Shown piece by piece: positions 1 to 64,000 of a stretch of DNA of 64,000 nucleotides; positions within the stretch are counted from its first letter, which is position 1; each line of letters opens with the position of its first letter. The stretch lies in the NCBI GenBank assembly GCA_024275575.1, contig JAJRYV010000009.1, positions 1-64,000 on the forward strand. Reading direction: 5' to 3'. Origin of the DNA: a bacterium. Its GTDB lineage: Bacteria > Zhuqueibacterota > Zhuqueibacteria > Zhuqueibacterales > Geothermadaptataceae. Both the position numbers and the translations under genes were made by a program. The notes under the pieces were generated by a model. That model had not been told where the DNA came from and searched no databases. It was given only the letters and a program-made list of their open reading frames with translations.

Positions 1-235
1 AACACGACCTTGACGACAAGCCATGATTTTGTGCTCACAGGTTTGCAATCAGATTCCCAATATTTCTATCGTGTGCGTTCAAAAGATGCAGTGGGCAATG
101 CAGTGCTTTCGGCGCTTTTGAATTTTCAGACACAGGCTGCGCCACCACCGGACACTACCGCGCCGGTGATATCCGCGGTGAGTGTTGCGAATATCAGCGC
201 CAGTTCGGCAGAGATTCAATGGCAGACGGATGAGG
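1..235 (+). repeat. Direct repeat copy 1 inside the giant surface protein gene
   Basis: This stretch matches 3151-3385 base for base without gaps; I count 15 mismatches in 235 positions (about 94% identity). It encodes the end of one Fn3 module, the PDTTAP linker and the start of the next, so it is a recent intragenic duplication or gene-converted module. The copy may extend upstream of the window. Confidence 0.95.
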
Positions 236-3200
236 TTGCCGACAGTCAGGTAGAATATGGCCTGACCGGCTCAAATGATGAGTTTTCGCTTTTGGATACA
301 CTATTATCCACCAGTCATAATGTACTATTGACTGGCCTGACTAAAGGTGAAACATATTTTTTTCGTGTAAAATCCCGTGATGTGGCTGGTAATTTGGCAA
401 TCGGGAATGATTCAACTTTTACATTATTAAATGCAAATCCTCTGTCGTTTACAAATATCACCGATTTTGCCGGAACCGCGGGCCCTGGCGGGCAGGTTAC
501 TAACGGCGGGCATGCTGCGGTTTGGGCAGATATCGATGGTAATGATTTCCCAGATTTATATATCACTTACCTTTACACGATGCCCATTGCCGATGTACTG
601 TTTATCAATCAGGGCGATACCACATTTATCGATGAAGCAGTGGAGCGCGGGGTCGATGATTTTGACGGTGGGTCGCACGGCGCTGTTTTTGCTGATTTGG
701 ACAACGATGGTGATTTCGATTTATTTAACGGCACCACCGACGGGGCCAGTGGTATTTCGGGGGGAAATAACCTTTTTCAAAACGATGGTCAGGGTTACTT
801 TAGTGATGTGAGCGATAGCGCCGGAATTCCCGACCAGGACTGGGAAACCCGGAGTGTGGTGGCTTTTGATTGGGATAATGACGGCGATCTCGATCTGCTT
901 TGCGTCAATAATTATCAGGGGACCAACGATCCTGCCGACGAGCTCAACGAATTGTTGCGCAATGATGGTGGAATGAAATTTACGCCCATCCTCACCGGCG
1001 CACTTGCAACCGCACCGATGGGGCAGGGGGCGCTCGCCACAGATTTCGATGCAGATGGTGATATTGATTTAATCGCTGCTAATCGTACCGGTCCGGTCAA
1101 TATTCTTGAAAATGATGGCAACGGCGTCTTTACACTGGTCTCCCCTGATTCCATCGGCATCCAACATCAGGCGCAAGATGGCGTTAGCAGTGCAGATGTT
1201 GATAATGATGGTGATATGGATCTATTACTTACCAGTGATAATCAGGGTGAGCTTTATCTAAACCTTGGGGGAGGGACTTTTTCTCATGGACAAAGCTTTT
1301 TAAATACAGATGGTTATATGGGCGCGTTCGCTGATTTTGATAATGATGGTGATCTCGATTTGGTCTATGCCGGAGATGATATCTCTTATCTCAATGACGG
1401 CACCGGCGCTTTCACAGCGGGGCCGGCCGTACCGGTGCCCGGAGTCAGTGATCCCCGGGCAATCGGCATTGCCGATTTTGACAATGATGGGGATGAAGAT
1501 TTTGCCATCGCTGCAAAACTCTCGGGCAATTATCTAATCCGCAACAACCTGGATGGCGGCAATCAGATCAAAATAAAACTGTTGTCGCCACAAAATCAAA
1601 TTGGTGCTTTTGGCGCCAAAATCAAAGTACGGGCACAGGGCACACTGATCGCTTTTCGTGAAGCGCAGAGTGCTTTTGGCTACCTCGGACAGAATGATCC
1701 CACGCTTTCGATCGGTATAGGTGAGCACAATAGTGTCGATGTTGATGTGGAATTTCCCGACGGAACATCCATGCGACGAAGCAATCTGGCAGCCGGCAGC
1801 ATCACTTTTTTTGATGGCGTTGCTGCCGACACCATTTTTCCGGCCATCTCGCTGGTTGGGAGCAGCGAAATATCGGCTGATGCCGCGACCATCACCTGGC
1901 AGACTGATGAAATATCAACTTCGCAAGTGCAATTTGGCACAGATGTAAACTATGGTACAAGCACTGGCGAAACAGCAGTTTATCTTACCGAACATTTCCT
2001 CCGACTCACCGGTTTGAGTGCAGAGACCACTTATCATTTCAAAGTTTTATCCCGTGATAAGGCCGGCAATGTTGCTGAGCGGGGTGATTTTATTTTTTCA
2101 ACGTTGACGCTATCGCAAACACCACCACTAATTTCCTCAGTACAAGTCGATTCGATAACGCAGAATTCGGCACAAATTCATTGGCAAACCGACGTTGTGG
2201 CTGATTCGAAAGTAGCGTATGGCGAGAGTGATTCCCTTGGCCGGATGACATCGTTGCAAACCAACCTAGTTACCAACCACACGGTTTCCCTGAGCGGGCT
2301 GGCCGCCAATACGCAATATTATTATAAAGTCATTTCAAAAGGCAGCAACGGACAGACTGCGGAGTCGGTTATTTTTACATTTAAAACAATGATGGGCCCC
2401 TTGCTCTCCGATGATTTTGCCGGTAATAGCCTCGATCTTGCAAAATGGAAAAAAGGCGACAATAGCGGCAATGGGGCTGTAGTTGAAAATGGCGCTTTGC
2501 ACCTGCGCTCACAAAGCGGTACAGGCGGCTGGATTTATACGACCGATCGATTTCCACTTGCCAATACCGTTGCCAAAATAAAAGTTATCCAGCCAAACGG
2601 AGATGGGGTGATCGGCTTGTCTCCCACGGTACAGGCGAATTCAGGAAGTGGATTTTACGACGAGCCGAATCGCTATCGTTTTTATGTTTATTTCTCCGGC
2701 AGTGGCGGGCCGACGAAACTTTATATCCAATGGCGTAAAAATAGCCAGGTTGGTGGTTTGGATGTTGCCCGGGGTGTTGTTTTTAACAATAATTTTTTCC
2801 TGCGCATACGTATGGACTCGACAAATATTTACTTCGAATATTCATTTAATGATGTCGATTGGAGCACCGCTTACAGCGAAATTTTTGATTTGCCGGGTTA
2901 TAGTCTCGCCGATTCCTCTTTTTATGAGTTATCAGCCTATAATACCCCGGTGAAAGGTGAACTGGTGCTCGATGATTTTTCCTTGACACGAGCTGCAGAG
3001 CCGATGCTGGACGGCACCCCGCCGATACTTTCCAGTGTTTCCGCAGCCGCAGGTGTGGATACGACAGCGATCAGTTGGACGACGGACGAGATCGCCGACG
3101 GCCAGGTGGAATATGGCCTGACGGATACGCTGGGATCGAGCAGTGATTTGAACACGAGCTTGACGACAAACCATAATTTTGTGCTCACAGGTTTGCAATC

Positions 3201-6200
3201 AGAGTCACAATATTTCTATCGTGTGCGTTCAAAAGATGCTGCGGGCAATGCGGCGCTTTCGGCGCTTTTGAATTTTCAGACCCAGGCTGCGCCACCGCCG
3301 GACACCACCGCGCCGGTGATATCTGCAGTGAGTGCTGCGAATATCAGCGCCAGTTCGGCAGAGATTCAATGGCAGACGGATGAGGCGTCGGATTCACAGG
3401 TAGAATATGGCCAGAGCGCCGCGCTGGGCAATTTTACTCCGCTGCAAACGATGCCGGTTATGAGCCACACAGTGACGCTTTCGGCTTTGCAAGCGGATAC
3501 GCAGTATTTTTACAAAGTCTATTCAAAAGATGCTGCGGGCAATACGGCGGTCTCGACGGTTGATTCATTTTCCACCAATGCCGCCGTCATCAATCCGGGG
3601 CCGATTCAGTTTACCGATATTTCGAGCCAATCCGGCGCTGAAACGCCTGCCGGGCCACAGGGTTTTGGCCATGGTGTTGCCGGTGCGGATTATAATAATG
3701 ATGGTTTCATCGATATCATCGTTTCCAATTACGATACTTCAAATGCACTGCTCATTAACAATCAGGATGGCACGTTCACTGACCGGGCGGCTTCCTGGAA
3801 TGTGCTCGGCGGCATGAATTGGTTCGACCGCGGTATCTCGGCTGCTGATTACAATAATGATGGTTTCGCTGATTTTTACCTCAATATTGCCGGTAGCAGT
3901 AAACTCTATAAAAACTCCGGTTCATCCTCATTTAATGAGGTCACCGGCAGCAGCGGTATTTATGATTCCGGACAGGCGCAGGCAGCGCTGTGGGGTGATT
4001 TCAGTAACGACGGTTTACTGGATTTACTGTCGCTAAATTATAACAACCCCTTACGTCTGTTTGTGCAAAACAGCAATTATACGTTCACTGACCGGACGAG
4101 TGAATATGGATTGAGCAATAAAAATTATAACGTTAGCGGGGTCGTATTTGATATCGAAGGCGACGGTGATATGGATATTTTCATTTCACGCGGTGAAACC
4201 TATGCTAATCTGCTGTTCGTGAACAATGGCAGCAATTATTTTTATGATCAGGCCAGCCAGCGCGGCGTTGCATTGCCGGATCGCCACGGCCAGGGTGTCA
4301 CTGTTGGTGATTTCGATAATGATGGCGATCTCGATCTGTTTTTCTGCAGTGATATCAACAGCAATAAATTGTTGCGCAACGATGGCAGTGGTTATTTTTC
4401 CGACTACACTGTCACGGCGGGACTCGCCGATAACAGCCGCTCCACCGGCTGTAATTTTGCTGATTTCAATAATGATGGCTGGCTCGATCTATACGTGATC
4501 AACTTTGGCGAAGCAAACCGCATTTACCAAAATGACTGCGACGGCACCTTTACCTGGGAAAACAATACCGGCGCTGAAAGCCGTCGCAATGGATATGGTT
4601 CCTGCCTCACAGATTTTGACAAGGATGGGGATATCGATATTTTTATCTCCAATTCCGGCGCCAAAAGCCAGTTGTTTGATAATGGCGCCGGAGCAACATA
4701 CTGGCTTGAGTTTAACTTGCAGGGCAAGAGTAGCAACGCCGGCGGCATCGGGGCAGTTATCGATTTTTATTTCAACAAAAAACAGCAACGACGGGTGATG
4801 CTCGCCGGTGAAGGATTCGTTTCCGGCAACCTTACACCGCTGCATTTCGGCCTGGGTTCAGTTGATTTTGCCGACAGCGTTGTTATCAACTGGCCTGCCG
4901 GAGGAAAATCCTTGCTGGATTTGCCGCTCGCCGGACAACGTATCACCGTTGTTGAAGGGCAAATGCCAGTTTACAACAGAAAATCAGAAGCAGATACGAC
5001 TGCGCCGGTTATCACAAATGTTATCGCTGCAAATATCCAGGCGACGACGGCAAATATCTCGTGGAATACGGATGAACCGGCCGATGGACAGGTGGAATAC
5101 GGACTCACCGACACATTGGGCATGAGTTCGAACTTAAACACAAACCTGGCAACAAACCACAGCATTGATCTGACTGGACTGCAGGCCGATTCAACGTATT
5201 ATTATCGTGTGCGTTCGAAAGATGCAGCCGGCAATGAACGTTTTTCTGGGGTTTATAATTTCACCACCTCATCAGCAGGGCCGGTGATCTTGTTTGCCGA
5301 TGCTTTTGATGGCGGTTCGCTCGATAGCGAGAAGTGGCACAAAGGCGCCAATGCTCATAATTATTCACAGGTGAACAATGGAGCGCTGGAGTTGATTTCC
5401 GATAACAACGAAACCGGCTGGGTGGTCACACAGCAGAAATTCGTTGCCCGGAATACGGAAGTCATCGTTAGAATCAGACAACCCAATGGGGATGGCGATG
5501 TGGCCATTTGTCCGACATTTATGCCTGATGCTGTCGCCGGTATTTATAACGAAGCCAACTGGTACCGTTTTTTTACTTATCAATCCGGCGGCAGCAATTA
5601 TCTGCTCTATGTGCAGTGGCGGCGCGATGGCGCAGTGAGCGGTCTCGACGTCACCGGCGGGCTCACCATCACCGGTGAAATCTGGCTGCGCATGCGCATG
5701 GATACGACGAAAATTTATTTCGACGCCTCGTTCGACGGCCAGGTTTGGACGGAAACCTATTCAGAGGTTTTCTCGCTTGGCAATTATACTTTGCAGGACC
5801 AGTTTCATTACGCTTTGGAGGCAGCGAAAACCGATATCCGCGGCGATTTAATCATCGATGAATTTGAAATTCGCGACCTCACTTCACAGGAGGCGTTGAA
5901 GCCGGTTGTGACGAAAAAAGGAGGGGATCTGGCAGGCGAGATCAGGCTGCCGCTGGAATTTGCCCTGTCGCAAAATTATCCAAACCCGTTCAATCCGGAA
6001 ACGAAAATGGATCTGTTAATATCGCAAACCGCTGCCGTGACGGCGATAATTTATAATATCCATGCACAGGAAATCACAAAAATATATTCGGCGATTGCCG
6101 GGCCGGGTAAATTAACCCTGCACTGGAACGGCCGCAATCATGCCGGGAATCTCATGCCCAGCGGTATTTATATCGTCCGTGTTCAGGCGCAGGCTGAATC

Positions 6201-6246
6201 CGGCAAGCGCTTTATGGCCGTGCGCAGACTGGTTCTGATCAAATAA
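1..6246 (+). CDS. Giant modular secreted protein, 5' end outside window (Fn3, VCBS/FG-GAP, UnbV, LamG-like, sorting domain)
   Basis: The frame is open from base 1, so the N-terminus lies upstream; the TTG at 10 sits inside an Fn3 domain and is not a start. By position I read Fn3 modules (about 1-430), a VCBS/FG-GAP propeller rich in DNDGD calcium loops (450-1560), an UnbV/ASPIC-type module (1560-1800), two Fn3 modules (1840-2385), a LamG-like jelly roll (2400-2990), two Fn3 modules (3010-3590), a second propeller (3600-4680) and UnbV module (4690-4950), Fn3 (5000-5270), a second LamG-like module (5280-5880), and the C-terminal QNYPNPFNPET/FlgD-like sorting region (5950-6246). It is probably exported and held on or released from the cell surface. 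These folds suggest adhesion or carbohydrate binding; no catalytic domain is visible. It converges on the chemoreceptor gene with a 22-base gap. Confidence 0.9.
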   Translation, partial: NTTLTTSHDFVLTGLQSDSQYFYRVRSKDAVGNAVLSALLNFQTQAAPPPDTTAPVISAVSVANISASSAEIQWQTDEVADSQVEYGLTGSNDEFSLLDTLLSTSHNVLLTGLTKGETYFFRVKSRDVAGNLAIGNDSTFTLLNANPLSFTNITDFAGTAGPGGQVTNGGHAAVWADIDGNDFPDLYITYLYTMPIADVLFINQGDTTFIDEAVERGVDDFDGGSHGAVFADLDNDGDFDLFNGTTDGASGISGGNNLFQNDGQGYFSDVSDSAGIPDQDWETRSVVAFDWDNDGDLDLLCVNNYQGTNDPADELNELLRNDGGMKFTPILTGALATAPMGQGALATDFDADGDIDLIAANRTGPVNILENDGNGVFTLVSPDSIGIQHQAQDGVSSADVDNDGDMDLLLTSDNQGELYLNLGGGTFSHGQSFLNTDGYMGAFADFDNDGDLDLVYAGDDISYLNDGTGAFTAGPAVPVPGVSDPRAIGIADFDNDGDEDFAIAAKLSGNYLIRNNLDGGNQIKIKLLSPQNQIGAFGAKIKVRAQGTLIAFREAQSAFGYLGQNDPTLSIGIGEHNSVDVDVEFPDGTSMRRSNLAAGSITFFDGVAADTIFPAISLVGSSEISADAATITWQTDEISTSQVQFGTDVNYGTSTGETAVYLTEHFLRLTGLSAETTYHFKVLSRDKAGNVAERGDFIFSTLTLSQTPPLISSVQVDSITQNSAQIHWQTDVVADSKVAYGESDSLGRMTSLQTNLVTNHTVSLSGLAANTQYYYKVISKGSNGQTAESVIFTFKTMMGPLLSDDFAGNSLDLAKWKKGDNSGNGAVVENGALHLRSQSGTGGWIYTTDRFPLANTVAKIKVIQPNGDGVIGLSPTVQANSGSGFYDEPNRYRFYVYFSGSGGPTKLYIQWRKNSQVGGLDVARGVVFNNNFFLRIRMDSTNIYFEYSFNDVDWSTAYSEIFDLPGYSLADSSFYELSAYNTPVKGELVLDDFSLTRAAEPMLDGTPPILSSVSAAAGVDTTAISWTTDEIADGQVEYGLTDTLGSSSDLNTSLTTNHNFVLTGLQSESQYFYRVRSKDAAGNAALSALLNFQTQAAPPPDTTAPVISAVSAANISASSAEIQWQTDEASDSQVEYGQSAALGNFTPLQTMPVMSHTVTLSALQADTQYFYKVYSKDAAGNTAVSTVDSFSTNAAVINPGPIQFTDISSQSGAETPAGPQGFGHGVAGADYNNDGFIDIIVSNYDTSNALLINNQDGTFTDRAASWNVLGGMNWFDRGISAADYNNDGFADFYLNIAGSSKLYKNSGSSSFNEVTGSSGIYDSGQAQAALWGDFSNDGLLDLLSLNYNNPLRLFVQNSNYTFTDRTSEYGLSNKNYNVSGVVFDIEGDGDMDIFISRGETYANLLFVNNGSNYFYDQASQRGVALPDRHGQGVTVGDFDNDGDLDLFFCSDINSNKLLRNDGSGYFSDYTVTAGLADNSRSTGCNFADFNNDGWLDLYVINFGEANRIYQNDCDGTFTWENNTGAESRRNGYGSCLTDFDKDGDIDIFISNSGAKSQLFDNGAGATYWLEFNLQGKSSNAGGIGAVIDFYFNKKQQRRVMLAGEGFVSGNLTPLHFGLGSVDFADSVVINWPAGGKSLLDLPLAGQRITVVEGQMPVYNRKSEADTTAPVITNVIAANIQATTANISWNTDEPADGQVEYGLTDTLGMSSNLNTNLATNHSIDLTGLQADSTYYYRVRSKDAAGNERFSGVYNFTTSSAGPVILFADAFDGGSLDSEKWHKGANAHNYSQVNNGALELISDNNETGWVVTQQKFVARNTEVIVRIRQPNGDGDVAICPTFMPDAVAGIYNEANWYRFFTYQSGGSNYLLYVQWRRDGAVSGLDVTGGLTITGEIWLRMRMDTTKIYFDASFDGQVWTETYSEVFSLGNYTLQDQFHYALEAAKTDIRGDLIIDEFEIRDLTSQEALKPVVTKKGGDLAGEIRLPLEFALSQNYPNPFNPETKMDLLISQTAAVTAIIYNIHAQEITKIYSAIAGPGKLTLHWNGRNHAGNLMPSGIYIVRVQAQAESGKRFMAVRRLVLIK
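3151..3385 (+). repeat. Direct repeat copy 2 inside the giant surface protein gene
   Basis: Second copy of the repeat at 1-235, offset by exactly 3150 bases and in the same reading frame. Identity falls off after the shared segment (TGAGG at 3381-3385), where the second Fn3 module diverges. Confidence 0.95.
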
Positions 6247-6268
6247 GGTCTGAATACACCGGGGTAAA

Positions 6269-8476
6269 CTAATCGACAACGGTAGTTGAATGTTCCAGGA
6301 CAGGAGAATAGCTTTGTTCATTCTCAGTCTTCTGCGCTTCCAGCCGAAACTTTTTGAGCGATGTGAGAAGTGAATCGGTTAATTCATAGAGAGATTTCGC
6401 CTCGGTTGCGATGGTATTTATTGCAGAAGCCTGAACTTGCGTCGTTTCACTGATACTATTGATGTTTTGCGAGATTTCGTTGCTGACCGAGGATTGCTCT
6501 TCTCCGGCAGCATTGACTTGCATGATAAGTTCTGTACTCCGTGACGATGATTCACGGATATCTTCCAAAGATTTGCCGGCCCGTGTAAAGGCGTCCTCCT
6601 GTTTGATAATATCTGAAGAAACCTGCTCCATCGATTTGACAACGTGGTTAGTCACATTCTGGTTATCTTTAATATTATTCGTTATCTCCCGGATGGAAGA
6701 GCTCGTTCTTTCAGCCAGCTTTCTTACTTCATCTGCGACGACGGCAAATCCGCGGCCTTGTTCTCCGGCGCGAGCTGCCTCGATTGCAGCATTTAATGCA
6801 AGCAGGTTTGTCTGATCTGCAATCTCGTTAATTACTTCGGTGATCTCGCCAATTTTTTCGCTGCTTCTGCTCAATTCTTTCACCTCATTCGCCGAATCTT
6901 TGACGGTCGAGGAAAGCTTTTTAAAACCCTCTACGGCTTGCTCCATGAACTCACTGCCTTCCCGGGCAATTTCTCCCGATTGTTCAGCCATTTCGTTTGC
7001 GTATGCAAGATTTTTCGAGTTTTCAGAAATGGTTTGCGTCATTTCAGACATCGCAGTGGCAACTTCCATTGTGCGTTGAGCCTGTTCACCGGAACCCTGG
7101 GCGATCTGCTCGCTCTTCGAGTTTATTATCGTGCCGATCTCTGCAGTCTGGTTGGCATTGCGAATCACTTGTGTGATCATCGTTCTGATATGTTTAACGG
7201 CTCTATTAAATCCATCGTACAATTTTTTGATTGAATCATCTCTCTCCGATGACAGGGAAACACTAAGGTCTCCATTGGCAAATTTTTGCATTGTCACAAG
7301 CATCTTTTCTACACTTTGATCGAGATAATCGTTTTGTTTCGTGGCTATTTTTTGTGCGCTTTCAGCGACCAGCGCCGCTTGTTCTGCCGCGAGACGGTTC
7401 TTCTCAGCATCGCTGATGGCTTGATTAATGCTGTCCACCATCGTATTGAAAGCCTCGCACAATTGACCGGTCTCATCGGAACTTGTCACTTCGATTTTAT
7501 AGTCCAGGTCTCCATCGGTTATGTGTTTTGATGCAGAAACCAGCTCCCTTATGGGGTTGGAAATAAATCTGGCGACGAGGCGCAGAACGATCAGCGCGAA
7601 ACCGAGAGCCGCGATGATGATATAAATCGTCACCCAAAAGAGATGGTACAAAACTGCAAAAACATCATGTTCCAGTGCTCCCAAAACGACCTCCACATCG
7701 ATAGAAGCAACCGTTACTTTTTCCAGTTTCCAGCCGTCGAGGCTGGTGGCGATAAAAGCATCCCTTTTTTGTTTACTGTCAAAAGCAGAACTGATGAGAA
7801 TTCTCCTGTCCGCAGTCGCGACGACGTAACTTATGGCCGTATTTTCAAATGAATTGAACGTTTTCGATAGAAAATCATCGATTGGTTGATAGATCCAGAG
7901 AATGCCGGCAATATTCGAATCGACAAAGATCGCCCCCGCCGAAAGCAAAACCCAACCGTCATTTTCATCATACACGATGTGATGCATGACCGTCACCGAT
8001 TCATGGACATTATCGCTGCCGCTATTCTTTTTCCGGACTAAAGCTGCCAGTTGATTCTGATAATTGTATCGATCATAGTGTTCAATCCGCTTCCCGGATT
8101 TGATCTGCAGGAACGGGTTGCCGTCAGCCGTGCCTGCTTACATCTTTATATACTGTGGATTTGGCCCGTAAATCCTGGTTAAAAAGGCTTCCAGAATCGC
8201 TTCAGCATTGGTCATGCCTTCCGAATCTTCAAATTCCCTCGAAAGAAAATAGTCTTCAAAAGCTTTGTGTGATCGAATAACCGCGATATCCTGTTCGGTT
8301 CGCTCCACCAGACTTTTGATGATATTGCTTTTTTCTTTTGCCGTCTCCAGCAACCGTTCAGTTATTCGTTGTTTCAGCTCATCCTGTACAATCGACTGGC
8401 TGATTAAGCTCTGGATGGCCAGAGCGATAAAAACGACGGTGATGCTGGCGAGTGTTATTTTGTTACCGATCTTCAT
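6269..8476 (-). pseudogene. Methyl-accepting chemotaxis protein interrupted by one in-frame TAA
   Basis: Two open frames, 8476-8138 and 8137-6269, are in the same frame and separated only by a TAA at 8140-8138 (minus strand). Reading through gives one chemoreceptor of about 735 codons: N-terminal membrane segment, dCache-like periplasmic sensor broken after NPQYIKM, a second membrane segment, HAMP ([10 protein letters not shown]), and a cytoplasmic signalling domain with the conserved hairpin (residues such as [15 protein letters not shown]). No C-terminal CheR-tethering pentapeptide is seen. The downstream piece could restart at the GTG at 7996 but would lack the first membrane segment. The gene lies 118 bases behind a binding-protein gene on the same strand. 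It may be a recent pseudogene, a readthrough case or a sequence error; the rest of the frame is intact. Confidence 0.88.
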
Positions 8477-8594
8477 ATTATTGGCTTTCCGGTACTATAA
8501 AAACTGTATTTCGATCAGGTTAGGCTGTTGCGTTCTGAAAGTGAGTTTCATATTGTAAAATGCTTTACGGGCAGTTTGATGCAATCCGGCACCC

Positions 8595-9500
8595 TTATTC
8601 TGCAGGGTAATTGAATTGTATGTTGTGTTTTTGCCACAAAGCATTTAAAGCTCGCCCCTCTTTCAGATTCACAGTGCCTTGCCCGGAGATGATTTTCTGT
8701 CCCTCGTCACTCAAAATAAAGGCAATAAAATCTTTCACCTCAGGCGTCTGGTTATGATTTACAGCGATATAAAGCGGACGGAATAGCGGATATTTCCCGG
8801 ATGCGATCAGGTTTTTCTCAGGTTCAATCCCATCGATGGTTAACACTTTTACCTCCGCTTTACGAGCAGAACTGATTCCGGTAACGCCCAGTGAAGTGGG
8901 CGTTCTGCTTATCTTTTTCTCCAAGGGCCCGCTCGATTTAAATTTGAGCGATTTGGCCTTAAAATTCTGCCCCATGTTCTTCGTGACCAACACGCGGAAC
9001 ATGTAGCCGACGCCAGATTTGCTGCCATGGCGGGTGCATAAAACGATGCGTTTATCCTGTGGATGTCCCAGGTCTTTCCAGGAATTGATTTCACCGGAAT
9101 AAACTTTCTTCAAATTCTCCAGCGAGATATTATTGACAGGATTGCTTTTACTGGTGATGACCACCAGTGCATCCCACGCCACCTGGACCAGCTTAACATA
9201 TTTTTCTTCAGGGTTTAATCGGCCGTTTATCGTCAATAAATGCCGACAGGTCCCGCCCATATCTGCGGTGCCGGCTGATGCTGCCCGGACACCTTTGGTG
9301 GCGCCGCCGCCACTCAAAATGATTGTTGTTCCTGTTTTTTTCGCATACTCTGAAGCTATTTCTTGCATGAAGGCCTTTTGGGTGATACCACAGCCTGTCC
9401 AGGTTAAACTCTTCTTTTGTGCGAAAGCCGCAAAAGGCGAGAAAATTATAACAGCAAAAGCGATAATCAATATTTGGGAGGTCGTTTTCCTCAAATTCAT
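8595..9500 (-). CDS. PstS-like periplasmic substrate-binding protein
   Basis: A 301-residue exported protein of the phosphate/tungstate-type periplasmic binding fold (PBP superfamily). The signal peptide ends at AFAQ; the mature start TWTGCGITQKAF, then LSGGGATKGVRA and GTADMGG, match the pattern of PstS-like proteins. I chose the ATG at 9500 because GGAG stands seven bases upstream and the hydrophobic signal then starts at once; the earlier ATG at 9539 would overlap the porin gene. It follows the porin gene by 20 bases, so they are probably one transcript. No ABC permease or ATPase gene is nearby, so it may deliver its ligand to a permease encoded elsewhere, or act as a ligand-presenting partner for the chemoreceptor downstream. 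The ligand is likely an oxyanion such as phosphate, by family only. Confidence 0.85.
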   Translation of the reverse strand: MNLRKTTSQILIIAFAVIIFSPFAAFAQKKSLTWTGCGITQKAFMQEIASEYAKKTGTTIILSGGGATKGVRAASAGTADMGGTCRHLLTINGRLNPEEKYVKLVQVAWDALVVITSKSNPVNNISLENLKKVYSGEINSWKDLGHPQDKRIVLCTRHGSKSGVGYMFRVLVTKNMGQNFKAKSLKFKSSGPLEKKISRTPTSLGVTGISSARKAEVKVLTIDGIEPEKNLIASGKYPLFRPLYIAVNHNQTPEVKDFIAFILSDEGQKIISGQGTVNLKEGRALNALWQKHNIQFNYPAE

Positions 9501-9520
9501 TTTACTCTCCATCTGGCTTT

Positions 9521-10537
9521 TTAGAATGTTACCTGACACAGGATCTGAATGGCATCCTTGCCTGTAACATCGGAATTGTTGAAGTTTATCTGTATTTTGG
9601 ACTGGTGCTGGTTCTGTGAATTAAAAAATATATTTAATCCAATAACAGTAATCGTCTGGTCACTTGCATCTTTTGCCACATCGAGTTTTTCGTATTTGAA
9701 GGTCGGCTCAAATTTTCCATTGAGCAGGTAACCCACGCCGAGCCAAAAATCGCTGCCGTCCTGCGCTTCACTGTTGCCGTCGCCGCGGGACATGAATTCT
9801 CCTTTAATCCACAGCTTGTCAAACTGTGCTTTAGCCCCGGCGCCAAAAATATTCACATTTTCCTGCCCGGAAATACTGGTCATCGCGCTGCCGAAATAGG
9901 CTTCGGCATAAATGTTTTTTACCGGTCGCGCGTGAATTCTACCGGCAAAACTGTAATCCTGGCCTGCGCCCGCACTGCCGATATCGTTGGCTTTATTGGG
10001 CCCCGGATTAAAAATACCGAGATCAAACCCCATGTTCATTTGACCGAATTTATTGGCTCGAAGCATCGCACCGAGGTTTCTTTCAAATACCAGCGCCTGA
10101 CCCAGCCCGCGTTTGACAAAATCCAGCCCGGCTCCGGAGGTATTGAACTCAGTACCGATCGGTGTTTTAAATTTACCCACGCTGACAAGAAATTTCTGAT
10201 TCACCTTAAACTTTATTTCCGCATCTTTGATGATCCCCGGAGAATCACCGTCTTTGTCGACGTCGGCGCTTTGTTTATTAAAATCCACTTGCAGTTTAAA
10301 ACCGACGATTGGATTGACCTGCCCTTTGACGACCATCCTGACCCGGTCAAAACCGAAAAGGAAACCATCATTTTTTTCCTGCTTAGTCACAGTCGACTGA
10401 ATAAAGCCATGCATCGTGAAAGTTTTCTTCTGCCCAAAAATGCTGCTTGTAACGAAGAATATACTCAGATAGACGATTAAAGATATCCGCCCCTTTTTTA
10501 GATTTGAGTTGATTTTTTTTTCTGATGAATTCATCAT
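9521..10537 (-). CDS. Outer-membrane porin, phosphate-selective porin O/P type
   Basis: A 338-residue protein with an N-terminal signal peptide (ending near SSIFGQ) and alternating beta-strand pattern through to a terminal phenylalanine (CQVTF), the usual C-terminal signal of outer-membrane barrels. Segments such as FGFDRVRMVVKGQV, KDAEIKFKV and LVSVGKFKTPIG fit the OprO/OprP-like porin family. A purine-rich AAAGGGAAAG precedes the ATG pair at 10537. It heads the minus-strand cluster with the PstS-like protein and the chemoreceptor, which suggests uptake and sensing of the same anionic solute. The substrate cannot be read from sequence. Its promoter must lie in the 10538-10983 gap, shared divergently with the sialidase-like gene. 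Confidence 0.85.
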   Translation of the reverse strand: MMNSSEKKINSNLKKGRISLIVYLSIFFVTSSIFGQKKTFTMHGFIQSTVTKQEKNDGFLFGFDRVRMVVKGQVNPIVGFKLQVDFNKQSADVDKDGDSPGIIKDAEIKFKVNQKFLVSVGKFKTPIGTEFNTSGAGLDFVKRGLGQALVFERNLGAMLRANKFGQMNMGFDLGIFNPGPNKANDIGSAGAGQDYSFAGRIHARPVKNIYAEAYFGSAMTSISGQENVNIFGAGAKAQFDKLWIKGEFMSRGDGNSEAQDGSDFWLGVGYLLNGKFEPTFKYEKLDVAKDASDQTITVIGLNIFFNSQNQHQSKIQINFNNSDVTGKDAIQILCQVTF

Positions 10538-10983
10538 CTTTCCCTTTCAGCTCGTTCAAATTGGATATTTTTCGAAGCAAGAAAATCTGCGCGCTAAAGA
10601 AAGCGGCACTTTTATATTTTTCTAAACAGAACACGGGGGATATTTCAGAAAAAAAATGTTGAAAAGTGATGGTTTTGTGGGGAGTTGGCATGACTGTTAT
10701 ATTCCTGTTCATCCATATTTGTCAGGCGGATTTTCCTCCAGTTTGTCAAGTGCCGGGCATCCCATGATGAATGCGCGTGCGTGCTTAAATACCCGACGAG
10801 CAGACCGGGCTGTTTTAGAAAATTGAAATTCGTCAATTTCATATTGATAACTTTTTATAAAATCAATATATTAAGATTGAGTGTCATTCTGGGCAATACT
10901 CGCTTTCAGTCTGTCTTGTATTAATTTTATGTCGCCGTATTATGAATTTATCTCACTGGGTTGGAAAGGTTTGGAGAAATCAG
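10538..10983. other. Divergent intergenic region between porin and sialidase-like operons
   Basis: This 446-base AT-rich gap must hold the promoters of two divergent transcription units. I see a seven-base inverted repeat, TGAAATT-CGTC-AATTTCA, at 10824-10841, a possible operator. No convincing Pho box was found by eye. Short open frames here look like noise. Confidence 0.5.
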
Positions 10984-12084
10984 ATGGAGAAAAAAGCGGT
11001 TTTTCAAATGTTTAAAAATACATTAATCGTTTGCTGCTTGTTGTTGCTCTCATGTTCTGCTGAGAATAATTCAGAGAAAAAATCGATGTTTGATCCTGTG
11101 GTTCAATCAGAATTTATTTTTTCGTTGGAAGATGCACCGACACCGGAATGCCACGCTTCAACCATTGCTGAATCACAGGGACGCCTGGTTGCTGCCTGGT
11201 TTGCCGGCACCAAAGAAAAAAACAGGGATGTCGGCATCTGGATTTCACACAAGGCAGACGGGCGTTGGTCGGAACCTTTCGAAGTTGTTAACGGGGTCCA
11301 AAAAGACGGTAATCGCTATCCCTGCTGGAACCCGGTGCTTTTTCAACCTGAAAATGGTGCGCTCATGCTTTTTTATAAAGTCGGGCCAAATCCGCGTGAA
11401 TGGTGGGGCATGCAGACCACCTCGGCAGATGGTGGTAAAACTTGGTCACAGCCGCAAAAATTGCCGCCAGGCATTCTCGGGCCGATTAAAAATAAACCAC
11501 TGCAACTTGCTACCGGGACGCTTTTTTGCCCAACGAGCACCGAGCATGACGGCTGGAAAATTCAGATCGAACGCAGTGATGATCTCGGTAAAACCTGGAG
11601 CACAACGGGTGATTTAAATGACGGTAAAAACATTGGCGCAATTCAGCCGACTATTTTATCTTATTCAAACGGTCGACTGCAATTGCTTTGCCGTACGGAA
11701 AACGGTTTTATCGCCGAATGTTGGTCGCCGGATAACGGCAAAACCTGGGGCGCTCTGAGGGCAACTGACCTGCCCAACCCCAATTCCGGCATCGATGGCC
11801 TGAGCCTGAGGGACGGGCGCCAACTGCTCGTTTACAATCCCACCGCCGGTGAATGGGGTGCGCGTGTGCCGCTTTCTGTCGCTGTCTCAAACGACGGCAA
11901 AAAGTGGCAGCCGGTTTTCGATCTCGAACCGGTCACTAACCCGGCAACAGTCGATGAAGAGGAATATTCCTATCCCGGCGTTATTCAAACAGCAGACGGC
12001 ATGGTGCACATCGTATACACCTGGAACCGTAAAACAGTGAAGCATGTCGTTCTCGATCCGGAAAAACTGTTGGCAGCCGAATAA
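10984..12084 (+). CDS. Sialidase-like BNR-repeat lipoprotein
   Basis: A 366-residue predicted lipoprotein (lipobox LLLSC, Cys24) with a six-bladed sialidase-type propeller. Asp-box motifs are visible as SADGGKTW, SDDLGKTW and SPDNGKTW, plus a weaker SNDGKKW. The family includes exo-sialidases and many relatives of unknown specificity; the canonical sialidase FRIP motif is not evident, so sialidase activity is not proven. I chose the ATG at 10984 (MEKK) because GGAG lies seven bases upstream and the hydrophobic segment follows; an ATG at 10942 is also in frame. It opens a plus-strand run of carbohydrate and envelope genes, and the SIS-domain gene starts three bases after its stop. Confidence 0.82.
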   Translation: MEKKAVFQMFKNTLIVCCLLLLSCSAENNSEKKSMFDPVVQSEFIFSLEDAPTPECHASTIAESQGRLVAAWFAGTKEKNRDVGIWISHKADGRWSEPFEVVNGVQKDGNRYPCWNPVLFQPENGALMLFYKVGPNPREWWGMQTTSADGGKTWSQPQKLPPGILGPIKNKPLQLATGTLFCPTSTEHDGWKIQIERSDDLGKTWSTTGDLNDGKNIGAIQPTILSYSNGRLQLLCRTENGFIAECWSPDNGKTWGALRATDLPNPNSGIDGLSLRDGRQLLVYNPTAGEWGARVPLSVAVSNDGKKWQPVFDLEPVTNPATVDEEEYSYPGVIQTADGMVHIVYTWNRKTVKHVVLDPEKLLAAE

Positions 12085-12087
12085 TCG

Positions 12088-12774
12088 ATGCGACAAAAAA
12101 TTGACGAGTTAAACATGCAAAAGTTCACACCGCTTGAAAATGAAATTCTCAACGAAATGCTGCAACGGCGACCTGATTTGCAGTCTGCAGTTCCGGCGCT
12201 GGCCGATCTCCATTTTGCTCTCGCAGCTTCTTATGATGCCGGTGGGAAATTATTGCTGTGCGGCAACGGTGGCAGCCATGCCGATGCGCTGCATATCGCC
12301 GGGGAGTTGTGCAAAAGCTTCGAAAGGTTACGTCCGGTTCCGCAAGATTTCGCCCAAAAATTAAATAGTCTGCCTTTTGGGGATGCGCTGGCACAACATC
12401 TTGAAGTCGGACTGGCGGCAATCGCACTCGGGAGCGGCAGCGCCCTGAAAACTGCTGTTGAAAATGACTCGTCACAGCGGCATATCGCCTTTGCACAGGA
12501 GGCCTATGCCTTGCTCAAACCTGAGGATATTTTGCTCGGTATCTCGACCTCCGGCAATGCGGATAACTGCCTGATGGCGCTTTCGGTCGCGCGGGCATGT
12601 GGGGCAAAAACTGTTGCGCTCACCGGTCCGCACGGCGGCAAAATGGCGGCATTTGCCGATATCGCCATCAAAGCGCCGGGCAGCTCGGTGAAAGTTATCC
12701 AGGAAGCACATTTGGTGCTCTATCATACAAGCTGTGCGATGATCGAGGCGCATTATTTTAAAGAAAAACGATAG
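12088..12774 (+). CDS. SIS-domain sugar-phosphate isomerase, GmhA-like
   Basis: A 228-residue cytoplasmic protein with a SIS fold: CGNGGSHADALH (residues 58-69) and GISTSGNADN are the phosphosugar-binding loops of the sedoheptulose-7-phosphate isomerase (GmhA/DiaA) group. It is longer than usual GmhA (about 190-200), with an insertion around residues 82-125 (RPVPQDFAQKLNSLPF region). Its position three bases behind the sialidase-like gene suggests translational coupling. In this context it may isomerise a phosphorylated sugar released by the locus rather than make LPS heptose; the substrate is open. An internal ATG at 12115 could also be the start. Confidence 0.78.
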   Translation: MRQKIDELNMQKFTPLENEILNEMLQRRPDLQSAVPALADLHFALAASYDAGGKLLLCGNGGSHADALHIAGELCKSFERLRPVPQDFAQKLNSLPFGDALAQHLEVGLAAIALGSGSALKTAVENDSSQRHIAFAQEAYALLKPEDILLGISTSGNADNCLMALSVARACGAKTVALTGPHGGKMAAFADIAIKAPGSSVKVIQEAHLVLYHTSCAMIEAHYFKEKR

Positions 12775-12857
12775 CAAAGAGTGAATTGCCGGATATTTGA
12801 ATCTGCCTGATTTGTGACACACACCTTGATTCCCGTCGATCACTACGGAGGAAGTTT

Positions 12858-13880
12858 ATGAAGTCGACTTTGTTAAAAATCGGCCGCCTCATTTTGCGGA
12901 CGATCATGGCGCTCATCGCGCTCTGGGCAATACTCTATGTCCTGCTGCAATGGCGCAACCGCGATGTTTCCCGGCCGCCGTTTGGTTATCCCTCTCAGAA
13001 TTTCATTTTTGCTGCCCACTACCTCGGGTTTGAGCCGCTTGTCGATCTTGAGCCACAAGTGCCGGCACGCATCAAAGTTTTTAAAAAAATTGTTTATAAA
13101 GAAATTGACAGCCTGCAACTGGCGCTCGATATCTATCAACCGCTGGATATCAGAAAATCACGCCCGCTCATAGTTTTCATCCACGGTGGTTCGTGGAATT
13201 GGGGAAAACGCTCGGATTACCACGTCTATTTGCTCGATTTTGCCAAACGCGGCTGGATCACCGCAACCGTAACTTACCGACTGCGCAAACAGGCCAAATT
13301 TCCCGCTGCGGCGGAAGATGTGAAATGTGCTGTGAAGTGGATCAAAAATCACGCTGATGAGTTCAAAATTGATGCGGAAAATATTGCCCTGGTGGGGGGC
13401 TCTGCCGGTGCACATCTGGCGATGTTAACAGCGTTCACTGCTGAAAGCGGTGAATTTTCACAAGGCTGCAACAGTGACGGAAGTCCCGCAGTGAAAGCCC
13501 TGGTCGATATCTACGGGCCGGTTGATCTAACGGTTGATTACGCTGTTTCGAATAAAAATGTGCAGAAATTTCTGGGCGGTCAGTATACAGAAATTCCACA
13601 GATTTATGATGTCGCATCTCCGGGGAATTATGTTACGGAAAAATCACCGCCCACACTTATTCTGCACGGCAGCATCGATACGCTGGTACCCGTCGAACAG
13701 GCGGAATTGCTCGTTTCTCTATTACAGGAAAAAGGCGTGCCGGTAGAATACTATCCACTGCCGGGCTGGCCCCATGCGATGGATTTGGCGTTGCATCCCA
13801 ATCGCTACATGCAGAATCGCATGACACAATTTTTCAAGAAATATATCCCGATTGCAGAGTCAGAATTCGTTGAAAAATAA
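12858..13880 (+). CDS. Membrane-anchored alpha/beta-hydrolase, BD-FAE/carboxylesterase type
   Basis: A 340-residue alpha/beta-hydrolase with an N-terminal hydrophobic anchor (residues 11-30). The oxyanion-hole HGG (109-111), nucleophile elbow GGSAG (Ser182), a late Asp in HGSIDTLVP and a His in WPHAMD form a complete catalytic set. This resembles the bacterial feruloyl/acetyl esterase (BD-FAE) group that removes acyl groups from polysaccharides. GGAGG stands before the ATG at 12858. It lies in the plus-strand glycan locus between the SIS isomerase and the PqaA-like lipoprotein, which fits a role in deacylating glycoconjugates in the periplasm. Exact substrate is unknown. Confidence 0.82.
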   Translation: MKSTLLKIGRLILRTIMALIALWAILYVLLQWRNRDVSRPPFGYPSQNFIFAAHYLGFEPLVDLEPQVPARIKVFKKIVYKEIDSLQLALDIYQPLDIRKSRPLIVFIHGGSWNWGKRSDYHVYLLDFAKRGWITATVTYRLRKQAKFPAAAEDVKCAVKWIKNHADEFKIDAENIALVGGSAGAHLAMLTAFTAESGEFSQGCNSDGSPAVKALVDIYGPVDLTVDYAVSNKNVQKFLGGQYTEIPQIYDVASPGNYVTEKSPPTLILHGSIDTLVPVEQAELLVSLLQEKGVPVEYYPLPGWPHAMDLALHPNRYMQNRMTQFFKKYIPIAESEFVEK

Positions 13881-13900
13881 CCAAAAAGGAGACTGAATTA

Positions 13901-15409
13901 GTGAAAAAAATACGTTATTTTGATGTCAAAATAAAAAAAACGCTATCCCGCCGGTCTGCACTGTTACTGATGTTTTTTCTTGTTCTGTTTCTATCCAGTC
14001 AAAGCGGCTGCAACCTTCGTGAAGATAAAACTACAGCGGTTGCCACCGCTTCCAGCCTGCTTGACAAATATGTCGCACAACCTGACAGCAGTTTTCACTA
14101 TGAATATTTAAATACAGTCACAGGAGACGGATATAAGGCGCATGTTGTCCGTCTCGTTTCCCAGCATTGGTTGACAACTGCTGAAGTGAAAGACCCATTC
14201 TGGTGGCATTGGCTGACCATCGTGATCCCGGATTCTGTCGGCAGCAGCACCGGACTTTTATTCATTGGCGGCGGCAAGCGCACTGACCCGGCACCGCAAA
14301 AAGCCGAAGATGAGTTTGTTAAAATTGCGCTGGCGACAAACTCCGTTGTCACCTTTCTGCACAATGTACCAAACCAGCCAATGGAATTTGTTGGGGATAG
14401 CTACGGGCCGCGCGTTGAGGATGAACTCATCGCTTATGGCTGGCGGCAATATCTTGAAGCCGGCGGCGGAGATGAAAATGTGCGTTGGCTGCCGCGTCTG
14501 CCGATGACCAATTCCGCCGTACGAGCGATGGATGCCGTCAGCGCTGTGTGTTTAGAAAAAGACAGCCTGGTTGTCGATCACTATGTTGTCGCCGGTGGTT
14601 CGAAACGTGGTTGGACGACCTGGACAACAGCGGTGGTCGATCATCGCGTCATCGCAATAATGCCTATTGTCATCGATATGCTTAACGTGGTGCCGTCGTT
14701 TCAACATCACTGGCAAGCTTATGGTTTCTGGGCTCCGGCAGTTAAGAATTATGTACACGAAGGCATCATGGAATGGCAAAATTCGCAAGAATATCAAAGC
14801 CTGATGAAAAATGTCGAGCCCTATACGTTTCGCAACCGGCTGACCTTGCCTAAATTATTGATCAACGCCTCCGGCGATCAATTCTTTCTGCCGGATTCAT
14901 GGCAGTTTTATTGGTCTGATCTGGTGGGTGAAAAGTACATTCGTTATGTGCCCAATACAGATCATGGCCTGCACGATAGTGATGCATTGGAGTCAATTGC
15001 AGCATTTCACTACATGATCATTAACAACAAACCTCGACCGAATTTTGATTGGTCAGTGGAAAATGGAAGAATAAATATCGCCACTGATCCCGCCCAACCT
15101 CCAAAAAAAATACTGTTATGGCAAGCAGTCAATACCAAAACACGTGACTTTCGGCTGCTGGCAATCGGAAAAACCTGGCAATCGCAAGCGATCATCCTGC
15201 GCGATGACGGGCAGTACCAGGTTTCTATTGAGAAACCACAAGTAGGCTGGGCAGCCTTTTTCGTAGAATTGACTTACCCCGGCACTGCTGATATTCCTTT
15301 GAAAATGAGTACGGGGGTTGTGGTCGTGCCGGATTCGTTGCCGTTTGCGCCCTACGAATCTCCAGCGCCAAAAGGCACGCCCTTATCGGAAGATAAATTA
15401 TTGCGCTAA
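13901..15409 (+). CDS. PqaA-type (PhoPQ-activated pathogenicity-related) lipoprotein
   Basis: A 502-residue protein of the PhoPQ-activated pathogenicity-related family (PqaA), an alpha/beta-hydrolase-like fold of poorly known function. Family hallmarks are PFWWHWLTIVIPD, the GGGKRTDP stretch, VVAGGSKRGWTTW (likely nucleophile-elbow region) and INASGDQFFLPDS followed by PNTDHGLHDS. The N-terminus has a basic stretch, a hydrophobic segment and a lipobox-like SQSGC (Cys37). It starts at GTG 13901 with AAGGAG ten bases upstream, 20 bases after the esterase gene, so the two are probably cotranscribed. It may be an envelope hydrolase acting with its neighbours. Confidence 0.82.
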   Translation: MKKIRYFDVKIKKTLSRRSALLLMFFLVLFLSSQSGCNLREDKTTAVATASSLLDKYVAQPDSSFHYEYLNTVTGDGYKAHVVRLVSQHWLTTAEVKDPFWWHWLTIVIPDSVGSSTGLLFIGGGKRTDPAPQKAEDEFVKIALATNSVVTFLHNVPNQPMEFVGDSYGPRVEDELIAYGWRQYLEAGGGDENVRWLPRLPMTNSAVRAMDAVSAVCLEKDSLVVDHYVVAGGSKRGWTTWTTAVVDHRVIAIMPIVIDMLNVVPSFQHHWQAYGFWAPAVKNYVHEGIMEWQNSQEYQSLMKNVEPYTFRNRLTLPKLLINASGDQFFLPDSWQFYWSDLVGEKYIRYVPNTDHGLHDSDALESIAAFHYMIINNKPRPNFDWSVENGRINIATDPAQPPKKILLWQAVNTKTRDFRLLAIGKTWQSQAIILRDDGQYQVSIEKPQVGWAAFFVELTYPGTADIPLKMSTGVVVVPDSLPFAPYESPAPKGTPLSEDKLLR

Positions 15410-15506
15410 AATGTGATTTTGCTCCGAGACTTTAACAGAATAGAAAAAGCGTGAAAAAAATTAGCAACAAATAACAACCTGAAAGAAAGGTAAAAGAGGT
15501 AGGTGA

Positions 15507-17216
15507 ATGCGAGCGCAAAAATTAACAGAACTGAAGAATAGTGAAAATTTACCGGTCATTGGCGTTTTCGCGACCTGCGACCCGCGGATCGATGTGGAAG
15601 CACGAAAACGGGCGCAAAATATCGTGCAAATGGCGGCGGACATTCTTGCGGAAAATATTAAATCGGTCGATGGCGGTGTTATTCCGGTTGTTTACTCCGA
15701 TCTTCTTGTCGATGGTGAAAAGGAAGCTGATACCGTCGCTCGACAATTTAAAAACAGCGGCGTTGATGCAATCGTTTGCGTCCCCGATACCTGGGCTTTT
15801 CCGCAACTTACCGTGCTCAGCTTGTTGCGTCATTTTCCGCCCGATACCCCATTCAATATGACCTGCGGCAATTCCGGCCCGCGGCCCGGCGTGGTTTTCA
15901 CCCACGCTGTCTCCGGTGCAATCTCACAGCATGGCGGCTTGGTCCATATCAATGTCGGCAACTGGCCGGATGCCGGCTTAAATCCAAAAATGAGTGAAAA
16001 AACGGCTGCCGGCCTCATCGATTGGGCTTATGCTGCAATAACTTATCAGGGTTTGAAAGGCCGCCGCGTGGTGATTTTTGGACACGATTCCATGGGTATG
16101 GAAACCGCGCTGGCGCATGTGCTGCCGATTCGCAATCAGCTCGGCATTGAAATCACTCGCCTCGATATGAAATTGTTGGCCGATATGCTGCAGAAAAAAG
16201 CATATGATGAAGCTGAATTAAAAAGATTGCGGGATTGGCTTGATGAAAACATCGGTGGCGGCATTGAGCTGGAAACAGCCGGACATTCGAGTCATTTGAA
16301 TACCAGTCTTGCCATGTATCTGATCACGCGCGATTTGATGCAGGGCCTCAATGCTGTCGGTGGTGGATTTATGAGCCAACTCGAATGGGGCTCCGATTTT
16401 CGCGGCCTGCCGCTGCCGGTGGCTGATGTGATGGAATCACTGTTCAATTCAACTTTTGATCACAATGGCCGCAAAGCGCCGCTGCCGTTTGCCACCGAAG
16501 CCGACGTTCAGGGGTTGCTCACGATGCTTTTCATGACCCACCTTTCTGCAGGCAATCCACCGTTATTCATGGATTTTCGCAAGGTTTGGGAAAATTGGGA
16601 AATCGAAAATCTGGCAAAAAAAATTGGCGTGAAACTCACCGGCAGCACGCTTTGGCAACAACGCGGTTTTGTCGACGGCGATAATTCGGGTTCGGCATCA
16701 TTCGATTGGGCGGCTCTTCCCGGCACACCCGTCGCTGAGATTATGCAGAAAATTTGCCTGCCGCAGGTTGGTCGTGATTATTTCCCCGGCGGCGGCAATG
16801 CTGTTAATTACATTTCCCCGGGTGCTATTTCCGGCATCGCAGCACGACTGGCTTACAGTTCACTTTCCGGTATGTTTTCGATGATTTGGGATGAAGCGGA
16901 AACGCAGGAATTGCCACAAAAACTGGCACAGGCCGTGTGCAACATCTCAACGCCTATCTGGCCGCATACCTTTATAACCCCCAGGCATGCAACGATGACC
17001 GAATACAAACAATTTGCCCCGGCCAACCATTTTCACATGACCTGGAATTTGAACACCGCCCGGTTGCAATACTGGATGGATTTAGCCAATGTTCTATCGG
17101 TGACACCGTGGCGGGAAATGCCTGCATTCCGCGAGGGAATCGACCGGCCGCAACCATTGCTCTATTTGCTCAATGGCGGAGAAGATGCGACAAAAATCCT
17201 GCGCCGGCGCGGATAA
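15507..17216 (+). CDS. L-fucose isomerase-like enzyme (FucI/AraA family)
   Basis: A 569-residue protein, close to E. coli FucI in length (591). The metal-binding acids are in the expected place: Glu331 in PFATEADVQG and Asp356 in LFMDFRKV, about 25 residues apart as in FucI (Glu337, Asp361), and a later His in FHMTWNLN. The N-terminal substrate-recognition domain (residues 15-190) is also present. Such enzymes interconvert L-fucose/L-fuculose or related aldoses in the cytoplasm. No fuculokinase or aldolase gene is next to it, so sugar specificity and pathway remain open. It supports the view that this locus handles fucose- or arabinose-like sugars. AGAGGTAGG precedes the ATG. Confidence 0.85.
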   Translation: MRAQKLTELKNSENLPVIGVFATCDPRIDVEARKRAQNIVQMAADILAENIKSVDGGVIPVVYSDLLVDGEKEADTVARQFKNSGVDAIVCVPDTWAFPQLTVLSLLRHFPPDTPFNMTCGNSGPRPGVVFTHAVSGAISQHGGLVHINVGNWPDAGLNPKMSEKTAAGLIDWAYAAITYQGLKGRRVVIFGHDSMGMETALAHVLPIRNQLGIEITRLDMKLLADMLQKKAYDEAELKRLRDWLDENIGGGIELETAGHSSHLNTSLAMYLITRDLMQGLNAVGGGFMSQLEWGSDFRGLPLPVADVMESLFNSTFDHNGRKAPLPFATEADVQGLLTMLFMTHLSAGNPPLFMDFRKVWENWEIENLAKKIGVKLTGSTLWQQRGFVDGDNSGSASFDWAALPGTPVAEIMQKICLPQVGRDYFPGGGNAVNYISPGAISGIAARLAYSSLSGMFSMIWDEAETQELPQKLAQAVCNISTPIWPHTFITPRHATMTEYKQFAPANHFHMTWNLNTARLQYWMDLANVLSVTPWREMPAFREGIDRPQPLLYLLNGGEDATKILRRRG

Positions 17217-17327
17217 GCACGCTGGTGATATTACCGCTAAGATAGAAAACAACAGGATCGATTAAATTGATGGATTACTGCCGGTTTTTTTCAACCCTTA
17301 ACCGATAAGGATGGAAAAATAAAAATT

Positions 17328-18686
17328 ATGAATTTATTGATAGAATTGATAGCTGTCGTGTTGGTTTTGAGTTCATGTCAAAGCAATATTTCCGATCCGC
17401 TCCGGGTTGAAAAACAACTCACATTCGACGCCAAGAACCATGATCTTGATGACAATGACAATTTCTCTCCCGACGGCCAATGGCTGGTTTATGATGTCCG
17501 CGATAAAAACGGCATCGGGGCGAATCCGACAATTGAAAAAGTGAATGTCGCAACCGGCGAGATGCTGGCCATCTACGAAGTGCCCGGTCAGCATGCTTAC
17601 GGCCCGGGTTGTGGTGCCGCTAGTTATCATCCTTTTGAAAGCAAGGTCGTTTTTATTCACGGATTATTCAATTGTTCGCCGGAAAATCCATATCAACAAT
17701 GGCGTCGTTTCGGCATGATCATCGATGAAAAGAAGCCCGACCCGCCTGTCGTTTTGGATGCGCGGGACCTCACGCCACCCTGCACACCCGGGGCGCTGCA
17801 CGGTGGCACCCACCGGCACGAGTGGAGCGCTGATGGCAAATGGATTGGTTTTACCTATAACGACGCCATCCTTGCTGAAATTGAAGAAAAAACCGAAAAA
17901 AAAGTTAACCTGCGCACCCTCGGCGTTTCGTGGAATGGCCGGGCGGTTGCCGTCGATAAAAATACTTCCGGTGAGAATTTCGATGGCACCTGGTATTCGG
18001 CGCTGATCGTGCAAGTGGTCACCAAACCCCGGCGCGGCTCCGATGAAATCAGTCATGCAGCCGGCGATCGCTGGTTGGGCAGGCGGGGATATGAGAAACA
18101 GCAGGGGCACTGGCAGCGGGCGCGAACTTTTTTGGGAACAGTGCGGGATGGCACCGGCAGCTCGGTCAATGAAGTCTTTATCGTCGATATTCCCGAACAA
18201 ATCGATAACCCGGGGGATCGATTGGCTCTGGCCGGTACGGAATTTTATATACCACGCGGGGTGCATCAGCGGCGTTTAACGAATACGAGCCGGTGGAATT
18301 ACCCCGGGGTCTCCCGTGTGACCAGCTCACCGGATGGTTCGGTTATCAGTTTTCTCGCACGGGATGCCGGCAACCGTTTGCAGATTTATTTCGTTCCTGC
18401 GACCGGCGGCGAAGTCACGAAAATGACGCAGCAACAGAAATCTTTGTCTCGAGACGGGGGGATCCGCTGGCATCCCGATGGTCAATACATCAGTTATGTT
18501 TGTGATCATACGATCTACCTATATTCGATCGCCGGGCCGAGTTCTCAGGCGATTACGCCGCGGTTCGACAGAGTCCCTTTTAATTTAACCTGGTCTCATG
18601 ACGGCCGGTTGCTGGCGTATAATAAAACCGTTTCCACTGCCGGCAGTGCTTTCAAACAGATATTTTTATTGCATCAGTCTGAATAA
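17328..18686 (+). CDS. DUF3748 (YidR-like) beta-propeller lipoprotein
   Basis: A 452-residue lipoprotein (lipobox LVLSSC, Cys17) similar throughout to the DUF3748 family, whose E. coli member is YidR: NDNFSPDGQWLVYDVR, IEKVNVATGE, the LHGGTHRHEWSADGKWIGFTYND block and PRRGSDEISHA near residue 240 are characteristic. The repeats (SPDGSVISFLA, HPDGQYISYV, SHDGRLLAY) show a TolB/WD40-like propeller. The molecular role of the family is unknown; location would be periplasmic and membrane-attached. It lies 111 bases after the fucose-isomerase-like gene on the same strand. Confidence 0.82.
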   Translation: MNLLIELIAVVLVLSSCQSNISDPLRVEKQLTFDAKNHDLDDNDNFSPDGQWLVYDVRDKNGIGANPTIEKVNVATGEMLAIYEVPGQHAYGPGCGAASYHPFESKVVFIHGLFNCSPENPYQQWRRFGMIIDEKKPDPPVVLDARDLTPPCTPGALHGGTHRHEWSADGKWIGFTYNDAILAEIEEKTEKKVNLRTLGVSWNGRAVAVDKNTSGENFDGTWYSALIVQVVTKPRRGSDEISHAAGDRWLGRRGYEKQQGHWQRARTFLGTVRDGTGSSVNEVFIVDIPEQIDNPGDRLALAGTEFYIPRGVHQRRLTNTSRWNYPGVSRVTSSPDGSVISFLARDAGNRLQIYFVPATGGEVTKMTQQQKSLSRDGGIRWHPDGQYISYVCDHTIYLYSIAGPSSQAITPRFDRVPFNLTWSHDGRLLAYNKTVSTAGSAFKQIFLLHQSE

Positions 18687-18746
18687 TCATGAAAAATTCA
18701 ATGGTAAGAAAGATAATCCTGTCCGGCCGACAGAAAGGGGTAACTC

Positions 18747-19814
18747 GTGTTAAAAACGAAAAAATTGGGTGATTTTGAAAAAGCGGAACATGCGCGCATT
18801 ACCGAGGAAATACTAAAAGACCGCGAGTTGCAATTCAAATTATTCTGGCAATCAATTGCGGTTACGGTGGCAGTTTTTTCATTATGTGTTAATCTGTTCC
18901 ATGAAGAGTACTGGATTCGCTTCCCTTTTATGATTTTAGCTCCGCATCTCATTTTGATCCCAACGGCGACTATTATTCTCAACCGCGCCCGAACAGCGAA
19001 CCGGAAAAGCGGTTATTTACTCGTTGCTTTTAGCCAATATTCTGACTCGATAAATTGGGAAAAGCATCTCAGCGTATTGCGCAATCATTCAGGAAATCCG
19101 CCACATCGGGCTGCAACAATCCGCAGTATGTTGATTTCTATTACCTTTCTCGAGATTGTGGCTTTAATCATTTATCTGATTACATTGTTTGTCGGCACGT
19201 TACGTGAATCACCAGATTTATCCTTTATCACCTGGGTTCTTATAATAGCCGGCCTGGTTTACATGGGTTTTTATGGCTATTTTTTGGTGAGCCGTTATCA
19301 AAGCTATTTCTGTACAAAGTATGCGACCAGTATTCAGGGTTATGCGACGAAATGGGCACAGGCATTGCATTTGCATAATAAAGCCCTGCGCACAGGTGAT
19401 GAATGGTCGCATGAGAACTGGCTCTCTGCTTTGAAACAGGAGCGAGAGAGATACTGGATTTTGAGTTTGCTCTGGTGGTTTATTTGTAAAGACCCGGCAA
19501 ATATATCTGAAAAATGGAAATTCGAAAAAAGTGTTTTAAAACCTGTATTGTTATCGATGGGACTGTATTTGGCAATTGCCGGATTCAGCTACCATTCAAT
19601 AAGAAATTTACCATCGGTGGAACAAAAAAGACTTTCGGAGAAAGACCTTACGCCGCAATCGAAGAGTAAAACAACCGACAAGCAACAAAAAGCATCAGGC
19701 CTGGAAAATTCAACGAAAAAAATAATTATGAATGAATCCCGGCGTAATAAAAGGGCAGATGAGAGACAAACCGAAACCGACTCCCCAAAAGTTATGACTG
19801 AGAAAGAATACTGA
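18747..19814 (+). CDS. Unknown polytopic membrane protein with long charged C-terminal tail
   Basis: I do not recognise this 355-residue protein. It has about five hydrophobic segments (roughly residues 35-52, 60-80, 125-150, 160-182 and 267-285), a cytoplasm-like charged N-terminus, and a low-complexity tail rich in Lys, Glu, Ser and Thr from about residue 295. The central hydrophilic part (185-262) has many Trp, Tyr and His residues. The start is GTG 18747 with AAAGGGG upstream. It sits between the YidR-like and second sialidase-like genes on the same strand, so it may be part of the same transcript, but nothing shows its role. Confidence 0.7.
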   Translation: MLKTKKLGDFEKAEHARITEEILKDRELQFKLFWQSIAVTVAVFSLCVNLFHEEYWIRFPFMILAPHLILIPTATIILNRARTANRKSGYLLVAFSQYSDSINWEKHLSVLRNHSGNPPHRAATIRSMLISITFLEIVALIIYLITLFVGTLRESPDLSFITWVLIIAGLVYMGFYGYFLVSRYQSYFCTKYATSIQGYATKWAQALHLHNKALRTGDEWSHENWLSALKQERERYWILSLLWWFICKDPANISEKWKFEKSVLKPVLLSMGLYLAIAGFSYHSIRNLPSVEQKRLSEKDLTPQSKSKTTDKQQKASGLENSTKKIIMNESRRNKRADERQTETDSPKVMTEKEY

Positions 19815-19844
19815 AACTGAATTACCTGATAAGGAGATTTTGTA

Positions 19845-20993
19845 GTGTTTTATAGCCCGATCTGTAAATTTAATGCTTTGGTTTTGCTGGGTGTAGTCAT
19901 TTTCTCATGCAGTAGAAAACCTGATCACACATTAGTGCCGGGCGCTGTGGTCAACTATTCACCTGCAAGCAGCGGCTGCTACATCGGTTCGCCCAGTCTG
20001 GCGGTTTTGCCCAATGGTGATTATGTCGCTTCACATGATTTTTTTGGGCCCAAGGCTGATCATAAAACCAGCCCGACTTCGCTGGTGTTTATTTCCAAAG
20101 ATCGCGGCGTAACCTGGCAAAAAATTGCTGAGATCAATCCTCTTTTCTGGGGCAAGCTTTTCGTGCATCAGGGAGCGCTCTATATTCTCGGCACCCGCCA
20201 TGAATATGGCGATATACTCATCCGCCGTTCCGATGATGGCGGGCATCGCTGGAGCGAACCCAAATCTTCTGAGACCGGCATTCTCAAAAGGGGGCCATAC
20301 CATTGTGCGCCGTGCCGCATTATTATTCATAATGGCCGCATCTGGCGTAGTTTTGAGCTTGCACAAGGCGAGCGACCTCAATGGTCGGCGCTGGTCACTT
20401 CCGCGTCGGTCGATGCGGATTTACTTGCGGCTGACAACTGGACTTTCAGCGCCCCCTACCAACATCCGTGGTCCGAATCTCAGTGGATCGAAGGCAACCT
20501 CATCGAATCGCCGGCCGGAGAATTGCTTAATATCTTGCGCACGAACCGCCAGGGCGATGACAGGGCGGCCATAACCCACGTCGCAGAGGACGGTCTTTCT
20601 TTGTCGCACGACCATGAAAAAGATATCATCGATATGCCCGGCGGCGGTGTAAAATTTACCATCCGCTTTGACGAAATATCAGGGCTCTACTGGTCCATCG
20701 TTAGCAAACAAACCGACCCCGCCGCCTATCGCAATAACCTGATGTTGATCTCTTCCCGGGATTTACGCCGCTGGACGGTTGTATCGCCGCTGCTTTTTCA
20801 CGCCGACAGGGAAAAGCATGCTTGGCAATATATCGACTGGTTATTTGACGGCGATGATATCGTTTTCCTCAGCCGCACCGCTTTTGATGATGGTCTCGGC
20901 GGTGCGCACCGGGCCCACGACGCCAACTATTTGACTTTTCATCGCATCCGGGATTTTCGCGCACGACCATCCGGTTTGCTGGATATGAAATGA
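19845..20993 (+). CDS. Second sialidase-superfamily BNR lipoprotein
   Basis: A 382-residue lipoprotein (lipobox VVIFSC, Cys22) with a sialidase-type propeller. Asp-box-like motifs are SKDRGVTW, SDDGGHRW and a weaker SSRDLRRW. The sequence differs clearly from the first BNR protein at 10984, so this is not a recent duplication. Catalytic residues of true sialidases cannot be confirmed by eye; it may bind or cleave another sugar. It starts at GTG 19845, twelve bases behind AAGGAG. It belongs to the plus-strand glycan locus, 30 bases after the unknown membrane protein gene. Confidence 0.78.
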   Translation: MFYSPICKFNALVLLGVVIFSCSRKPDHTLVPGAVVNYSPASSGCYIGSPSLAVLPNGDYVASHDFFGPKADHKTSPTSLVFISKDRGVTWQKIAEINPLFWGKLFVHQGALYILGTRHEYGDILIRRSDDGGHRWSEPKSSETGILKRGPYHCAPCRIIIHNGRIWRSFELAQGERPQWSALVTSASVDADLLAADNWTFSAPYQHPWSESQWIEGNLIESPAGELLNILRTNRQGDDRAAITHVAEDGLSLSHDHEKDIIDMPGGGVKFTIRFDEISGLYWSIVSKQTDPAAYRNNLMLISSRDLRRWTVVSPLLFHADREKHAWQYIDWLFDGDDIVFLSRTAFDDGLGGAHRAHDANYLTFHRIRDFRARPSGLLDMK

Positions 20994-21162
20994 TGATAAT
21001 AATCAAAAACGAGGTCAGTCAGCCGGATATTTTTTTTAAAACTCAAAGCCGACGATAATCAAACCATTTGTTACAATTCGTGAAGGTCTCATACTTGCTC
21101 ATCATTTACAAAATCGCGACCTTGATTTAACTGTTGCCAATCCTCTGCGCCTCAAAATTGTT

Positions 21163-21237
21163 CGGTAGTGTCAAAATGTGCATGGAAAAATGAACGACAG
21201 GAAGTGCGTCGCACTTTTTTTGTCGTGTGAAAAATCG
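21163..21237 (+). repeat. 75-bp dispersed intergenic repeat, copy 1
   Basis: It matches 48236-48310 without gaps; I count 64 of 75 identical positions. The centre contains AAGTGCG-T-CGCACTT, a seven-base inverted repeat with one unpaired base (21200-21214). It lies in the 292-base gap before the ceramidase-like gene, otherwise without clear features. It could be a relic of a mobile element end, a MITE-like unit or a structured RNA. Confidence 0.75.
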
Positions 21238-21285
21238 TAAAAAAAAATGATAGTTTTATATTCTTTATTCTATGAAAGATTAAAA

Positions 21286-22545
21286 ATGAAAAGAAAAATT
21301 ATCTGCTGTTTTATTGCCATTTTATTCGTTCCTTTTTTGCTCAAAGCGGGTACGGGTTTTAAAGTCGGGGCAGCCTCGCGCAACGTTACACCGCAGCCGT
21401 TGCTGCCGGTATCGGGTGGCGTCGGTATCCCTCAAAAGGCAACTGTTCAAAAAGGCGAGTTATCTGTGCGGGCGCTCATTTTTGAAAACGGGCAAACGCG
21501 TATTGCGCTGGTGAGTATCGACAATTTGGGCTGGCCGGCTGTGCTCGGGGACCGGGTGCGTGCGCTGGTCAATGACATTCCTCCGGAAAATATTCTCATC
21601 AGCGCGACGCATACCCACAGCGCCCCCGATGCCTACGGTTTTGCCGATGAAAGCGGCCAAAGCGGTGTCGACCTCGAGTATCTCGATTTCTGTGTTCGGC
21701 AAATGGCTGCTGCAATTCAGGAAGCGTTCGGCAGCCGGCAAGCCGCAAAATTGAAAATCGCCGTCGGTGAGGCGCGCGGGCAAATCGCGTTTAATTATTA
21801 CGCCGAGCATCTTTATGATCCGCGCTGTGGTGTGATTCAGGCACTGACGAATGATGGCAAAACCATCGCAACGTTAGTCAATTATGCCGTGCATCCCGAA
21901 GTTTTGGGCAACGAACAAGGCATTCTCAGTCCTGATCTTTGCGGCCCATTGTACGATCGCATCGAGAAAAAAACCGGCGGTTTGGCTATTTTTATTAATG
22001 GGGCACAGGGCGGTATGGTCACCGCTGATACGCGCGACGGCAAGGGTGGAGAAAATAATACCTGGGAAGAATGCATTCGCATCGGTGAACTCCTGGCGGA
22101 TGAAGCGTTGCGTATAATCGAACCGGCTGAAACTCTCGAAAATCCGGCGCTTTACTGTCTGAGCCGTCGAGTTGAATTCCCCCTCGAATCACCCCTGTTG
22201 CGCGCCGTTTTGCAAAATGCCGTTTTGCAATATCCGGTCAGGTCAAATCACACTATCGCAGCGTCCGTCAATCTGCTCGAAATCGGGCCCGCGCAAATTC
22301 TCACAATTCCAGGTGAAGCCCTGCCCAATATCGGCTATTTTTTAAAACGCAAAATGAATACGAAATTCCCATTTTTGTTTGGTTTGACTAACGATGCTTT
22401 CGGTTATATTTTGAGCTGTATCGATTTCGCCAGTTTCAAACGATACAATTACATCAGTCGCACCAGTCTCGGTGAAATGACCGGCGAAATATTTATCGAA
22501 GAAGCGCTGAAAATGATTGCGGAGACTCGGGCTTTCATTAAATAA
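21286..22545 (+). CDS. Neutral/alkaline ceramidase-like secreted hydrolase
   Basis: A 419-residue exported protein with the N-terminal domain of neutral/alkaline non-lysosomal ceramidases. The key motif THTHSAPD (about residues 108-115) and a second His in NYAVHPEVLG (about 203) match the zinc site of that family; LSPDLCG follows where the family has its catalytic region. The protein is shorter than true neutral ceramidases (about 650 residues) and lacks their C-terminal Ig-like part, as in many environmental homologues of unknown substrate. I chose the ATG at 21286 because it starts directly with the signal peptide. With GH92 and sialidase-like neighbours, glycolipid breakdown is a reasonable guess. 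Confidence 0.8.
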   Translation: MKRKIICCFIAILFVPFLLKAGTGFKVGAASRNVTPQPLLPVSGGVGIPQKATVQKGELSVRALIFENGQTRIALVSIDNLGWPAVLGDRVRALVNDIPPENILISATHTHSAPDAYGFADESGQSGVDLEYLDFCVRQMAAAIQEAFGSRQAAKLKIAVGEARGQIAFNYYAEHLYDPRCGVIQALTNDGKTIATLVNYAVHPEVLGNEQGILSPDLCGPLYDRIEKKTGGLAIFINGAQGGMVTADTRDGKGGENNTWEECIRIGELLADEALRIIEPAETLENPALYCLSRRVEFPLESPLLRAVLQNAVLQYPVRSNHTIAASVNLLEIGPAQILTIPGEALPNIGYFLKRKMNTKFPFLFGLTNDAFGYILSCIDFASFKRYNYISRTSLGEMTGEIFIEEALKMIAETRAFIK

Positions 22546-22606
22546 TGCTACGGAACCCGTCTGTCTGTTGATATTGGAAGCATCTCATTCAGCACATCAG
22601 GCGGAC

Positions 22607-22679
22607 GCTGAGCCTGTTTGTGCTAAGCTTGCCGGACTGGGATGCAACCCCCTGTGGAATTGGTTTAGACAGGCTCAGC
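22607..22679. repeat. Intergenic inverted repeat, GCTGAGCCTGT/ACAGGCTCAGC
   Basis: A perfect eleven-base inverted repeat, 22607-22617 and 22669-22679, in the 232-base gap between the ceramidase-like and GH92 genes. Next to the arms are variants of the CTTGCC and CTCAGG words (TAAGCTTGCCGG at 22624-22635, GCAAACTCAGGG at 22691-22702), so it seems related to the elements at 28718 and 46821. Confidence 0.6.
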
Positions 22680-22777
22680 CACCAGCTTAGGCAAACTCAG
22701 GGAGGTTTCTCTGGCGTACGCCGAATAGTTACTATTGAAAAACCATGGATGAGAAATATTCGAACGGCGGACATTCA

Positions 22778-25138
22778 ATGATTATGAAAAAGGTGTTGCT
22801 GTTTGTTGTCGGAGTGATTTTACTCATGCTGGCGATCCCGGGCGCAGTGGTGCTTTACTATCAGCGCATTATCGACGGGCCGGCGCGGCAGTTGGCGGCG
22901 CCGGTTCAGCCTGGCCGGCTCGGCCGCTGGGTGAATCCATTCATCGGCACCGGCGGGGTCCCATGGGTATGCGGCAATAATTACCCCGGTGCCTCACTGC
23001 CTTACGGCATGCTCCGGCTCAGCCCGGAAACAGCCTCGCTGCTGATCGACAAACGGGCATTGAATACCTCCGGTTATTTTTACGGTGATAACAAAATCAT
23101 CGGTTTCAGCCATACCCGCCTCGGCGGTACCGGCGCAATAGAAGGCGGCCATTTCCGCTTGTTTCCGGTGGCCGGCAAAGTGATACAATCCATGATTTCC
23201 GGCGAAACCTGTGCTGCTTTTTCCCATCGTGATGAAGCCGCATTTCCGGGTTATTATGCAGTAAAATTATCCGGCCCCGGAATTCTTGTGGAACTGACGG
23301 CGACGCAGCGGGCGGGGTATCACCGCTATACATTTCCTGCCGGCAAAATTCCTCATCTTTTGCTCGATATCGGCAGCGCCCTGGGAACCGGCACGAGTAA
23401 AAACGGCAGTGTACAAGTGGCGGCGGAAACCGGCGAGGCGCAGGGTTCAGTAACAACTTTCGGCTCATTTTCCGGCCGTTATGGTGGCAGTACGGTTTTT
23501 TTTGCGGCGAAGTCAAATCCGCCCTTTTCCGGGTTCTCTGTGTGGAACGGTGGCAAGCGCCTGCCGAATCAATCATCTGCCGCAGGCGATTCGTTGAGTG
23601 TCGATTTGCAATATTCTTTATCTGATATGCCGTCGGTTGTTGAACTCAAACTGGCCATCTCCTACGTCAGTCTCGCCAATGCCCGCGCCAACCTTGAAGT
23701 AGAGACTGCCGGGATTGGTTTTGAGACGATTGTCGCCAGGGCAAAACAGACCTGGGAAAACAAGCTGGGCCTCATCGAACTGCATGGCGGTAGTGATAAA
23801 CAAAAAGCAATTTTCTATACCGCGCTCTATCGTACTTTTCAGATGCCGACAGTATTCAACGATTGTAATAATGAATATCGTGGATTCGATAAGAAAATAC
23901 ACCGAGCGCAGGGCTATCGCTATTTTACTGATTTATCGCTCTGGGATACTTTTCGCACAGCTCATCCACTGTACAACCTCATCGCGCCGCATGACCAGCG
24001 CGATATGGTTTTTTCTCTGCTGCAAATGAAAGAGCAGGGGGGGTGGCTGCCGCGCTGGCCTTCCGGTTACGGTTACACCAACTCCATGCTGGGTACGCCG
24101 GCTGATATTGTTATTGCGGAATCGTACCTGAAAGGCCTGCGCGATTTTGATGCACAAAGCGCTTATGCCGCGATGAAACAAACCGCACTGGCGCCGACGC
24201 CGTACGGAGCTGTGTTTTCCGGCCGTGAGGGTGTTGAGCATTATTTAAACTACCAATATTGTCCTTCCGATTTGATGCGTGAAGCAGTATCGCGCACGTT
24301 TGAATTTGGCTGGGCTGATGCGGCCATTGCCAATTTCGCCTCAGCGCTGGGCTACGAGCAGGATGCACAGCGCTTTCGTAAACATGCCCGCTACTACAAA
24401 AACCTCTGGAACCCGGCGACCCGGTATTTTCAGCCGAAAGATTCGCAGGCCTTATTTTCTGAAAAGTTCAAACCGTTATTGCTCAGCTACGTGGATTGGG
24501 AGCGTGGATATACCGACGACTATGTCGAGGGCAATGCGCTACAATGGCGCTGGGCTGCTTTTTATGACGCAGAGGGCATGATCTCACTTTTTAAAGATAA
24601 GTCTTATTTTATCGCCGAGCTGGAGGCGTTTTTTAGCCGCACCAATAAAGAAATCGGCCGCTGGTATCCGGGCACGGGATATTGGCACGGCAATCAGCCC
24701 GACCTGCATGCGGCTTACCTGTTCAACACCGCCGGCAGGCCTGACCTCACTCAGAAATGGGTGCGCCATCTGCTGGAAACCAAGTATGATACGACCGCCG
24801 TCGGGCTGGACGGCAATGACGATGGCGGCTCCCTTTCCGCCTGGTATGTTTTTAGCGCTCTCGGCTTCTATCCGATACCCGGGACCGACCGCTATCAGGT
24901 TGCAGCGCCGCTTTTCTCCCGAGCGGATGTGCGTGTCGCGGGCGGGGTGCTGAGGATCGTGGCCGACAATGCTTCTTCACAAAATATTTATGTTCGTAAC
25001 CTGTGGCTTAACGATTCATTGCTGACACGTCGGTGGCTAAAACATGCGGAACTGGTGCGGGGCGGTGAATTACGTTTCGAAATGGCTACCCGGCCGCCGG
25101 CAAAAGGGCGACTGGAAAATGCTGATTTATCTGAATAG
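22778..25138 (+). CDS. GH92 family alpha-mannosidase
   Basis: A 786-residue glycoside hydrolase family 92 enzyme: VNPFIGTGG with YPGASLPYGMLRLSP at the start of the N-terminal beta-sandwich, GFSHTRLGGTG, the FTDLSLWDTFRTAHPLY stretch of the (alpha/alpha)6 barrel, and GNDDGGSLSAWYVFSALGFYP near the C-terminus are strongly conserved in the family. GH92 enzymes are calcium-dependent exo-acting alpha-mannosidases (often alpha-1,2) on N-glycans or mannans. The N-terminus has a membrane anchor or signal segment. I prefer the ATG at 22778 (GGCGGA six bases upstream) over 22745. It closes the glycan locus and is its most specific enzyme call. Confidence 0.92.
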   Translation: MIMKKVLLFVVGVILLMLAIPGAVVLYYQRIIDGPARQLAAPVQPGRLGRWVNPFIGTGGVPWVCGNNYPGASLPYGMLRLSPETASLLIDKRALNTSGYFYGDNKIIGFSHTRLGGTGAIEGGHFRLFPVAGKVIQSMISGETCAAFSHRDEAAFPGYYAVKLSGPGILVELTATQRAGYHRYTFPAGKIPHLLLDIGSALGTGTSKNGSVQVAAETGEAQGSVTTFGSFSGRYGGSTVFFAAKSNPPFSGFSVWNGGKRLPNQSSAAGDSLSVDLQYSLSDMPSVVELKLAISYVSLANARANLEVETAGIGFETIVARAKQTWENKLGLIELHGGSDKQKAIFYTALYRTFQMPTVFNDCNNEYRGFDKKIHRAQGYRYFTDLSLWDTFRTAHPLYNLIAPHDQRDMVFSLLQMKEQGGWLPRWPSGYGYTNSMLGTPADIVIAESYLKGLRDFDAQSAYAAMKQTALAPTPYGAVFSGREGVEHYLNYQYCPSDLMREAVSRTFEFGWADAAIANFASALGYEQDAQRFRKHARYYKNLWNPATRYFQPKDSQALFSEKFKPLLLSYVDWERGYTDDYVEGNALQWRWAAFYDAEGMISLFKDKSYFIAELEAFFSRTNKEIGRWYPGTGYWHGNQPDLHAAYLFNTAGRPDLTQKWVRHLLETKYDTTAVGLDGNDDGGSLSAWYVFSALGFYPIPGTDRYQVAAPLFSRADVRVAGGVLRIVADNASSQNIYVRNLWLNDSLLTRRWLKHAELVRGGELRFEMATRPPAKGRLENADLSE

Positions 25139-25868
25139 CCACGCACTTTAACATGTGGAATATTACCAGATCAATAATAGCTGAAGTACCAGATAAAGCT
25201 CACTTGACCCGGCAACATTATTCTCAGCGACAGGGGATTTTTTTCTGCCATTTTTATTGAGATGCTATCACGAAATTATTTGATAAATCCTGTTACTGCT
25301 ATTGCCGGAAAGAGCAATTTTTTTAATACCTTTCAGAAAATAAAAGCCTCGCAACTTTCCAATCTCTATAAATTTATGCTGTCATGAATTCTATGTTATG
25401 CAAATTATAAGGTTTACAATCAAAGATATTGCATTATAATTAATACTTATAGTTTATTTTAAATAATATAATATATTATTTATAATGAACTTGTCTGATA
25501 TTTTTTTCGTCTTTTTTTAATTGTATTTTCGGAATTTTTTACATTTATTCGAATTAGCGCTACCTCATGATCTCACCAGCATTGAAAGAGAGTTTTTGTA
25601 ATTTAAGTTTAATAAAAACAGTAGTAGATGTCAATATTAGAGCTGATAAAGCTTATTTTTGTTTGCATAAATTATAATAATGATCCTAAAAGATTTTATA
25701 TCAAAATGCAAAGCTTCTAATTGTTTTAAAAAACCTGCTCTTAGGTGGTGGGAATCTCCCCATGTAAGGGTTGAAAAAAGACTCGCACAACAGCATGAAT
25801 TCAGCAAATTCATAATATTAATATGAATAATAAAATTCATCGTCCCATAAACAAACAGAGGAACTGAC
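25139..25868. other. 730-bp AT-rich intergenic region before the cytochrome operon
   Basis: No credible gene is seen. The stretch 25380-25520 is very AT-rich and holds a perfect 21-base palindrome at 25461-25481 (ten-base arms around one A). The region separates the glycan locus from the octaheme cytochrome operon and probably contains that operon's promoter and leader. Confidence 0.5.
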
Positions 25869-26675
25869 GTGAACATACTTGAACAAACACGGCAGCTGGT
25901 GGAACGTTTAAAAACGAGGGTATTTTCAATGAAATTACCATGGCGAAACTTTCCTGAACAAATCCGGCGTCTGATCGTTGTGTGGAGTTTTCTTATCATT
26001 CTGCCATTTTTTATTCGTTCGCTTTTGATCCCGGCCGATTTTGGGAAATACGGTCATTTCCGTGCTTCGGCAGTCGAGGAGGCCATCGCGAAAGAGATGA
26101 AGTATGCCGGGCATGCGATCTGTTATGATTGCCACGATGAGGAAGTAGAAAGTAAAATGGTCGGTGTGCATAAAAATGTCAACTGCGAGGTTTGCCACGG
26201 TCCGGCGGCGGCGCATGTTGAAGATGATGAAATCAAACCCCGCGCCCCGCGGGAAAGGGATTCCTGCCCGTTGTGCCACGAATATCTTTCTTCGCGGCCG
26301 ACCGGTTTTCCACAAATTATCTCTGATTCGCATGAACCGATGAAAGCATGCATCAGTTGTCACGATCCGCATAACCCGCGCGGTAAGGAAATGGCCAAAG
26401 AATGCGGCGGCTGTCACGCGGAAATTGCCAGCACGAAATCGCTTTCAAAACATGTGAACATCCCCTGCGAAAAATGCCACGAAACACCTGAATTGCATAA
26501 ATTACAACCGCGTCTGCATTTGCCCGGCAAACCGTCCAAACGCGAATTCTGCGGCGGTTGCCATGACGTGGAAGCCGATAGCGACATAGCCATACCCCGC
26601 GTCGAATTAGCGACGCATGAAGAAGCCTATGTTTGCTGGCAATGTCATTACCCCCATCTACCGGAGGCGGAATAA
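25869..26675 (+). CDS. Membrane-anchored octaheme c-type cytochrome
   Basis: A 268-residue protein with one hydrophobic segment (residues 35-55) followed by eight CXXCH haem c sites: Cys85, 106, 133, 161, 179, 200, 228 and 256. Many extra His residues could act as distal ligands. It is most likely anchored in the inner membrane with the haems in the periplasm. GAGG lies seven bases before the GTG start at 25869; the ATG at 25929 is an alternative. Its stop overlaps the start of the Fe-S protein gene by one base, and NrfD follows, so the three proteins form a complex. In arrangement it resembles NrfB-NrfC-NrfD, where a multihaem cytochrome passes quinol electrons to a partner reductase. Confidence 0.9.
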   Translation: MNILEQTRQLVERLKTRVFSMKLPWRNFPEQIRRLIVVWSFLIILPFFIRSLLIPADFGKYGHFRASAVEEAIAKEMKYAGHAICYDCHDEEVESKMVGVHKNVNCEVCHGPAAAHVEDDEIKPRAPRERDSCPLCHEYLSSRPTGFPQIISDSHEPMKACISCHDPHNPRGKEMAKECGGCHAEIASTKSLSKHVNIPCEKCHETPELHKLQPRLHLPGKPSKREFCGGCHDVEADSDIAIPRVELATHEEAYVCWQCHYPHLPEAE

Positions 26676-27463
26676 TGAAAACGAAAGCGAAGAATATGAA
26701 GCGCAGAAAGTTTGTTCAAAAAATGCTGCTTTCCCTGACTGCATTGTCGATGCCGGTAGTGCTCACTGCAAAAGAAAAACTGAAACAGCTGCAAAAATGG
26801 ATTTTAGGCAAGGATTATAACCCCTTCGACCATTATTGGGGCATGGGCATCGACATCAATAAATGTATCGGGTGCGGCCGCTGTGCGGCTGCCTGCAAGG
26901 AAGAAAACGATGTGCCGCAAGCGCCCTTCTTCTTCCGCACCTGGGTGGAGCGCTACCGTATTTTTCATGACGGCGAAGTACGAGTTGACAGCCCAAACGG
27001 TGCAGTCGATGGTTTTGAAAAGCAAAATATTGAAAAGGGGAAAGTTACGATTCGCAGCTTTTTTGTGCCTAAAATCTGCAATCATTGTGATAATCCGCCT
27101 TGTGTGCAGGTTTGTCCGGTCGGGGCGACATTCAAAACACCTGATGGTGTCATTCTTGTCGACAAAGACTACTGTATCGGCTGCCGTTATTGCGTGCAGG
27201 CTTGCCCCTATGGTGCGCGTTTTATCAATCCAATTAGTAAAACAGCTGATAAATGCACATTCTGTTACCATCGTGTAGTGCAGGGACTGGTTCCGGCATG
27301 TGTGGAAATGTGCCCGACTCAGGCCCGTGTTTTCGGCGAAATCAAGAAAAAGGCCAGCCCGCTGGTCAGGTTTATGCGTCACCACAAAATCGGCGTTCTC
27401 AAGCCGGCGTTGAATACTGAGCCGAAAGTTTATTATGCGAACCTTGATATGGAGGTAAATTAA
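26675..27463 (+). CDS. Tat-exported four-cluster ferredoxin subunit, NrfC/PsrB-like
   Basis: A 262-residue iron-sulfur protein with four cysteine groups for [4Fe-4S] clusters: CIGCGRCAAACK, CNHCDNPPCVQVCP, CIGCRYCVQACP and CTFCYHRVVQG..CVEMCP. The N-terminus has a twin-arginine signal (MKRRKFVQK, then a hydrophobic stretch), so it folds in the cytoplasm and works in the periplasm. The start ATG at 26675 overlaps the cytochrome stop codon (TAATG), with GGAGGCGG just upstream, showing translational coupling. It would carry electrons between the NrfD membrane subunit and the octaheme cytochrome. No molybdopterin subunit is encoded next to it. Confidence 0.93.
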   Translation: MKTKAKNMKRRKFVQKMLLSLTALSMPVVLTAKEKLKQLQKWILGKDYNPFDHYWGMGIDINKCIGCGRCAAACKEENDVPQAPFFFRTWVERYRIFHDGEVRVDSPNGAVDGFEKQNIEKGKVTIRSFFVPKICNHCDNPPCVQVCPVGATFKTPDGVILVDKDYCIGCRYCVQACPYGARFINPISKTADKCTFCYHRVVQGLVPACVEMCPTQARVFGEIKKKASPLVRFMRHHKIGVLKPALNTEPKVYYANLDMEVN

Positions 27464-28681
27464 TTGGAAGAGATAATTCAACACCTGACGCCGCTTTTGA
27501 AAGAGATCAGCGGTTACATTTATCCCAATGAAATCGAGCTGCACTGGAGCCTTCTCGTTGTTATTTATCCCTATCTGACCGGACTGGTCGCCGGCGCTTT
27601 TATTCTGGCCTCGCTGGTTAAAGTCTTTAATGTCGAAGCCTTGCGTCCGGTTTATCGTATCGCATTGCTGACGGCGCTGGCTTTCATGCTGGTGGCGCCG
27701 CTTTCGCTTCTCGCTCACCTGGGGCATCCGGACAGATCGTTTGAGATTTTTCTGACCCCGAATGTCACCTCGGCCATGGCGATGTTCGGCTTTGTCTATT
27801 TATGGTACCTGATGGCCGTGCTGTTTCTGGAAATCTGGTTTGATTACCGCCGTGATTTCATTAAATGGGGGCAGGAAGGCAAAGGGCTGAAAAAATGGTT
27901 CTATAAATTCCTCTCTCTTTTTTCAAAAGATGTTTCCCCGAAAGCGCTTGCGTTCGATGATAAAGCAGAAAGGGTGATCACGATTCTTGGAATCCCCTCA
28001 GCATTTTTGCTGCATGGTTACGTGGGTTTTATTTTCGGCTCGGTCAAAGCCAACCCTTTCTGGTCGAGTGTACTCATGCCCATCGTTTTCCTCTTCTCGG
28101 CGATCGTCTCGGGCATTGCCCTGGTTTTGCTGATTTATATGATCATCACGCCGTTTCGCTATAAACAAATCGATGAAAAATGCCTCGATACTCTCGCCAG
28201 CTTTCTCTTTTACGCGATGATCATCGATTTCTCCCTGGAAATCCTCGACTTTATTCACCGTATTTATGAGTCGGAGGAATCGATTCATATCCTTTCGCAG
28301 CTGGTCGCCGGTAAATTGTTTTTCAGCCTGATCATCGTACAGTTGATCATCGGCATGATTATACCGCTGGCGACTATTGCGGCAGTAAAAGCATTCAATA
28401 CTCCGGCGGAACTGAAACGTCTGCTCTATTTTCTTTCAGCCCTTTTAGTGCAGGTCGGCATCTTTTTTACCCGCTGGAATGTCGTCATCGGCGGCCAGCT
28501 TTTCTCCAAGAGCTTCCGCGGTCTGACGGCGTACAAAATGACGTTTTTGGGCATCGAAGGTTTGCTGATGTCCATCGGCATGCTGGTTTTGCCGTTTTTA
28601 ATTTTGTATGTGCTATTCAAATTATTACCCCCGTGGAAGGATGCGCCGCCAGCGGCTGAAATCCCTGCTGAAGCGACATAA
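27464..28681 (+). CDS. nrfD: NrfD/PsrC-type quinone-interacting membrane subunit
   Basis: A 405-residue polytopic protein of the NrfD/PsrC family with about eight to ten membrane helices. The N-terminal WSLLVVIYPYLTGLVAGAF, then LAHLGHPDRSFEIF and FFTRWNVVIGGQ, are typical quinone-site and helix motifs. It starts at TTG 27464, directly after the stop of the Fe-S gene, with GGAGG eight bases upstream. The expected role is quinol oxidation (or quinone reduction) coupled to the Fe-S protein and octaheme cytochrome. The missing terminal reductase or oxidase must be encoded elsewhere. Confidence 0.92.
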   Translation: MEEIIQHLTPLLKEISGYIYPNEIELHWSLLVVIYPYLTGLVAGAFILASLVKVFNVEALRPVYRIALLTALAFMLVAPLSLLAHLGHPDRSFEIFLTPNVTSAMAMFGFVYLWYLMAVLFLEIWFDYRRDFIKWGQEGKGLKKWFYKFLSLFSKDVSPKALAFDDKAERVITILGIPSAFLLHGYVGFIFGSVKANPFWSSVLMPIVFLFSAIVSGIALVLLIYMIITPFRYKQIDEKCLDTLASFLFYAMIIDFSLEILDFIHRIYESEESIHILSQLVAGKLFFSLIIVQLIIGMIIPLATIAAVKAFNTPAELKRLLYFLSALLVQVGIFFTRWNVVIGGQLFSKSFRGLTAYKMTFLGIEGLLMSIGMLVLPFLILYVLFKLLPPWKDAPPAAEIPAEAT

Positions 28682-28717
28682 ATTTCGTGTCTGCTCAGCG
28701 TGCGCGAGAGAAGCGTT

Positions 28718-28803
28718 CCCTGAGCTTGCCGAAGCGATGTCCTGAGCTTGCGAAGGAAGGCACGTTTCGGACAAGTGAGAAGATATCCGCTTCGGCAAGC
28801 TCG
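28718..28803. repeat. CCTGAGCTTGCCGAAGCG-type inverted repeat element
   Basis: CCCTGAGCTTGCCGAAGC at 28718-28735 is followed by a shortened direct copy, CCTGAGCTTGCGAAGG, at 28741-28756, and by an inverted copy, CGCTTCGGCAAGCTCG, at 28788-28803. The outer copies can pair into a long hairpin. A related word, CCCCTTCGGCAGGCTCAGGG, is at 46821-46840. Confidence 0.8.
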
Positions 28804-28952
28804 TCTACCCTTGTGTGCTGAACGTATACCATAAATCTGCAATAAAGCTGATTGTGCCCCCCAATCTCCGGCGCAATCGGCTGCTTCACTCTGCTGTTTT
28901 TTTTCCTCCTGCATAGTATTACTGAGCCTGCTTGTGAAATCCTCACCGGTTT

Positions 28953-29030
28953 TACGCAAAGCCGCAAAGCACGCAAAGAAAAGTCAATCTTTCTTTGTGC
29001 ATTTCAGTGTTTGCGCCTCTTTGCGTGAGG
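28953..29030. repeat. GCAAAG-rich inverted repeat element
   Basis: ACGCAAAGCCGCAAAGCACG (28953 on) with a further GCAAAG faces a pyrimidine arm CTTTCTTTGTGC..TTTGCGCCTCTTTGCGT ending at about 29027. The arms are made of repeated GCAAAG/CTTTGC words and can fold into a large imperfect hairpin. Elements like this occur as dispersed repeats in many environmental genomes; its function is unknown. Confidence 0.7.
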
Positions 29031-29363
29031 AAAAATTATGGTTTTATCTATTATTAGTTTTATTCTTACATGGCAAAACTACCCTTGTTTTTAAAAGAGT
29101 AACAGGTGATTTATTGTTTCCGGTCATAATTTTCGGGGACTCTCAGTTAAAACTCAAACAACTGCAGCGAAAACCCCTTCCCTGAGAATCCGTTCAATCC
29201 GCAAAATCGGTGTCCCCATGCTTCTGAAAAGCGAACACGGGGCAGGATGTTTTTTTTTGTCTTCCGGCCACCTCAAAATTGATTTTGTAAAAATAATTGT
29301 TAATTTAGCAAATCATGTAAAAACTACCCTGCCGCAAATCGTATAAACTCGGAGTGTTGTTCA

Positions 29364-30041
29364 ATGTTGAAAAAATTAAGTATAAGTTTGTTTGTCATGT
29401 TATTCATCGTAGCTCCTGGCGGGCTCATTGCTCAGGAAAAAAAGACCGATCTGGCGCCAATCAAAATCGACCTGCCAAAACCGATGTTTGTCGGAACGCC
29501 ACAGAATATGCAAGTGCCAAACCTCGAAAAACCGCTGGGCAAACCGCGCCCGCCTTTTCTTGCGCCGGTGGGCACTAAAAATCTTGTGCTCGGGCAGGTA
29601 CCGGCGAGCACCGATGATATGCCGATCATCGGCGAACTGGAGATGATCACCGACGGCGACAAGGAAGCGCCGGAAGGGCATTTTGTCGAACTCGGTCCGT
29701 TTTTGCAGTACCTGACGTTCGACCTGGGGCAACCCTGTAACATCTATGCCGTTCTCATCTGGCATTTTCATAAACAGGCCCGTGTCTATTTTGATGTTAT
29801 CGTGCAGGTCGCTGATGACAAAGATTTCACTCAGAATGTGCGCACTATTTTCAATAATGACCACGACAATTCAGCCGGACTCGGTGTCGGTAAAGACTGG
29901 CATTATGTTGAAACTTCAGAAGGCAAACTCATCGATGCTGCCGGCGTGATCGTTCGATATGTGCGCATTTATTCCAACGGCAACACCAATAATGACATGA
30001 ATCATTACGCAGAAGTGGCGATTTACGGCACACCGAAATAA
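29364..30041 (+). CDS. Secreted discoidin-like (F5/8 type C-like) protein
   Basis: A 225-residue exported protein with a signal peptide ending near LIAQ, a proline-rich linker (residues 32-75) and a C-terminal beta-sandwich (about 95-222) whose strands (FVELGPFLQYLTFDLGQP, VYFDVIVQVADD, VRYVRIYSNG) look like a galactose-binding/discoidin fold. No catalytic residues are evident, so carbohydrate or surface binding is the likely role. Its stop overlaps the next start by one base (TAATG), so it is translationally coupled to the membrane glycosyltransferase gene and probably works with it. Confidence 0.68.
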   Translation: MLKKLSISLFVMLFIVAPGGLIAQEKKTDLAPIKIDLPKPMFVGTPQNMQVPNLEKPLGKPRPPFLAPVGTKNLVLGQVPASTDDMPIIGELEMITDGDKEAPEGHFVELGPFLQYLTFDLGQPCNIYAVLIWHFHKQARVYFDVIVQVADDKDFTQNVRTIFNNDHDNSAGLGVGKDWHYVETSEGKLIDAAGVIVRYVRIYSNGNTNNDMNHYAEVAIYGTPK

Positions 30042-31618
30042 TGCGCTCATCTATCGTTATTTTCGGGGGGATACCACTGCTGTTATGCCTGGCTTTGTGG
30101 CTGCGGGTCGCTCATCTCGGTTCGCGGCCCATGCATACCGACGAAGCTGTGCACGCCATCAAGTTTGGCATGTTGCTGGAAAAAGGGCAATATTTTTACG
30201 ACGCTAACGAATATCACGGCCCCACGCTGAACTATTTCACTCTGTTTCCCGCCTGGCTGCAAAAGCAAACATTTCTTCACGATACCGATGAATTTACCCT
30301 GAGAATCGTACCGGCAGTTTTCGGTTTTTTGCTCTGTGCCGGTCTGCTTTTGTTGCGGGGAGTGCTGGGGCAAACGGCTGTTTTATCAGGCTCATTTTTG
30401 ACCGCGATTTCACCGGCGATGGTTTTTTACAGCCGCTATTATATTCAGGAAATGCTGCTGGTTGCATTCACATTTGTTGTGATGCTGTGCGGCTATTTTC
30501 TCCTGCGTACGAAAAAACTGCCTTGGGCTGCAGCCCTGGGAATTGCTCTGGGGCTGATGCACGCAACAAAAGAAACATGGATTATCGCCGCGGCCTGCAT
30601 GTTGTTTTCGCTGTTTGTTGTTGCCTGTTTGGAGAAATTGTGGATCGAGAAATATGAGCTGCTTTTTATTGCCAAAGCCGGCGGCATTGCAATCGCTTTT
30701 TTCCTGCTGATTTCAGCCATGTTTTTCTCTTCTTTCGGTGAAAATCCTGCGGGACTTCATGAAGCGATCACAACCTACACAACATATTTCAAGCGTGCTG
30801 CCGGCGATACGAAACATGTGCAACCGTGGTTTTATTATGGACACATTCTGACATTTTTTCAGCAGGGTGAGGGGCCGGTTTGGAGTGAAGTTGTCATTCT
30901 CCTGCTGGCATCGGTTGGTATGGCCCAGGCATTTAAACATCGGAAATATGATTTGCCTGGCCGCATATTTATCAGGTTTTTATCGATTTATGCCTTGCTG
31001 ATGTTCGCAATTTATAGCGCGATCCCTTACAAAACACCGTGGAATCTTCTCGGGTTTCATAGTGTTTTTATCATGCTTGCCGGTGCGGGTGTGGCTGCTG
31101 TTTTTAAATTCCGCTGGGTAAAACGCCGGGTTTGGTTTTATACCATTTTTTTCTGCATCGCTTCGGTGCATCTTTTTCGGCAGGCCTGGCTGGCGAATTC
31201 TACTTATGCCGCACATCCGGCCAATCCCTATGTTTATGGCCACAGTCATCCCGATGTTTTGAAAATGAAAAAACAGATCGATTCATTTGTTGCTGTTTTT
31301 CCGGAGAACAGAGATTATTATATCCAGGTCATCTGCAGTGGCGGGGATTACTGGCCGCTGCCGTGGTATTTGCGCGATTATTCACAAATCGGTTGGTGGA
31401 ACGATGTACCTGATAGCGGTCAGACTGCAGCGCTGCTCATCTTTTCCCCTGACCTGGAAGGCAAGATAACCCGTAAATTGTACCAGCAGGCGCCTCCCGG
31501 AAAACGGTTTCTTTATGTTCGCTTTTTTGATGAGCGGCTCTTTCTGCGTTCAGGGGTCGAATTGCTCGCTTACGTGCGCAAACGGGAATGGGATATTTTG
31601 CAGCGCAGGGGAAATTAA
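30041..31618 (+). CDS. Agl23-like (TIGR03663-type) membrane glycosyltransferase
   Basis: A 525-residue polytopic membrane protein of the GT-C/ArnT-like superfamily. The first periplasmic loop has the motif PMHTDEAVHA (about residues 30-39) with the acidic pair expected for a metal or lipid-phosphate-sugar site, and YHGPTLNYF follows; both are typical of the TIGR03663/Agl23 flippase-associated group. About eleven hydrophobic segments come before a soluble C-terminal domain (from about 400). It may move a sugar from a polyprenyl carrier to a periplasmic acceptor. The coupled upstream discoidin-like protein is a candidate partner or acceptor. Confidence 0.78.
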   Translation: MRSSIVIFGGIPLLLCLALWLRVAHLGSRPMHTDEAVHAIKFGMLLEKGQYFYDANEYHGPTLNYFTLFPAWLQKQTFLHDTDEFTLRIVPAVFGFLLCAGLLLLRGVLGQTAVLSGSFLTAISPAMVFYSRYYIQEMLLVAFTFVVMLCGYFLLRTKKLPWAAALGIALGLMHATKETWIIAAACMLFSLFVVACLEKLWIEKYELLFIAKAGGIAIAFFLLISAMFFSSFGENPAGLHEAITTYTTYFKRAAGDTKHVQPWFYYGHILTFFQQGEGPVWSEVVILLLASVGMAQAFKHRKYDLPGRIFIRFLSIYALLMFAIYSAIPYKTPWNLLGFHSVFIMLAGAGVAAVFKFRWVKRRVWFYTIFFCIASVHLFRQAWLANSTYAAHPANPYVYGHSHPDVLKMKKQIDSFVAVFPENRDYYIQVICSGGDYWPLPWYLRDYSQIGWWNDVPDSGQTAALLIFSPDLEGKITRKLYQQAPPGKRFLYVRFFDERLFLRSGVELLAYVRKREWDILQRRGN

Positions 31619-31754
31619 AAACCAGGTTTTAAACTTTTTGTTCGATCTGTAATTTTTTTTTGTATATTTGATTGTCGAATTGCTTCCTGCCACGCACAAC
31701 ACCAGTTTTTACCCCGCAAAATAATGGATTTCGGAATGGAGGAACCGGGTTTTT

Positions 31755-32369
31755 ATGCCAAAACGGAGCGTGACATTATTATTCTTGCTGGTGATGACTT
31801 TTGCCGGATGCAGTTGTGATAAAACGTTGCGAAAACCGGAAGCCCGCCCCTGTAGAGTCATGATTCCACTTTCTCAGGATTTAATCGAGAAATATATCAC
31901 ATCAACCCTCGATGCCGATACTTTGCAGCAATTTTACAATCTGCGATTCCACCTCGAGAAAGAACTGATATTGAAGTTTTATACAGTTAAGGAAACCGGG
32001 CGCGTTATGGATGATCATCGTCTCAAGCTAAAGCAGGGCCATGATCTCAAAGAGCTTAACTTCCCGCCGCGTGTGCAGGGCCGGCTTGTGAATATGTATA
32101 AAAAGGATGATTTTCCCTGGGGAGAAGATTTGATTTTACAAGTGGAGTTCGACGAACCACTTGGTATGGTTTTAACTTTTGTTCCGGAAGGGAAATGGGG
32201 AACATTTGTCGTGGCTAAAAGCATGTTCTGGAAAAAAGTCATGGTCAATGGCGTCGAATACACATGTAGCTGGAGTTGCGATTCAAACCGTTTGCTGGTG
32301 CCCATCTGTTTGCTGGAGAAGTTCAATATCAACCGGCATGTGGCGCGTGGTTTTTATTTTCCACAATAA
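31755..32369 (+). CDS. Unknown lipoprotein
   Basis: A 204-residue predicted lipoprotein (TFAGC, Cys19) with no family I recognise. The mature part is about 185 residues, with a helical region (40-90) and a beta-rich end containing several Trp (KWGTF, MFWKKV, YTCSWSCD) and two Cys close together (about 170 and 174). GGAGG lies twelve bases upstream of the ATG. It converges with the hybrid histidine kinase gene, with a 25-base gap. Its place after the glycosyltransferase may be accidental, because a 136-base gap with a possible promoter lies between them. Confidence 0.65.
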   Translation: MPKRSVTLLFLLVMTFAGCSCDKTLRKPEARPCRVMIPLSQDLIEKYITSTLDADTLQQFYNLRFHLEKELILKFYTVKETGRVMDDHRLKLKQGHDLKELNFPPRVQGRLVNMYKKDDFPWGEDLILQVEFDEPLGMVLTFVPEGKWGTFVVAKSMFWKKVMVNGVEYTCSWSCDSNRLLVPICLLEKFNINRHVARGFYFPQ

Positions 32370-32394
32370 ACGAAAACCGGTGACGGAACAACGC

Positions 32395-35235
32395 TCAGCA
32401 ATCCACAACCTGATCGATGAGCTGCGACAAGGCATCGACGGTAAAGGGCTTTTGTAAAAAACCGGCGATTTTTTCACCTGCAAAATGTAGCGAAATTTCC
32501 ATTTCGCTGAATCCGCTTGTAAGGATCACCGGAATCGACCGGGTGTATTTTCGGATTTTTCGGATCACTTGTTTACCGTCCATTTTCGGCATCGTCATAT
32601 CGAGCAAAATGCAGCATAGATCAGCATGATTTTTATGCACCAGATCGATGGCCTCATCCCCGTTGATCGCTTCGATGATTGAATAGCCTTTGCGGGATAG
32701 GATTTTTCGCGCCATGTCGCGTACAATTTGTTCGTCATCGGCGACGAGAATAGTCCCCTCACCTTGCTTCAGCTTATTTTTTTTCACAATATATTCTTGC
32801 GTTTTGATACCCGGTCCCGGGGCCGGCGGGAAAAGGACCGTGAATGTAGAGCCTTGTCCGGGGGTGGATTCCACGATGATGCCGCCTTTGTGACCGCGCA
32901 TTATGCCTAAAACCGCCGATAACCCAAGTCCACGCCCGGTAAATTTAGTCGTAAAAAATGGATCGAAAAGCTTGGATACCGTCGTCGAATCCATGCCGCA
33001 ACCCGTATCCTGGACTTCAAGAAAAATATATTTCCCGGCTTTCAGTTTATTTCCGGCAGCATTTCCTTCGATGAATTTGCTGTCGAAAAAATGGTACCCT
33101 GTTGAAAGGATTACGACGCCCTCACGATCCTCCAAAGCATCCGAAGCATTGGTCAGTAAATTGAGAATAACTTGCCGTACCTGAGTGATGTCTGCGTGGA
33201 TATTCGGAATTGACTCAGTGAGATTTAAATTAATAATCGCCTTTTTTGAGCGCGAAGCTTCGAGCATTTGCACCATGTCCCGAAGCACGGTGGTCAAATT
33301 GAGATCGTCGATGATAAAATTGCCACGCCCCGAATAAGCGAGCATCTGTTTGCACAAATCTGCGGCACGGAAGGCCGCTTTTTCGATCTCTTTGACATTC
33401 TCATACATGAGCGAGTTTGCGTCCAGCTCACTCAAAACCATGTCCGCATTGCCGAGAACGGCGACGAGCAAATTATTGAAATCATGCGCGATGCCGCCGG
33501 CGAGAATACCGAGACTCTCGAGTTTTTGTGTATGCTGCATTTGCTGCTCGAGTTTGCGTTTCGCTTCAGCTTCCAGCTTTCTCCGGGTGATGTCGCGGCC
33601 GTTGAAGACGATGCCATTGACGCCGGGTTGGTCTAAAAGAATGGTCATCACTCCTTCGATGGTGCGAATATCTCCATTTTTGCATAAGACTTTGAGTTCA
33701 TCGATGTAAATGCTCTCATTATCCTGAAACTCAACCGCCCGTAATTTATTGACCGCTTTCCGGTGGTCTTGCCTGTCGACGATTTTATCGATCTGTGTAT
33801 TGAGCAATTCATCGACGGAATAACCAAAGCGTTGCAGAGAGGGGCTGGCATAAAGGCATTTGCCGTAGCGGCTGAGGATCAAAACCAGGTCTTGTACTTT
33901 TTCCGTCAGCGCCCGGAAGCGCAGCTCACGGAAGCGCAATTCTTCTTCTGCGCGTTTCTTCTGTAGCGCGAACGCGATATGTTGAGAAACGAATGTCAAA
34001 ACCTCGAGATCTTTTTTACTGTAGCAAAATTCGTCTTCGTAGCTCTGAACCGCAACAACCCCTTCGACGTTATTCACGATCGAAAAAGGCACCCCCATCC
34101 ACACCATAGGGTCATGGCCGACACGGTCGATTTTGCCTTCGTTAATCAGCTGCTCACGCTCGTCTTTACGCAATAACATCGCCTGCCCCTGGCGCCGGAC
34201 ATAATCGGTCATCGAAGTTTTCAAGATTTTGATGGGAAAGTTTGGTGCCGGGTCGTAATCGTCGATGAAATAGGGGAAGGTATAGGTATCCGACTGTGCT
34301 TCGTAAATTGAAGTGAAAAAATTGCGCGCATCCATCAACCGGCTGATCTCATGATGAATAATTCGCAGCAGGTCCGAAACATGGGCAGCAGTGGAGGCCG
34401 CTTGCGAAATATTAAAAAGCACGGATTGCAGAATTTCGCTTTGCTTCCTGCTGCTGATATCCCGAAAAAATACCTGGCTGGCTTCTTTACCCTGGTACAG
34501 CACTTTCGAGTTGATCACTTCGACATCGATCACGGTATCATCAAGGCGGATAAACTGGCCTTCCCGCAATGAATCGAAAAATTGTTTTTCCCGGTCTGTT
34601 TCAATGGATATGAGCTCCCAGGATGATGGATGAACAAAATCAAAAATCTTTTTGCCGATAAAATCTTCGGTTTTTTCACCCCCCAGGGTTTTGCAGGCCA
34701 GAGAGTTGACTGTCAGAATTGTGCCGTCACGGTGCAGTGCAAGCGGGAAAACCGAACTGCGGGCAATAAAGTTATCCAATCCTGCTTTTTCGAACGAGTC
34801 GGTGTGGCCCGGCTCCGCAGGGTGCGGTTTTCGCAGGATGCACGAGATTATCTCGCGGTAATTTTCCTGTAAACATTTGCTGCATTGAATGTGTGCAGGA
34901 TAGTATCCGCCGGTCGTTAGTGCTACTCGCGCTTGCACTGTCTGTATTCCCGGCAGCCTCAACAGTTTTCTCACCGAATGGAGAACTTTTTTTCGGTCTT
35001 GCGGGTGAATCGCTTTCAGGCTTTTTTTTAAAGTCAGGTTGCTGCCGGCAAATTGAAGAGCAGGTGATTCTGGTGAGGTTAACCAACGCATTTCATTGGT
35101 TTCCAGGTCGATTTCCCAGCCCAGAATTTCAGTGAATGCCTGGGGTGATGCGGCAAAAGCTGAATCAGAATACGGTGACTGAAGTTGGCAAAAATCGCCA
35201 AAGTCCTTTTGGTTGCGTCCTGCATCGATATTCAT
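32395..35235 (-). CDS. Soluble hybrid histidine kinase (PAS-PAS-GAF-PAS-HisKA-HATPase-REC)
   Basis: A 946-residue sensor without membrane segments. In order: a weak PAS-like domain (about 35-140), PAS (155-262), GAF (270-425), PAS (440-552), a coiled linker, HisKA with His584 in GIAHDFNN, HATPase_c with its N box near NASDA (696-700) and G boxes DTGCGM (743-748) and GRGLGLS (767-773), and a receiver domain with acidic pair DD (833-834), phosphoacceptor Asp879 and KPFT near the end. HDFNN-type kinases often work with separate regulators or by phosphorelay. Cysteines at 118, 121 and 132 in the first PAS region might sense redox or metal. No regulator gene is adjacent on the same strand. Confidence 0.9.
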   Translation of the reverse strand: MNIDAGRNQKDFGDFCQLQSPYSDSAFAASPQAFTEILGWEIDLETNEMRWLTSPESPALQFAGSNLTLKKSLKAIHPQDRKKVLHSVRKLLRLPGIQTVQARVALTTGGYYPAHIQCSKCLQENYREIISCILRKPHPAEPGHTDSFEKAGLDNFIARSSVFPLALHRDGTILTVNSLACKTLGGEKTEDFIGKKIFDFVHPSSWELISIETDREKQFFDSLREGQFIRLDDTVIDVEVINSKVLYQGKEASQVFFRDISSRKQSEILQSVLFNISQAASTAAHVSDLLRIIHHEISRLMDARNFFTSIYEAQSDTYTFPYFIDDYDPAPNFPIKILKTSMTDYVRRQGQAMLLRKDEREQLINEGKIDRVGHDPMVWMGVPFSIVNNVEGVVAVQSYEDEFCYSKKDLEVLTFVSQHIAFALQKKRAEEELRFRELRFRALTEKVQDLVLILSRYGKCLYASPSLQRFGYSVDELLNTQIDKIVDRQDHRKAVNKLRAVEFQDNESIYIDELKVLCKNGDIRTIEGVMTILLDQPGVNGIVFNGRDITRRKLEAEAKRKLEQQMQHTQKLESLGILAGGIAHDFNNLLVAVLGNADMVLSELDANSLMYENVKEIEKAAFRAADLCKQMLAYSGRGNFIIDDLNLTTVLRDMVQMLEASRSKKAIINLNLTESIPNIHADITQVRQVILNLLTNASDALEDREGVVILSTGYHFFDSKFIEGNAAGNKLKAGKYIFLEVQDTGCGMDSTTVSKLFDPFFTTKFTGRGLGLSAVLGIMRGHKGGIIVESTPGQGSTFTVLFPPAPGPGIKTQEYIVKKNKLKQGEGTILVADDEQIVRDMARKILSRKGYSIIEAINGDEAIDLVHKNHADLCCILLDMTMPKMDGKQVIRKIRKYTRSIPVILTSGFSEMEISLHFAGEKIAGFLQKPFTVDALSQLIDQVVDC

Positions 35236-35717
35236 TTTGTGGTCATACCATTTGAGTTCTAAATACAGCTGTTACATTTTTTGTTGATATCTGTGACAAA
35301 TGTTCAAAGGCGGCGGATGGTGCTTTGGAGGGGAATGTTTAATCGAATGTCCTTTAATTAAAATAATTTTTCCGGAAATGCCAAATAAAATCGGTCTTTG
35401 TCTATCCTTCTTATTCTGCAGAGATTAAATACCACTGTTTTTGCAATATCGACCACATTTTATTATGAAGATTAACGAAAGGTTTTCGTCAGAGAATGGC
35501 GCCGGCAACGCTCCGGCTTGCTTGGAGATTGTCTGCATGTTTTTATTAAAAATATAGGGTTAATGCCAGCCAGTAGTTCGTGCGGGTACAACTAACTATT
35601 CGAATTAGTATAACTGCAAAAGGGGTCATTTCAGCAAAAATACCTCAATCTTTTAATAAAAAAGAATAAGGATTTTTAGCCTGCATTATTCGTGAATTGA
35701 TAATATTTAAATCTGCA

Positions 35718-35758
35718 TTTTTTATATAAGCTTAAGAATACTGCGCTAGCTGGATACC
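35718..35758 (+). repeat. Short dispersed repeat, copy 1 (CTTAAGAAT..CTG..GGATACC)
   Basis: It shares TTTTTAT, CTTAAGAAT, CTG and GGATACC in the same order with 56863-56902. Both copies sit in intergenic DNA beside hairpins. Identity is only moderate and has a small gap. Confidence 0.45.
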
Positions 35759-35763
35759 CAGCC

Positions 35764-35820
35764 CGGAGTGCAGCCCCTTTATGGGCTGCAACTCACATGG
35801 CATAAAGGCAATGCACTCCG
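35764..35820. other. Two mutually exclusive hairpins (possible RNA switch or terminator/antiterminator)
   Basis: TGCAGCCC (35769-35776) pairs perfectly with GGGCTGCA (35783-35790). CGGAGTGCA (35764-35772) also pairs perfectly with TGCACTCCG (35812-35820). The two left arms share 35769-35772, so only one stem can form fully. No poly-T tract follows. Confidence 0.5.
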
Positions 35821-36084
35821 AAGACAAACCAAGTTTATAAATAGAGCAGGTTTGGGTGATTTTTCAATTAAACGAAGCTATGTGTGAGGAAAAGCTGCAG
35901 CCCGGAAGAATAGAATATCTCAATACAGACGAGAGATGGATTCAGGCCTTTGGGTATTTGACCAACTTGCCGATAAAAGTTTAGGATTAATTCCGACGTA
36001 TATGACTAGTCGGAGATTGAGATTGTACGTCTGTGATAATTCTCTAATCTGTACAATAATTGCGCTATGACCTGGAGTGGTTAA

Positions 36085-38121
36085 ATGAATGAAGCACATC
36101 TGAAAATCCCCCATGAACATGAAACAAAATCGTCCGTTCAGGAATTATTGCAGCAAACAAAAGGTAATTCATCGGTTGAAGGGCCAACTGGAACCCACTC
36201 GCGCGATTTGATATTACTGAAGAACATTCCGCATGATGTCATCGAATTCGACCTGCAGGGACGCATAATCGATTCCAATCACAGCATTAAAGACATCACG
36301 CCTGCTGATCTTGTCGGCAGAAAATTGTCTGGTCTGTTTTCCTCTGAGCACCGGCTGCGTTTGCAAAAAGCTGTGGAAAATGTCATTAAAAACGGTGTCC
36401 CGGAAGAGTTCGAGCTCTCGATTATCAAAGATAAGAAAGTGCGTTGGCATTTCAACAAACTCGTTCCCATCCGGGCGCAGGATGAATACAATAGTCTGTT
36501 ACTCATTCAGACGGATATCACACGACAAAAAAATGCTGAGGCGGAAGCGAAACGCCGTGAGGAAATTTTGAAGGCCTATACGCATGCTTTGCCGGATACG
36601 GTTTTCGTGGTCAACAAGCAACTGAAGATCGAAACTATTTTGTCGGCGAGTGAACGCTTGCTGAACCATGAGAAAGAATTCTACTGCGGCAAAACGATTT
36701 ACAATATATTTCCACGGGAACATGCGCGCGATGTGCAGGTTAAGCTGCAGGAGGCTTTCAAAACAGGTATTTCGCAAACGTTCGAATATGATATTGAAGA
36801 TGAGAAACGCTGGTATGAAGCAAGAATATCAAAAATAAACAAGGTTGAGAATTTTGGCGATCTGGTGATTTTCGTAATGCGTGATATCACGGAAATGAAA
36901 CGAAACGAGGAAAAACTGCGCGGTTCGTTTTCCGAATCGGAACAATTGCTGGCTTCGATTTCCTCGATCATGATCGGCGTTGATGCCGATGACAACATCA
37001 CCCGCTGGAATAGCACGGCTGAAAAAAAATTCGGTATTAAAGCAGAAACCGTACTCGGGAAAAAATTTCTCAGTTGTGGCATCAATTGGGACTGGAGTGA
37101 AATTCTCGCTATTGTCAACAGTTGCCGTGAGAAATCAGAAGTGAGTCAGATCACAGAGAAAATTCAATACGAAAAAATCAGCGGTGAAGATGGCTTTCTC
37201 GGCATCACGATCTATCCGGTTGTCAACAGCAAAGATGAACATGGCGGTTATCTGTTGCTCGCTTCCGATATCACCGAGCGCATCAATATGGAAACACAAC
37301 TGGTGCAGGCACAGAAACTCGAATCTATCGGCGAATTAGCAGCTGGCATTGCGCATGAGATCAATACGCCGACGCAATATGTGAGCTATAATGTCGATTT
37401 TCTCAAAGATGCATTCGAAGACATTATCCAGTTCTATAATCATTTTAATGAATTTATTTCCAGTAAAGGTTCTGATGAGGTCATCGAATTTGCGGCACTT
37501 GTCGCTGAATTTGAGGAACAGCTTGAAGATTTAAAGATGAATATGGAAGAAATCCCTGACGCCATCGAGCAAACGCAGCAGGGGGTGATGAATGTTTCGC
37601 AAATCGTCAAGGCGATGAAGAGCTTTTCCCATCCCGGCGGTCGGGAAAAATCGTTTGTCAACCTGAATGAGGCGCTCAACAATACGATTACGGTGTCGCG
37701 AAACGAATGGAAATATCATGCGGAAATCAAAACCGATTTTGATGAGGCATTGCCGATGGTGCCCTGTATGCCGAGCGAGCTCAATCAGGTTTTTCTCAAT
37801 ATGATTGTCAATGCCGCACATGCGATCAAGGAAAAGAATGATAATGAGGAGACAAGCGACGGCCTGATTCAGATTAAAACCAGCGCTGATGATGATTTTG
37901 TTTATGTTGAATTTCGTGACAATGGTATGGGAATCCCGGATGATATCAAGGCGAAGATTTATGACCCGTTTTTTACCACAAAAGAAGTGGGCAAGGGTAC
38001 CGGCCAGGGACTGGCGATTTCTTATAACGTCGTCGTCGAGAAACACGGCGGGCGTATTGATCTCGAATCAAAAGTTGGTGAAGGAACAACTTTCACCATC
38101 GTTTTACCATTGAATGAATAG
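36085..38121 (+). CDS. Soluble PAS sensor histidine kinase
   Basis: A 678-residue cytoplasmic kinase. It has three PAS domains (about 42-148, 160-272, 288-400), each followed by a short DIT linker, then HisKA with His424 in GIAHEINTPTQ and HATPase_c with N-box NAAHA and the boxes DNGMGIPD and GTGQGLAIS. The QYVSYNVDFLKDAF helix is typical of the HEINTP kinase group. No membrane segment is present, so it senses an internal signal. GGAG is seven bases before the ATG. It has no receiver, and the two following genes encode receiver proteins, its likely targets. Confidence 0.93.
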   Translation: MNEAHLKIPHEHETKSSVQELLQQTKGNSSVEGPTGTHSRDLILLKNIPHDVIEFDLQGRIIDSNHSIKDITPADLVGRKLSGLFSSEHRLRLQKAVENVIKNGVPEEFELSIIKDKKVRWHFNKLVPIRAQDEYNSLLLIQTDITRQKNAEAEAKRREEILKAYTHALPDTVFVVNKQLKIETILSASERLLNHEKEFYCGKTIYNIFPREHARDVQVKLQEAFKTGISQTFEYDIEDEKRWYEARISKINKVENFGDLVIFVMRDITEMKRNEEKLRGSFSESEQLLASISSIMIGVDADDNITRWNSTAEKKFGIKAETVLGKKFLSCGINWDWSEILAIVNSCREKSEVSQITEKIQYEKISGEDGFLGITIYPVVNSKDEHGGYLLLASDITERINMETQLVQAQKLESIGELAAGIAHEINTPTQYVSYNVDFLKDAFEDIIQFYNHFNEFISSKGSDEVIEFAALVAEFEEQLEDLKMNMEEIPDAIEQTQQGVMNVSQIVKAMKSFSHPGGREKSFVNLNEALNNTITVSRNEWKYHAEIKTDFDEALPMVPCMPSELNQVFLNMIVNAAHAIKEKNDNEETSDGLIQIKTSADDDFVYVEFRDNGMGIPDDIKAKIYDPFFTTKEVGKGTGQGLAISYNVVVEKHGGRIDLESKVGEGTTFTIVLPLNE

Positions 38122-38162
38122 GCTGCAAAGCAGTCGGAACTTTAAGCTAACAGTGGTCAACT

Positions 38163-39383
38163 ATGGATGAAAAACGCGTTATTTTTGTGGATGACGATGT
38201 TATAAGCCTGAAAAGCTTGCGCCGGATGCTGACAAAAATGCCCAAAAGCTGGGAATTTGAATTCGCTGACAGCGGCGAAAAAGCGCTCGACATACTTTCG
38301 CAAGACCATTTTGATGTCATTGTCGCAGATATGCGCATGCCGAAAATGGATGGCGCCCAATTACTCACACAAGTTCAGAAGAAATATCCGGGTATCGTTC
38401 GCATCATCCTTTCCGGTCATTCCAACCGGGAAATGATCATCAGCTCCATCGGGCCGTGCCATCAGTTTCTGGCCAAACCCTGTCAATCGGATGTGCTTAT
38501 CAATACCATCAAACGGGCATGCGCGCTACGCGAGCTTTTGGGTGATGAGCGCCTGCAGTCCAGCCTGGCAAAACTGGAAGGCATTCCCAGTGTGCCGCAT
38601 ATTTATGTAGAGCTCAATACAGAAATCAATTCGCCCAGCGGTTCATTGAAAAAGATCAGCCAGATCATCGCAAAAGACATGGGCATGTCTGCAAAAATTT
38701 TGCAATTGGTCAACTCGGCCTTTTTCGGCTTGCCGCGCCACGTTTCGAACGTGGAGCAAGCCGTCAGTCTGTTGGGCATGGAAGTCATCAACGCATTGGT
38801 GCTTTCATCGAAGGTTTTTAGCCTTTTTGAAACACCGAAGCTTCCAAATTTTTCCATCGATGCTCTGTCGAAGCATAATTTTGTCGTCGGCAACTTTGCC
38901 AAAGCTATATCGCAAGAGGAGAAATGTGAGAAGAAAGTGAGTGAACAGGCGTTTCTCGCAGGTCTGATGCATGATATCGGCAAACTGATTTTTTGCACGA
39001 TTTATGGCAAGCGTTATGGAGATGCCATCACTTCTGCCGAGCAGGAGAAAGTTGAAATCACTGTTGCTGAAAATGACTATTTTAAAAGTTCTCATGCCGG
39101 TATCGGCGCCTATTTACTCGGCCTCTGGGGCCTGCCCGATCCGGTTGTCGAGGCGATTGCTTTTCATCATAACCCGGGTGAATTCCCAGCTGAAGAATTC
39201 GGCCCGCTGGCCGCGGTACACGCGGCTGATGTCATCTACCATGAATTACACCCGAATGCAACCAATATGAAAAAACTCAAATTTGATGAAATGTTTTTTA
39301 AAAAACTTGATGTCATGGACAAGGCTGATACGTGGCGCGCCCTTTGTCAGGATATAGTTTTTTGTGGAGATGAGAATGAATAG
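38163..39383 (+). CDS. Response regulator with HDOD output domain
   Basis: A 406-residue protein with an N-terminal receiver (acidic pocket at residues 10-12, phosphoacceptor Asp56 in VADMRMPKMDG, Lys105 in FLAKPC) joined to an HDOD domain (about 135-330). HDOD features include LVNSAFFGLPRHVSNVEQAVSLLG and an LMHDIGK at 267-273. HDOD domains usually act through binding, not catalysis, and are common in regulators of motility, redox response and c-di-GMP signalling. It lies 41 bases after the PAS kinase gene and overlaps the next regulator gene by eight bases, so it is part of one operon. Confidence 0.92.
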   Translation: MDEKRVIFVDDDVISLKSLRRMLTKMPKSWEFEFADSGEKALDILSQDHFDVIVADMRMPKMDGAQLLTQVQKKYPGIVRIILSGHSNREMIISSIGPCHQFLAKPCQSDVLINTIKRACALRELLGDERLQSSLAKLEGIPSVPHIYVELNTEINSPSGSLKKISQIIAKDMGMSAKILQLVNSAFFGLPRHVSNVEQAVSLLGMEVINALVLSSKVFSLFETPKLPNFSIDALSKHNFVVGNFAKAISQEEKCEKKVSEQAFLAGLMHDIGKLIFCTIYGKRYGDAITSAEQEKVEITVAENDYFKSSHAGIGAYLLGLWGLPDPVVEAIAFHHNPGEFPAEEFGPLAAVHAADVIYHELHPNATNMKKLKFDEMFFKKLDVMDKADTWRALCQDIVFCGDENE

Positions 39384-40524
39384 AAGAGTCCTTTTTGTCG
39401 ATGATGATGAACTGATGCTGGTTTCATACAAGCGGAAGTTTGCCAACAAATTTGATCTGGAACTGGCGAATACCGGGATGAAAGGGTTGGAGACCCTGGA
39501 AAACAGCGATCCTTTTGCCGTCATCATCTCCGATTTTCGCATGCCGAAGATGGATGGTGTTGAGTTTCTGACACGGGCGCAAAAATTATCGGAAGATACA
39601 ACCCGCATTATGCTTACCGGCCAGGCAGGATTTCAGGATACGATTAATGCGGTAAACGAAGGGAAAATCTCCCGTTTTCTGACAAAACCCTGCGCGCCCA
39701 CGCTGCTTATCGAAGCGGTGGAGGCCGGGATCGAGCAATACCGCTTGATCAACGCGGAACGGGAGCTGCTGGAAAACACTCTTGCCGGCAGCATTAAAAT
39801 GTTCTCTGAAATTTTGAGCTTGTCACAGCCGGAGGCTTTCAGCCGGGCATCGCGCTTGCGACACTATATCAGCCAGATCGCTTCCCATGCGAAACTGGAA
39901 AATGTGTGGCAATTCAAACTCGCAGCAGTGCTCTCGCAAATTGGCTTTATCTCACTGCCGCCCGAGCTGGTGAAAAAACTTAACAGCCATGATGACCTCA
40001 CAGCCAAAGAAGAAAAAATGGTTGCCGACATCCCTCAGATAGCCTATTCATTGATTAAAAAAGTACCGCGACTTGAAACCGTGGCTGAAATGGTGAAAAT
40101 TCAGAAATTGACTTTTAATGAATCGCAGGAATATACCAACAAACACGATGGGCAAAATATCGCTCTCGGCGCCCAGTTGCTGAAAATTGCCGTCGATTAT
40201 GATGCCCTGATCATGCAGGGGAAAAGCCGGCAGCAGGCGCGGGATGAACTCAACCGCAAAAAAATTGAGTATAACCCGGAATTTCTCGAAGCACTGCAAT
40301 ATATCAATGACCGCACACAGCAATTGATTTCCAAAACCATCGGTGTGGCTGACTTGCAGGTCGATATGTTCCTCGATCAGGATATCGTCGCTAAAAACGG
40401 TCATATCCTGGTCTCCAGCGGCCAGCTTGTTACCGAAGCTGTGCTCAAAAGGCTGGAGAATTTTGCCTCCGGCATCGGCGTTGAGGAGCCCTTTCGGGTG
40501 AAATGCCGCAGCAATACAATTTAG
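39376..40524 (+). CDS. Response regulator with degenerate HD-GYP domain
   Basis: A 382-residue protein. The receiver is complete (DDD at 9-11, Asp53 in ISDFRMPKMDG, Lys104 in FLTKPC). The rest aligns by eye with HD-GYP phosphodiesterases (for example ALGAQLLKIAVDYDAL, and NPEFLEALQ near the end), but every metal ligand is lost: the HD pair is Ser-Gln at 187-188 (LSQIGFISLPPEL), the preceding H-S-x-R position is not His, and the HHERxDGxGYP segment reads IQKLTFNESQEY. It therefore cannot cleave c-di-GMP in the usual way and is probably a binding or scaffold regulator. The start at ATG 39376 has GGAG six bases upstream; the GTG at 39364 is less likely. Confidence 0.88.
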   Translation: MNRRVLFVDDDELMLVSYKRKFANKFDLELANTGMKGLETLENSDPFAVIISDFRMPKMDGVEFLTRAQKLSEDTTRIMLTGQAGFQDTINAVNEGKISRFLTKPCAPTLLIEAVEAGIEQYRLINAERELLENTLAGSIKMFSEILSLSQPEAFSRASRLRHYISQIASHAKLENVWQFKLAAVLSQIGFISLPPELVKKLNSHDDLTAKEEKMVADIPQIAYSLIKKVPRLETVAEMVKIQKLTFNESQEYTNKHDGQNIALGAQLLKIAVDYDALIMQGKSRQQARDELNRKKIEYNPEFLEALQYINDRTQQLISKTIGVADLQVDMFLDQDIVAKNGHILVSSGQLVTEAVLKRLENFASGIGVEEPFRVKCRSNTI

Positions 40525-40647
40525 CCTGCATTATTCATCACCAATAGGTCAATAAAATCATCAATTTCACCGGTTGCTTTTTTCCTTGCCGGGATTTAGA
40601 TTGGTGCAATAACAAAATTGATGAATTAATGTTAACCTCGTAAAAGT

Positions 40648-41370
40648 ATGGTGGATTTTTCTCTGATCATCCCGGTATTCAATGAGCGCGAAAAGATTGC
40701 AGTTGATATCGCAGCGGCGGCAAGCTATTTTACTGAAAAAAATATGCATGCTGAGATCATCATCGCGGATGACGGCAGCAGTGATGATACCTGTGAAATC
40801 GCCAGTGCAGTGCCGTTGCCCGAACCGCTGGAATTGTCCATCATACGAGCGAAAAAACACCGTGGCAAAGGATATGCGCTGCGCAAAGGATTTACCCGTT
40901 CACGCGGAAAATATGTGATGTTTGCCGATAGCGGTAACACGGTTCCGTGGCACACGATTGAACGCGGGCTGGCGCTGATCACCTCCGGAAAATGTGACAT
41001 CGCTCACGGCTCACGCTTCCTGCCGCAGAGCGTTATTCTGACAAACCGCTCGTGGAAGCGCAAAATGATTTCCTCGGTTTTCCGTTTTGGCATGCGCTGG
41101 AGTCTGGCTGTGCCGGCAGATTTATCCGACAGCCAGTGCGGTTTTAAAATTTTTCGGGGAGAGGTTGCAAGAGAGCTTTTCGCCAGGGCAAAGCTGAATG
41201 GATTTCTCATCGATATTGAAATTATTCTGCTGGCTTTGAAAGCAGGTTATCTGATTCGTGAATTTCCCCTGCAGTGGCGCTGTGACCCGGATAGCCGTCT
41301 GAGTTTACCAGCTAATTTCTTCTCTATTTTTAAAGAATGGCGGCAATTGCGGAGCGAGATTGCCCCATAA
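40648..41370 (+). CDS. Family 2 glycosyltransferase, dolichyl-phosphate glucosyltransferase-like
   Basis: A 240-residue GT-A enzyme: SLIIPVFNE at the nucleotide-sugar site, DDGSSDDT (about 41-48), RGKGYALRKGF, then FADSGNTV where the usual DxD reads DSG, and SRFLP and DSQCGFKIFRG downstream. This matches Alg5-like transferases that charge polyprenyl phosphate with a sugar from a nucleotide donor. No C-terminal membrane helices are present. Alg5-like enzymes normally have DAD where this protein has DSG, a change worth noting. It could supply a lipid-linked sugar for an enzyme such as the Agl23-like protein at 30041, but they are 9 kb apart. Confidence 0.85.
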   Translation: MVDFSLIIPVFNEREKIAVDIAAAASYFTEKNMHAEIIIADDGSSDDTCEIASAVPLPEPLELSIIRAKKHRGKGYALRKGFTRSRGKYVMFADSGNTVPWHTIERGLALITSGKCDIAHGSRFLPQSVILTNRSWKRKMISSVFRFGMRWSLAVPADLSDSQCGFKIFRGEVARELFARAKLNGFLIDIEIILLALKAGYLIREFPLQWRCDPDSRLSLPANFFSIFKEWRQLRSEIAP

Positions 41371-41375
41371 CGGAG

Positions 41376-42368
41376 TTAACCCTTCACCGCCGTCAAACCC
41401 CTTAATTCCCCGTAAAATTGTGGTGAAAGCCGGGTTGAATTTGAAATGATTAATGCTCCGAGTCCCGGTTCAGTCCGGCAAAGTTCATCGATCGTTTCAC
41501 TATCCAAAACCATAAAAGCCGTCGACAGGGCGTCTGCGGTTGTGGCATCAGGGGCGCCGGCCCATGATGCAGTCTGCCGTGTTGCCGGGCGGTTGATTCG
41601 CGGGTCGAAAATATGGCTGCCGCGCTGCAAGCCCGAGCCGCTGATCGATCGGTTTTTCAAGGTAATTTTTGCGATAGCAGCATTTTCGTTATCCGGCAGA
41701 CTGAGAGTAACAGGCCAGCCCTGAGGGCTGAAAGTTGGCGCCGAAAATCCATAAATCGAGCTTTGGCCGCCATGAACAAAAAATGTTTCGACACCCCAAT
41801 CTTGCAATAAAGCCACCATTTTATCGATGGCATAACCTTTACCAATGCCGCCGAGATCCAGTTCAACCCGTTGCGAAGTCATTTTTTTAATCGAAAAACG
41901 TTGGTCGTCGAGCTCGAAAAAATGCTGCCTGAAAATATTTGCCGCGTCCTCTGGTTTTGGCTGCTGGAATGAAAATTTTTCAAAATTATTTTGTCGCCAA
42001 TGGTCGATCAACAATCCCGCTGAAATATCGAATGCGCCACGCGTAACATGAAACAATTCAGCACTTTGCTGCAGGCAAGCGAAAGTATCAGGATTGACGA
42101 TGGTTTCAGCACCGGCCTGCAGTTTGTTGATGCGCGTGATGTCGCTGTTCGGTATGAAACGACTTAAATCCTGCTCCAGCATGTCGAGGGTTTTGAAAGC
42201 CTCGACAGCAGCAGCGGCATGCCCCGTATTTTGATCTTCGATAAAAATTTCGAAAATTGTCGACATGGCTTTATGCGAAAAACAATGCATGTTTTCATGG
42301 TTGCGCCAGGACGAAGAATTATCGATGGCAAGAGATTGGTTTAAAAAATTATCGCCATTCATGCGCAT
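41376..42368 (-). CDS. apbE: ApbE family FAD:protein FMN transferase
   Basis: A 330-residue ApbE-type protein. Conserved parts are KAMSTIFEIFI near the start, VELDLGGIGKGYAIDK, SISGSGLQRGSHIFDPRINRP and ATTADALSTAFMVL. ApbE moves FMN from FAD to a Thr in Nqr/Rnf subunits or related flavoproteins. Two things are odd: the usual GGD/GGN segment reads HGGQSS, and there is no signal peptide or lipobox, although most ApbE proteins are periplasmic. The first 30 residues may be untranslated if a later start (Met27) is used. No Rnf or Nqr genes are in the window. The upstream secreted-protein gene is on the same strand, 80 bases away. Confidence 0.88.
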   Translation of the reverse strand: MRMNGDNFLNQSLAIDNSSSWRNHENMHCFSHKAMSTIFEIFIEDQNTGHAAAAVEAFKTLDMLEQDLSRFIPNSDITRINKLQAGAETIVNPDTFACLQQSAELFHVTRGAFDISAGLLIDHWRQNNFEKFSFQQPKPEDAANIFRQHFFELDDQRFSIKKMTSQRVELDLGGIGKGYAIDKMVALLQDWGVETFFVHGGQSSIYGFSAPTFSPQGWPVTLSLPDNENAAIAKITLKNRSISGSGLQRGSHIFDPRINRPATRQTASWAGAPDATTADALSTAFMVLDSETIDELCRTEPGLGALIISNSTRLSPQFYGELRGLTAVKG

Positions 42369-42448
42369 ACCCCGGATAAATCGATATCTGGAATATTGGG
42401 TGTATTTTCTCCATCGATTCAGCCATCCATTTACCCGGAATAACCTCC

Positions 42449-43579
42449 TTATCTCAACAGCAACATTTTGCGGCTTTGCACAGTATTGCCCGATTTAAGC
42501 TGGTAAATATAAACACCGGCTGCGACTTGTGCACCGAACTGGTTCGTTGCATTCCAGCGTATCTGATGATGACCGGCTTCAAGATTCTGATCGACCAGCG
42601 TGGCTATTTTCTGACCAAGAAGCGTATAAATTTCCAGTTTTGTATTGCTATTTTCTGACAGGTCGAACGCAATTGTTGTCTCCGGATTGAAAGGGTTCGG
42701 ATAGTTTTGCTGTAAAGCAAATTCTTCCGGTTGGCCGACAGCCTCACTTACTGCTGTAAGCGGCCCAACGGCATCAAGGCGTCCCCAACTCGAAGCATCG
42801 GTAAAATTAGGATTTGTTTCACCCGGCTGACTTTCAACCCAGGCAATTTCCCATAAACCTTTAGCATGCCAGTAGAATCCAATGGATGTATCTGCAGTTA
42901 CTGATATCTCGACGCCGTTGGCAATAGTTTTATTTGTATTGATCGCATCAACGCGCAAACGCAGACATTCAAAATCGCCCATCGGCAGCCGCACCGTGCC
43001 CCAGGCATCGACTGTATTGATGGCTGTTTCGGTATCGATAGTGGAGAATCCATCGGCAATCAATTGTGTATCCGCTGTAACGGTTGCCCAGGAATCACCA
43101 TATTGAATTGGGAGAGAAGCCACCGTATCGCTTGAAATAGTGACGATGCTCGTATCAAATCCAGACCCGGAAAAATATGAACTATCTCCCAGGGAGATCA
43201 AAAAGTTTTCTGTTACATTGTAAAAATTGTAAAAATTGCTAGTACCGATGGTGGAATCGCTATAAGCAAATTTCTGTACCAGATTGGCGTTGGGGAAAAC
43301 ATTTTCTTCAGATGTTCCCTGGGGAAAATAAAAGTTTAGCATCGCTGTCATCGGAGTGGTAAACATCATTGAACGGAAGTCCCAGATTTGATTCGCTCCG
43401 GCCGATCCGGTATCAAAATTGAAACTTCCTTCTTCTTCCATAATAAAAGTTTCTTGTTTCCCGGCAATATCCAGCATGTCGCCTGCTGAAATGACAATTT
43501 GAGCGAATAGCGAATTTTGTGACAAACAAAGAAAAACTGAGATGGTAAAAAAGAAAAGACTCTGGCGCAATTTGTTCAT
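42449..43579 (-). CDS. Secreted protein with C-terminal FlgD-like sorting domain
   Basis: A 376-residue exported protein: signal peptide ending at SLFAQ, a beta-rich central part (30-285) of no family I recognise, then the signature EFALQQNYPNPFNPET (about 290-305) and a FlgD-like Ig fold ending in KMLLLR, as in the two giant proteins of this window. It is probably sent through the outer membrane by a type-IX-like or related system and cut at its C-terminus. AAGGAG stands in good position before the ATG at 43579. The function of the central domain cannot be told. Confidence 0.82.
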   Translation of the reverse strand: MNKLRQSLFFFTISVFLCLSQNSLFAQIVISAGDMLDIAGKQETFIMEEEGSFNFDTGSAGANQIWDFRSMMFTTPMTAMLNFYFPQGTSEENVFPNANLVQKFAYSDSTIGTSNFYNFYNVTENFLISLGDSSYFSGSGFDTSIVTISSDTVASLPIQYGDSWATVTADTQLIADGFSTIDTETAINTVDAWGTVRLPMGDFECLRLRVDAINTNKTIANGVEISVTADTSIGFYWHAKGLWEIAWVESQPGETNPNFTDASSWGRLDAVGPLTAVSEAVGQPEEFALQQNYPNPFNPETTIAFDLSENSNTKLEIYTLLGQKIATLVDQNLEAGHHQIRWNATNQFGAQVAAGVYIYQLKSGNTVQSRKMLLLR

Positions 43580-43735
43580 AACTATTCTCCTTGAAAAAAT
43601 TAAAGATTTTCACAGTAGATACAAAAACAATTAATAAAAGTCAATACTTCTCATACCAAAACAGGTTGTTTTCTCAGCACATAATTCTCTTTTTTTAAAT
43701 TATAAAACGTACTGATTTTGGTAGTTTGGTAAAGA

Positions 43736-43761
43736 AAAACTCCGGAAGATACCGGAGTTTT
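43736..43761 (-). terminator. Probable terminator after the rhodanese gene
   Basis: A perfect ten-base stem, AAAACTCCGG (43736-43745) with CCGGAGTTTT (43752-43761), loop of six. On the minus strand it is followed by a T-rich run. It lies in the 307-base gap between the rhodanese and secreted-protein genes, where I see no other feature. Confidence 0.7.
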
Positions 43762-43886
43762 GGAAAAACTGATTTTCTGAAATAATTTTGATTATTTGTT
43801 ATCTACTTGTAGAAAATACTCCACCTGCTGCTATGTTCTTGCTTACGTCTCTGTGTGAAAGCTGTTCGGGTTTTAGGCTGGATCAA

Positions 43887-44456
43887 TTATTTTTTTCGGA
43901 TATAAGCTTTTTCAGCTTCGACCTTTGACGTCCAGGGAGCGCCGGAATTTTTCCAGCCATTGATGATGCGCCGGCCGTTTTTGTAGCTGCCGGGCATTAT
44001 GAGTTTGGAACCCTCAAATCCATCGCTGATGTTGTAAACAAATTTAAACCCGGCTTTCTGCAGCATTTTAACCGATTTAGCGCTGCGCGAACCCGAACGG
44101 CACATTACAAACAGCGTGTCATTTTCTTGAAATTTTGCCTTCACTTCAGCGACAAAATTCATGTTGAACGGCATATCGTAACGTTTAGTTTCAGTATTAA
44201 ACTCGGCGCTCAGAAACATCAGGGGAATGTTGTAAGCCATGGGAGCATGGCCGACAAAGATATATTCTGCCTGTGTTCGTACGTCGAGAATTTTGATTTT
44301 TTTCGGTGCGGCCTGCCAGCGTGCATAGGCGGAGCGCGCATTGAGTGAGAATTGCGTCCGGTCATTTTTAATGCTCTGGCCGAATGCGCTAATTTGCCAA
44401 CTGGCAACGACGAGAACTGCGGCGATGAACAGTCCATTTTTTGCACTTATTTTCAT
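43887..44456 (-). CDS. Exported rhodanese-like domain protein
   Basis: A 189-residue protein with a signal peptide (MKISAKNGLF..AFGQ) and one rhodanese domain (about 35-160). The active-site loop is CRSGSRS with Cys119, and IKILDVRTQAEYIFVGHAP is the usual first motif. Periplasmic single-domain rhodaneses carry sulfane sulfur; the acceptor is unknown. It follows the glycerophosphodiesterase gene by 37 bases on the same strand. The DUF2892 membrane protein encoded at 46454 is the partner domain with which rhodanese is fused in E. coli YgaP. Confidence 0.85.
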   Translation of the reverse strand: MKISAKNGLFIAAVLVVASWQISAFGQSIKNDRTQFSLNARSAYARWQAAPKKIKILDVRTQAEYIFVGHAPMAYNIPLMFLSAEFNTETKRYDMPFNMNFVAEVKAKFQENDTLFVMCRSGSRSAKSVKMLQKAGFKFVYNISDGFEGSKLIMPGSYKNGRRIINGWKNSGAPWTSKVEAEKAYIRKK

Positions 44457-44493
44457 AATTCTACCTTTAGTTTTTGATGGTAAATACTGGTTA

Positions 44494-45288
44494 TTATTTG
44501 GCCCCGGAGATAATAATTTTACGGAGTTTTTCAGGATAATTGGTGATGATGTTGTCAGCTTTCAAATCGATCAGACGGCGCATTTCAGTGGAATCATTGA
44601 CGGTCCAGACGTGCACCTTTTTCCCTGCTTTATGAGCTTTTGCGATAAATTCCGCAGTTGCCAGGTTTTTGTGAACGCTGAGAATTTTCACCGGTGCAGT
44701 GAAAATATCCATATCTTCCGGCAGGTATCCAAAAATGAATCCTGTCCGGAGTTTTGGGTTGTAATGCTTCGCTTTTTGAATTGTCTCAAAATCGAATGAA
44801 GTGATGATGCACTGATTGGTGAATCTTTTATTCTTTAAGATTTCTACAACTCGTTGCACGAGTTTTTGTTCGTGGCCATTAACTTTTAATTCGATGTTTA
44901 ATTTCATTTTGCCGTCGATGGAATCGATAACGGTTTCGAGCAATGGCAATTTTTCACCGCTGTATTCCGCAGCGAACCAGCTGCCTGCATCGAGTTTCGA
45001 TAATTCAGCGAGTTCAGCCAGCCAAATTGGGCCTTTGCCATCGGTGGTCCTGCCGAGTGTCTCGTCATGCAGCAGGATGATGCGGCCATCGGCGGTTTCT
45101 TGTACATCGATTTCGGAAAAATCTGCACCGGCGCGTATCGCTTTCTGCAAGCTGGCGAGGGTGTTTTCCGGCGCCGAGCCGGAAGCGCCGCGATGGGCAG
45201 TGACCCGTGTAACCGGAGTGCCGGAACAGTGCAAAAGAAGCAAGGCAATAGCAAGAAATCCGAAAATCTTGGATTGATGGTGATTCAT
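44494..45288 (-). CDS. Glycerophosphodiester phosphodiesterase lipoprotein
   Basis: A 264-residue GDPD-family enzyme with a lipobox (LLLLHC, Cys21). The catalytic set is complete: AHRGASGSAPENT (His32, Arg33, Glu41), EIDVQETADG (Glu59, Asp61) and His74 in LLHDETLGR. It cleaves glycerophosphodiesters to sn-glycerol-3-phosphate and an alcohol, probably in the periplasm. No glycerol-3-phosphate transporter is nearby. It is probably cotranscribed with the rhodanese gene. Confidence 0.9.
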   Translation of the reverse strand: MNHHQSKIFGFLAIALLLLHCSGTPVTRVTAHRGASGSAPENTLASLQKAIRAGADFSEIDVQETADGRIILLHDETLGRTTDGKGPIWLAELAELSKLDAGSWFAAEYSGEKLPLLETVIDSIDGKMKLNIELKVNGHEQKLVQRVVEILKNKRFTNQCIITSFDFETIQKAKHYNPKLRTGFIFGYLPEDMDIFTAPVKILSVHKNLATAEFIAKAHKAGKKVHVWTVNDSTEMRRLIDLKADNIITNYPEKLRKIIISGAK

Positions 45289-45528
45289 GATTTTTTCACT
45301 TTATTATTGTTTGGATGGCTGATTTCTCATTCCCGGCTGGGTAAAATAAATATTTTTTACAAAAAGAACAACTTATCCAATCTGTATTATTTGAATCCGA
45401 GGTATTTTTTTATAAAGAAAGTCCGATAGCTCCGGATTTTTATTTGTGTTTTTCAATAATTCCATTATCGTTATCTACATAATCACAGTGAAAGTCCCGG
45501 CAAAATACGGTGCTTAACAATATGAGCA

Positions 45529-46260
45529 ATGTCGCGGGATGAAAATTTACCGCCCTTTTCGCCTGTTTTAAATTGGATGCAAGTGATGGAAAAAACGCAG
45601 GTACTCACTAATTTAGTTTTTTACCGCGAAGCAACAAATGCACTGAAAAAACAAATCGAAAGTGTGGCGATGTGGGCAAAGCTGCAGCGTGGTGATTACT
45701 ACTTTCATGAAGGGGATTCTTGCAGCAATATCGCTATCGTTACTGCCGGGCGGATTCGTGTTTTTAAAACGGGGGAAAATGGCCGCAGTATCACGCTCTA
45801 TCATGTCGAACCGCGGGAAACCTGTATTCTGACAACTTTCTGCCTACTCTCTCAGCATCAGTATCCCGCCACTGCACAGGCGGAACTGGATACGACTGCG
45901 GTAGTTTTTCCGGCAAGCATTTTTCGCGACTGGATGAACGATTTTGCCGTTGTGCGCTCGTTTGTTTTTGCCACCATGACTGAGCGAGTGAGTGCGATGA
46001 TGGCATTAATCGAAGAGATTACTTTTAAGAAGCTCGATCACCGTCTTGCTGAATTCATCATTGCGGGCGCTGCAAACGGCAAAAGCATTCTGTGCATTAC
46101 GCACGAAGAAATCGCCATGCAGATCGGTTCGGCGCGGGAGGTGGTGAGCCGGGTTTTAAAAGAATTTGAACGCCAGGATGCAGTGGAATTGTTGCGCGGC
46201 AAGATCGTTATCAAAAACCTGGGACTGCTGCGGAAGTTTCTGAAATCCGACAGATTTTAA
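45529..46260 (+). CDS. Crp/Fnr family transcriptional regulator
   Basis: A protein of up to 243 residues with a cyclic-nucleotide-binding-like beta-roll (LQRGDYYFHEGDSC..IAIVTAGRIRVFK) and a C-terminal winged helix whose recognition motif is ITHEEIAMQIGSAREVVSRVLKEFE. The RETCILTTFCLLS segment is typical of a Crp/Fnr subgroup often found beside DUF2892 or rhodanese genes. The N-terminal Cys cluster of true Fnr is absent. No strong ribosome-binding site decides the start; ATG 45586 (MEKTQ) fits the family length better than 45529. A dyad and promoter before the next gene suggest it controls that gene. Confidence 0.88.
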   Translation: MSRDENLPPFSPVLNWMQVMEKTQVLTNLVFYREATNALKKQIESVAMWAKLQRGDYYFHEGDSCSNIAIVTAGRIRVFKTGENGRSITLYHVEPRETCILTTFCLLSQHQYPATAQAELDTTAVVFPASIFRDWMNDFAVVRSFVFATMTERVSAMMALIEEITFKKLDHRLAEFIIAGAANGKSILCITHEEIAMQIGSAREVVSRVLKEFERQDAVELLRGKIVIKNLGLLRKFLKSDRF

Positions 46261-46364
46261 ACTTATGCTTGATTGATAATTCTGCTGAATTGAATTCACT
46301 TTAAGCCCAAACCAGACATCGTTCGCACATTTTTTTATCGATACATAGAAAAATTTATCAATTT

Positions 46365-46379
46365 GGTGATTAAGTCACA
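46365..46379. promoter_or_regulatory. Possible Crp/Fnr-type operator
   Basis: GGTGA-TTAAG-TCACA holds inverted GTGA/TCAC half-sites as in Crp sites, but with a five- rather than six-base spacer. It lies about 25 bases upstream of a -35 box, next to a Crp/Fnr gene. Confidence 0.4.
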
Positions 46380-46404
46380 GACAATCATGCACTGGATGTG
46401 TATA

Positions 46405-46433
46405 TTGACAGCGAAAATCTTTGAAGTTATTAA
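46405..46433 (+). promoter_or_regulatory. Promoter of the DUF2892 gene
   Basis: TTGACA (46405-46410), a 17-base spacer and TATTAA (46428-46433) form a good sigma-70-type promoter 20 bases before the start codon. Confidence 0.55.
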
Positions 46434-46453
46434 CAAAAAAAGGAGGTCATCCG

Positions 46454-46648
46454 ATGACAGCAAATATTGGTAATACGGAAAAGGTCATTCGCATTATTGT
46501 AGCCGTCATTCTGTTCAGCATGTGGTTTTTTCTCGAAGGCAACATGCGCTTTATCGCATTGGTCGGCATTGTTCCACTGGTCACCGCGCTCGCTTCATGG
46601 TGTCCTTTGTGGACGGTCTTTGGCATCAATACCTGTTCGAAAAAGTAA
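46454..46648 (+). CDS. DUF2892 (YgaP-like) small membrane protein
   Basis: A 64-residue protein of the DUF2892 family: NIGNTEKVIRI at the N-terminus, two hydrophobic helices, and the conserved end CPLWTVFGINTC. The ATG at 46454 has a full AGGAGGT in front; the frame is open further upstream, but that part overlaps the promoter. In E. coli YgaP the same membrane domain is fused to a rhodanese and takes part in sulfane-sulfur handling. Here it stands alone after a Crp/Fnr regulator gene, with a rhodanese 2 kb away. Confidence 0.88.
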   Translation: MTANIGNTEKVIRIIVAVILFSMWFFLEGNMRFIALVGIVPLVTALASWCPLWTVFGINTCSKK

Positions 46649-46820
46649 AAGATTACTTGCTGGTTCTGTGGCAAAATTTATGAAAAGAGCAGCTTAAAAA
46701 CAGAGCATGGACTTGACAGACGGAACGGGTTTTCACGGATGCAGACTGCATATTAAAACATGCAGCACCGCGAACGCAACCTCGCTGAGCGTAACACTGG
46801 AGTCGCGCTCGGTGATGGCG

Positions 46821-46840
46821 CCCCTTCGGCAGGCTCAGGG
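46821..46840. repeat. CTTCGGCAGGCTCAGGG element in intergenic DNA
   Basis: CCCCTTCGGCAGGCTCAGGG matches the inverted form of the elements at 28718-28735, followed by ATCGCTTCG. The 255-base gap between the DUF2892 and metallophosphoesterase genes holds nothing else I can support. Confidence 0.6.
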
Positions 46841-46903
46841 CATCGCTTCGCTCTGTTCAAAAATTGTGCAGGCTAAACAGTTCCCCCCCTTGCCGATATT
46901 ATT

Positions 46904-48121
46904 TCAGCTCGTCTCTTTCTTCTCTGCCAATTGTAAAATGCTTACTTCTGCAGGCGCATGATAGCGCAGCGGTGATAACGTATTGCCGATACCATTGGTC
47001 ACGATAATTTTCAACCCATCGAGCACGAAAAAACCCTGATAATAACGTGTTTCTTTCTGACTTGGCGTAACTGGTATGCCAAAAATGTGGCTCACAATAC
47101 CACCGCCGTGAGTGTGCCCGGCCAACATCAGGTGATAGCCGTAGGTCGCGGCTATTTCAGCGATAAATTCCGCTGGCTGATGGACGAGGAGAATTTTAAC
47201 CTCAGCCTGAGGTGCACTCGCCAGCAAAATCCGTAATTGTTGCGCATTTATCTTTTTGCTGTAAATATGTGTTACGCCGGTGACCAATAATTTTTTTCCC
47301 CGGTGATCGATAACCTTATGCTCATCCTGCAAAAAGGACCAGCCACCAGCGCGTAATTTTTGTGGAATGCGCTGTGGATCCGACCAATAGTCATGGTCAC
47401 CTATGACAGCAAGGCGATTTGTCGCCTGTATCTGCTTCATCAGCTTCGCTGCCTGATCCGTATAGTTTTTACCCGAGGTGACCAAATCACCGGCAAACAA
47501 GATATAGTCTGCATTTTCATTTTTCAGGATTTGTGTAAGCTGATCCAGCTTTTTTACCTGGGTAAAACGATCGACCTGTAGATCGGAAAAGAGTACGATC
47601 TTCAAATCGGCGAGTTCCGGCGGTAAATTATTAAGTGAAATAATTTGCCGGTGGGATTGGATGCGGTATGTATCAACAGCACTGCGGTAGCTAACGTAAA
47701 TGCTGATACAGAGCAGAAGTGCAATTTTGGCAAAGGCCTGTGACTGCTGCCAAAGGCGGTTTTTTCTAAGTTTGACGGCCCGTGCCAGGAGATTGAATAA
47801 ATCGAGTGCAATAAAATAAGGCGTGGTTTCCAGAATCACGATCAGCATGATCCAGAATGGAAAGAGCAGGAGATATTCATCAGCGCCGACTTGTGCATCT
47901 CTGCTGAAATAGAGCCCAAAGGATTTACCGATTACAGAAGATAGATAGGTTAGCGGCAGAAGTGCATACCAGATCAATGGCAGCGCACTGATCGATCGAC
48001 GCAAAGTTTTCGTCAATAAATTCACACTGCTCAGTGCAGCATTTATCCGGGACATTAAATAAATCGCCAGGGGGGTGGTTAATGCGGCGAGCATCAAAGT
48101 TATTCGAAATTCCCAGGGCAC
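46904..48121 (-). CDS. Membrane-bound metallophosphoesterase, YkuE/YaeI-like, with altered motif I
   Basis: About 405 residues: an N-terminal part with four or five membrane helices, then a calcineurin-like phosphoesterase domain (from about residue 160). Motifs are FSDLQVD, FAGDLVTSG, IGDHDYW, LLVHQPAEF and LAGHTHGG. The first motif normally reads SDxH; here Gln replaces the metal-binding His, and GNHD reads GDHD. The later GHTH is intact. I chose GTG at 48121, which has AAAGGAG five to six bases upstream, over the TTG at 48151. Relatives act on lipid-linked or UDP-linked phosphates, such as lipid A precursors; the substrate here is unknown. Confidence 0.82.
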   Translation of the reverse strand: MPWEFRITLMLAALTTPLAIYLMSRINAALSSVNLLTKTLRRSISALPLIWYALLPLTYLSSVIGKSFGLYFSRDAQVGADEYLLLFPFWIMLIVILETTPYFIALDLFNLLARAVKLRKNRLWQQSQAFAKIALLLCISIYVSYRSAVDTYRIQSHRQIISLNNLPPELADLKIVLFSDLQVDRFTQVKKLDQLTQILKNENADYILFAGDLVTSGKNYTDQAAKLMKQIQATNRLAVIGDHDYWSDPQRIPQKLRAGGWSFLQDEHKVIDHRGKKLLVTGVTHIYSKKINAQQLRILLASAPQAEVKILLVHQPAEFIAEIAATYGYHLMLAGHTHGGGIVSHIFGIPVTPSQKETRYYQGFFVLDGLKIIVTNGIGNTLSPLRYHAPAEVSILQLAEKKETS

Positions 48122-48235
48122 ACAATCTCCTTTTTGTTTTTTAACGGTCAATGTTTATTTTAGGCGGCGCCAGTTTAATCATTATTTTTCATTTCTGAAA
48201 ACACTTTTTATCTTGTGCTAAGATTCCAGCAGGTC

Positions 48236-48310
48236 CGGTAGTGTCAAGATTTTTATGGAAAAATGAAAGATAGGAAGTGCGACGCACTTTTCCGGTGGTG
48301 TCAAAAATCG
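48236..48310 (+). repeat. 75-bp dispersed intergenic repeat, copy 2
   Basis: Partner of 21163-21237 (64/75 identical). Its core AAGTGCG-A-CGCACTT is a seven-base inverted repeat. The front of the unit, CCGGTAGTGTCAAG..ATGGAAAAATGAAAG (from 48235), partly recurs 57 bases later as CCGGTGGTGTCAAA..CATGGAAATATAAAAG, so this copy includes a degenerate tandem duplication. The repeat supplies an in-frame ATG (48263) that is not the GNAT start. Confidence 0.75.
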
Positions 48311-48343
48311 CATGGAAATATAAAAGTTTTAGCAAGAGAAATT

Positions 48344-48823
48344 ATGCAAAATTTGACAATCAATTGGATTTTTCGATATTTCAACGAACTCGGGTTACAG
48401 CAGCTTTATGACCTGCTTGCCGAAAGACAACGCGTTTTTATCGTCGAGCAGAGTTGCCCGTTTCAGGATGCTGACAGGGTTGATCTGGAATGCTGGCATT
48501 TGCTGGGTTATATGAATTTTTCCGACAAGCCCGAGCTTGCCGTCTATTCACGTCTCGTGCCCGCCGGTGTAACATTCGCGCAAGCTTCGATAGGCCGCAT
48601 CATCACTTCCGAAAAAGCACGCGGAACGGGCGCCGGTTTAGCACTGGTGCATGAGTCCATACGTCGCCTTGAAGGCTTGTGGGGAAAAGTCCCCATCAAG
48701 ATCGGTGCACAGCGTTATTTGATAAAATTCTACGGCAAGTTCGGCTTTGAGGTGGTCGGTGAGCCTTATATCGAAGATGGCATTCCACATGTTCATATGT
48801 TGCGCAAAGCAGGTTTGAGCTAA
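48344..48823 (+). CDS. elaA: ElaA-like GNAT acetyltransferase
   Basis: A 159-residue GNAT protein that follows E. coli ElaA along its length: LYDLLAERQRVFIVEQSCPFQDAD, then WHLLGY, ASIGRIITSEKARGTGAG (acetyl-CoA loop), IGAQRYLIKFYGKFGF and the end EDGIPHVHM. The substrate of ElaA is not established. I place the start at ATG 48344; the longer frame from 48263 begins inside a repeat and adds 27 residues unlike the family. A strong terminator follows directly. Confidence 0.9.
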   Translation: MQNLTINWIFRYFNELGLQQLYDLLAERQRVFIVEQSCPFQDADRVDLECWHLLGYMNFSDKPELAVYSRLVPAGVTFAQASIGRIITSEKARGTGAGLALVHESIRRLEGLWGKVPIKIGAQRYLIKFYGKFGFEVVGEPYIEDGIPHVHMLRKAGLS

Positions 48824-48828
48824 AAAAC

Positions 48829-48859
48829 AAAAAAGCGAGTCGAAGCGACTCGCTTTTTT
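48829..48859 (+). terminator. Strong intrinsic terminator after the GNAT gene
   Basis: GCGAGTCG (48835-48842), loop AAG, CGACTCGC (48846-48853), followed by six T. An A run before it allows weaker bidirectional action. Confidence 0.92.
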
Positions 48860-48860
48860 G

Positions 48861-48962
48861 CAGGAGGAATTATGCGAAGAAGAAAGTCACCAAAATACCG
48901 GTCTCACCAAACCGGCAGTTTCTTCTTCTATTTAGAGGATGAATCATGAAGTATTCCTCCTG
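48861..48962. repeat. Nested inverted-repeat element with ribosome-binding site and start codon on both strands
   Basis: Three nested perfect arms: CAGGAGGAAT/ATTCCTCCTG (48861-48870, 48953-48962), GAAGAAGAAA/TTTCTTCTTC (48876-48885, 48919-48928) and CCGGT/ACCGG (48898-48902, 48911-48915). The outer arms put AGGAGG on both strands. The element starts two bases after the GNAT terminator, within the 213-base gap before the PfkB gene. Confidence 0.8.
48872..48949 (+). CDS. Possible 25-residue small protein or leader peptide
   Basis: ATG 48872 is four bases after a full AGGAGG and opens a 25-codon frame (MRRRKSPKYR.., rich in basic residues, then SFFFYLEDES). On the other strand, 48947-48870 also has AGGAGG and a 25-codon frame. 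Both may be by-products of the palindrome, so I rate either as weak. No similarity is recognised. Confidence 0.25.
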   Translation: MRRRKSPKYRSHQTGSFFFYLEDES

Positions 48963-49044
48963 ATATATCGACAGAAATTTTTCCGACTTAATGGATTTCA
49001 TCAGATTATTTCTTAAAAAAGACGTGCAGGAGAGAAATGGGGGC

Positions 49045-49064
49045 GGCCCGTCGGACAACGGGCC
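49045..49064 (-). terminator. Hairpin after the PfkB gene
   Basis: GGCCCGT (49045-49051) pairs perfectly with ACGGGCC (49058-49064), nine bases downstream of the PfkB stop on the minus strand. The following bases are only moderately T-rich. Confidence 0.55.
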
Positions 49065-49072
49065 CTTGGGAA

Positions 49073-50191
49073 TTATTGCCAGTCATGAAGAAATACAACC
49101 AGCTCATCGACTGTGGGGCTTTGGGCAGTGCGCACATAAAATCCGGAGGTGGAAACACCAGTGAACAGCGCATCGGTGAGATCGAGCCCCAGAAGTGTCG
49201 CAAAGGAAAATCCCGCATTGAAGTGATCACCGGCGCCGGTGGAGATGAGTGGCCGGGCGACAAACGGCCCATCGACATAGGCCGTGCCCCGTGCACTGGC
49301 AGCAACGGCATATTTGACCGGATGAATAACAGTGGTTTGAATCGCTAGTTTTTCACAGATAGCAGCGGCACGTTTTTGCAGGTTTACCGGTGAGTTTTCG
49401 CTGGTTTCAATATTTAATACGGCTGCAACCTGATCGCTTTCTTTTTCATTTACACCGAGAATAACGGTATAAAATTCAGCAAATTGCGCCAGTGTGCGCA
49501 AGGCTTCGAGAATATCGTCTTTTGATCTTTTTTCCGGATCGGCAAGATCGAAAAAGATGACGCGGCTTCGATCTTTTAGCAAGGCAGGGCAGTTATTTTG
49601 CAGAAGTTTTCGCCAGATATCGGTCATTGTGTCGAGCATTGTCCAGTTGACCATGCCGACAAATTTACTCTGCTGCCAGAGTTTGGCAAAGTTGTCTTTA
49701 CCAGAGCATTTTATGATATTTTCATAGTTGATACCATGCAGCGCCTCATGTTTTCCCATGAGAATTTTACCGTCTTCAAATTCGAGAGCATCGGTCACCG
49801 CCGGTTCTCCGAGACTGTAAACATGGGCAGTTTCTGCAAATTTTTTAAAAGCAGGATGGATATCCGGTGATCCAAGAGGCCCGAAATAGACGATTGGCAG
49901 GCCCAGGCGGCTCATCGCATTGGCCATGATAGGGCCGTTTCCACCCAGCTTCACTTGCTGGATGCGCAGCTCGATATTGCTACTTTTGCCGGCAGCACGA
50001 TTCAGACGCTCAGCCAGTGCGGTAATGGTGGGGATAAAAGTGACATTATCTTTGTTGCGTTTTTTGTCGACCATGCGGATAATATAATCGACAAATCCAT
50101 CGAAACCCAGCAGGCCGGGGAGTCCTTGTAAATTAACGGCTGCATTTTTCAGATTTAATGCGGCAGTTTTTCTTTTTACAACATCATTCAT
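49073..50191 (-). CDS. PfkB-family carbohydrate kinase
   Basis: A 372-residue ribokinase-fold kinase. LGGNGPIMANAMSRLG (about 87-102) is the substrate-side glycine motif and STGAGDHFNAGF (about 319-330) the ATP/anion-hole signature with the catalytic Asp. It is longer than most PfkB kinases (about 310), with extra sequence at 25-85 and 160-200. The sugar substrate cannot be told. A phosphofructokinase gene of an unrelated fold lies 0.9 kb away in the opposite direction. Confidence 0.85.
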   Translation of the reverse strand: MNDVVKRKTAALNLKNAAVNLQGLPGLLGFDGFVDYIIRMVDKKRNKDNVTFIPTITALAERLNRAAGKSSNIELRIQQVKLGGNGPIMANAMSRLGLPIVYFGPLGSPDIHPAFKKFAETAHVYSLGEPAVTDALEFEDGKILMGKHEALHGINYENIIKCSGKDNFAKLWQQSKFVGMVNWTMLDTMTDIWRKLLQNNCPALLKDRSRVIFFDLADPEKRSKDDILEALRTLAQFAEFYTVILGVNEKESDQVAAVLNIETSENSPVNLQKRAAAICEKLAIQTTVIHPVKYAVAASARGTAYVDGPFVARPLISTGAGDHFNAGFSFATLLGLDLTDALFTGVSTSGFYVRTAQSPTVDELVVFLHDWQ

Positions 50192-50654
50192 CTTTAATTC
50201 CAGTTTAGAGCATTTACAGATAAAAACATCGTTTTTTTGAAAGTTTTTCGAAACAAAGCGGCGGTAAATTGAGATCAGTGCGACGACAATCTAAGAAATT
50301 AATGAATTTTTCCAAGCGAAAATGTCTGATTATGCAGTGCTTCAGAAGAGGTGGTATTTCGTTCTTGTGCCGGGGGATCGCGGTAGCCCTGCTCCGAACG
50401 ATTCTTTACCGAATTTGAGTTTTATCTGCCATGAAGCTAATAAATTAAATTTACAAATATTGCACATCTAAATATTTAAAGGGGAAAAGCGAATTTCAAT
50501 TGCAATTTACTACTCAGAATGTGATATTACGGCCTTTGTCGTTTTTGGGATAAGCATTGACCGTGTTAATTGTAGAAAACCGGCAGCTTAAAGTCGGTGA
50601 AGCGTTCTGCAACTACAACGGGATTAATTCTGTTAATCGCAGATTTTCTTTCTG
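50192..50654. other. 463-bp divergent intergenic region
   Basis: No gene or strong structure is seen. It must contain promoters for the PfkB gene (minus) and for the Smr/phosphofructokinase pair (plus). Confidence 0.45.
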
Positions 50655-51002
50655 ATGTGTAAACAATACATCTATACGATCGACGTCGCCCATCCGCCAC
50701 GGCATCCTGACCTTGTGGAAGAGCAACTGCTCGAAGCGTGGATGCGGGTTCGCAATCATGCGGAGTTGCGGGTGATAAAAGCCATACACGGGCACGGCAG
50801 TTCCGGCAAGGGCGGCAGCACGAAAGAAACCGTGCGGAACTGGGCATTTCAACACCGGGGGCATTTTGAAAGCATTATCGTGGGGGAACAATTCGACCTG
50901 ACTGATACTGCGACACAGGAAATGCTCGCCGAATGCGGCATCATGTACGATGATGATTGTGGCAAAGCCAATCCGGGAATAACCCTGATTTGGGTACATT
51001 AA
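50655..51002 (+). CDS. Small Smr-domain protein
   Basis: A 115-residue protein that is little more than an Smr (MutS2 C-terminal-like) domain: a DVAHPPRHPDLVEEQL start, then IKAIHGHGSSGKGGSTKETVRNW (HGHG at 45-48) in the place of the family's HGxG nuclease loop. Smr domains bind or nick nucleic acids, and stand-alone forms have been linked to RNA cleavage on ribosomes. No clear ribosome-binding site precedes the ATG. The phosphofructokinase gene begins 61 bases after its stop. Confidence 0.78.
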   Translation: MCKQYIYTIDVAHPPRHPDLVEEQLLEAWMRVRNHAELRVIKAIHGHGSSGKGGSTKETVRNWAFQHRGHFESIIVGEQFDLTDTATQEMLAECGIMYDDDCGKANPGITLIWVH

Positions 51003-51063
51003 AAAGTAGAAAAACAGCAATTAGTTTCAGAATACTAAAGCAAGTTACTTAAGGAGAATACAA

Positions 51064-52368
51064 ATGGGACCGAAAAAGTTAGGAATCGTTGTTGGCGGTG
51101 GGCCAGCACCGGGAATTAACAGCGTCATCGGCGCAGCGGCAATTCGTGCCGCACTTTCAGGGAATGAAGTCATCGGCATTCGCGACGGCTTCAAATGGAT
51201 CATGAGAGGGGATATTTCGCACATCAAAGAGTTGACGATCAAAGAAGTCAGCCGCATCCACTTTCGCGGCGGCTCCCATATTGGTATCGCCCGTGATAAT
51301 CCGACAAAAAACCCGAAAGACCTCGAGGTGGCAGTCACTTCGCTGCTGCGTTTGAATATCGATCGTCTCATCACTATCGGCGGTGATGACACAGCTTTTA
51401 CGGCAATGCAGTTAGAGAAAAAAGCAGCCGGCCGTATTCGTGTCGTGCATGTGCCCAAAACCATTGACAATGATTTGGATTTGCCGCATGGCATTTCAAC
51501 TTTCGGCTATCAAACCGCTCGCCATATCGGCGTCGATATCGTTAAAAACCTGATGGTTGATGCACGCACAACTTCGCGCTGGTATTTTGTCGTCGCAATG
51601 GGTCGCAAAGCCGGCCATCTGGCGTTGGGAATCGGCAAGGCCGCCGGCGTCACGCTATCGTTGATCTCTGAAGAATTTGGCATGGATAATAGTATTTCAT
51701 TACAGAAGATAACCGATATTCTCGTAGGCGCAATCATCAAACGCCTGAGCTACGGTCGGCCGGACGGTGTTGCTCTTCTTGCCGAGGGGCTGGTGGAACA
51801 TCTCTCCAGTGATGACTTGCAGGGATTGGTCGATATCGAAAAAGACGCCCACGGCAACATCCGCATCGCCGAAATCAGTTTCGGTGAAATTCTCAAAGCC
51901 AAAGTGCAGAAACGGTTGGCTGATTTCGGCATAAAAACGACGATTGTCGCTAAAAATATTGGTTATGAAGTGCGCTGTGCCGATCCCATCCCATTTGATA
52001 TGGAATATACGCGCGACCTCGGTTACAGCGCAGCGGATTATATCATCAATGGTGGTAATGCAGCGATGATTTCCATCCAGGAAGGGAAGATGATACCGAT
52101 GTTTTTCAAAGATATCGTCGATAAAAAAACCGGCAAAACAGCGATTCGCATGGTCGATATCGAAGCGACAAATTTTAAAATTGCACGCAAGTACATGCTG
52201 CGTTTGAATGCTGAAGATTTTGATGATCCCCATGAATTATCAAAATATGCGGCAACGGCCGGCGTCTCCCTTGAGAAATTTAAAAAGGAATTCGCCTACG
52301 TTATTCCACAACCTCAGAGTGTATCAAATGAGGATGCTGCCGCGGTTAAAAAAACAGCGAAAAAATAG
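51064..52368 (+). CDS. pfp: Phosphofructokinase of the PPi-dependent type
   Basis: A 434-residue group II/III phosphofructokinase. GGGPAPGIN binds phosphate, GGDD at 106-109 replaces the ATP-type GGDG, and PKTIDND at 131-137 has Lys where E. coli PfkA has Gly124. These two changes are the accepted marks of pyrophosphate-dependent enzymes. MGRKAGHLA and YTRDLGYSA-type segments follow as expected. It would phosphorylate fructose-6-phosphate reversibly with PPi. AAGGAG precedes the ATG, and a strong terminator follows. Confidence 0.92.
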   Translation: MGPKKLGIVVGGGPAPGINSVIGAAAIRAALSGNEVIGIRDGFKWIMRGDISHIKELTIKEVSRIHFRGGSHIGIARDNPTKNPKDLEVAVTSLLRLNIDRLITIGGDDTAFTAMQLEKKAAGRIRVVHVPKTIDNDLDLPHGISTFGYQTARHIGVDIVKNLMVDARTTSRWYFVVAMGRKAGHLALGIGKAAGVTLSLISEEFGMDNSISLQKITDILVGAIIKRLSYGRPDGVALLAEGLVEHLSSDDLQGLVDIEKDAHGNIRIAEISFGEILKAKVQKRLADFGIKTTIVAKNIGYEVRCADPIPFDMEYTRDLGYSAADYIINGGNAAMISIQEGKMIPMFFKDIVDKKTGKTAIRMVDIEATNFKIARKYMLRLNAEDFDDPHELSKYAATAGVSLEKFKKEFAYVIPQPQSVSNEDAAAVKKTAKK

Positions 52369-52390
52369 TCTGGAGTTTTGGATAATGCAG

Positions 52391-52418
52391 GGCGGAGTGT
52401 TATACTCCGCCTTTTTTG
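52391..52418 (+). terminator. Intrinsic terminator after the phosphofructokinase gene
   Basis: GGCGGAGT (52391-52398), loop GTTAT, ACTCCGCC (52404-52411), then a run of T. Confidence 0.93.
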
Positions 52419-52879
52419 TATTTAATAAACGGCGATGGATTGAGTCATGAGTCACAGTCTGAAATATCCGGAACCACCCCGACATGCTGCAGACGCGCCT
52501 GCCGATTTGTTCCGATAAATCAAAAAGTATGCGGCCTTGAAACACCTCCTGTTTCAAAGTATTACAAAATTTACCTCTCCATTTTAAGAACTGTCATAAT
52601 AACCGGTCGAAAATTTCTGCTCCAACAGGTTGTTTCAAGTTTAAAACCATCAAATTCACGGCAGGACAATCTGTGTGGGCAAGAGTGAAAAACGTTTGGT
52701 TTGGAATTTGCACATTGGCCACCGTAAAAATTATCTTTAATTAAAAAACCCGGCCACATATTTTCTCAAATAATCCCGATAACCACATAGAATAACAAGA
52801 TTGAATTTCGGGTTGCATGTTGAAATACTTTATTTTGTTTAAAATATATCGTTTCAAATAATTTATCAGGAAGTGAGCT
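52419..52879. other. 461-bp intergenic region before the PKD surface protein gene
   Basis: I see no gene and no strong repeat. The last 60 bases are AT-rich (AAAATATATCGTTTCAAATAA) and probably contain the promoter of the next gene. Confidence 0.45.
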
Positions 52880-55800
52880 TTGATCATGAGAACTGCAACG
52901 CGTTTTGTGCTTGGCGCCGGATTGTTTTTATGCCTACAATGGACCCTTTTTGCACAGGACTGGACAGAACCGGCGATTGTTGTCGGGACCGGCGGCGCGC
53001 CGGATTTAGCTATCGATAAAACAAACGGCAATGTGCATGTCGTCGCCAACAATAACGGCGTGGATTATTATGAATTCGATAAAGACGGCAATCTGCTCAG
53101 GTCGGAAACATTGCAGAACACGATTGGCGTTCAATATGGCTATAATTTTGGTTCAGCGATCGCTGTCGATTCGCAAGGCAACCCCCATGTTTGTTATGCC
53201 CGCAAGGCCAGTGGTGATTATTACAATGTTTATTATACTTTTTACAATGGTACAAAATGGATATTTCCAACGAAGATATCCAGCAATATCCTGCGTGGTT
53301 ACCATATGCGTATGGCAATCGATGATAACGATGAAGTGCATATCATTCGCAGTGAGCAGACCAATCCTGCTGACATCGTACCTTCAGCGGCGACTTATTA
53401 TCGTATAAAAGATGCACAAGTCACGAAAACCACAACAGGGTTGGAGTTCCACCGCCCGGATGATCACGTCGATATCGGGACATTCGGCCAAAATGATGTC
53501 CACATTTTGCTGGGTTACCCCAACCCCAGCGGCCAGCGTCTTAACTATTTTCGTTCTGATACTAACGGTGATCAGTTGATCGGCCCGCAGATGATTTTGG
53601 CGGGGCATATTTCCAGCCGCGCCGGCAGTCCCAATCTTTTTATCGATAACTCGGGAACTTTGCACATCGTGTACGGCACCAAATCCGATTCCCAAAATGG
53701 CGGCAGCCCCAGCGTGCGTTATCAGCGCCGGCAAAACGGTAGTCTCATACGTGATGTCGTGGTTACGGCGAATGGTGAACTCTCTCTGTGGGATGCTGGT
53801 GTTAGTGTGGGAATCGGCGCTGTGGCTTCGAACAGCACCGGTGATATCGTCGTTGTGGCCTATCACACCCGCAGCGGCGGTGCTTTGCGAACAAGATTTT
53901 CCAATGATGGTGGTGTGAGCTGGAGCAATTCGACACAGCTCGCCAGCGGCGCCGGTGGTTATGAAGGGCGCGACAAAGCGATGATCGAAGCCTGGGGTAA
54001 CCGTTTTTATGTCGTATACCAGAATTACGGTGCAGTAAAAATGCGCTGGTTTAAAGCTCTGGGCGATCCCCCGGTGGCGGATGCCGGTGGCCCCTATTCC
54101 AAACCTGAAGGTGAACCGGTGACTTTTGACGCTTCGCGCTCCACTTCCGGCAGCGGAGTTTTTTCAGAATATGCCTGGGACTGGGAGGGTGATGGTACGT
54201 ATGATGATCTGACGGATAATGCGGTTTTTGTCAAAACTTTTGCGGACAATTTTACTGCCACGGCAAAATTACGCGTCACCGATATCGACAACAGGACGGC
54301 GGAAACGCAGTTTTCGCTGCAGATCGTTAATGTGAAACCGGCGGTGACAATCAGCGCGGTTAGCACTGCCGATGAAGGTGCGGCAATCGCTTTTGAAGCG
54401 GTTATTTCCGATCCCGGCCAGGATACGCACACCGTGGCCTGGGATTTTGGAGATGGACAAACCGCTTCAGGCCAATCGGTGAATCACAGTTTCGCTGATC
54501 AAGGCAATTACACCGTAACGGCGACTGTCACCGATGATGATGGCGGTGAAAGCTCGAAAACTTTTACCATCAGTGTGAGCAATGTGCCGCCGGTGGGAAA
54601 TATCGGCGGGCCTTATACTGCCGTGAAAGATAAATCGATCACACTCCGGGGATCGGCGACCGATCCCGGGAGCAATGACAACCTGACTTTTGAATGGGAT
54701 TTGAACAACGACGGCGTCTTTGAGCGCAGCGGAAGCCAGGTATCCACAACCTACGCAGCTTACGGTACTTTCCCACTCAGTATGCGCGTCAGTGATGGTG
54801 ACGGCGGTCTCGATATTGTCGATGGGGAAGTCATCGTCGGCACAGGCGCTCCGGTTATCGCGGCGATTCCCGATCAGCAAATCAACGAAGGGGGGAGTTT
54901 TACGCCGTTGCCGCTGGATGGTTACGTCACCGATCCCGATCATGAGGACTATCAATTAACCTGGACTTATAGCGGCAACAATCAATTGCTGGTATCAATT
55001 ATCAACCGGGTCGTTCTCGTTAATACGCCGTCACCGGAATTTTTCGGCACAGAGATTATTCAATTGACGGCGACCGATCCCACCGATCAAAAAGCCTCTG
55101 TCGATGTCCGTTTTACTGTGTTGAGCGTTAATGACGCACCACAAATCAGTACAATTCCAAATCAGTCAGTGCGGGAGGGCGAAGTCTTTTCGCAGGTTGT
55201 TCTCGATAATTTCGTCAACGACCCGGATCATGCAGACAATACTTTGTTCTGGCAGGTGACGGGCAATAGCGAGCTGAGCGTATCAGTGATCAACCGCATT
55301 GTGCAGGTAACGACACCAGGCCCGAACTGGTTTGGCAGCGAAACACTTCTCTTTAAAGTACGCGATCCGCTGGGGGCGGCTGATTCACAAAATGTCGTTT
55401 ACACGGTCACCTCTTTCAACGATCCTCCGGTTATCAGTGGTATTCAGGGGCAAACGATTATTGAGAATGGCGTTTTTGCGCCGATTTCCCTCGATCAGTT
55501 TATCAGCGATCCTGATAATTCCATTGATCAGATGAGCTGGAGCACTTACGGTCAGCAAAAGCTGCAGGTGAATATCGATGCCAACCACCTGGCCACCATT
55601 GCTGTTGCCGATTCGGAATTCGCCGGTACGGAAATCATTCACTTTGTCGCCAGTGATCCGGGCAATCAGCGGGATACCTCGGCTGTTGCTTTTACCGTCA
55701 TCGGTGTCAATGATCCGCCGGTGGTTTCCGGTTTTACAGACAGAATTATCGATGAAGATGAAAGCGTGCTTTACACCATGGCAGATCTGGCGACGATGAT

Positions 55801-56647
55801 CGTCGATCCGGACCACAGCTACGAGCAATTGCAATACAGCCTGCTCGGGGCAACTTATTTGCAGGTTAAATATGAGGCGGGCAAAGGCCTGTCGATATTT
55901 GGGCCATCGAACTGGTTTGGCCGGGAAACCGTCACCCTGAAAGTCGATGACGGCAAAGCATTCGATACGGCCGGAATGACGATCACCGTGAATTCCGTCC
56001 CCGATTTTCTGCAGCCGTTCATCCTGCTCAGCCCGAACGCATCGTTTTATAATCCGCCGCCAACGGAGATCAATTTTATCTGGAGCAAGACGGATGACCC
56101 CGATCCGGGTGAAACCGTAATTTTTAAATTCATGCTGGCGCACGATAACCAGTTTACTGATATCGTGCATGAAAATTCCACGCTTCGGGATACCGTCTAT
56201 GTTTTCCCGGCAAGCCATTTTCTGGAAAATACACATAAACCGGAGACATTCTATTGGCGTGTTATTGCCAGCAGCACCGACGGCACCGTACTGCAGAGCC
56301 AGGGGGATGCCAGCTTCACCATTCTCTGGCCGACGAGCGCGGTCGATGATTTTGTCGAAGGTATTCCTGCTGAATTCGCCTTGCGGCAGAATTACCCGAA
56401 CCCGTTTAACCCGGAAACCAGCATCGCTTTTGATTTGCCGTCTTCAGGGGCTGTGAAATTGATCATTTACAATGCACTTGGGTATCAGGTGAGATTGTTG
56501 CATGCCGGCATCGCTGCTGCAGGCCGGCATGTGCTTACCTGGAATGGCCGTGATAATTCCGGTGAACAGGTTGCCAGCGGTGTTTATATCTATCGCTTGC
56601 AAGCGGGTGGGAAAATTTTCACCAAAAAGATGATTTTGATGCAATAG
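52880..56647 (+). CDS. Large secreted surface protein (propeller, PKD, cadherin-like repeats, sorting domain)
   Basis: A 1255-residue exported protein: signal peptide ending at LFAQ, a sialidase-like/BNR propeller (about 30-395, with NDGGVSWSN), three PKD domains (about 397-660; PVADAGGPYS, VAWDFGDGQ, FEWDLNNDG), four repeats of about 100 residues with DPDH/DPDN calcium sites (660-1050; cadherin/Ig-like), a further beta domain, then EFALRQNYPNPFNPET and the FlgD-like end KMILMQ. Adhesion or glycan binding at the surface is likely; no enzyme site is visible. TTG 52880 has the better-spaced AGGA; ATG 52886 is the alternative. Confidence 0.88.
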   Translation: MIMRTATRFVLGAGLFLCLQWTLFAQDWTEPAIVVGTGGAPDLAIDKTNGNVHVVANNNGVDYYEFDKDGNLLRSETLQNTIGVQYGYNFGSAIAVDSQGNPHVCYARKASGDYYNVYYTFYNGTKWIFPTKISSNILRGYHMRMAIDDNDEVHIIRSEQTNPADIVPSAATYYRIKDAQVTKTTTGLEFHRPDDHVDIGTFGQNDVHILLGYPNPSGQRLNYFRSDTNGDQLIGPQMILAGHISSRAGSPNLFIDNSGTLHIVYGTKSDSQNGGSPSVRYQRRQNGSLIRDVVVTANGELSLWDAGVSVGIGAVASNSTGDIVVVAYHTRSGGALRTRFSNDGGVSWSNSTQLASGAGGYEGRDKAMIEAWGNRFYVVYQNYGAVKMRWFKALGDPPVADAGGPYSKPEGEPVTFDASRSTSGSGVFSEYAWDWEGDGTYDDLTDNAVFVKTFADNFTATAKLRVTDIDNRTAETQFSLQIVNVKPAVTISAVSTADEGAAIAFEAVISDPGQDTHTVAWDFGDGQTASGQSVNHSFADQGNYTVTATVTDDDGGESSKTFTISVSNVPPVGNIGGPYTAVKDKSITLRGSATDPGSNDNLTFEWDLNNDGVFERSGSQVSTTYAAYGTFPLSMRVSDGDGGLDIVDGEVIVGTGAPVIAAIPDQQINEGGSFTPLPLDGYVTDPDHEDYQLTWTYSGNNQLLVSIINRVVLVNTPSPEFFGTEIIQLTATDPTDQKASVDVRFTVLSVNDAPQISTIPNQSVREGEVFSQVVLDNFVNDPDHADNTLFWQVTGNSELSVSVINRIVQVTTPGPNWFGSETLLFKVRDPLGAADSQNVVYTVTSFNDPPVISGIQGQTIIENGVFAPISLDQFISDPDNSIDQMSWSTYGQQKLQVNIDANHLATIAVADSEFAGTEIIHFVASDPGNQRDTSAVAFTVIGVNDPPVVSGFTDRIIDEDESVLYTMADLATMIVDPDHSYEQLQYSLLGATYLQVKYEAGKGLSIFGPSNWFGRETVTLKVDDGKAFDTAGMTITVNSVPDFLQPFILLSPNASFYNPPPTEINFIWSKTDDPDPGETVIFKFMLAHDNQFTDIVHENSTLRDTVYVFPASHFLENTHKPETFYWRVIASSTDGTVLQSQGDASFTILWPTSAVDDFVEGIPAEFALRQNYPNPFNPETSIAFDLPSSGAVKLIIYNALGYQVRLLHAGIAAAGRHVLTWNGRDNSGEQVASGVYIYRLQAGGKIFTKKMILMQ

Positions 56648-56735
56648 CCTGTTATTCAATTTATCCCATCCATCCGGGGCATCGCTGTTAAATTAAGAGC
56701 GTAAACCATTTTAAAATAATGATGATATAACGTCC

Positions 56736-56847
56736 GCTGCGGAATGAATCCCGCAGCTATTAAAAAAAACCGCCTGAAGGCGGCTCAATGATCAGGCTCG
56801 CTTCAGCGAGGTTAAGTTTACGTCGCTGCATATTTCAATATGCAGCG
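56736..56847. other. Row of three perfect hairpins
   Basis: GCTGCGG/CCGCAGC (56736-56742, 56751-56757), CCGCC-TGAA-GGCGG (56770-56783, with one more base pair possible) and CGCTGCATAT-TTCA-ATATGCAGCG (56824-56847, ten pairs). The first is followed by an A run, so on the minus strand it could act as a terminator of PyrC transcripts; none has a plain T run on the plus strand. This fills most of the 320-base gap between the surface protein and pyrC. Confidence 0.7.
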
Positions 56848-56862
56848 GGCGTCAAAATAGCT

Positions 56863-56902
56863 ATTTTTATCTAAACTTAAGAATGCTGTTAACCGGATAC
56901 CG
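56863..56902 (+). repeat. Short dispersed repeat, copy 2
   Basis: Shares TTTTTAT, CTTAAGAAT, CTG and GGATACC in order with 35718-35758. It lies just after the three hairpins. Confidence 0.45.
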
Positions 56903-56967
56903 AGGCATCCAAAAGCCTGCCCGGCAGCCGGAATAGAAATAAACATAGCGTTTACTCAAGAACCAGC

Positions 56968-57963
56968 TCACGGTTCAACAAGATGCCAGGCCAGTTCTTC
57001 ACCGGCAAACATCGGCACGATATCACCATATTTTTCCGGAACGCTGAAGTTTTTTTTCTCAAAACGAACTTCCTTTTTCGGCGCTGTGATGTCATAAATC
57101 CATTGCGCATTATCCGAAACAAAATCCTGTAAATAATCCAGTTTGCCGTATTTTTCGAATAATACCAGTAATAGCTGCAGCGCGATGGGCGCCGTAAAAA
57201 TGCCGGCTGCGCAACAACTACTTTCTTTTCTGTGAACTGGATGCGGCGCTGAATCGCTGCCGAGCATCAGTTTAGGATGGGCCTGCAAAGCGGCGTCGAG
57301 CAAAGCCTCGCGATCCTGCGGTCTTTTGGCGATCGGCTTGCAGAATAAGTGTGGCCTGAGCATGCCGCCGGCAACATCATCCAGTGTGATGAGCAGATGA
57401 TGCACGGTTACGGTGGCATAAATATTTTCATAAAGCTGTAAAAAATCTACCGCTGCCGCTGTTGTGATATGCTCCATGATAATTTTCAATCGCGGGAAAG
57501 ACTTTGCCAGCCAGGCATAGTTGGACAGAAAATCGCGTTCACGGTCGAGCACAAAACCATCGGTTTCTCCGTGAACCAGCAGCGGAATCTGCAATTCCTG
57601 CATCGCAGCAAAAGTCGGTTGTGCTTGCTGCAATGAATCGACTCCGCCTTCACTGTGGGTGGTAATCCCTGCAGGATAGAGCTTGATACCGATAATCCGG
57701 TCGCGGATTTTCTCGAGAAATTTTGCTGAATAATTTTTAAAAAACAGGGTCATATACGGCTCAAACTGATGTGGGCTGCAGGCCTGCCGCACCGCCGTTT
57801 CGTATTCGCGTAGTCGATTTTCATTGTCTACCGGTAGCACCAGGTTAGGCATAATGACGCCGCCGGCAAATGTGCGGGCGCTGAGTGGTGCGACGGTTTT
57901 GAGCATCTCGCCTTCACGCAGGTGCAAGTGCATATCGAGGGGACTGGTCAGTTTAAAAGTCAT
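56968..57963 (-). CDS. pyrC: Dihydroorotase, PyrC (class II) type
   Basis: A 331-residue enzyme of the E. coli PyrC type, which closes carbamoyl-aspartate to dihydroorotate in pyrimidine synthesis. The two-zinc site is complete: His12 and His14 in DMHLHLR, carbamylated Lys94 in KLYPAG, His131 in LVHGE, His165 in MEHITT and Asp236 in GSDSAPHP. The spacing fits E. coli PyrC (16, 18, 102, 139, 177, 250). It follows a 5'-nucleotidase-like gene by 39 bases on the same strand, a reasonable nucleotide-metabolism pair. Confidence 0.95.
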
Positions 57964-58002
57964 GGCTTAATCTGTGCTAATTGGTTGAGTTGCCGTAGTC
58001 TA

Positions 58003-59442
58003 TCATTTTCGGCCGACAGCGTCGAGGTAATTCTCCAGTGGATTTCCACTTGATGTATTGAGCGATTTTATCCAGTCGATAACCGGCTGGCGGTAATGCA
58101 CCGCAGTAAAATAGGGCGCCGGATCGAGATATTGAAACGGGCGGTCGTCGCGAGCGTAGAGGTAATCGGTCGTGAGCACGGGGTAAATTTGATTGTCGAT
58201 GATAGCGGAACTGTCGGCAAAAATGAACGGGTTGCCGCCGCGCAAACCTGCATGAATAAAATTTCCGGCCCACTGCTGCATTTCCGCTCCGTTCATCTCT
58301 ATCTCGATAATCTGATTTTCAAAAGGCAGCAAACCGACCATCGTTTCCAGTGTAATTTCTCCCACCGGGATGGACTGGCGTATGCCGCCGGCGTTGGACA
58401 GTGCCGCAGCGGCTGCAGGAAAAGTCTGCAACCATGAATCCATCACCATATTCTGCATCGCTGCAGATTCACGCGCAATACCGTTTTCAGTGTAACCGAT
58501 CACCTCGGCCAGTGCGGCATCCATCTGATTTTGCCAAAACCCGACGATTGCGCTGATTTCTGCATCACTGACTGTGCTCTGGTTGGGCAGAATGTCGATT
58601 TGTATGTTTTTCACCTGCTTTTTCCCCATATCATAAGTCAACACCGCTTTGCCGTAAAACTCGAGATAGGCGCTGGTTTTCATCAAACCGACAGCGTTGA
58701 TAATCTCGCCGACAAGATTTCTGCAATGACCGCCGGCGATCAACGAGATGCCGTTTGCGGCTGCAAAGGGCATCAACTGCCGCATTTCCGGCTCGCAAAT
58801 GTGGCCGAGTACGATGAGTATTTCGGCGCCGGCTGTTTTTACCTGTGGAATGATTTCTTCCAGCGCTGTTTCGTAAGGAATGAAATCAAAATCGGCAACG
58901 TTGGTGGGGAAAGTGGAATACGGTGTGCTCGTCGTGGTCAGTCCGATGACTCCGACGGCAACGGAATCGACATCAACGATGGTGTACGGCTGGATGAAAT
59001 TCGGAATTTGTCCGTTCGATTTCTCGCGAATATTTGCCGAGAGAAAGGGAAAGGAGCTTTGCGCCACGCGTGCCTTGAGACCCTCAACTTTAAAATCGAA
59101 CTCATGATTGCCGATGGCCGCTGCATCGTATTGCATCGCATTCATCACATTGGCCATGGATTCGCCCTGAAACCAGGTAGAGATCGCCGGCCCGGTCCAC
59201 ATATCGCCGCCGCTGAGAACGAGAAAGGGACCGTTTTCGCTGAAGCCCTCCTGCTGTCGCCACAGCGCCATCAGGCCGTCTGTGCCACTGTGATTCTCAC
59301 CTGCGAGCATCCAGCCATGTTCGTCGTTAGTGTAGAGAATGGTGATCGTCTTTTCACGGTCTTCCGGCGCTTGTGGTGATTTTTTACCGCAGGAAATGAA
59401 TATGAAAAGAGCAGCGCCAAATACGAGTATTTTTCGCAGCAT
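58003..59442 (-). CDS. 5'-nucleotidase/UshA-like metallophosphatase lipoprotein
   Basis: A 479-residue lipoprotein (FISCG, Cys18). The N-terminal metallophosphatase domain has YTNDEHGW (Asp40, His42), SGGDMWTG (Asp80), and GNHEFD (Asn112, His113, Glu114); a later LGHICEPE and GGHCRNL stand where the family has GHxxxxD and GGHxH, so the second His of the last motif is missing. The C-terminal nucleotide-binding domain (about 290-470) has ALSNAGGIRQSIPVG and LPFENQIIEIEMNG. It probably removes phosphate from nucleotides or related esters in the periplasm, with some doubt because of the changed motif. Confidence 0.87.
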   Translation of the reverse strand: MLRKILVFGAALFIFISCGKKSPQAPEDREKTITILYTNDEHGWMLAGENHSGTDGLMALWRQQEGFSENGPFLVLSGGDMWTGPAISTWFQGESMANVMNAMQYDAAAIGNHEFDFKVEGLKARVAQSSFPFLSANIREKSNGQIPNFIQPYTIVDVDSVAVGVIGLTTTSTPYSTFPTNVADFDFIPYETALEEIIPQVKTAGAEILIVLGHICEPEMRQLMPFAAANGISLIAGGHCRNLVGEIINAVGLMKTSAYLEFYGKAVLTYDMGKKQVKNIQIDILPNQSTVSDAEISAIVGFWQNQMDAALAEVIGYTENGIARESAAMQNMVMDSWLQTFPAAAAALSNAGGIRQSIPVGEITLETMVGLLPFENQIIEIEMNGAEMQQWAGNFIHAGLRGGNPFIFADSSAIIDNQIYPVLTTDYLYARDDRPFQYLDPAPYFTAVHYRQPVIDWIKSLNTSSGNPLENYLDAVGRK

Positions 59443-59484
59443 ATAATTTTCGGGTTTGGGGGTTAATAGCGAATGTAAAAAAAA

Positions 59485-60190
59485 CTAAAAATAAACTGAT
59501 AGTCCCAGGAGGGCAGAAGTATCATCAAATTCAAAACCGCTGCTTTGCATAGTATAGTCATCTGTTCTGGTCGGGTTTCCTGAATACTCGGTGATTCGTA
59601 TTCTTGTACTTTCCTGGTAAAAGTATGATATATTAAAACCATATTCTGCGTGAAGACTGAAGTTTTTTCTAAAAAACAACTCCACCCCGTAACTAAAAGT
59701 CAAGCCGATTTGATAACGATCATTAACAGATTTTTTAACATAGCTGGTTTCAGCTCCCAAGAAAGAAATATCATCGGTATCAAAATTATCGATATTTAAA
59801 GCAATTCGTGGCCCCATACCAAAATACATTTTAATCTCCTCTTTCCGATTGAAATATCTTAAGTATTCAGCCATCAGTTCAAATTTGATATCATTATTGT
59901 CACGATCCTGATCAAACAAACTTGTATCTGCATAAAAAAAATTTTTTTGATTCCCGGGTTTGCCATTTTTTTGCTCTTGCGCTCAAACCCACTCGAAAAG
60001 CATTCTTGTCACTCGAATGATATTTGTAGGAAAGCAAAGCGCCTTTAAATGAAGTTAATGAGAGAAAACTGTACATTCGGAACTGTAATGAATGGCTTTT
60101 GAAAATGCTTAATGAATCCGTTTGAGCTTGAACATTCGTAAGTGAAATTAGAATAATAAACAGAAAAATAGCCCTTGGTTTCGTTTGCAT
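59485..60190 (-). pseudogene. Outer-membrane beta-barrel gene split by a frameshift in a homopolymer tract
   Basis: The first frame (60190-59912) has a signal peptide ending at VQAQ and barrel-like strands, but ends early after a tract that reads A7T8 on the coding strand (plus-strand 59934-59948). The second frame continues the barrel to the terminal LSVYF, with aromatic-ended strands (FSLHAEYGFNISYFY). Reading across the tract one base further gives FYADTSLFDQDRDNN, which joins the two parts into one protein of about 230 residues. The cause is either a real frameshift or a one-base miscall in the tract. Small barrels like this are common and of unknown function. Confidence 0.8.
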
Positions 60191-60270
60191 GATCGATGTA
60201 CCCCATTTAAATTGAATGGAGTGATATATTAGTTTTAGAGTGTTTAACGCGTAATGCCTATTTGTGATTT

Positions 60271-61182
60271 TTAATGGTGCATCTCACCCCACATTTTTTC
60301 ACCGGCAGAGACCTCGATGGCGAGTGTATTGGCTTCCATCGGCAGCGGGCAGGTAGCGTAGGGTGAGAAAACGCAGGGCGGATTATAAGCCTTGTTGAAA
60401 TCGATGACAGCAGTTCCCTGTTCATCCGGCACTGGAATATAAATAAAGCGGCCACCACCATAGGTTGTTTTTTTATTTGTTAAATCGCCGAAAACGACGA
60501 ACATGCTTTTTCTTTTTGCCGGGTCACCGGTTGTTTCCAGGCGAAATGTGCGGCCGTCTTTTTCAAAAACATAAGCGCCGAAGCAGTGTTCCTCTGTCTG
60601 CCCGCCGATGATATCGGGCACGATTACCTTTTTCGGTGGGTCGTAGAGTTCGAATTTTGCCTTGATGCGCCAGTTTTCATCGACAGGGAAGCGGTCGATA
60701 CCTTTAAATTCGTCGATCCGTTTGTGCTTCAAATCGCGCAAACGAATGCCATAGCGGTCGCCGCGTTTGATGATATAAAAACGTAAATCACCATAATCTA
60801 AAATGGTGGTATTCTCCTGACTATCATCGAGAAGCGTCATTTTTCCGGCAGGTTTTCCCTCGCAGGTAATTTCGACGCCTTTGCGAGGCGTAAAATTGAC
60901 AACACCTTTTTTTAAATAGAAAGTGCCGAGAAACGGGGCGGCTTTCGCGGGAAAAACGATTTCGTTTTTCTCATCAACGCCGATAGTATTTTCCCCTTCC
61001 TGCAACCAGTATAAGCCGGCCAGATTGAGCCAGCCCGTTTCAGTTTTCAGTCGCTCTAAGCGCGCCTGGTGCCATGCGGCGAGCTCGGTGATATATTCCG
61101 GTGAGGCTTTGGGTCTTGACTGGCAAGCCGGTAAGATCATCACTAAAAATAGTAAGAGACTGAATGAATTGATAAAGCGCAT
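60271..61182 (-). CDS. DUF1684 lipoprotein
   Basis: A 303-residue DUF1684 protein with a lipobox (ILPAC, Cys20). Family marks are LKTETGWLNLAGLYWLQEGENTIG near the start, RYGIRLRD in the middle, and KTTYGGGRF..FNKAYNPPCVFSPYATCPLP at the end. The function of DUF1684 is not known. The ATG at 61182 follows GGGAGG with good spacing; the longer frame from 61200 adds only six residues covering that site. It follows the YdjM-like gene by 39 bases. Confidence 0.88.
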   Translation of the reverse strand: MRFINSFSLLLFLVMILPACQSRPKASPEYITELAAWHQARLERLKTETGWLNLAGLYWLQEGENTIGVDEKNEIVFPAKAAPFLGTFYLKKGVVNFTPRKGVEITCEGKPAGKMTLLDDSQENTTILDYGDLRFYIIKRGDRYGIRLRDLKHKRIDEFKGIDRFPVDENWRIKAKFELYDPPKKVIVPDIIGGQTEEHCFGAYVFEKDGRTFRLETTGDPAKRKSMFVVFGDLTNKKTTYGGGRFIYIPVPDEQGTAVIDFNKAYNPPCVFSPYATCPLPMEANTLAIEVSAGEKMWGEMHH

Positions 61183-61221
61183 TTTTCCTCCCGAGGTCAT
61201 CGGTTTGTGTGAGTTGTTTTT

Positions 61222-61953
61222 TTAAACTTTTTTCACCCGGGAAACACCGTTCGATTTGTTGATTTTTCTTTTCGACTTGCGGCGAAGCGGTTTCGGTGAA
61301 AAGCGTTGTCGCCACCACTTTGAATCGAGGACGAGGTGGATGTAATGACCGGAAAAAAATGCCAGCGGATACATCCAGTTTTCGATTAAAAATTTCATCG
61401 CTTTTTGCAGCGAGAAATCGGAGAACCAGGCATTTTTCGCACGCAGGTATTCCAGACCCAGGCTGTAGAAAAGGGAAAAAATAAACGGCACCAGCCAGTG
61501 ATGCGTCCAACTACGGTGCGTGCCGATAAGCGGCAAAAAAGCGAGAATGGCTACCAGCGCTAACAGCTTTAATTCACCGAGAATAAAAAACGACAGCAGC
61601 AGAATAACCATAAAACGTGCATAATATTTCTGCGGCCGGGAGCGAATATCGAGATCGGGGAACAACCCCATAAAAACGGTGAGCAAAAACAGGCTGAACA
61701 GGCTACGCACTTCCCCGGCATTCCAGGGCGTGCGGATGAATTCCGCCATCGAGTTGAGCTTGAAATTTATCTGTTCACCGAAAATCGCAATGAGCCCAAC
61801 CGCTGCGCCGGTAAGCAGTGCGCCGTTTAAATGATTTTTATAATCGATATTGCCCTCTGAAGTTAGAAATTGAATGAGTTTTTCTAAAATGTCACGTGCA
61901 GGAGAGAAGTTTGCCGATTGTAACAAACTAAAATTTAAAACAACACAAAGCAA
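61222..61953 (-). CDS. YdjM-like (DUF457) membrane-bound putative metal-dependent hydrolase
   Basis: A 243-residue membrane protein of the LexA-regulated YdjM/DUF457 family. It has the three usual motifs: an N-terminal NHLNGALLTGAAVG, LFPDLDIRS with THRSWTHH between helices, and GHYIHLVLDSKW near the C-terminus, with four or five hydrophobic segments and a basic tail. The catalytic role is inferred from conserved His and Asp only. The first 30 residues may not be translated if a later start is used. Confidence 0.82.
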   Translation of the reverse strand: MLCVVLNFSLLQSANFSPARDILEKLIQFLTSEGNIDYKNHLNGALLTGAAVGLIAIFGEQINFKLNSMAEFIRTPWNAGEVRSLFSLFLLTVFMGLFPDLDIRSRPQKYYARFMVILLLSFFILGELKLLALVAILAFLPLIGTHRSWTHHWLVPFIFSLFYSLGLEYLRAKNAWFSDFSLQKAMKFLIENWMYPLAFFSGHYIHLVLDSKWWRQRFSPKPLRRKSKRKINKSNGVSRVKKV

Positions 61954-62049
61954 GGAGAAATATCCCGATGCTTTTTTAAAAGAAGTGCAAATAATTTCCG
62001 TATTCGTTCATGAAAAGGAAATAAAGAACGGCTCGGTTGAGTGGTGGCA

Positions 62050-62298
62050 TTAACGGGGATTGCGTAGCGGTTTTTCCAATTCGTAAATCTTGTCGGCGAT
62101 GGCCTCCATTTGTTTGGCAAACATTGTATGGCAGTCGCTCAGCGCCTGGTTGTAGAAACAGGGCCCGATTTCTCCGGCAAAAAAGTCCAGCAGGAATTCG
62201 GCTTTCAGCCCACCGATTTGGTGATCGAGATCTTCTTCGAAATAGGTTTGAACCCGGCTGATGATTTCGGCTTTAATCTCTTTGGATAATTTGATCAT
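62050..62298 (-). CDS. DUF2164 small protein
   Basis: An 82-residue protein that fits DUF2164: MIKLSKEIKAEIISRVQTYF, then DHQIGGLKAEFLLDFFAGEIGPCFYNQAL and a helical C-terminus. Function is unknown. I put the start at ATG 62298; upstream codons of the longer frame cover a hairpin and do not resemble the family. Confidence 0.85.
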   Translation of the reverse strand: MIKLSKEIKAEIISRVQTYFEEDLDHQIGGLKAEFLLDFFAGEIGPCFYNQALSDCHTMFAKQMEAIADKIYELEKPLRNPR

Positions 62299-62331
62299 GG
62301 GTGTTCTTTCTGGTTGAGTTAAATTAAAAAC

Positions 62332-62364
62332 AGAGCAAACATCACGTGTTTCCCTGTTTGCTCT
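62332..62364. other. Hairpin before the DUF2164 gene
   Basis: AGAGCAAAC (62332-62340) pairs perfectly with GTTTGCTCT (62356-62364). It lies 34 bases upstream of the DUF2164 start, so it could act in the leader or end the transcript of the TerB-like gene. Confidence 0.5.
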
Positions 62365-62396
62365 ACTGAAAAACTCAGGGGGTTTCAGCAAAATGA

Positions 62397-62414
62397 TCCG
62401 ATACCTGCATCGGA
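62397..62414. terminator. Hairpin after the TerB-like gene
   Basis: TCCGAT-ACCTGC-ATCGGA, six pairs, 25 bases downstream of the TerB-like stop. A T run follows on the plus strand and a weaker one (ATCATTTT) on the minus strand, so it may work in both directions. Confidence 0.5.
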
Positions 62415-62438
62415 CTCTCTTTTTTTATTTTCCCTGAA

Positions 62439-62810
62439 TTATTGTTTGCTGGCCACGTATTTTTGAATATCGATATCCCATGTATTGCCCAATTTAATAA
62501 ATAAATCTCTTTCGGCAGGTGCCAGTTTCCCATCGGCGACAATCAATTCAAAGGCAAAATCTAGGATTACCATCCTGTCCTTTGCTGATGATGTCTCTTT
62601 AACGGTGAGCGCTGCAAGTTTGAGCTCGTCCATTAAACCATCGGCTTTCAAAATGCTGATAGAGTCGATAACCTGGCCAGGTTCAAAATCGATATTGCCG
62701 TTATTTGATTTAAGAAAATCGAGGATGACATCAATTTCTGACTTGCTGACCTCACCATCGATTGCTGATAAAAAATACAGGACTTCAAAAGCAGCTTGAA
62801 ATTTGTTCAT
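62439..62810 (-). CDS. TerB-like domain protein
   Basis: A 123-residue all-helical acidic protein similar to the TerB/tellurite-resistance-like domain: FLSAIDGEVSKSEIDVILDFL in the first half is echoed by FELIVADGKLAPAERDLFIKLG in the second, each with the acidic DG loop of the fold. Such proteins may bind metal or act as partners in stress or envelope systems. No other ter gene is nearby. ATG 62810 follows GGGAG. Confidence 0.75.
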   Translation of the reverse strand: MNKFQAAFEVLYFLSAIDGEVSKSEIDVILDFLKSNNGNIDFEPGQVIDSISILKADGLMDELKLAALTVKETSSAKDRMVILDFAFELIVADGKLAPAERDLFIKLGNTWDIDIQKYVASKQ

Positions 62811-63034
62811 TGGTCGCTCCCTGGTTAAGAAGTAAAATAACACTTTATTTATTGTATTGGCCTGGAACAGAGGAGGGTCTGAAAATAATCAAATTAATCG
62901 GTACCGGGCGCCCAGACTGTTTTATATTCAGTTTATCGTGATGGAATGGATATTAAATGGTGTGGAGCAAAAAGATGTGAAGAATGACCCTGTGCTAATT
63001 TAGAAAATGAGGATGGTGATGTCAACTTAAAAAT

Positions 63035-63094
63035 GACGAACGACGGAAACAACTGATTCCATCACTGTAAGTGACGGAATCAGCAGGTTCGTCG
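63035..63094 (-). terminator. Large hairpin after the ferredoxin-NADP reductase gene
   Basis: CTGATTCC-A-TCAC (63053-63065) pairs with GTGA-C-GGAATCAG (63071-63083), and outside it GACGAAC (63035-63041) pairs with GTTCGTC (63088-63094). It begins one base after the stop codon of the minus-strand gene. No strong T run is seen. Confidence 0.6.
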
Positions 63095-63095
63095 A

Positions 63096-63950
63096 TCAAT
63101 AAATCAGCTCAACCCAGCGGTGACCGGCTTGCAGTTCGGCTTTGCGGCGCTGCCAGAGTTCATCGGAGCCGGCGACTTTGCTGAAGGTGGCGTCGAAGGT
63201 TGTGGCGATGGATTCCAGCCCGGCGAGGAAAACGTGGGTATTGGGTTTGAGCAACATTTTCCAGATTTCATCTTTGTTTTGCTTGAAAGCGGCAGCAAAA
63301 TCGACCGGTTTGTCGAGATAGGGCTTGGGGCTGATGGCGAGAATTGCTTCAAAGGTCTCTTTGCTGTAATAGTTGCTCAAATCGTTCTTTTCATCGTTCA
63401 TATACAGCATTTCGGCGCCGGTGCGCTGACCGTAAAACAGGCGGATTTTACCGCCCCAGGTTTGGTGTTTTTTATACAAATTCTGAATAAATGCACGAAA
63501 CGGCGCGATGCCTGTTCCTAAACCAACCATGATGATATCGGCGGATTTATCGCCGGGAATTTCAAACGGCAGGCCGTAGGGGCCGGTGAGCTGCAGCGAA
63601 TCACCGGGTTGCAAATCACAGAGATAATTGGAAGCTACGCCTTTGTACTGCTCGCCGCTGAATTCGTCGATATAATCGCAGCGTTTTACACATAAATTGA
63701 TGTTTTTATCGCCGTTGGTGGTTTGTGCAACGGAATACAGGCGCAGATGGTCTTCATTGCCGAAATCGTGCGGCCCGGGAACGAGCACACCGACGCTCTG
63801 TCCCGCTTCGAGTGAGACATCGACGTCTTCATTGATTTCCAGAATGATATCGCGCACTTCCTCGGTGGATTGCTCCGGCGTGATTCGTTGTGATGATTTG
63901 ACCACGGCATAAAAGCGGTTGCTTGTATCGTAGTTCTGTAATTGACTCAT
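63096..63950 (-). CDS. Plant-type ferredoxin-NADP(+) reductase family protein
   Basis: A 284-residue flavoprotein of the plant-type FNR family. FAD site: LRLYSVA (Arg70-Ser73) and GVASNYLCDL (104-113); NAD(P) site: VGLGTGIAPFRAF (142-154) and FYGQRTGAEMLY; C-terminal end WVELIY with a terminal Tyr as in plastid-type FNR that stacks on FAD. It passes electrons between NADPH and ferredoxin or flavodoxin. GGAT lies eight bases before the ATG. Its upstream neighbour is outside the window. Confidence 0.92.
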   Translation of the reverse strand: MSQLQNYDTSNRFYAVVKSSQRITPEQSTEEVRDIILEINEDVDVSLEAGQSVGVLVPGPHDFGNEDHLRLYSVAQTTNGDKNINLCVKRCDYIDEFSGEQYKGVASNYLCDLQPGDSLQLTGPYGLPFEIPGDKSADIIMVGLGTGIAPFRAFIQNLYKKHQTWGGKIRLFYGQRTGAEMLYMNDEKNDLSNYYSKETFEAILAISPKPYLDKPVDFAAAFKQNKDEIWKMLLKPNTHVFLAGLESIATTFDATFSKVAGSDELWQRRKAELQAGHRWVELIY

Positions 63951-64000
63951 ATTTTTATCCTCAAAATTAATTCTTGATTTCTTGTTTTACTGACAGGCCA

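Follow-up and report, generated by a model that had tools for sequence, protein, structure and literature searches.

A PstS-like binding protein with two conserved cysteines beside a chemoreceptor gene: a candidate signalling pair in a Zhuqueibacterota genome

Layout of the locus and the interrupted receptor gene

Genes for a porin, a PstS-like periplasmic binding protein and a methyl-accepting chemoreceptor follow one another in a 64,000-nucleotide stretch of bacterial DNA, hereafter the window, and they raise the question whether they make up a sensing module of their own, in which the binding protein presents a ligand to the receptor, as the original prediction proposed. Open reading frames and Pfam matches confirmed the trio on the minus strand at 6269-10537, all in the same direction (Table 1), with the predicted gaps of 20 bases between porin and PstS-like gene (from the ATG start of the latter) and 118 bases between PstS-like gene and receptor (start at 8476). 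The claimed absence of an ABC permease nearby also held, with no BPD_transp_1 (PF00528) match on the window's contig, C43. A promoter and terminator scan gave 11 against 8.4 +/- 3.3 and 7 against 6.0 +/- 2.7, which is near chance, placed no minus-strand site in the two intergenic gaps and points in neither direction. The porin belongs to the Porin_O_P family (PF07396, 51.6 bits against a cut-off of 20.9), scored 33.4 against the 150 demanded by the ExtI selenite/tellurite porin model NF040900, and has orthologues in the genomes G001 (71% identity) and G002 (60%) and a more distant one in G036 (44%).

Table 1. Features of the porin, binding-protein and receptor locus in the window
Feature	Position	Strand	Basis
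Porin, Porin_O_P family, 338 aa	9521..10537	minus	Pfam PF07396, orthologues
PstS-like periplasmic binding protein, two-cysteine branch, 301 aa	8595..9500	minus	PF12849, predicted fold
Cys37 codon of PstS-like protein	9390..9392	minus	Branch-conserved; aligns with Ser in 1twy
Cys85 codon (GxCR) of PstS-like protein	9246..9248	minus	Branch-conserved; aligns with Ser in 1twy, 4q8r, 4gd5
Methyl-accepting chemoreceptor gene, 735 codons, interrupted	6269..8476	minus	HAMP + MCPsignal, G001 orthologue
Receptor periplasmic sensory region, about residues 30-290, limits approximate	7607..8389	minus	Double-Cache-like by modelled G001 fold
In-frame TAA, receptor codon 113	8138..8140	minus	Sense codon in G001
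Receptor HAMP domain, residues 300-352	7421..7579	minus	PF00672
Receptor MCP signalling domain	6443..6991	minus	PF00015

The receptor matches the Pfam families HAMP (80.5 bits, cut-off 25) and MCPsignal (148.3 bits, cut-off 34.6). Three genes had been counted at the locus, and the porin and binding-protein frames are indeed open, but the receptor is split by an in-frame TAA which had been overlooked: 112 codons lie ahead of it, and the ORF that remains downstream (6269-7996) is devoid of the first membrane helix. In the congener G001 the frame is open. Owing to this stop the receptor/binding-protein pair is probably a recent pseudogene in the window genome, or else the TAA is a consensus error, and unless it is an assembly error the unit is probably non-functional here. 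One could then argue that in this genome the genes are neighbours without being partners, the chemoreceptor being a decaying pseudogene and the porin and binding protein having passed to another function, the more so as a second MCP gene of the same genome, on contig C83, is also interrupted. However, the remaining 622 receptor codons contain no further stop, the porin and binding-protein genes have kept their frames, and the comparison with the intact G001 orthologue (524 of 735 aligned positions identical; dN 0.20 and dS 1.9 between the window genome, G000, and G001, with dS near saturation) indicates long-term constraint. We regard such adjacency without partnership as unlikely, although this counter-evidence concerns the origin of the locus more than its present state.

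In G001 the order porin, PstS-like gene and receptor gene is kept at 67-71% identity with the receptor intact, and the genes flanking the trio differ between the two genomes. The expectation that gene order would be conserved among Calditrichota/KSB1 genomes was thus borne out in this congener but not more widely. Conservation of the triad throughout Calditrichota was rejected, since the binding-protein branch was found at E below 1e-100 in only 3 of 82 genomes and the sensory domain of the receptor in 2 of 82. Four further Calditrichota matches to the branch lay at 1e-41 to 1e-44, and the three of them covered by the cysteine check (L035, L036 and L152; G052 was left out of the alignment) lack the two cysteines described below.

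A PstS-like branch with an altered pocket

The binding protein has the PBP_like_2/PstS fold by its top Pfam match (PF12849, 96.4 bits against a cut-off of 27) and reaches 147.4 bits with TIGR02136, under the curated cut-off of 206.6; no PhnD-type family occurs among its five Pfam matches (E up to 0.1). Its AlphaFold model (pLDDT 94.1) finds its best solved match in 4gd5 (Z 31.6, rmsd 1.9 over 241 residues). In the sequence alignment three pocket residues are changed: Cys37 replaces a Ser of 1twy, Cys85 a Ser of 1twy, 4q8r and 4gd5, and Val164 a Thr of 1twy and 4q8r, all at positions which we take to be the phosphate-contacting Ser/Thr of phosphate binders. Both cysteines are present in every branch row retrieved by similarity, apart from those in which the region is absent (L128, L130 and the rear parts of L092 and L127). 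The 94-locus set of relatives used below was, on the other hand, selected by Cys (or a gap) at both columns, so that its cysteine counts hold partly by definition. Cys155 had seemed to be a third conserved cysteine in three sequences, and was then found only in Calditrichota rows. A quick tree separated the branch as a clade from seven transport-type PstS proteins (SH-aLRT 100), and by record titles it extends over at least seven phyla, mostly as MAGs.

With Cys37, Cys85 and Val164 at the Ser, Ser and Thr positions of phosphate binders, the protein probably binds something other than phosphate, a ligand that is softer or reacts with thiols. The two conserved cysteines, which lie at cleft positions, might instead form a switchable disulfide, such that the receptor would sense oxidants instead of a captured solute. 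We consider such redox signalling improbable, since the cysteines replace residues that touch the anion in phosphate binders, and since Arg157 and Ser162-Gly163 are retained in the branch outside a Nitrospirota kinase clade, suggesting that an anion is still bound.

Sensor genes as neighbours of the branch

From a first set of 113 relatives 80 were retained; in seven of these no plus-strand binding-protein ORF was called (L071, L072, L078, L083, L084, L103 and L124), and two, L051 and L094, repeat L031 and L032. Of 27 additional matches 20 were taken, the others being two repeats of L053 and L057 and five left out. In 29 of the 94 relatives' loci, window excluded, the binding-protein gene is followed in the same direction by one for an MCP, a histidine kinase or a HAMP/Cache protein, and PstS-like proteins paired with membrane sensors were found in several phyla. 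All 29 fall among the 41 loci not labelled Gammaproteobacteria; profiles found no sensor as next gene in the 53 loci so labelled (three at contig ends), and a signalling gene within four genes in 7 of these 53. The labels derive from record titles and our own word list, and L068, L116 and L119, with unspecific titles, were counted as non-gamma. An MCP or kinase comes next in 25 of the 91 branch loci in which a further gene follows; for the other ORFs of these loci the figure is 24 of 662 (Fisher p 3e-12, a value too small because the loci are related); counting HAMP- or Cache-only proteins makes it 29 of 91. In contrast, a sensor was the next gene in none of 18 Calditrichota PstS loci outside the branch (one at a locus end), which were a selection from a larger set of matches in which L042 gave no ORF row. 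The two genes overlap by 4 bases in 10 of the 29 pairs. Besides the window and G001, an MCP comes next in L052, L057, L060, L061, L062 and L179, and L062 has the order CheW, binding protein, MCP. On the tree MCP and kinase partners alternate with five changes, which are not firm as 24 of 54 inner branches are unsupported; L181 counts there as an MCP locus, although the MCP gene lies four genes on.

The porin fared differently. By our own porin profile it adjoins the binding protein in 3 of the 94 relatives' loci, making four known loci with the window, and its place as a fixed part of the unit, as first envisaged, was not borne out. Some Gammaproteobacterial loci carry the binding-protein gene near three recurrent gene groups, in L058 CCG, FAD_binding_2 and CxxCxxCC proteins, presumably the Qmo/Hdr and APS-reductase genes of sulfur oxidisers; as a hint at the ligand in those loci these neighbours are suggestive only.

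On the receptor side, the window protein gave no Pfam Cache match. The modelled sensory domain of the G001 receptor (pLDDT 78.3) matches dCache ligand domains (Foldseek prob 1.00; for instance TM 0.52 by query and 0.66 by target against 6ior_A), and the relatives L056 and L153 match dCache_1 under its cut-off. Seven of nine full-length copies of this domain stand with the binding protein, five of these seven being from genomes picked for holding that protein, and two do not (L149, L174); the L174 locus resembles L127 apart from the missing binding protein, whose frame is split in L127. As an alternative, the Cache domain could bind a ligand of its own directly.

Elsewhere in the genome, nine permease matches (BPD_transp_1) sit on five other contigs. 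On contig C80 lies a separate pst-like locus, in which PstS and permeases are joined by a porin gene belonging to that locus; the term orphan PstS holds for the window copy. That the window protein is an accessory phosphate scavenger feeding this Pst transporter, its receptor neighbour being incidental, is quite unlikely and was set aside as its main role: it shares Pfam family and fold with phosphate binders, and C80 likewise arranges porin and PstS beside pst-type permeases, but the separate clade, the changed pocket, the repeated pairing with sensors and the 4-base overlaps all argue against it.

The recurrent sensor next door, the alternation of MCP and kinase partners and the separate pst-like locus place the core of the unit in the binding protein and the receptor, and we consider it likely, at roughly 65%, that these form a dedicated ligand-capture and signalling pair. 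In such a pair an anion-sized ligand would enter the periplasm through the porin and be captured by the PstS-like protein, of predicted fold, in its altered cleft (Cys37, Cys85, Val164); the closed, loaded protein would then, as the conserved pairing suggests, dock on the double-Cache-like receptor domain. HAMP and the MCP hairpin would alter CheA activity, as is standard for these families, and so steer the flagella; the window genome encodes CheA-like and CheW proteins and FlgB/FliF-like genes. As the same kind of binding protein adjoins histidine kinases in relatives, it may serve as an input module with interchangeable outputs. More tentatively, and with distinctly less confidence, we propose a signalling-only PstS branch in which two pocket cysteines turn a phosphate binder into a sensor of thiol-reactive or soft ligands (e.g. 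sulfur, arsenic or selenium species), with chemoreceptors or histidine kinases as outputs and, in Calditrichota, an entry porin of its own. If true, a set of proteins now classed by general family models among the binding proteins of phosphate ABC transporters would have a role in sensing, and for an altered ligand. With interchangeable outputs the docking face on the receptor becomes testable, and the pocket with its two cysteines lends itself to a specific biochemical test.

Comparison with known signalling systems

Among the open-licence papers found by the searches, no title or abstract describes the two-cysteine branch or a porin-PstS-MCP operon. Trg, Tar, Tap and Tsr are four-helix-bundle receptors which rely on shared transport proteins instead of dedicated ones encoded next to them. 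The original prediction cited Tar, Trg and Tsr as precedents, and these receptors, with Tap, are indeed named with transport binding proteins in indirect ligand recognition (PMC4926252), the likeness proposed for the window unit; but a closer one is the MCP CtpL of P. aeruginosa, which is activated by PstS docking on its periplasmic domain, while the domain itself binds no Pi (PMC4926252). The likeness lies in a PstS-type binding protein paired with an MCP, docking being proposed for the window unit. The PstS of CtpL is the shared transport protein of pstSCAB, whereas the window unit has a separate paralogue beside its receptor, outside the transport locus and with a changed pocket. AioX, ArxX and ArrX with AioS provide a signalling-only binding protein and a membrane sensor kinase for arsenic oxyanions, and the pocket Cys of AioX is absent from its transport relative PhnD (PMC5908839). 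The window protein may have comparable pocket cysteines, two of them at cleft positions by alignment; it is of a different subfamily, PBP_like_2/PstS-like where AioX is PhnD-like, and belongs to a branch whose partners include MCPs. By analogy with these systems, the window unit may be a variant of signalling of the CtpL-PstS and AioX-AioS type.

The three-gene unit, its conservation and the chemotaxis genes of its genome

The genes for the porin, the PstS-like binding protein and the chemoreceptor follow one another in this transcription order (see the table), with 20 bases between the first two and 118 bases between the last two, and no match to the permease family PF00528 was found on the contig of the window. 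The original prediction had described the three genes correctly, but had taken the chemoreceptor as uninterrupted, missing an in-frame TAA at codon 113, downstream of which the frame continues for 622 codons without a further stop; the frames of the porin and the binding protein are open. The window also carries a gene for a protein of 2078 residues that, judged by eye, is repetitive and secreted-looking, with a C-terminal tail resembling a sorting signal.

The congener genome G001 contains the three genes in identical order with an open chemoreceptor frame, at identities of 71% (porin), 67% (binding protein) and 69% (front part of the chemoreceptor). Between G001 and the source genome of the window, dN was 0.20 (chemoreceptor), 0.23 (binding protein) and 0.19 (porin). 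dS was about 1.9 for the chemoreceptor and about 2.7 for the binding protein, both near saturation, and not computable for the porin. Four genes upstream of the porin match between G001 and G002, a genome whose contig stops about 50 bases past the porin, so that the unit beyond it is not visible there. Five genes flanking the unit in the window were compared, and none (0/5) matched the flanks of G001 or G002. The unit is rare in the phylum, as the binding-protein branch was found at E < 1e-100 in three of 82 genomes and the sensory domain of the chemoreceptor in only two, the source genome G000 and G001. The idea of a sensing module holds within the genus but not across the phylum.

G000 (completeness 97.7%) has nine matches to the MCP signalling domain, six CheW-domain matches, three of them within two CheA-like proteins, and a che cluster with FlgB- and FliF-like genes after it; a chemotactic output is therefore available in this genome. 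A second chemoreceptor gene of this genome also carries an in-frame TAA, in its signalling domain, and lies directly after a Peripla_BP_6 binding-protein gene with no gene between. Interruption of two of the nine MCPs may reflect decay of chemotaxis or consensus errors. A third pair in G000 has a short ABC_sub_bind-type gene directly ahead of a chemoreceptor.

Coordinates of the features discussed (G, genome; C, contig; L, fetched locus)
Feature	Sequence	Position	Strand	Remark
Porin_O_P porin	window	10537-9521	minus	first in transcription order
PstS-like binding protein	window	9500-8595	minus	second in transcription order
Methyl-accepting chemoreceptor	window	8476-6269	minus	third in transcription order
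In-frame TAA	window	8138-8140	minus	codon 113 of chemoreceptor
Repetitive protein	window	10-6246	plus	
Second interrupted chemoreceptor pair	L196 (G000:C83:41500-47500)	1731-4067 and 4225-5499	minus	
ABC_sub_bind-type gene and chemoreceptor	L199 (G000:C102:3000-13000)	3297-3854 and 3885-5741	plus	
Porin unit of G036	L151 (G036:C26:234000-248000)	3510-9579		soluble Cache-like protein is periplasmic
Response regulator - kinase locus	L174	2317-6149	minus	matches L127
Response regulator - kinase locus	L127	1067-5756	plus	matches L174

A two-cysteine branch of PstS and its sensor partners

A scan with one genome per species gave 113 relatives of the binding protein, of which 80 were retained; relatives of the branch have in common the motifs WxGC or GC, GxCR and an SGV-like motif. 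In the alignment every branch row has Cys at both columns (Cys37 and Cys85 of the window protein), except for rows that lack the region concerned (L128, L130 and two partial ORFs). Neither column holds Cys in any of the 18 Calditrichota PstS rows from outside the branch. By sequence alignment Cys37 stands opposite a Ser of 1twy, Cys85 opposite a Ser of both 1twy and 4q8r, and Val164 opposite the Thr of SGT in both; the replaced Ser/Thr positions are phosphate contacts in E. coli PstS. Arg157 and Ser162-Gly163 are retained in most branch rows, position 157 being mostly Ser in the Nitrospirota kinase clade. The predicted fold (pLDDT 94.1) matched best 4gd5, by its title a phosphate-bound structure (Z 31.6, rmsd 1.9, 241 residues). 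A quick tree of 57 rows set the branch apart from seven transport-type PstS proteins (SH-aLRT 100). Judged by titles and abstracts, none of the papers listed by our searches of open-licence literature describes this branch.

We examined 94 branch loci besides the window, 91 of them with a next gene, which was counted if co-directional and within 400 bases, domains being assigned by purpose-built profiles with a Pfam check on a subset. Among the 91 loci, 7 have an MCP gene in this position, 18 a histidine kinase gene and 4 a gene for a HAMP- or Cache-only protein. An MCP or kinase is thus next at 25/91 branch loci vs 24/662 other ORFs of those loci (Fisher p 3e-12, a value that is too small because the loci are related). 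All 29 sensor-paired loci belong to the 41 whose label is not Gammaproteobacteria. At the 53 loci with that label (three at contig ends) the next gene is in no case a sensor, although seven of them carry a signalling gene no more than four genes away. Nor was a co-directional sensor next at any of the 18 comparison PstS loci, chosen from a larger match list (one at a locus end). The two genes overlap by 4 bases in 10 of the 29 pairs. One branch clade of 14 rows (L183-L195 and L129; SH-aLRT 100) has a histidine kinase next in 11, seven with this overlap, and L062 reads CheW - binding protein - MCP. By parsimony, the partner would have switched between MCP and kinase five times; in the underlying tree 24 of 54 inner branches are unsupported.

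MCPs and kinases of L051-L055 and L127 have sensory domains homologous to that of the window chemoreceptor, and the modelled G001 copy of this domain resembles dCache domains. In the sensors of L057, L059 and L062 the HAMP domain starts at residue 164-191, which implies that the sensory regions paired with the branch are of more than one type. We found the sensory domain of the window chemoreceptor in nine full-length copies, including those of G000 and G001 among 82 Calditrichota and six from 24 genomes picked for having the binding protein; a scan of 198 Nitrospirota genomes found it in G242 besides G083. Seven of the nine adjoin the binding protein; the other two argue against a strict pairing. 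The copy in G092 (L149) lies beside CheA without a binding protein, which sits elsewhere in that genome (L062), and G242 has an L127-type locus without the binding-protein gene (L174). As this gene is split over two frames in L127, its loss in progress is possible. The branch itself occurs in 24 of the 198 Nitrospirota genomes (E up to 1e-60) and is commoner there than the sensory domain, so that most partners in Nitrospirota carry other sensory regions.

Lone binding proteins lie close to recurrent gene groups in L058, L066, L069, L086, L088, L089, L093, L095 and L119, read in L058 as CCG, FAD_binding_2 and CxxCxxCC proteins, presumably parts of a sulfur-oxidation cluster; such neighbours hint at the ligand.

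The porin as an addition to the unit

With a purpose-built profile, a porin gene in the orientation of the binding-protein gene and no more than three genes away from it was found in only three of the 94 loci (G001, G032 and the Acidobacteria record L105), plus the window; it is an addition to the unit and not a defining part. A search for pst genes elsewhere in G000 did return a pst-like locus, on contig C80, in the order porin - PstS - permease, and the window unit resembles a pst front end joined to a receptor. The G032 cluster has the order DUF4388 (first gene unchecked) - HAMP-only sensor - porin - binding protein - small GTPase - DUF4388-type proteins, and G036 has a related porin in the order MCP - porin - soluble Cache-like protein - MCP - CheW, which again combines porin, periplasmic protein and receptor in one unit. 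The arrangements in G032, C80 and G036 indicate that a porin and a periplasmic protein are repeatedly paired in the phylum. In the G032 locus (L032, G032:C228:28000-41517) the sensor is of four-helix type and the GTPase Arf/Ras-like, possibly serving a different output route.

Proposed mechanism and precedents

Gene order, family membership, the substitutions, the repeated sensor pairing and one stop codon are established. The ligand would enter the periplasm via the porin and be captured in the altered cleft of the binding protein, which would then dock on the chemoreceptor. As first proposed, a self-contained sensing module of all three genes, the idea is largely right for binding protein and receptor, but the porin is optional and the receptor is broken in G000. 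The wider find is the two-cysteine PstS branch, which outside Gammaproteobacteria looks signalling-only, with swappable outputs. An action on receptors is known for solute-binding proteins from 13 families (PMC9602780). Two systems are precedents for the proposed docking and altered cleft: PstS binds the receptor domain of CtpL with a KD of 3.7 uM (PMC4926252), and AioX binds arsenite by a pocket Cys that PhnD lacks (PMC5908839).

Follow-up and report, generated by a model that had tools for sequence, protein, structure and literature searches.

An octahaem cytochrome–NrfC–NrfD gene trio conserved across bacterial lineages and predicted to link menaquinol to multihaem cytochromes

Main

An octahaem c-type cytochrome gene followed directly by genes for an NrfC/NrfD pair, with no gene nearby for an enzyme to serve, raises the question of what such a module is and where its electrons might go. 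The trio lies in a 64-kb window, the whole stretch of 64,000 nucleotides that was analysed, from a Calditrichota-type genome (4.96 Mb in 144 contigs, 97.7% complete; nearest named relative Calditrichaeota CLD2 67). An earlier note on this DNA had read it as a lone, unusual operon that may supply a remote reductase, extracellular electron transfer (EET) or a new acceptor. Here we examine its architecture, family placement and distribution, and the genes that accompany it in other genomes and could be its partners in this one.

Results

Gene organization

The trio spans window positions 25869–28681 on the + strand (Table 1). Its first two genes overlap by one base (TAATG), and the TTG of NrfD, with GGAGG upstream of it, comes immediately after the NrfC stop, as expected from the tight coupling described in the earlier note. 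The Tat signal, membrane anchor and eight CXXCH sites reported there were likewise all confirmed from protein motifs, and a Pfam scan of the three proteins gave Cytochrome_C7, Fer4_11 and NrfD matches above cut-off. The start of the cytochrome is uncertain: it may be the GTG at 25869, which is shared with its surroundings by the sister species, or an ATG at 25929, the position where many relatives begin.

Upstream of the trio, a candidate control element has been kept almost unchanged in the sister species within an otherwise diverged upstream region, and a search for its 20-mer core, allowing up to two mismatches, finds this one copy in the genome. A sigma-54 promoter search upstream of the trio and an Rfam search of the window both found nothing, and sigma-70 sites and intrinsic terminators exceeded shuffled sequence only modestly.

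No terminal enzyme is encoded close by, as had been claimed: no ORF in the 64-kb window other than the trio cytochrome has two or more CXXCH motifs, no molybdoenzyme or terminal reductase was recognized among the 29 window proteins scanned, and the operon itself has no catalytic subunit. Window neighbours include a glycoside hydrolase, an esterase, a fucose-isomerase-like protein, sensor kinases and a phosphofructokinase, among others. The pair of genes directly 3′ of the trio keeps its order in the sister species and has no evident functional link to it; an oxidoreductase gene lies near the window edge.

Table 1. Features in the 64-kb window
Feature	Position	Strand	Length and start	Basis or remark
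Octahaem c-type cytochrome with N-terminal membrane anchor	25869..26675	+	268 aa from GTG	8 CXXCH; 8 further invariant His (29-sequence alignment); Pfam Cytochrome_C7
NrfC/PsrB-like protein, Tat-type signal, four [4Fe-4S] motifs	26675..27463	+	262 aa, ATG	Fer4_11 E=9e-29; phmmer to Thermus PsrB 2vpw_B E=2e-47; RRKF motif, invariant R10-R11
NrfD/PsrC-like integral membrane subunit, predicted quinone-reactive	27464..28681	+	405 aa, TTG	PF03916 E=2.7e-39; AF2 pTM 0.79; Foldseek top match ActC 8k9e_C, TM 0.72; own clade 100/100
Conserved AT-rich stretch GTCTTTTTTTAATTGTATTTTCGGAATTTTTTACATT	25509..25547	+	39 bp	About 320 bp upstream of trio; candidate control element
F5/8-type C domain-like and Agl23-family membrane protein genes	29364–31618			Directly 3′ of trio
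FAD/NAD-binding oxidoreductase domain protein	63096–63950			Near window edge

The octahaem cytochrome

Three or more CXXCH motifs arose in 1 of 20,000 composition shuffles of the cytochrome, against the eight observed, and the protein has a single hydrophobic segment, at its N-terminus. Across 29 aligned cytochromes all eight CXXCH motifs are invariant, and so are exactly eight more histidines (101, 116, 155, 168, 195, 210, 250 and 263 in the window protein). Because of these extra histidines every haem can have a distal His, and bis-His ligation of all haems would make a substrate-binding or catalytic haem unlikely; the cytochrome looks like a conducting wire and not an active site. Its AF2 model (pTM 0.42, built without haems) gave only weak partial matches to octahaem nitrite reductases (E ≥0.05), which we judged to be generic multihaem similarity.

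The NrfC–NrfD module and its placement

NrfC carries KRRKFVQK with a hydrophobic stretch, and 16 cluster cysteines. Its Y172, within CIGCRYC, is invariant across 23 NrfC relatives and matches in position a tyrosine that lies between cluster cysteines of QrcC and is essential there; the quinone site of QrcABCD has been placed at the periplasmic face by experiment (PMC13059093). S103 of NrfD is also invariant and, judged by motif, may fit the position of QrcD S138. In passages of PMC6303296 and PMC13059093, NrfC–NrfD pairs are described as quinone-reactive modules with a Q-site at the P-side.

NrfD has about nine long helices. Neither single-sequence nor profile searches gave any relative of solved structure; the fold search gave ActC of alternative complex III as the closest (Table 1). 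By its domain content, a PF03916 subunit paired with a four-cluster Fer4 protein, the trio belongs to the broad NrfC–NrfD quinone-reactive redox-module family. Against curated NCBIfam models, whose cut-offs are 314–550 bits, the window NrfD scored at most 56 bits (56 against TIGR03148, equivalog cut-off 347.6; 46.9 against the DsrP model, cut-off 350). Among the 50 NrfD proteins of a phylogenetic tree, those linked to octahaem cytochromes formed one clade on a long stem (bootstrap 100, SH-aLRT 100), apart from E. coli NrfD, HybB, the genome's own ActC, DsrP-like proteins and molybdoenzyme anchors; the branch to its nearest neighbours had only 77/71, and Geobacter CbcU was in neither this tree nor a quick tree of 62. 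The NrfD phylogeny proposed as a check in the earlier note thus leaves the trio outside Nrf. A plasmid search for NrfD relatives returned only haloarchaeal and Azospirillum molybdoenzyme anchors, at about 36% identity or less.

Comparison with known complexes

The trio shares with E. coli NrfBCD the cytochrome–NrfC–NrfD order, the Tat-exported four-cluster protein and the cofactor-less quinone-reactive membrane subunit. NrfB, however, is a soluble pentahaem protein with nrfA in its operon, whereas the trio has eight haems, an anchor, no nrfA and a separate NrfD clade. The contrast with nrfBCD drawn in the earlier note is therefore correct, and Geobacter CbcSTU (Cbc4) is the closer analogue in plan. 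CbcSTU and DsrJOP-like complexes are three-part menaquinol dehydrogenases, also without a catalytic subunit, that are believed to supply periplasmic cytochromes during Fe(III) respiration. The haem count is four in CbcS (PMC10989804) and three in DsrJ, against eight in the trio, whose NrfD falls outside the DsrP-type clade of a tree without CbcU.

Alternative complex III (ActABCDEF) is likewise a quinol:cytochrome oxidoreductase with an NrfD fold, but it has a pentahaem ActA and an ActB with a fused molybdoenzyme-like domain; a full act operon is encoded elsewhere in the genome, whereas the trio has a single NrfD-fold subunit and no ActD, ActE or ActF. Desulfovibrio Ohc also combines an octahaem cytochrome, an FeS protein and a membrane protein, but in the order ohcBAC and with an OhcC that binds haem b (PMC4641369), where the trio has NrfD. 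Unlike the CISM complexes (Psr/Ttr/Arr/Dms), the trio has no molybdopterin catalytic subunit among the window proteins scanned. The Geobacter Cbc3-type Rieske/cytochrome b/multihaem complex, ImcH and CbcL are separate quinol outlets that are not homologous to the trio; their relatives adjoin it elsewhere and lie on another contig (C142) here. The trio would work like NrfBCD or CbcSTU but lacks the features that mark membership of either, and it is not an alternative complex III, an Ohc or a molybdoenzyme complex.

Distribution

A scan of 84,980 species genomes (public bacteria and archaea) with the NrfD protein found at least 501 stretches encoding a relative. In the best 80 of these, NrfD is 63–86% identical over nearly the whole protein (86% between the window and the sister species), gene order is fixed wherever it can be read, and the anchor is present in complete cytochromes. 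All but three of the 76 readable cytochromes, 73 in total, have exactly eight CXXCH motifs, and those three ORFs are fragments of 106–134 aa. These 80 loci span about 20 phylum labels, some of them loose, from source genomes that are nearly all MAGs or drafts in which single contigs may be mis-binned. The trio is real, tightly conserved and widespread, a family where the earlier note had seen a lone operon. We found no description of it in the open-licence literature searched, and it is unlisted in the table of complexes of an NrfD survey (PMC8076601) and in the phylogeny part of an NrfD family study (PMC6303296).

Neighbours in other genomes

Of the best 80 loci, 34 have Rieske and/or cytochrome b genes next to the trio. 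A common layout has the trio first, then Rieske, cytochrome b and nine-haem cytochrome genes, with NtrC-type regulators and a DUF2339 membrane protein encoded ahead of them all. Of the 58 loci that are 9 kb or longer, 42 encode another cytochrome of at least four haems no more than 6 kb away (a plain count, not a test). The ImcH-like protein of this genome has homologues next to the trio in 17 loci, and its CbcL-like protein likewise in 17. In a Calditrichota locus (L062) the genes directly after the trio encode an ImcH-like protein, a putative barrel and a cytochrome with 14 haems, a layout of the porin-cytochrome type, and the barrel homologue recurs in a second trio locus (L087); these two loci provide the link to EET genes that was sought for an inner-membrane quinol dehydrogenase. 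Elsewhere the trio usually sits among genes predicted to send electrons outside the cell.

Pairing with cytochrome b is frequent and not obligatory, because among 60 relatives examined two of the seven trio-bearing genomes (G022 and G038) have no cytochrome b. Strict co-occurrence was rejected on this 5/7 count and on the many relatives that have cytochrome b without the trio. A molybdoenzyme-like cluster occurs at only three of the loci, two of which carry it beside a second NrfD.

In two Syntrophobacterales loci the octahaem trio has a tetrahaem–DsrO-like–DsrP-like set immediately upstream of it (L077:403-3059 and L080:1547-4208). The tetrahaem-linked NrfD passes the DsrP cut-off at 415 bits, whereas the octahaem NrfD scores 44–47 bits, and their presence side by side makes the two sets distinct. 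The tetrahaem modules are possibly CbcSTU relatives.

Candidate partners in this genome

The partner search suggested in the earlier note recovered multihaem cytochromes, OmcE-like subunits and a putative porin-cytochrome set, all remote: in this genome the trio stands alone, far from any candidate. On contig C142 (C142:18000-33017, L121) one strand encodes CbcL-like, ImcH-like, DUF2339, C554-like tetrahaem, Rieske, cytochrome b and nine-haem proteins, an operon that matches locus L044 and others minus the trio between DUF2339 and Rieske. The CbcL-like protein combines multiple haems with a b-type domain, and its counterpart in the sister species has 19 haems. The ImcH-like protein, of 496 aa, shows the motif content of ImcH, CX3CH and six CXXCH (PMC6295460). 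The sister species (G001) shows the same split: its trio lies on a separate contig, where F5/8-type and Agl23 genes follow it as they do in the window. The trio may have left the operon in this genus, or may have joined it in others.

OmcE-like tetrahaem filament (nanowire) subunits are encoded on C30 (L208:368-1078 and 1428-2171) and C138 (L209:1-681). The first matches PDB 7tfs (E=1e-25), which we take to be the OmcE structure, and 9yuq (5e-27); the assignment of the remaining two was made by eye. A putative porin-cytochrome set on C111 (L215:1863-5420) comprises a 428-aa barrel-like protein, a 14-haem cytochrome and an 8-haem lipoprotein. The outer-membrane barrel-like proteins have no Pfam or NCBIfam match; the barrel family of C111 is also found next to ImcH-like genes at L062 and L219, the latter from a same-class relative (G034) in which Rieske, cytochrome b, nine-haem and ImcH-like genes are contiguous with barrel and 14-haem genes. 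Large multihaem proteins of 15, 17, 25 and 28 haems are also encoded, as are a HAO-like octahaem PF13447 protein (C116, L213:6875-8107) and a complete alternative complex III (C81). A second set related to the latter (C57, L123:5098-11680) encodes a multihaem protein, an 824-aa molybdoenzyme-like protein, an NrfC-like protein, an NrfD and a four-CXXCH class I-type cytochrome.

Discussion

We propose that the trio is probably a membrane-bound menaquinol:multihaem-cytochrome oxidoreductase feeding a shared envelope network that leads, most likely, to extracellular acceptors. NrfD would bind menaquinol near the periplasmic face and hand electrons to the clusters of the Tat-exported NrfC, from which they would pass through the anchored octahaem bis-His wire to periplasmic or outer-membrane multihaem proteins. 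The trio would then be one of several parallel quinol outlets, together with the Rieske/cytochrome b/nine-haem, ImcH-like and CbcL-like complexes, and the network would reach acceptors outside the cell through OmcE-like filaments and porin-cytochrome conduits, with the HAO-like enzyme as an alternative sink. Which way the electrons flow, which protein the trio docks with, where the electrons finally go and whether protons are coupled to their passage are all inferred. Among the sinks offered in the earlier note, a remote acceptor or EET is the best supported, and its interpretation as a whole is partly supported.

The strongest competitor, though an improbable one, is the same complex run in reverse, as a cytochrome:menaquinone reductase that, like Qrc, draws electrons from donors in the periplasm or outside the cell (H2, formate, Fe(II) or a partner cell) and passes them to the quinone pool. 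Modules of the NrfCD type run both ways, and QrcABCD is an electrogenic cytochrome:menaquinone reductase, according to passages of PMC6303296 and PMC13059093; CbcL-type proteins, which also adjoin the trio, have been inferred to work both ways (PMC6295460). The frequent neighbours, however, are of quinol-oxidizing types (Rieske/cytochrome b, ImcH), ImcH homologues have been found only in Fe(III) reducers (PMC6295460), and the trio NrfD lies outside the HybB/HmcC-type clade to which QrcD is closely related in the phylogeny part of PMC6303296.

It is also unlikely, and we place it below reversal, that the trio is the dedicated donor of a remote periplasmic reductase such as the HAO-like protein on C116, in a split Nrf-type reduction of nitrite or hydroxylamine. 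The three-gene plan of E. coli NrfBCD and the presence of that octahaem protein speak for such a role, as does Caldithrix abyssi, thought to reduce nitrite with eHao (PMC5317091). Yet the neighbour clusters that recur around the trio at the loci examined included no recognized HAO or NrfA gene, and the trio NrfD, 56 bits against a TIGR03148 cut-off of 348, lies off the E. coli NrfD branch.

We consider it very improbable that the trio is simply a CbcSTU (Cbc4)/DsrJOP-like quinol dehydrogenase with another haem number: the three-part plan and the job proposed in Geobacter are the same (PMC11434368, PMC10989804), but eight haems stand against the four of CbcS, and a DsrP-type tetrahaem set coexists with the octahaem trio in the Syntrophobacterales loci, with separate NrfD clades in a tree without Geobacter CbcU. 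Least credible of all is a stranded, decaying copy left by the break-up of an operon, for although in this genus the trio lies apart from the genes that usually accompany it, its frames and motifs are intact, and its NrfD (at the identity given above), downstream neighbours, start region and upstream element are conserved in the sister species.

A menaquinol:multihaem-cytochrome oxidoreductase of this kind might further join the Rieske–cytochrome b–nine-haem unit in one supercomplex with two different menaquinol sites. This is a speculative extension that we hold to be unlikely; if it were true, a b-haem Q-cycle and an NrfD-type proton path would make up a composite energy-conserving gate for EET, undescribed so far, across about 20 phylum-level lineages.

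The trio is a strongly conserved and widely spread NrfD-type complex that is absent from the survey table of PMC8076601 and the phylogeny part of PMC6303296. It gives a defined three-gene target, and a metagenome marker, for metabolism that couples menaquinol to envelope cytochromes, which concerns uncultured Calditrichota, Ignavibacteria, Zixibacteria and others, and it offers a way to test whether NrfD complexes that supply multihaem networks conserve energy in doing so.
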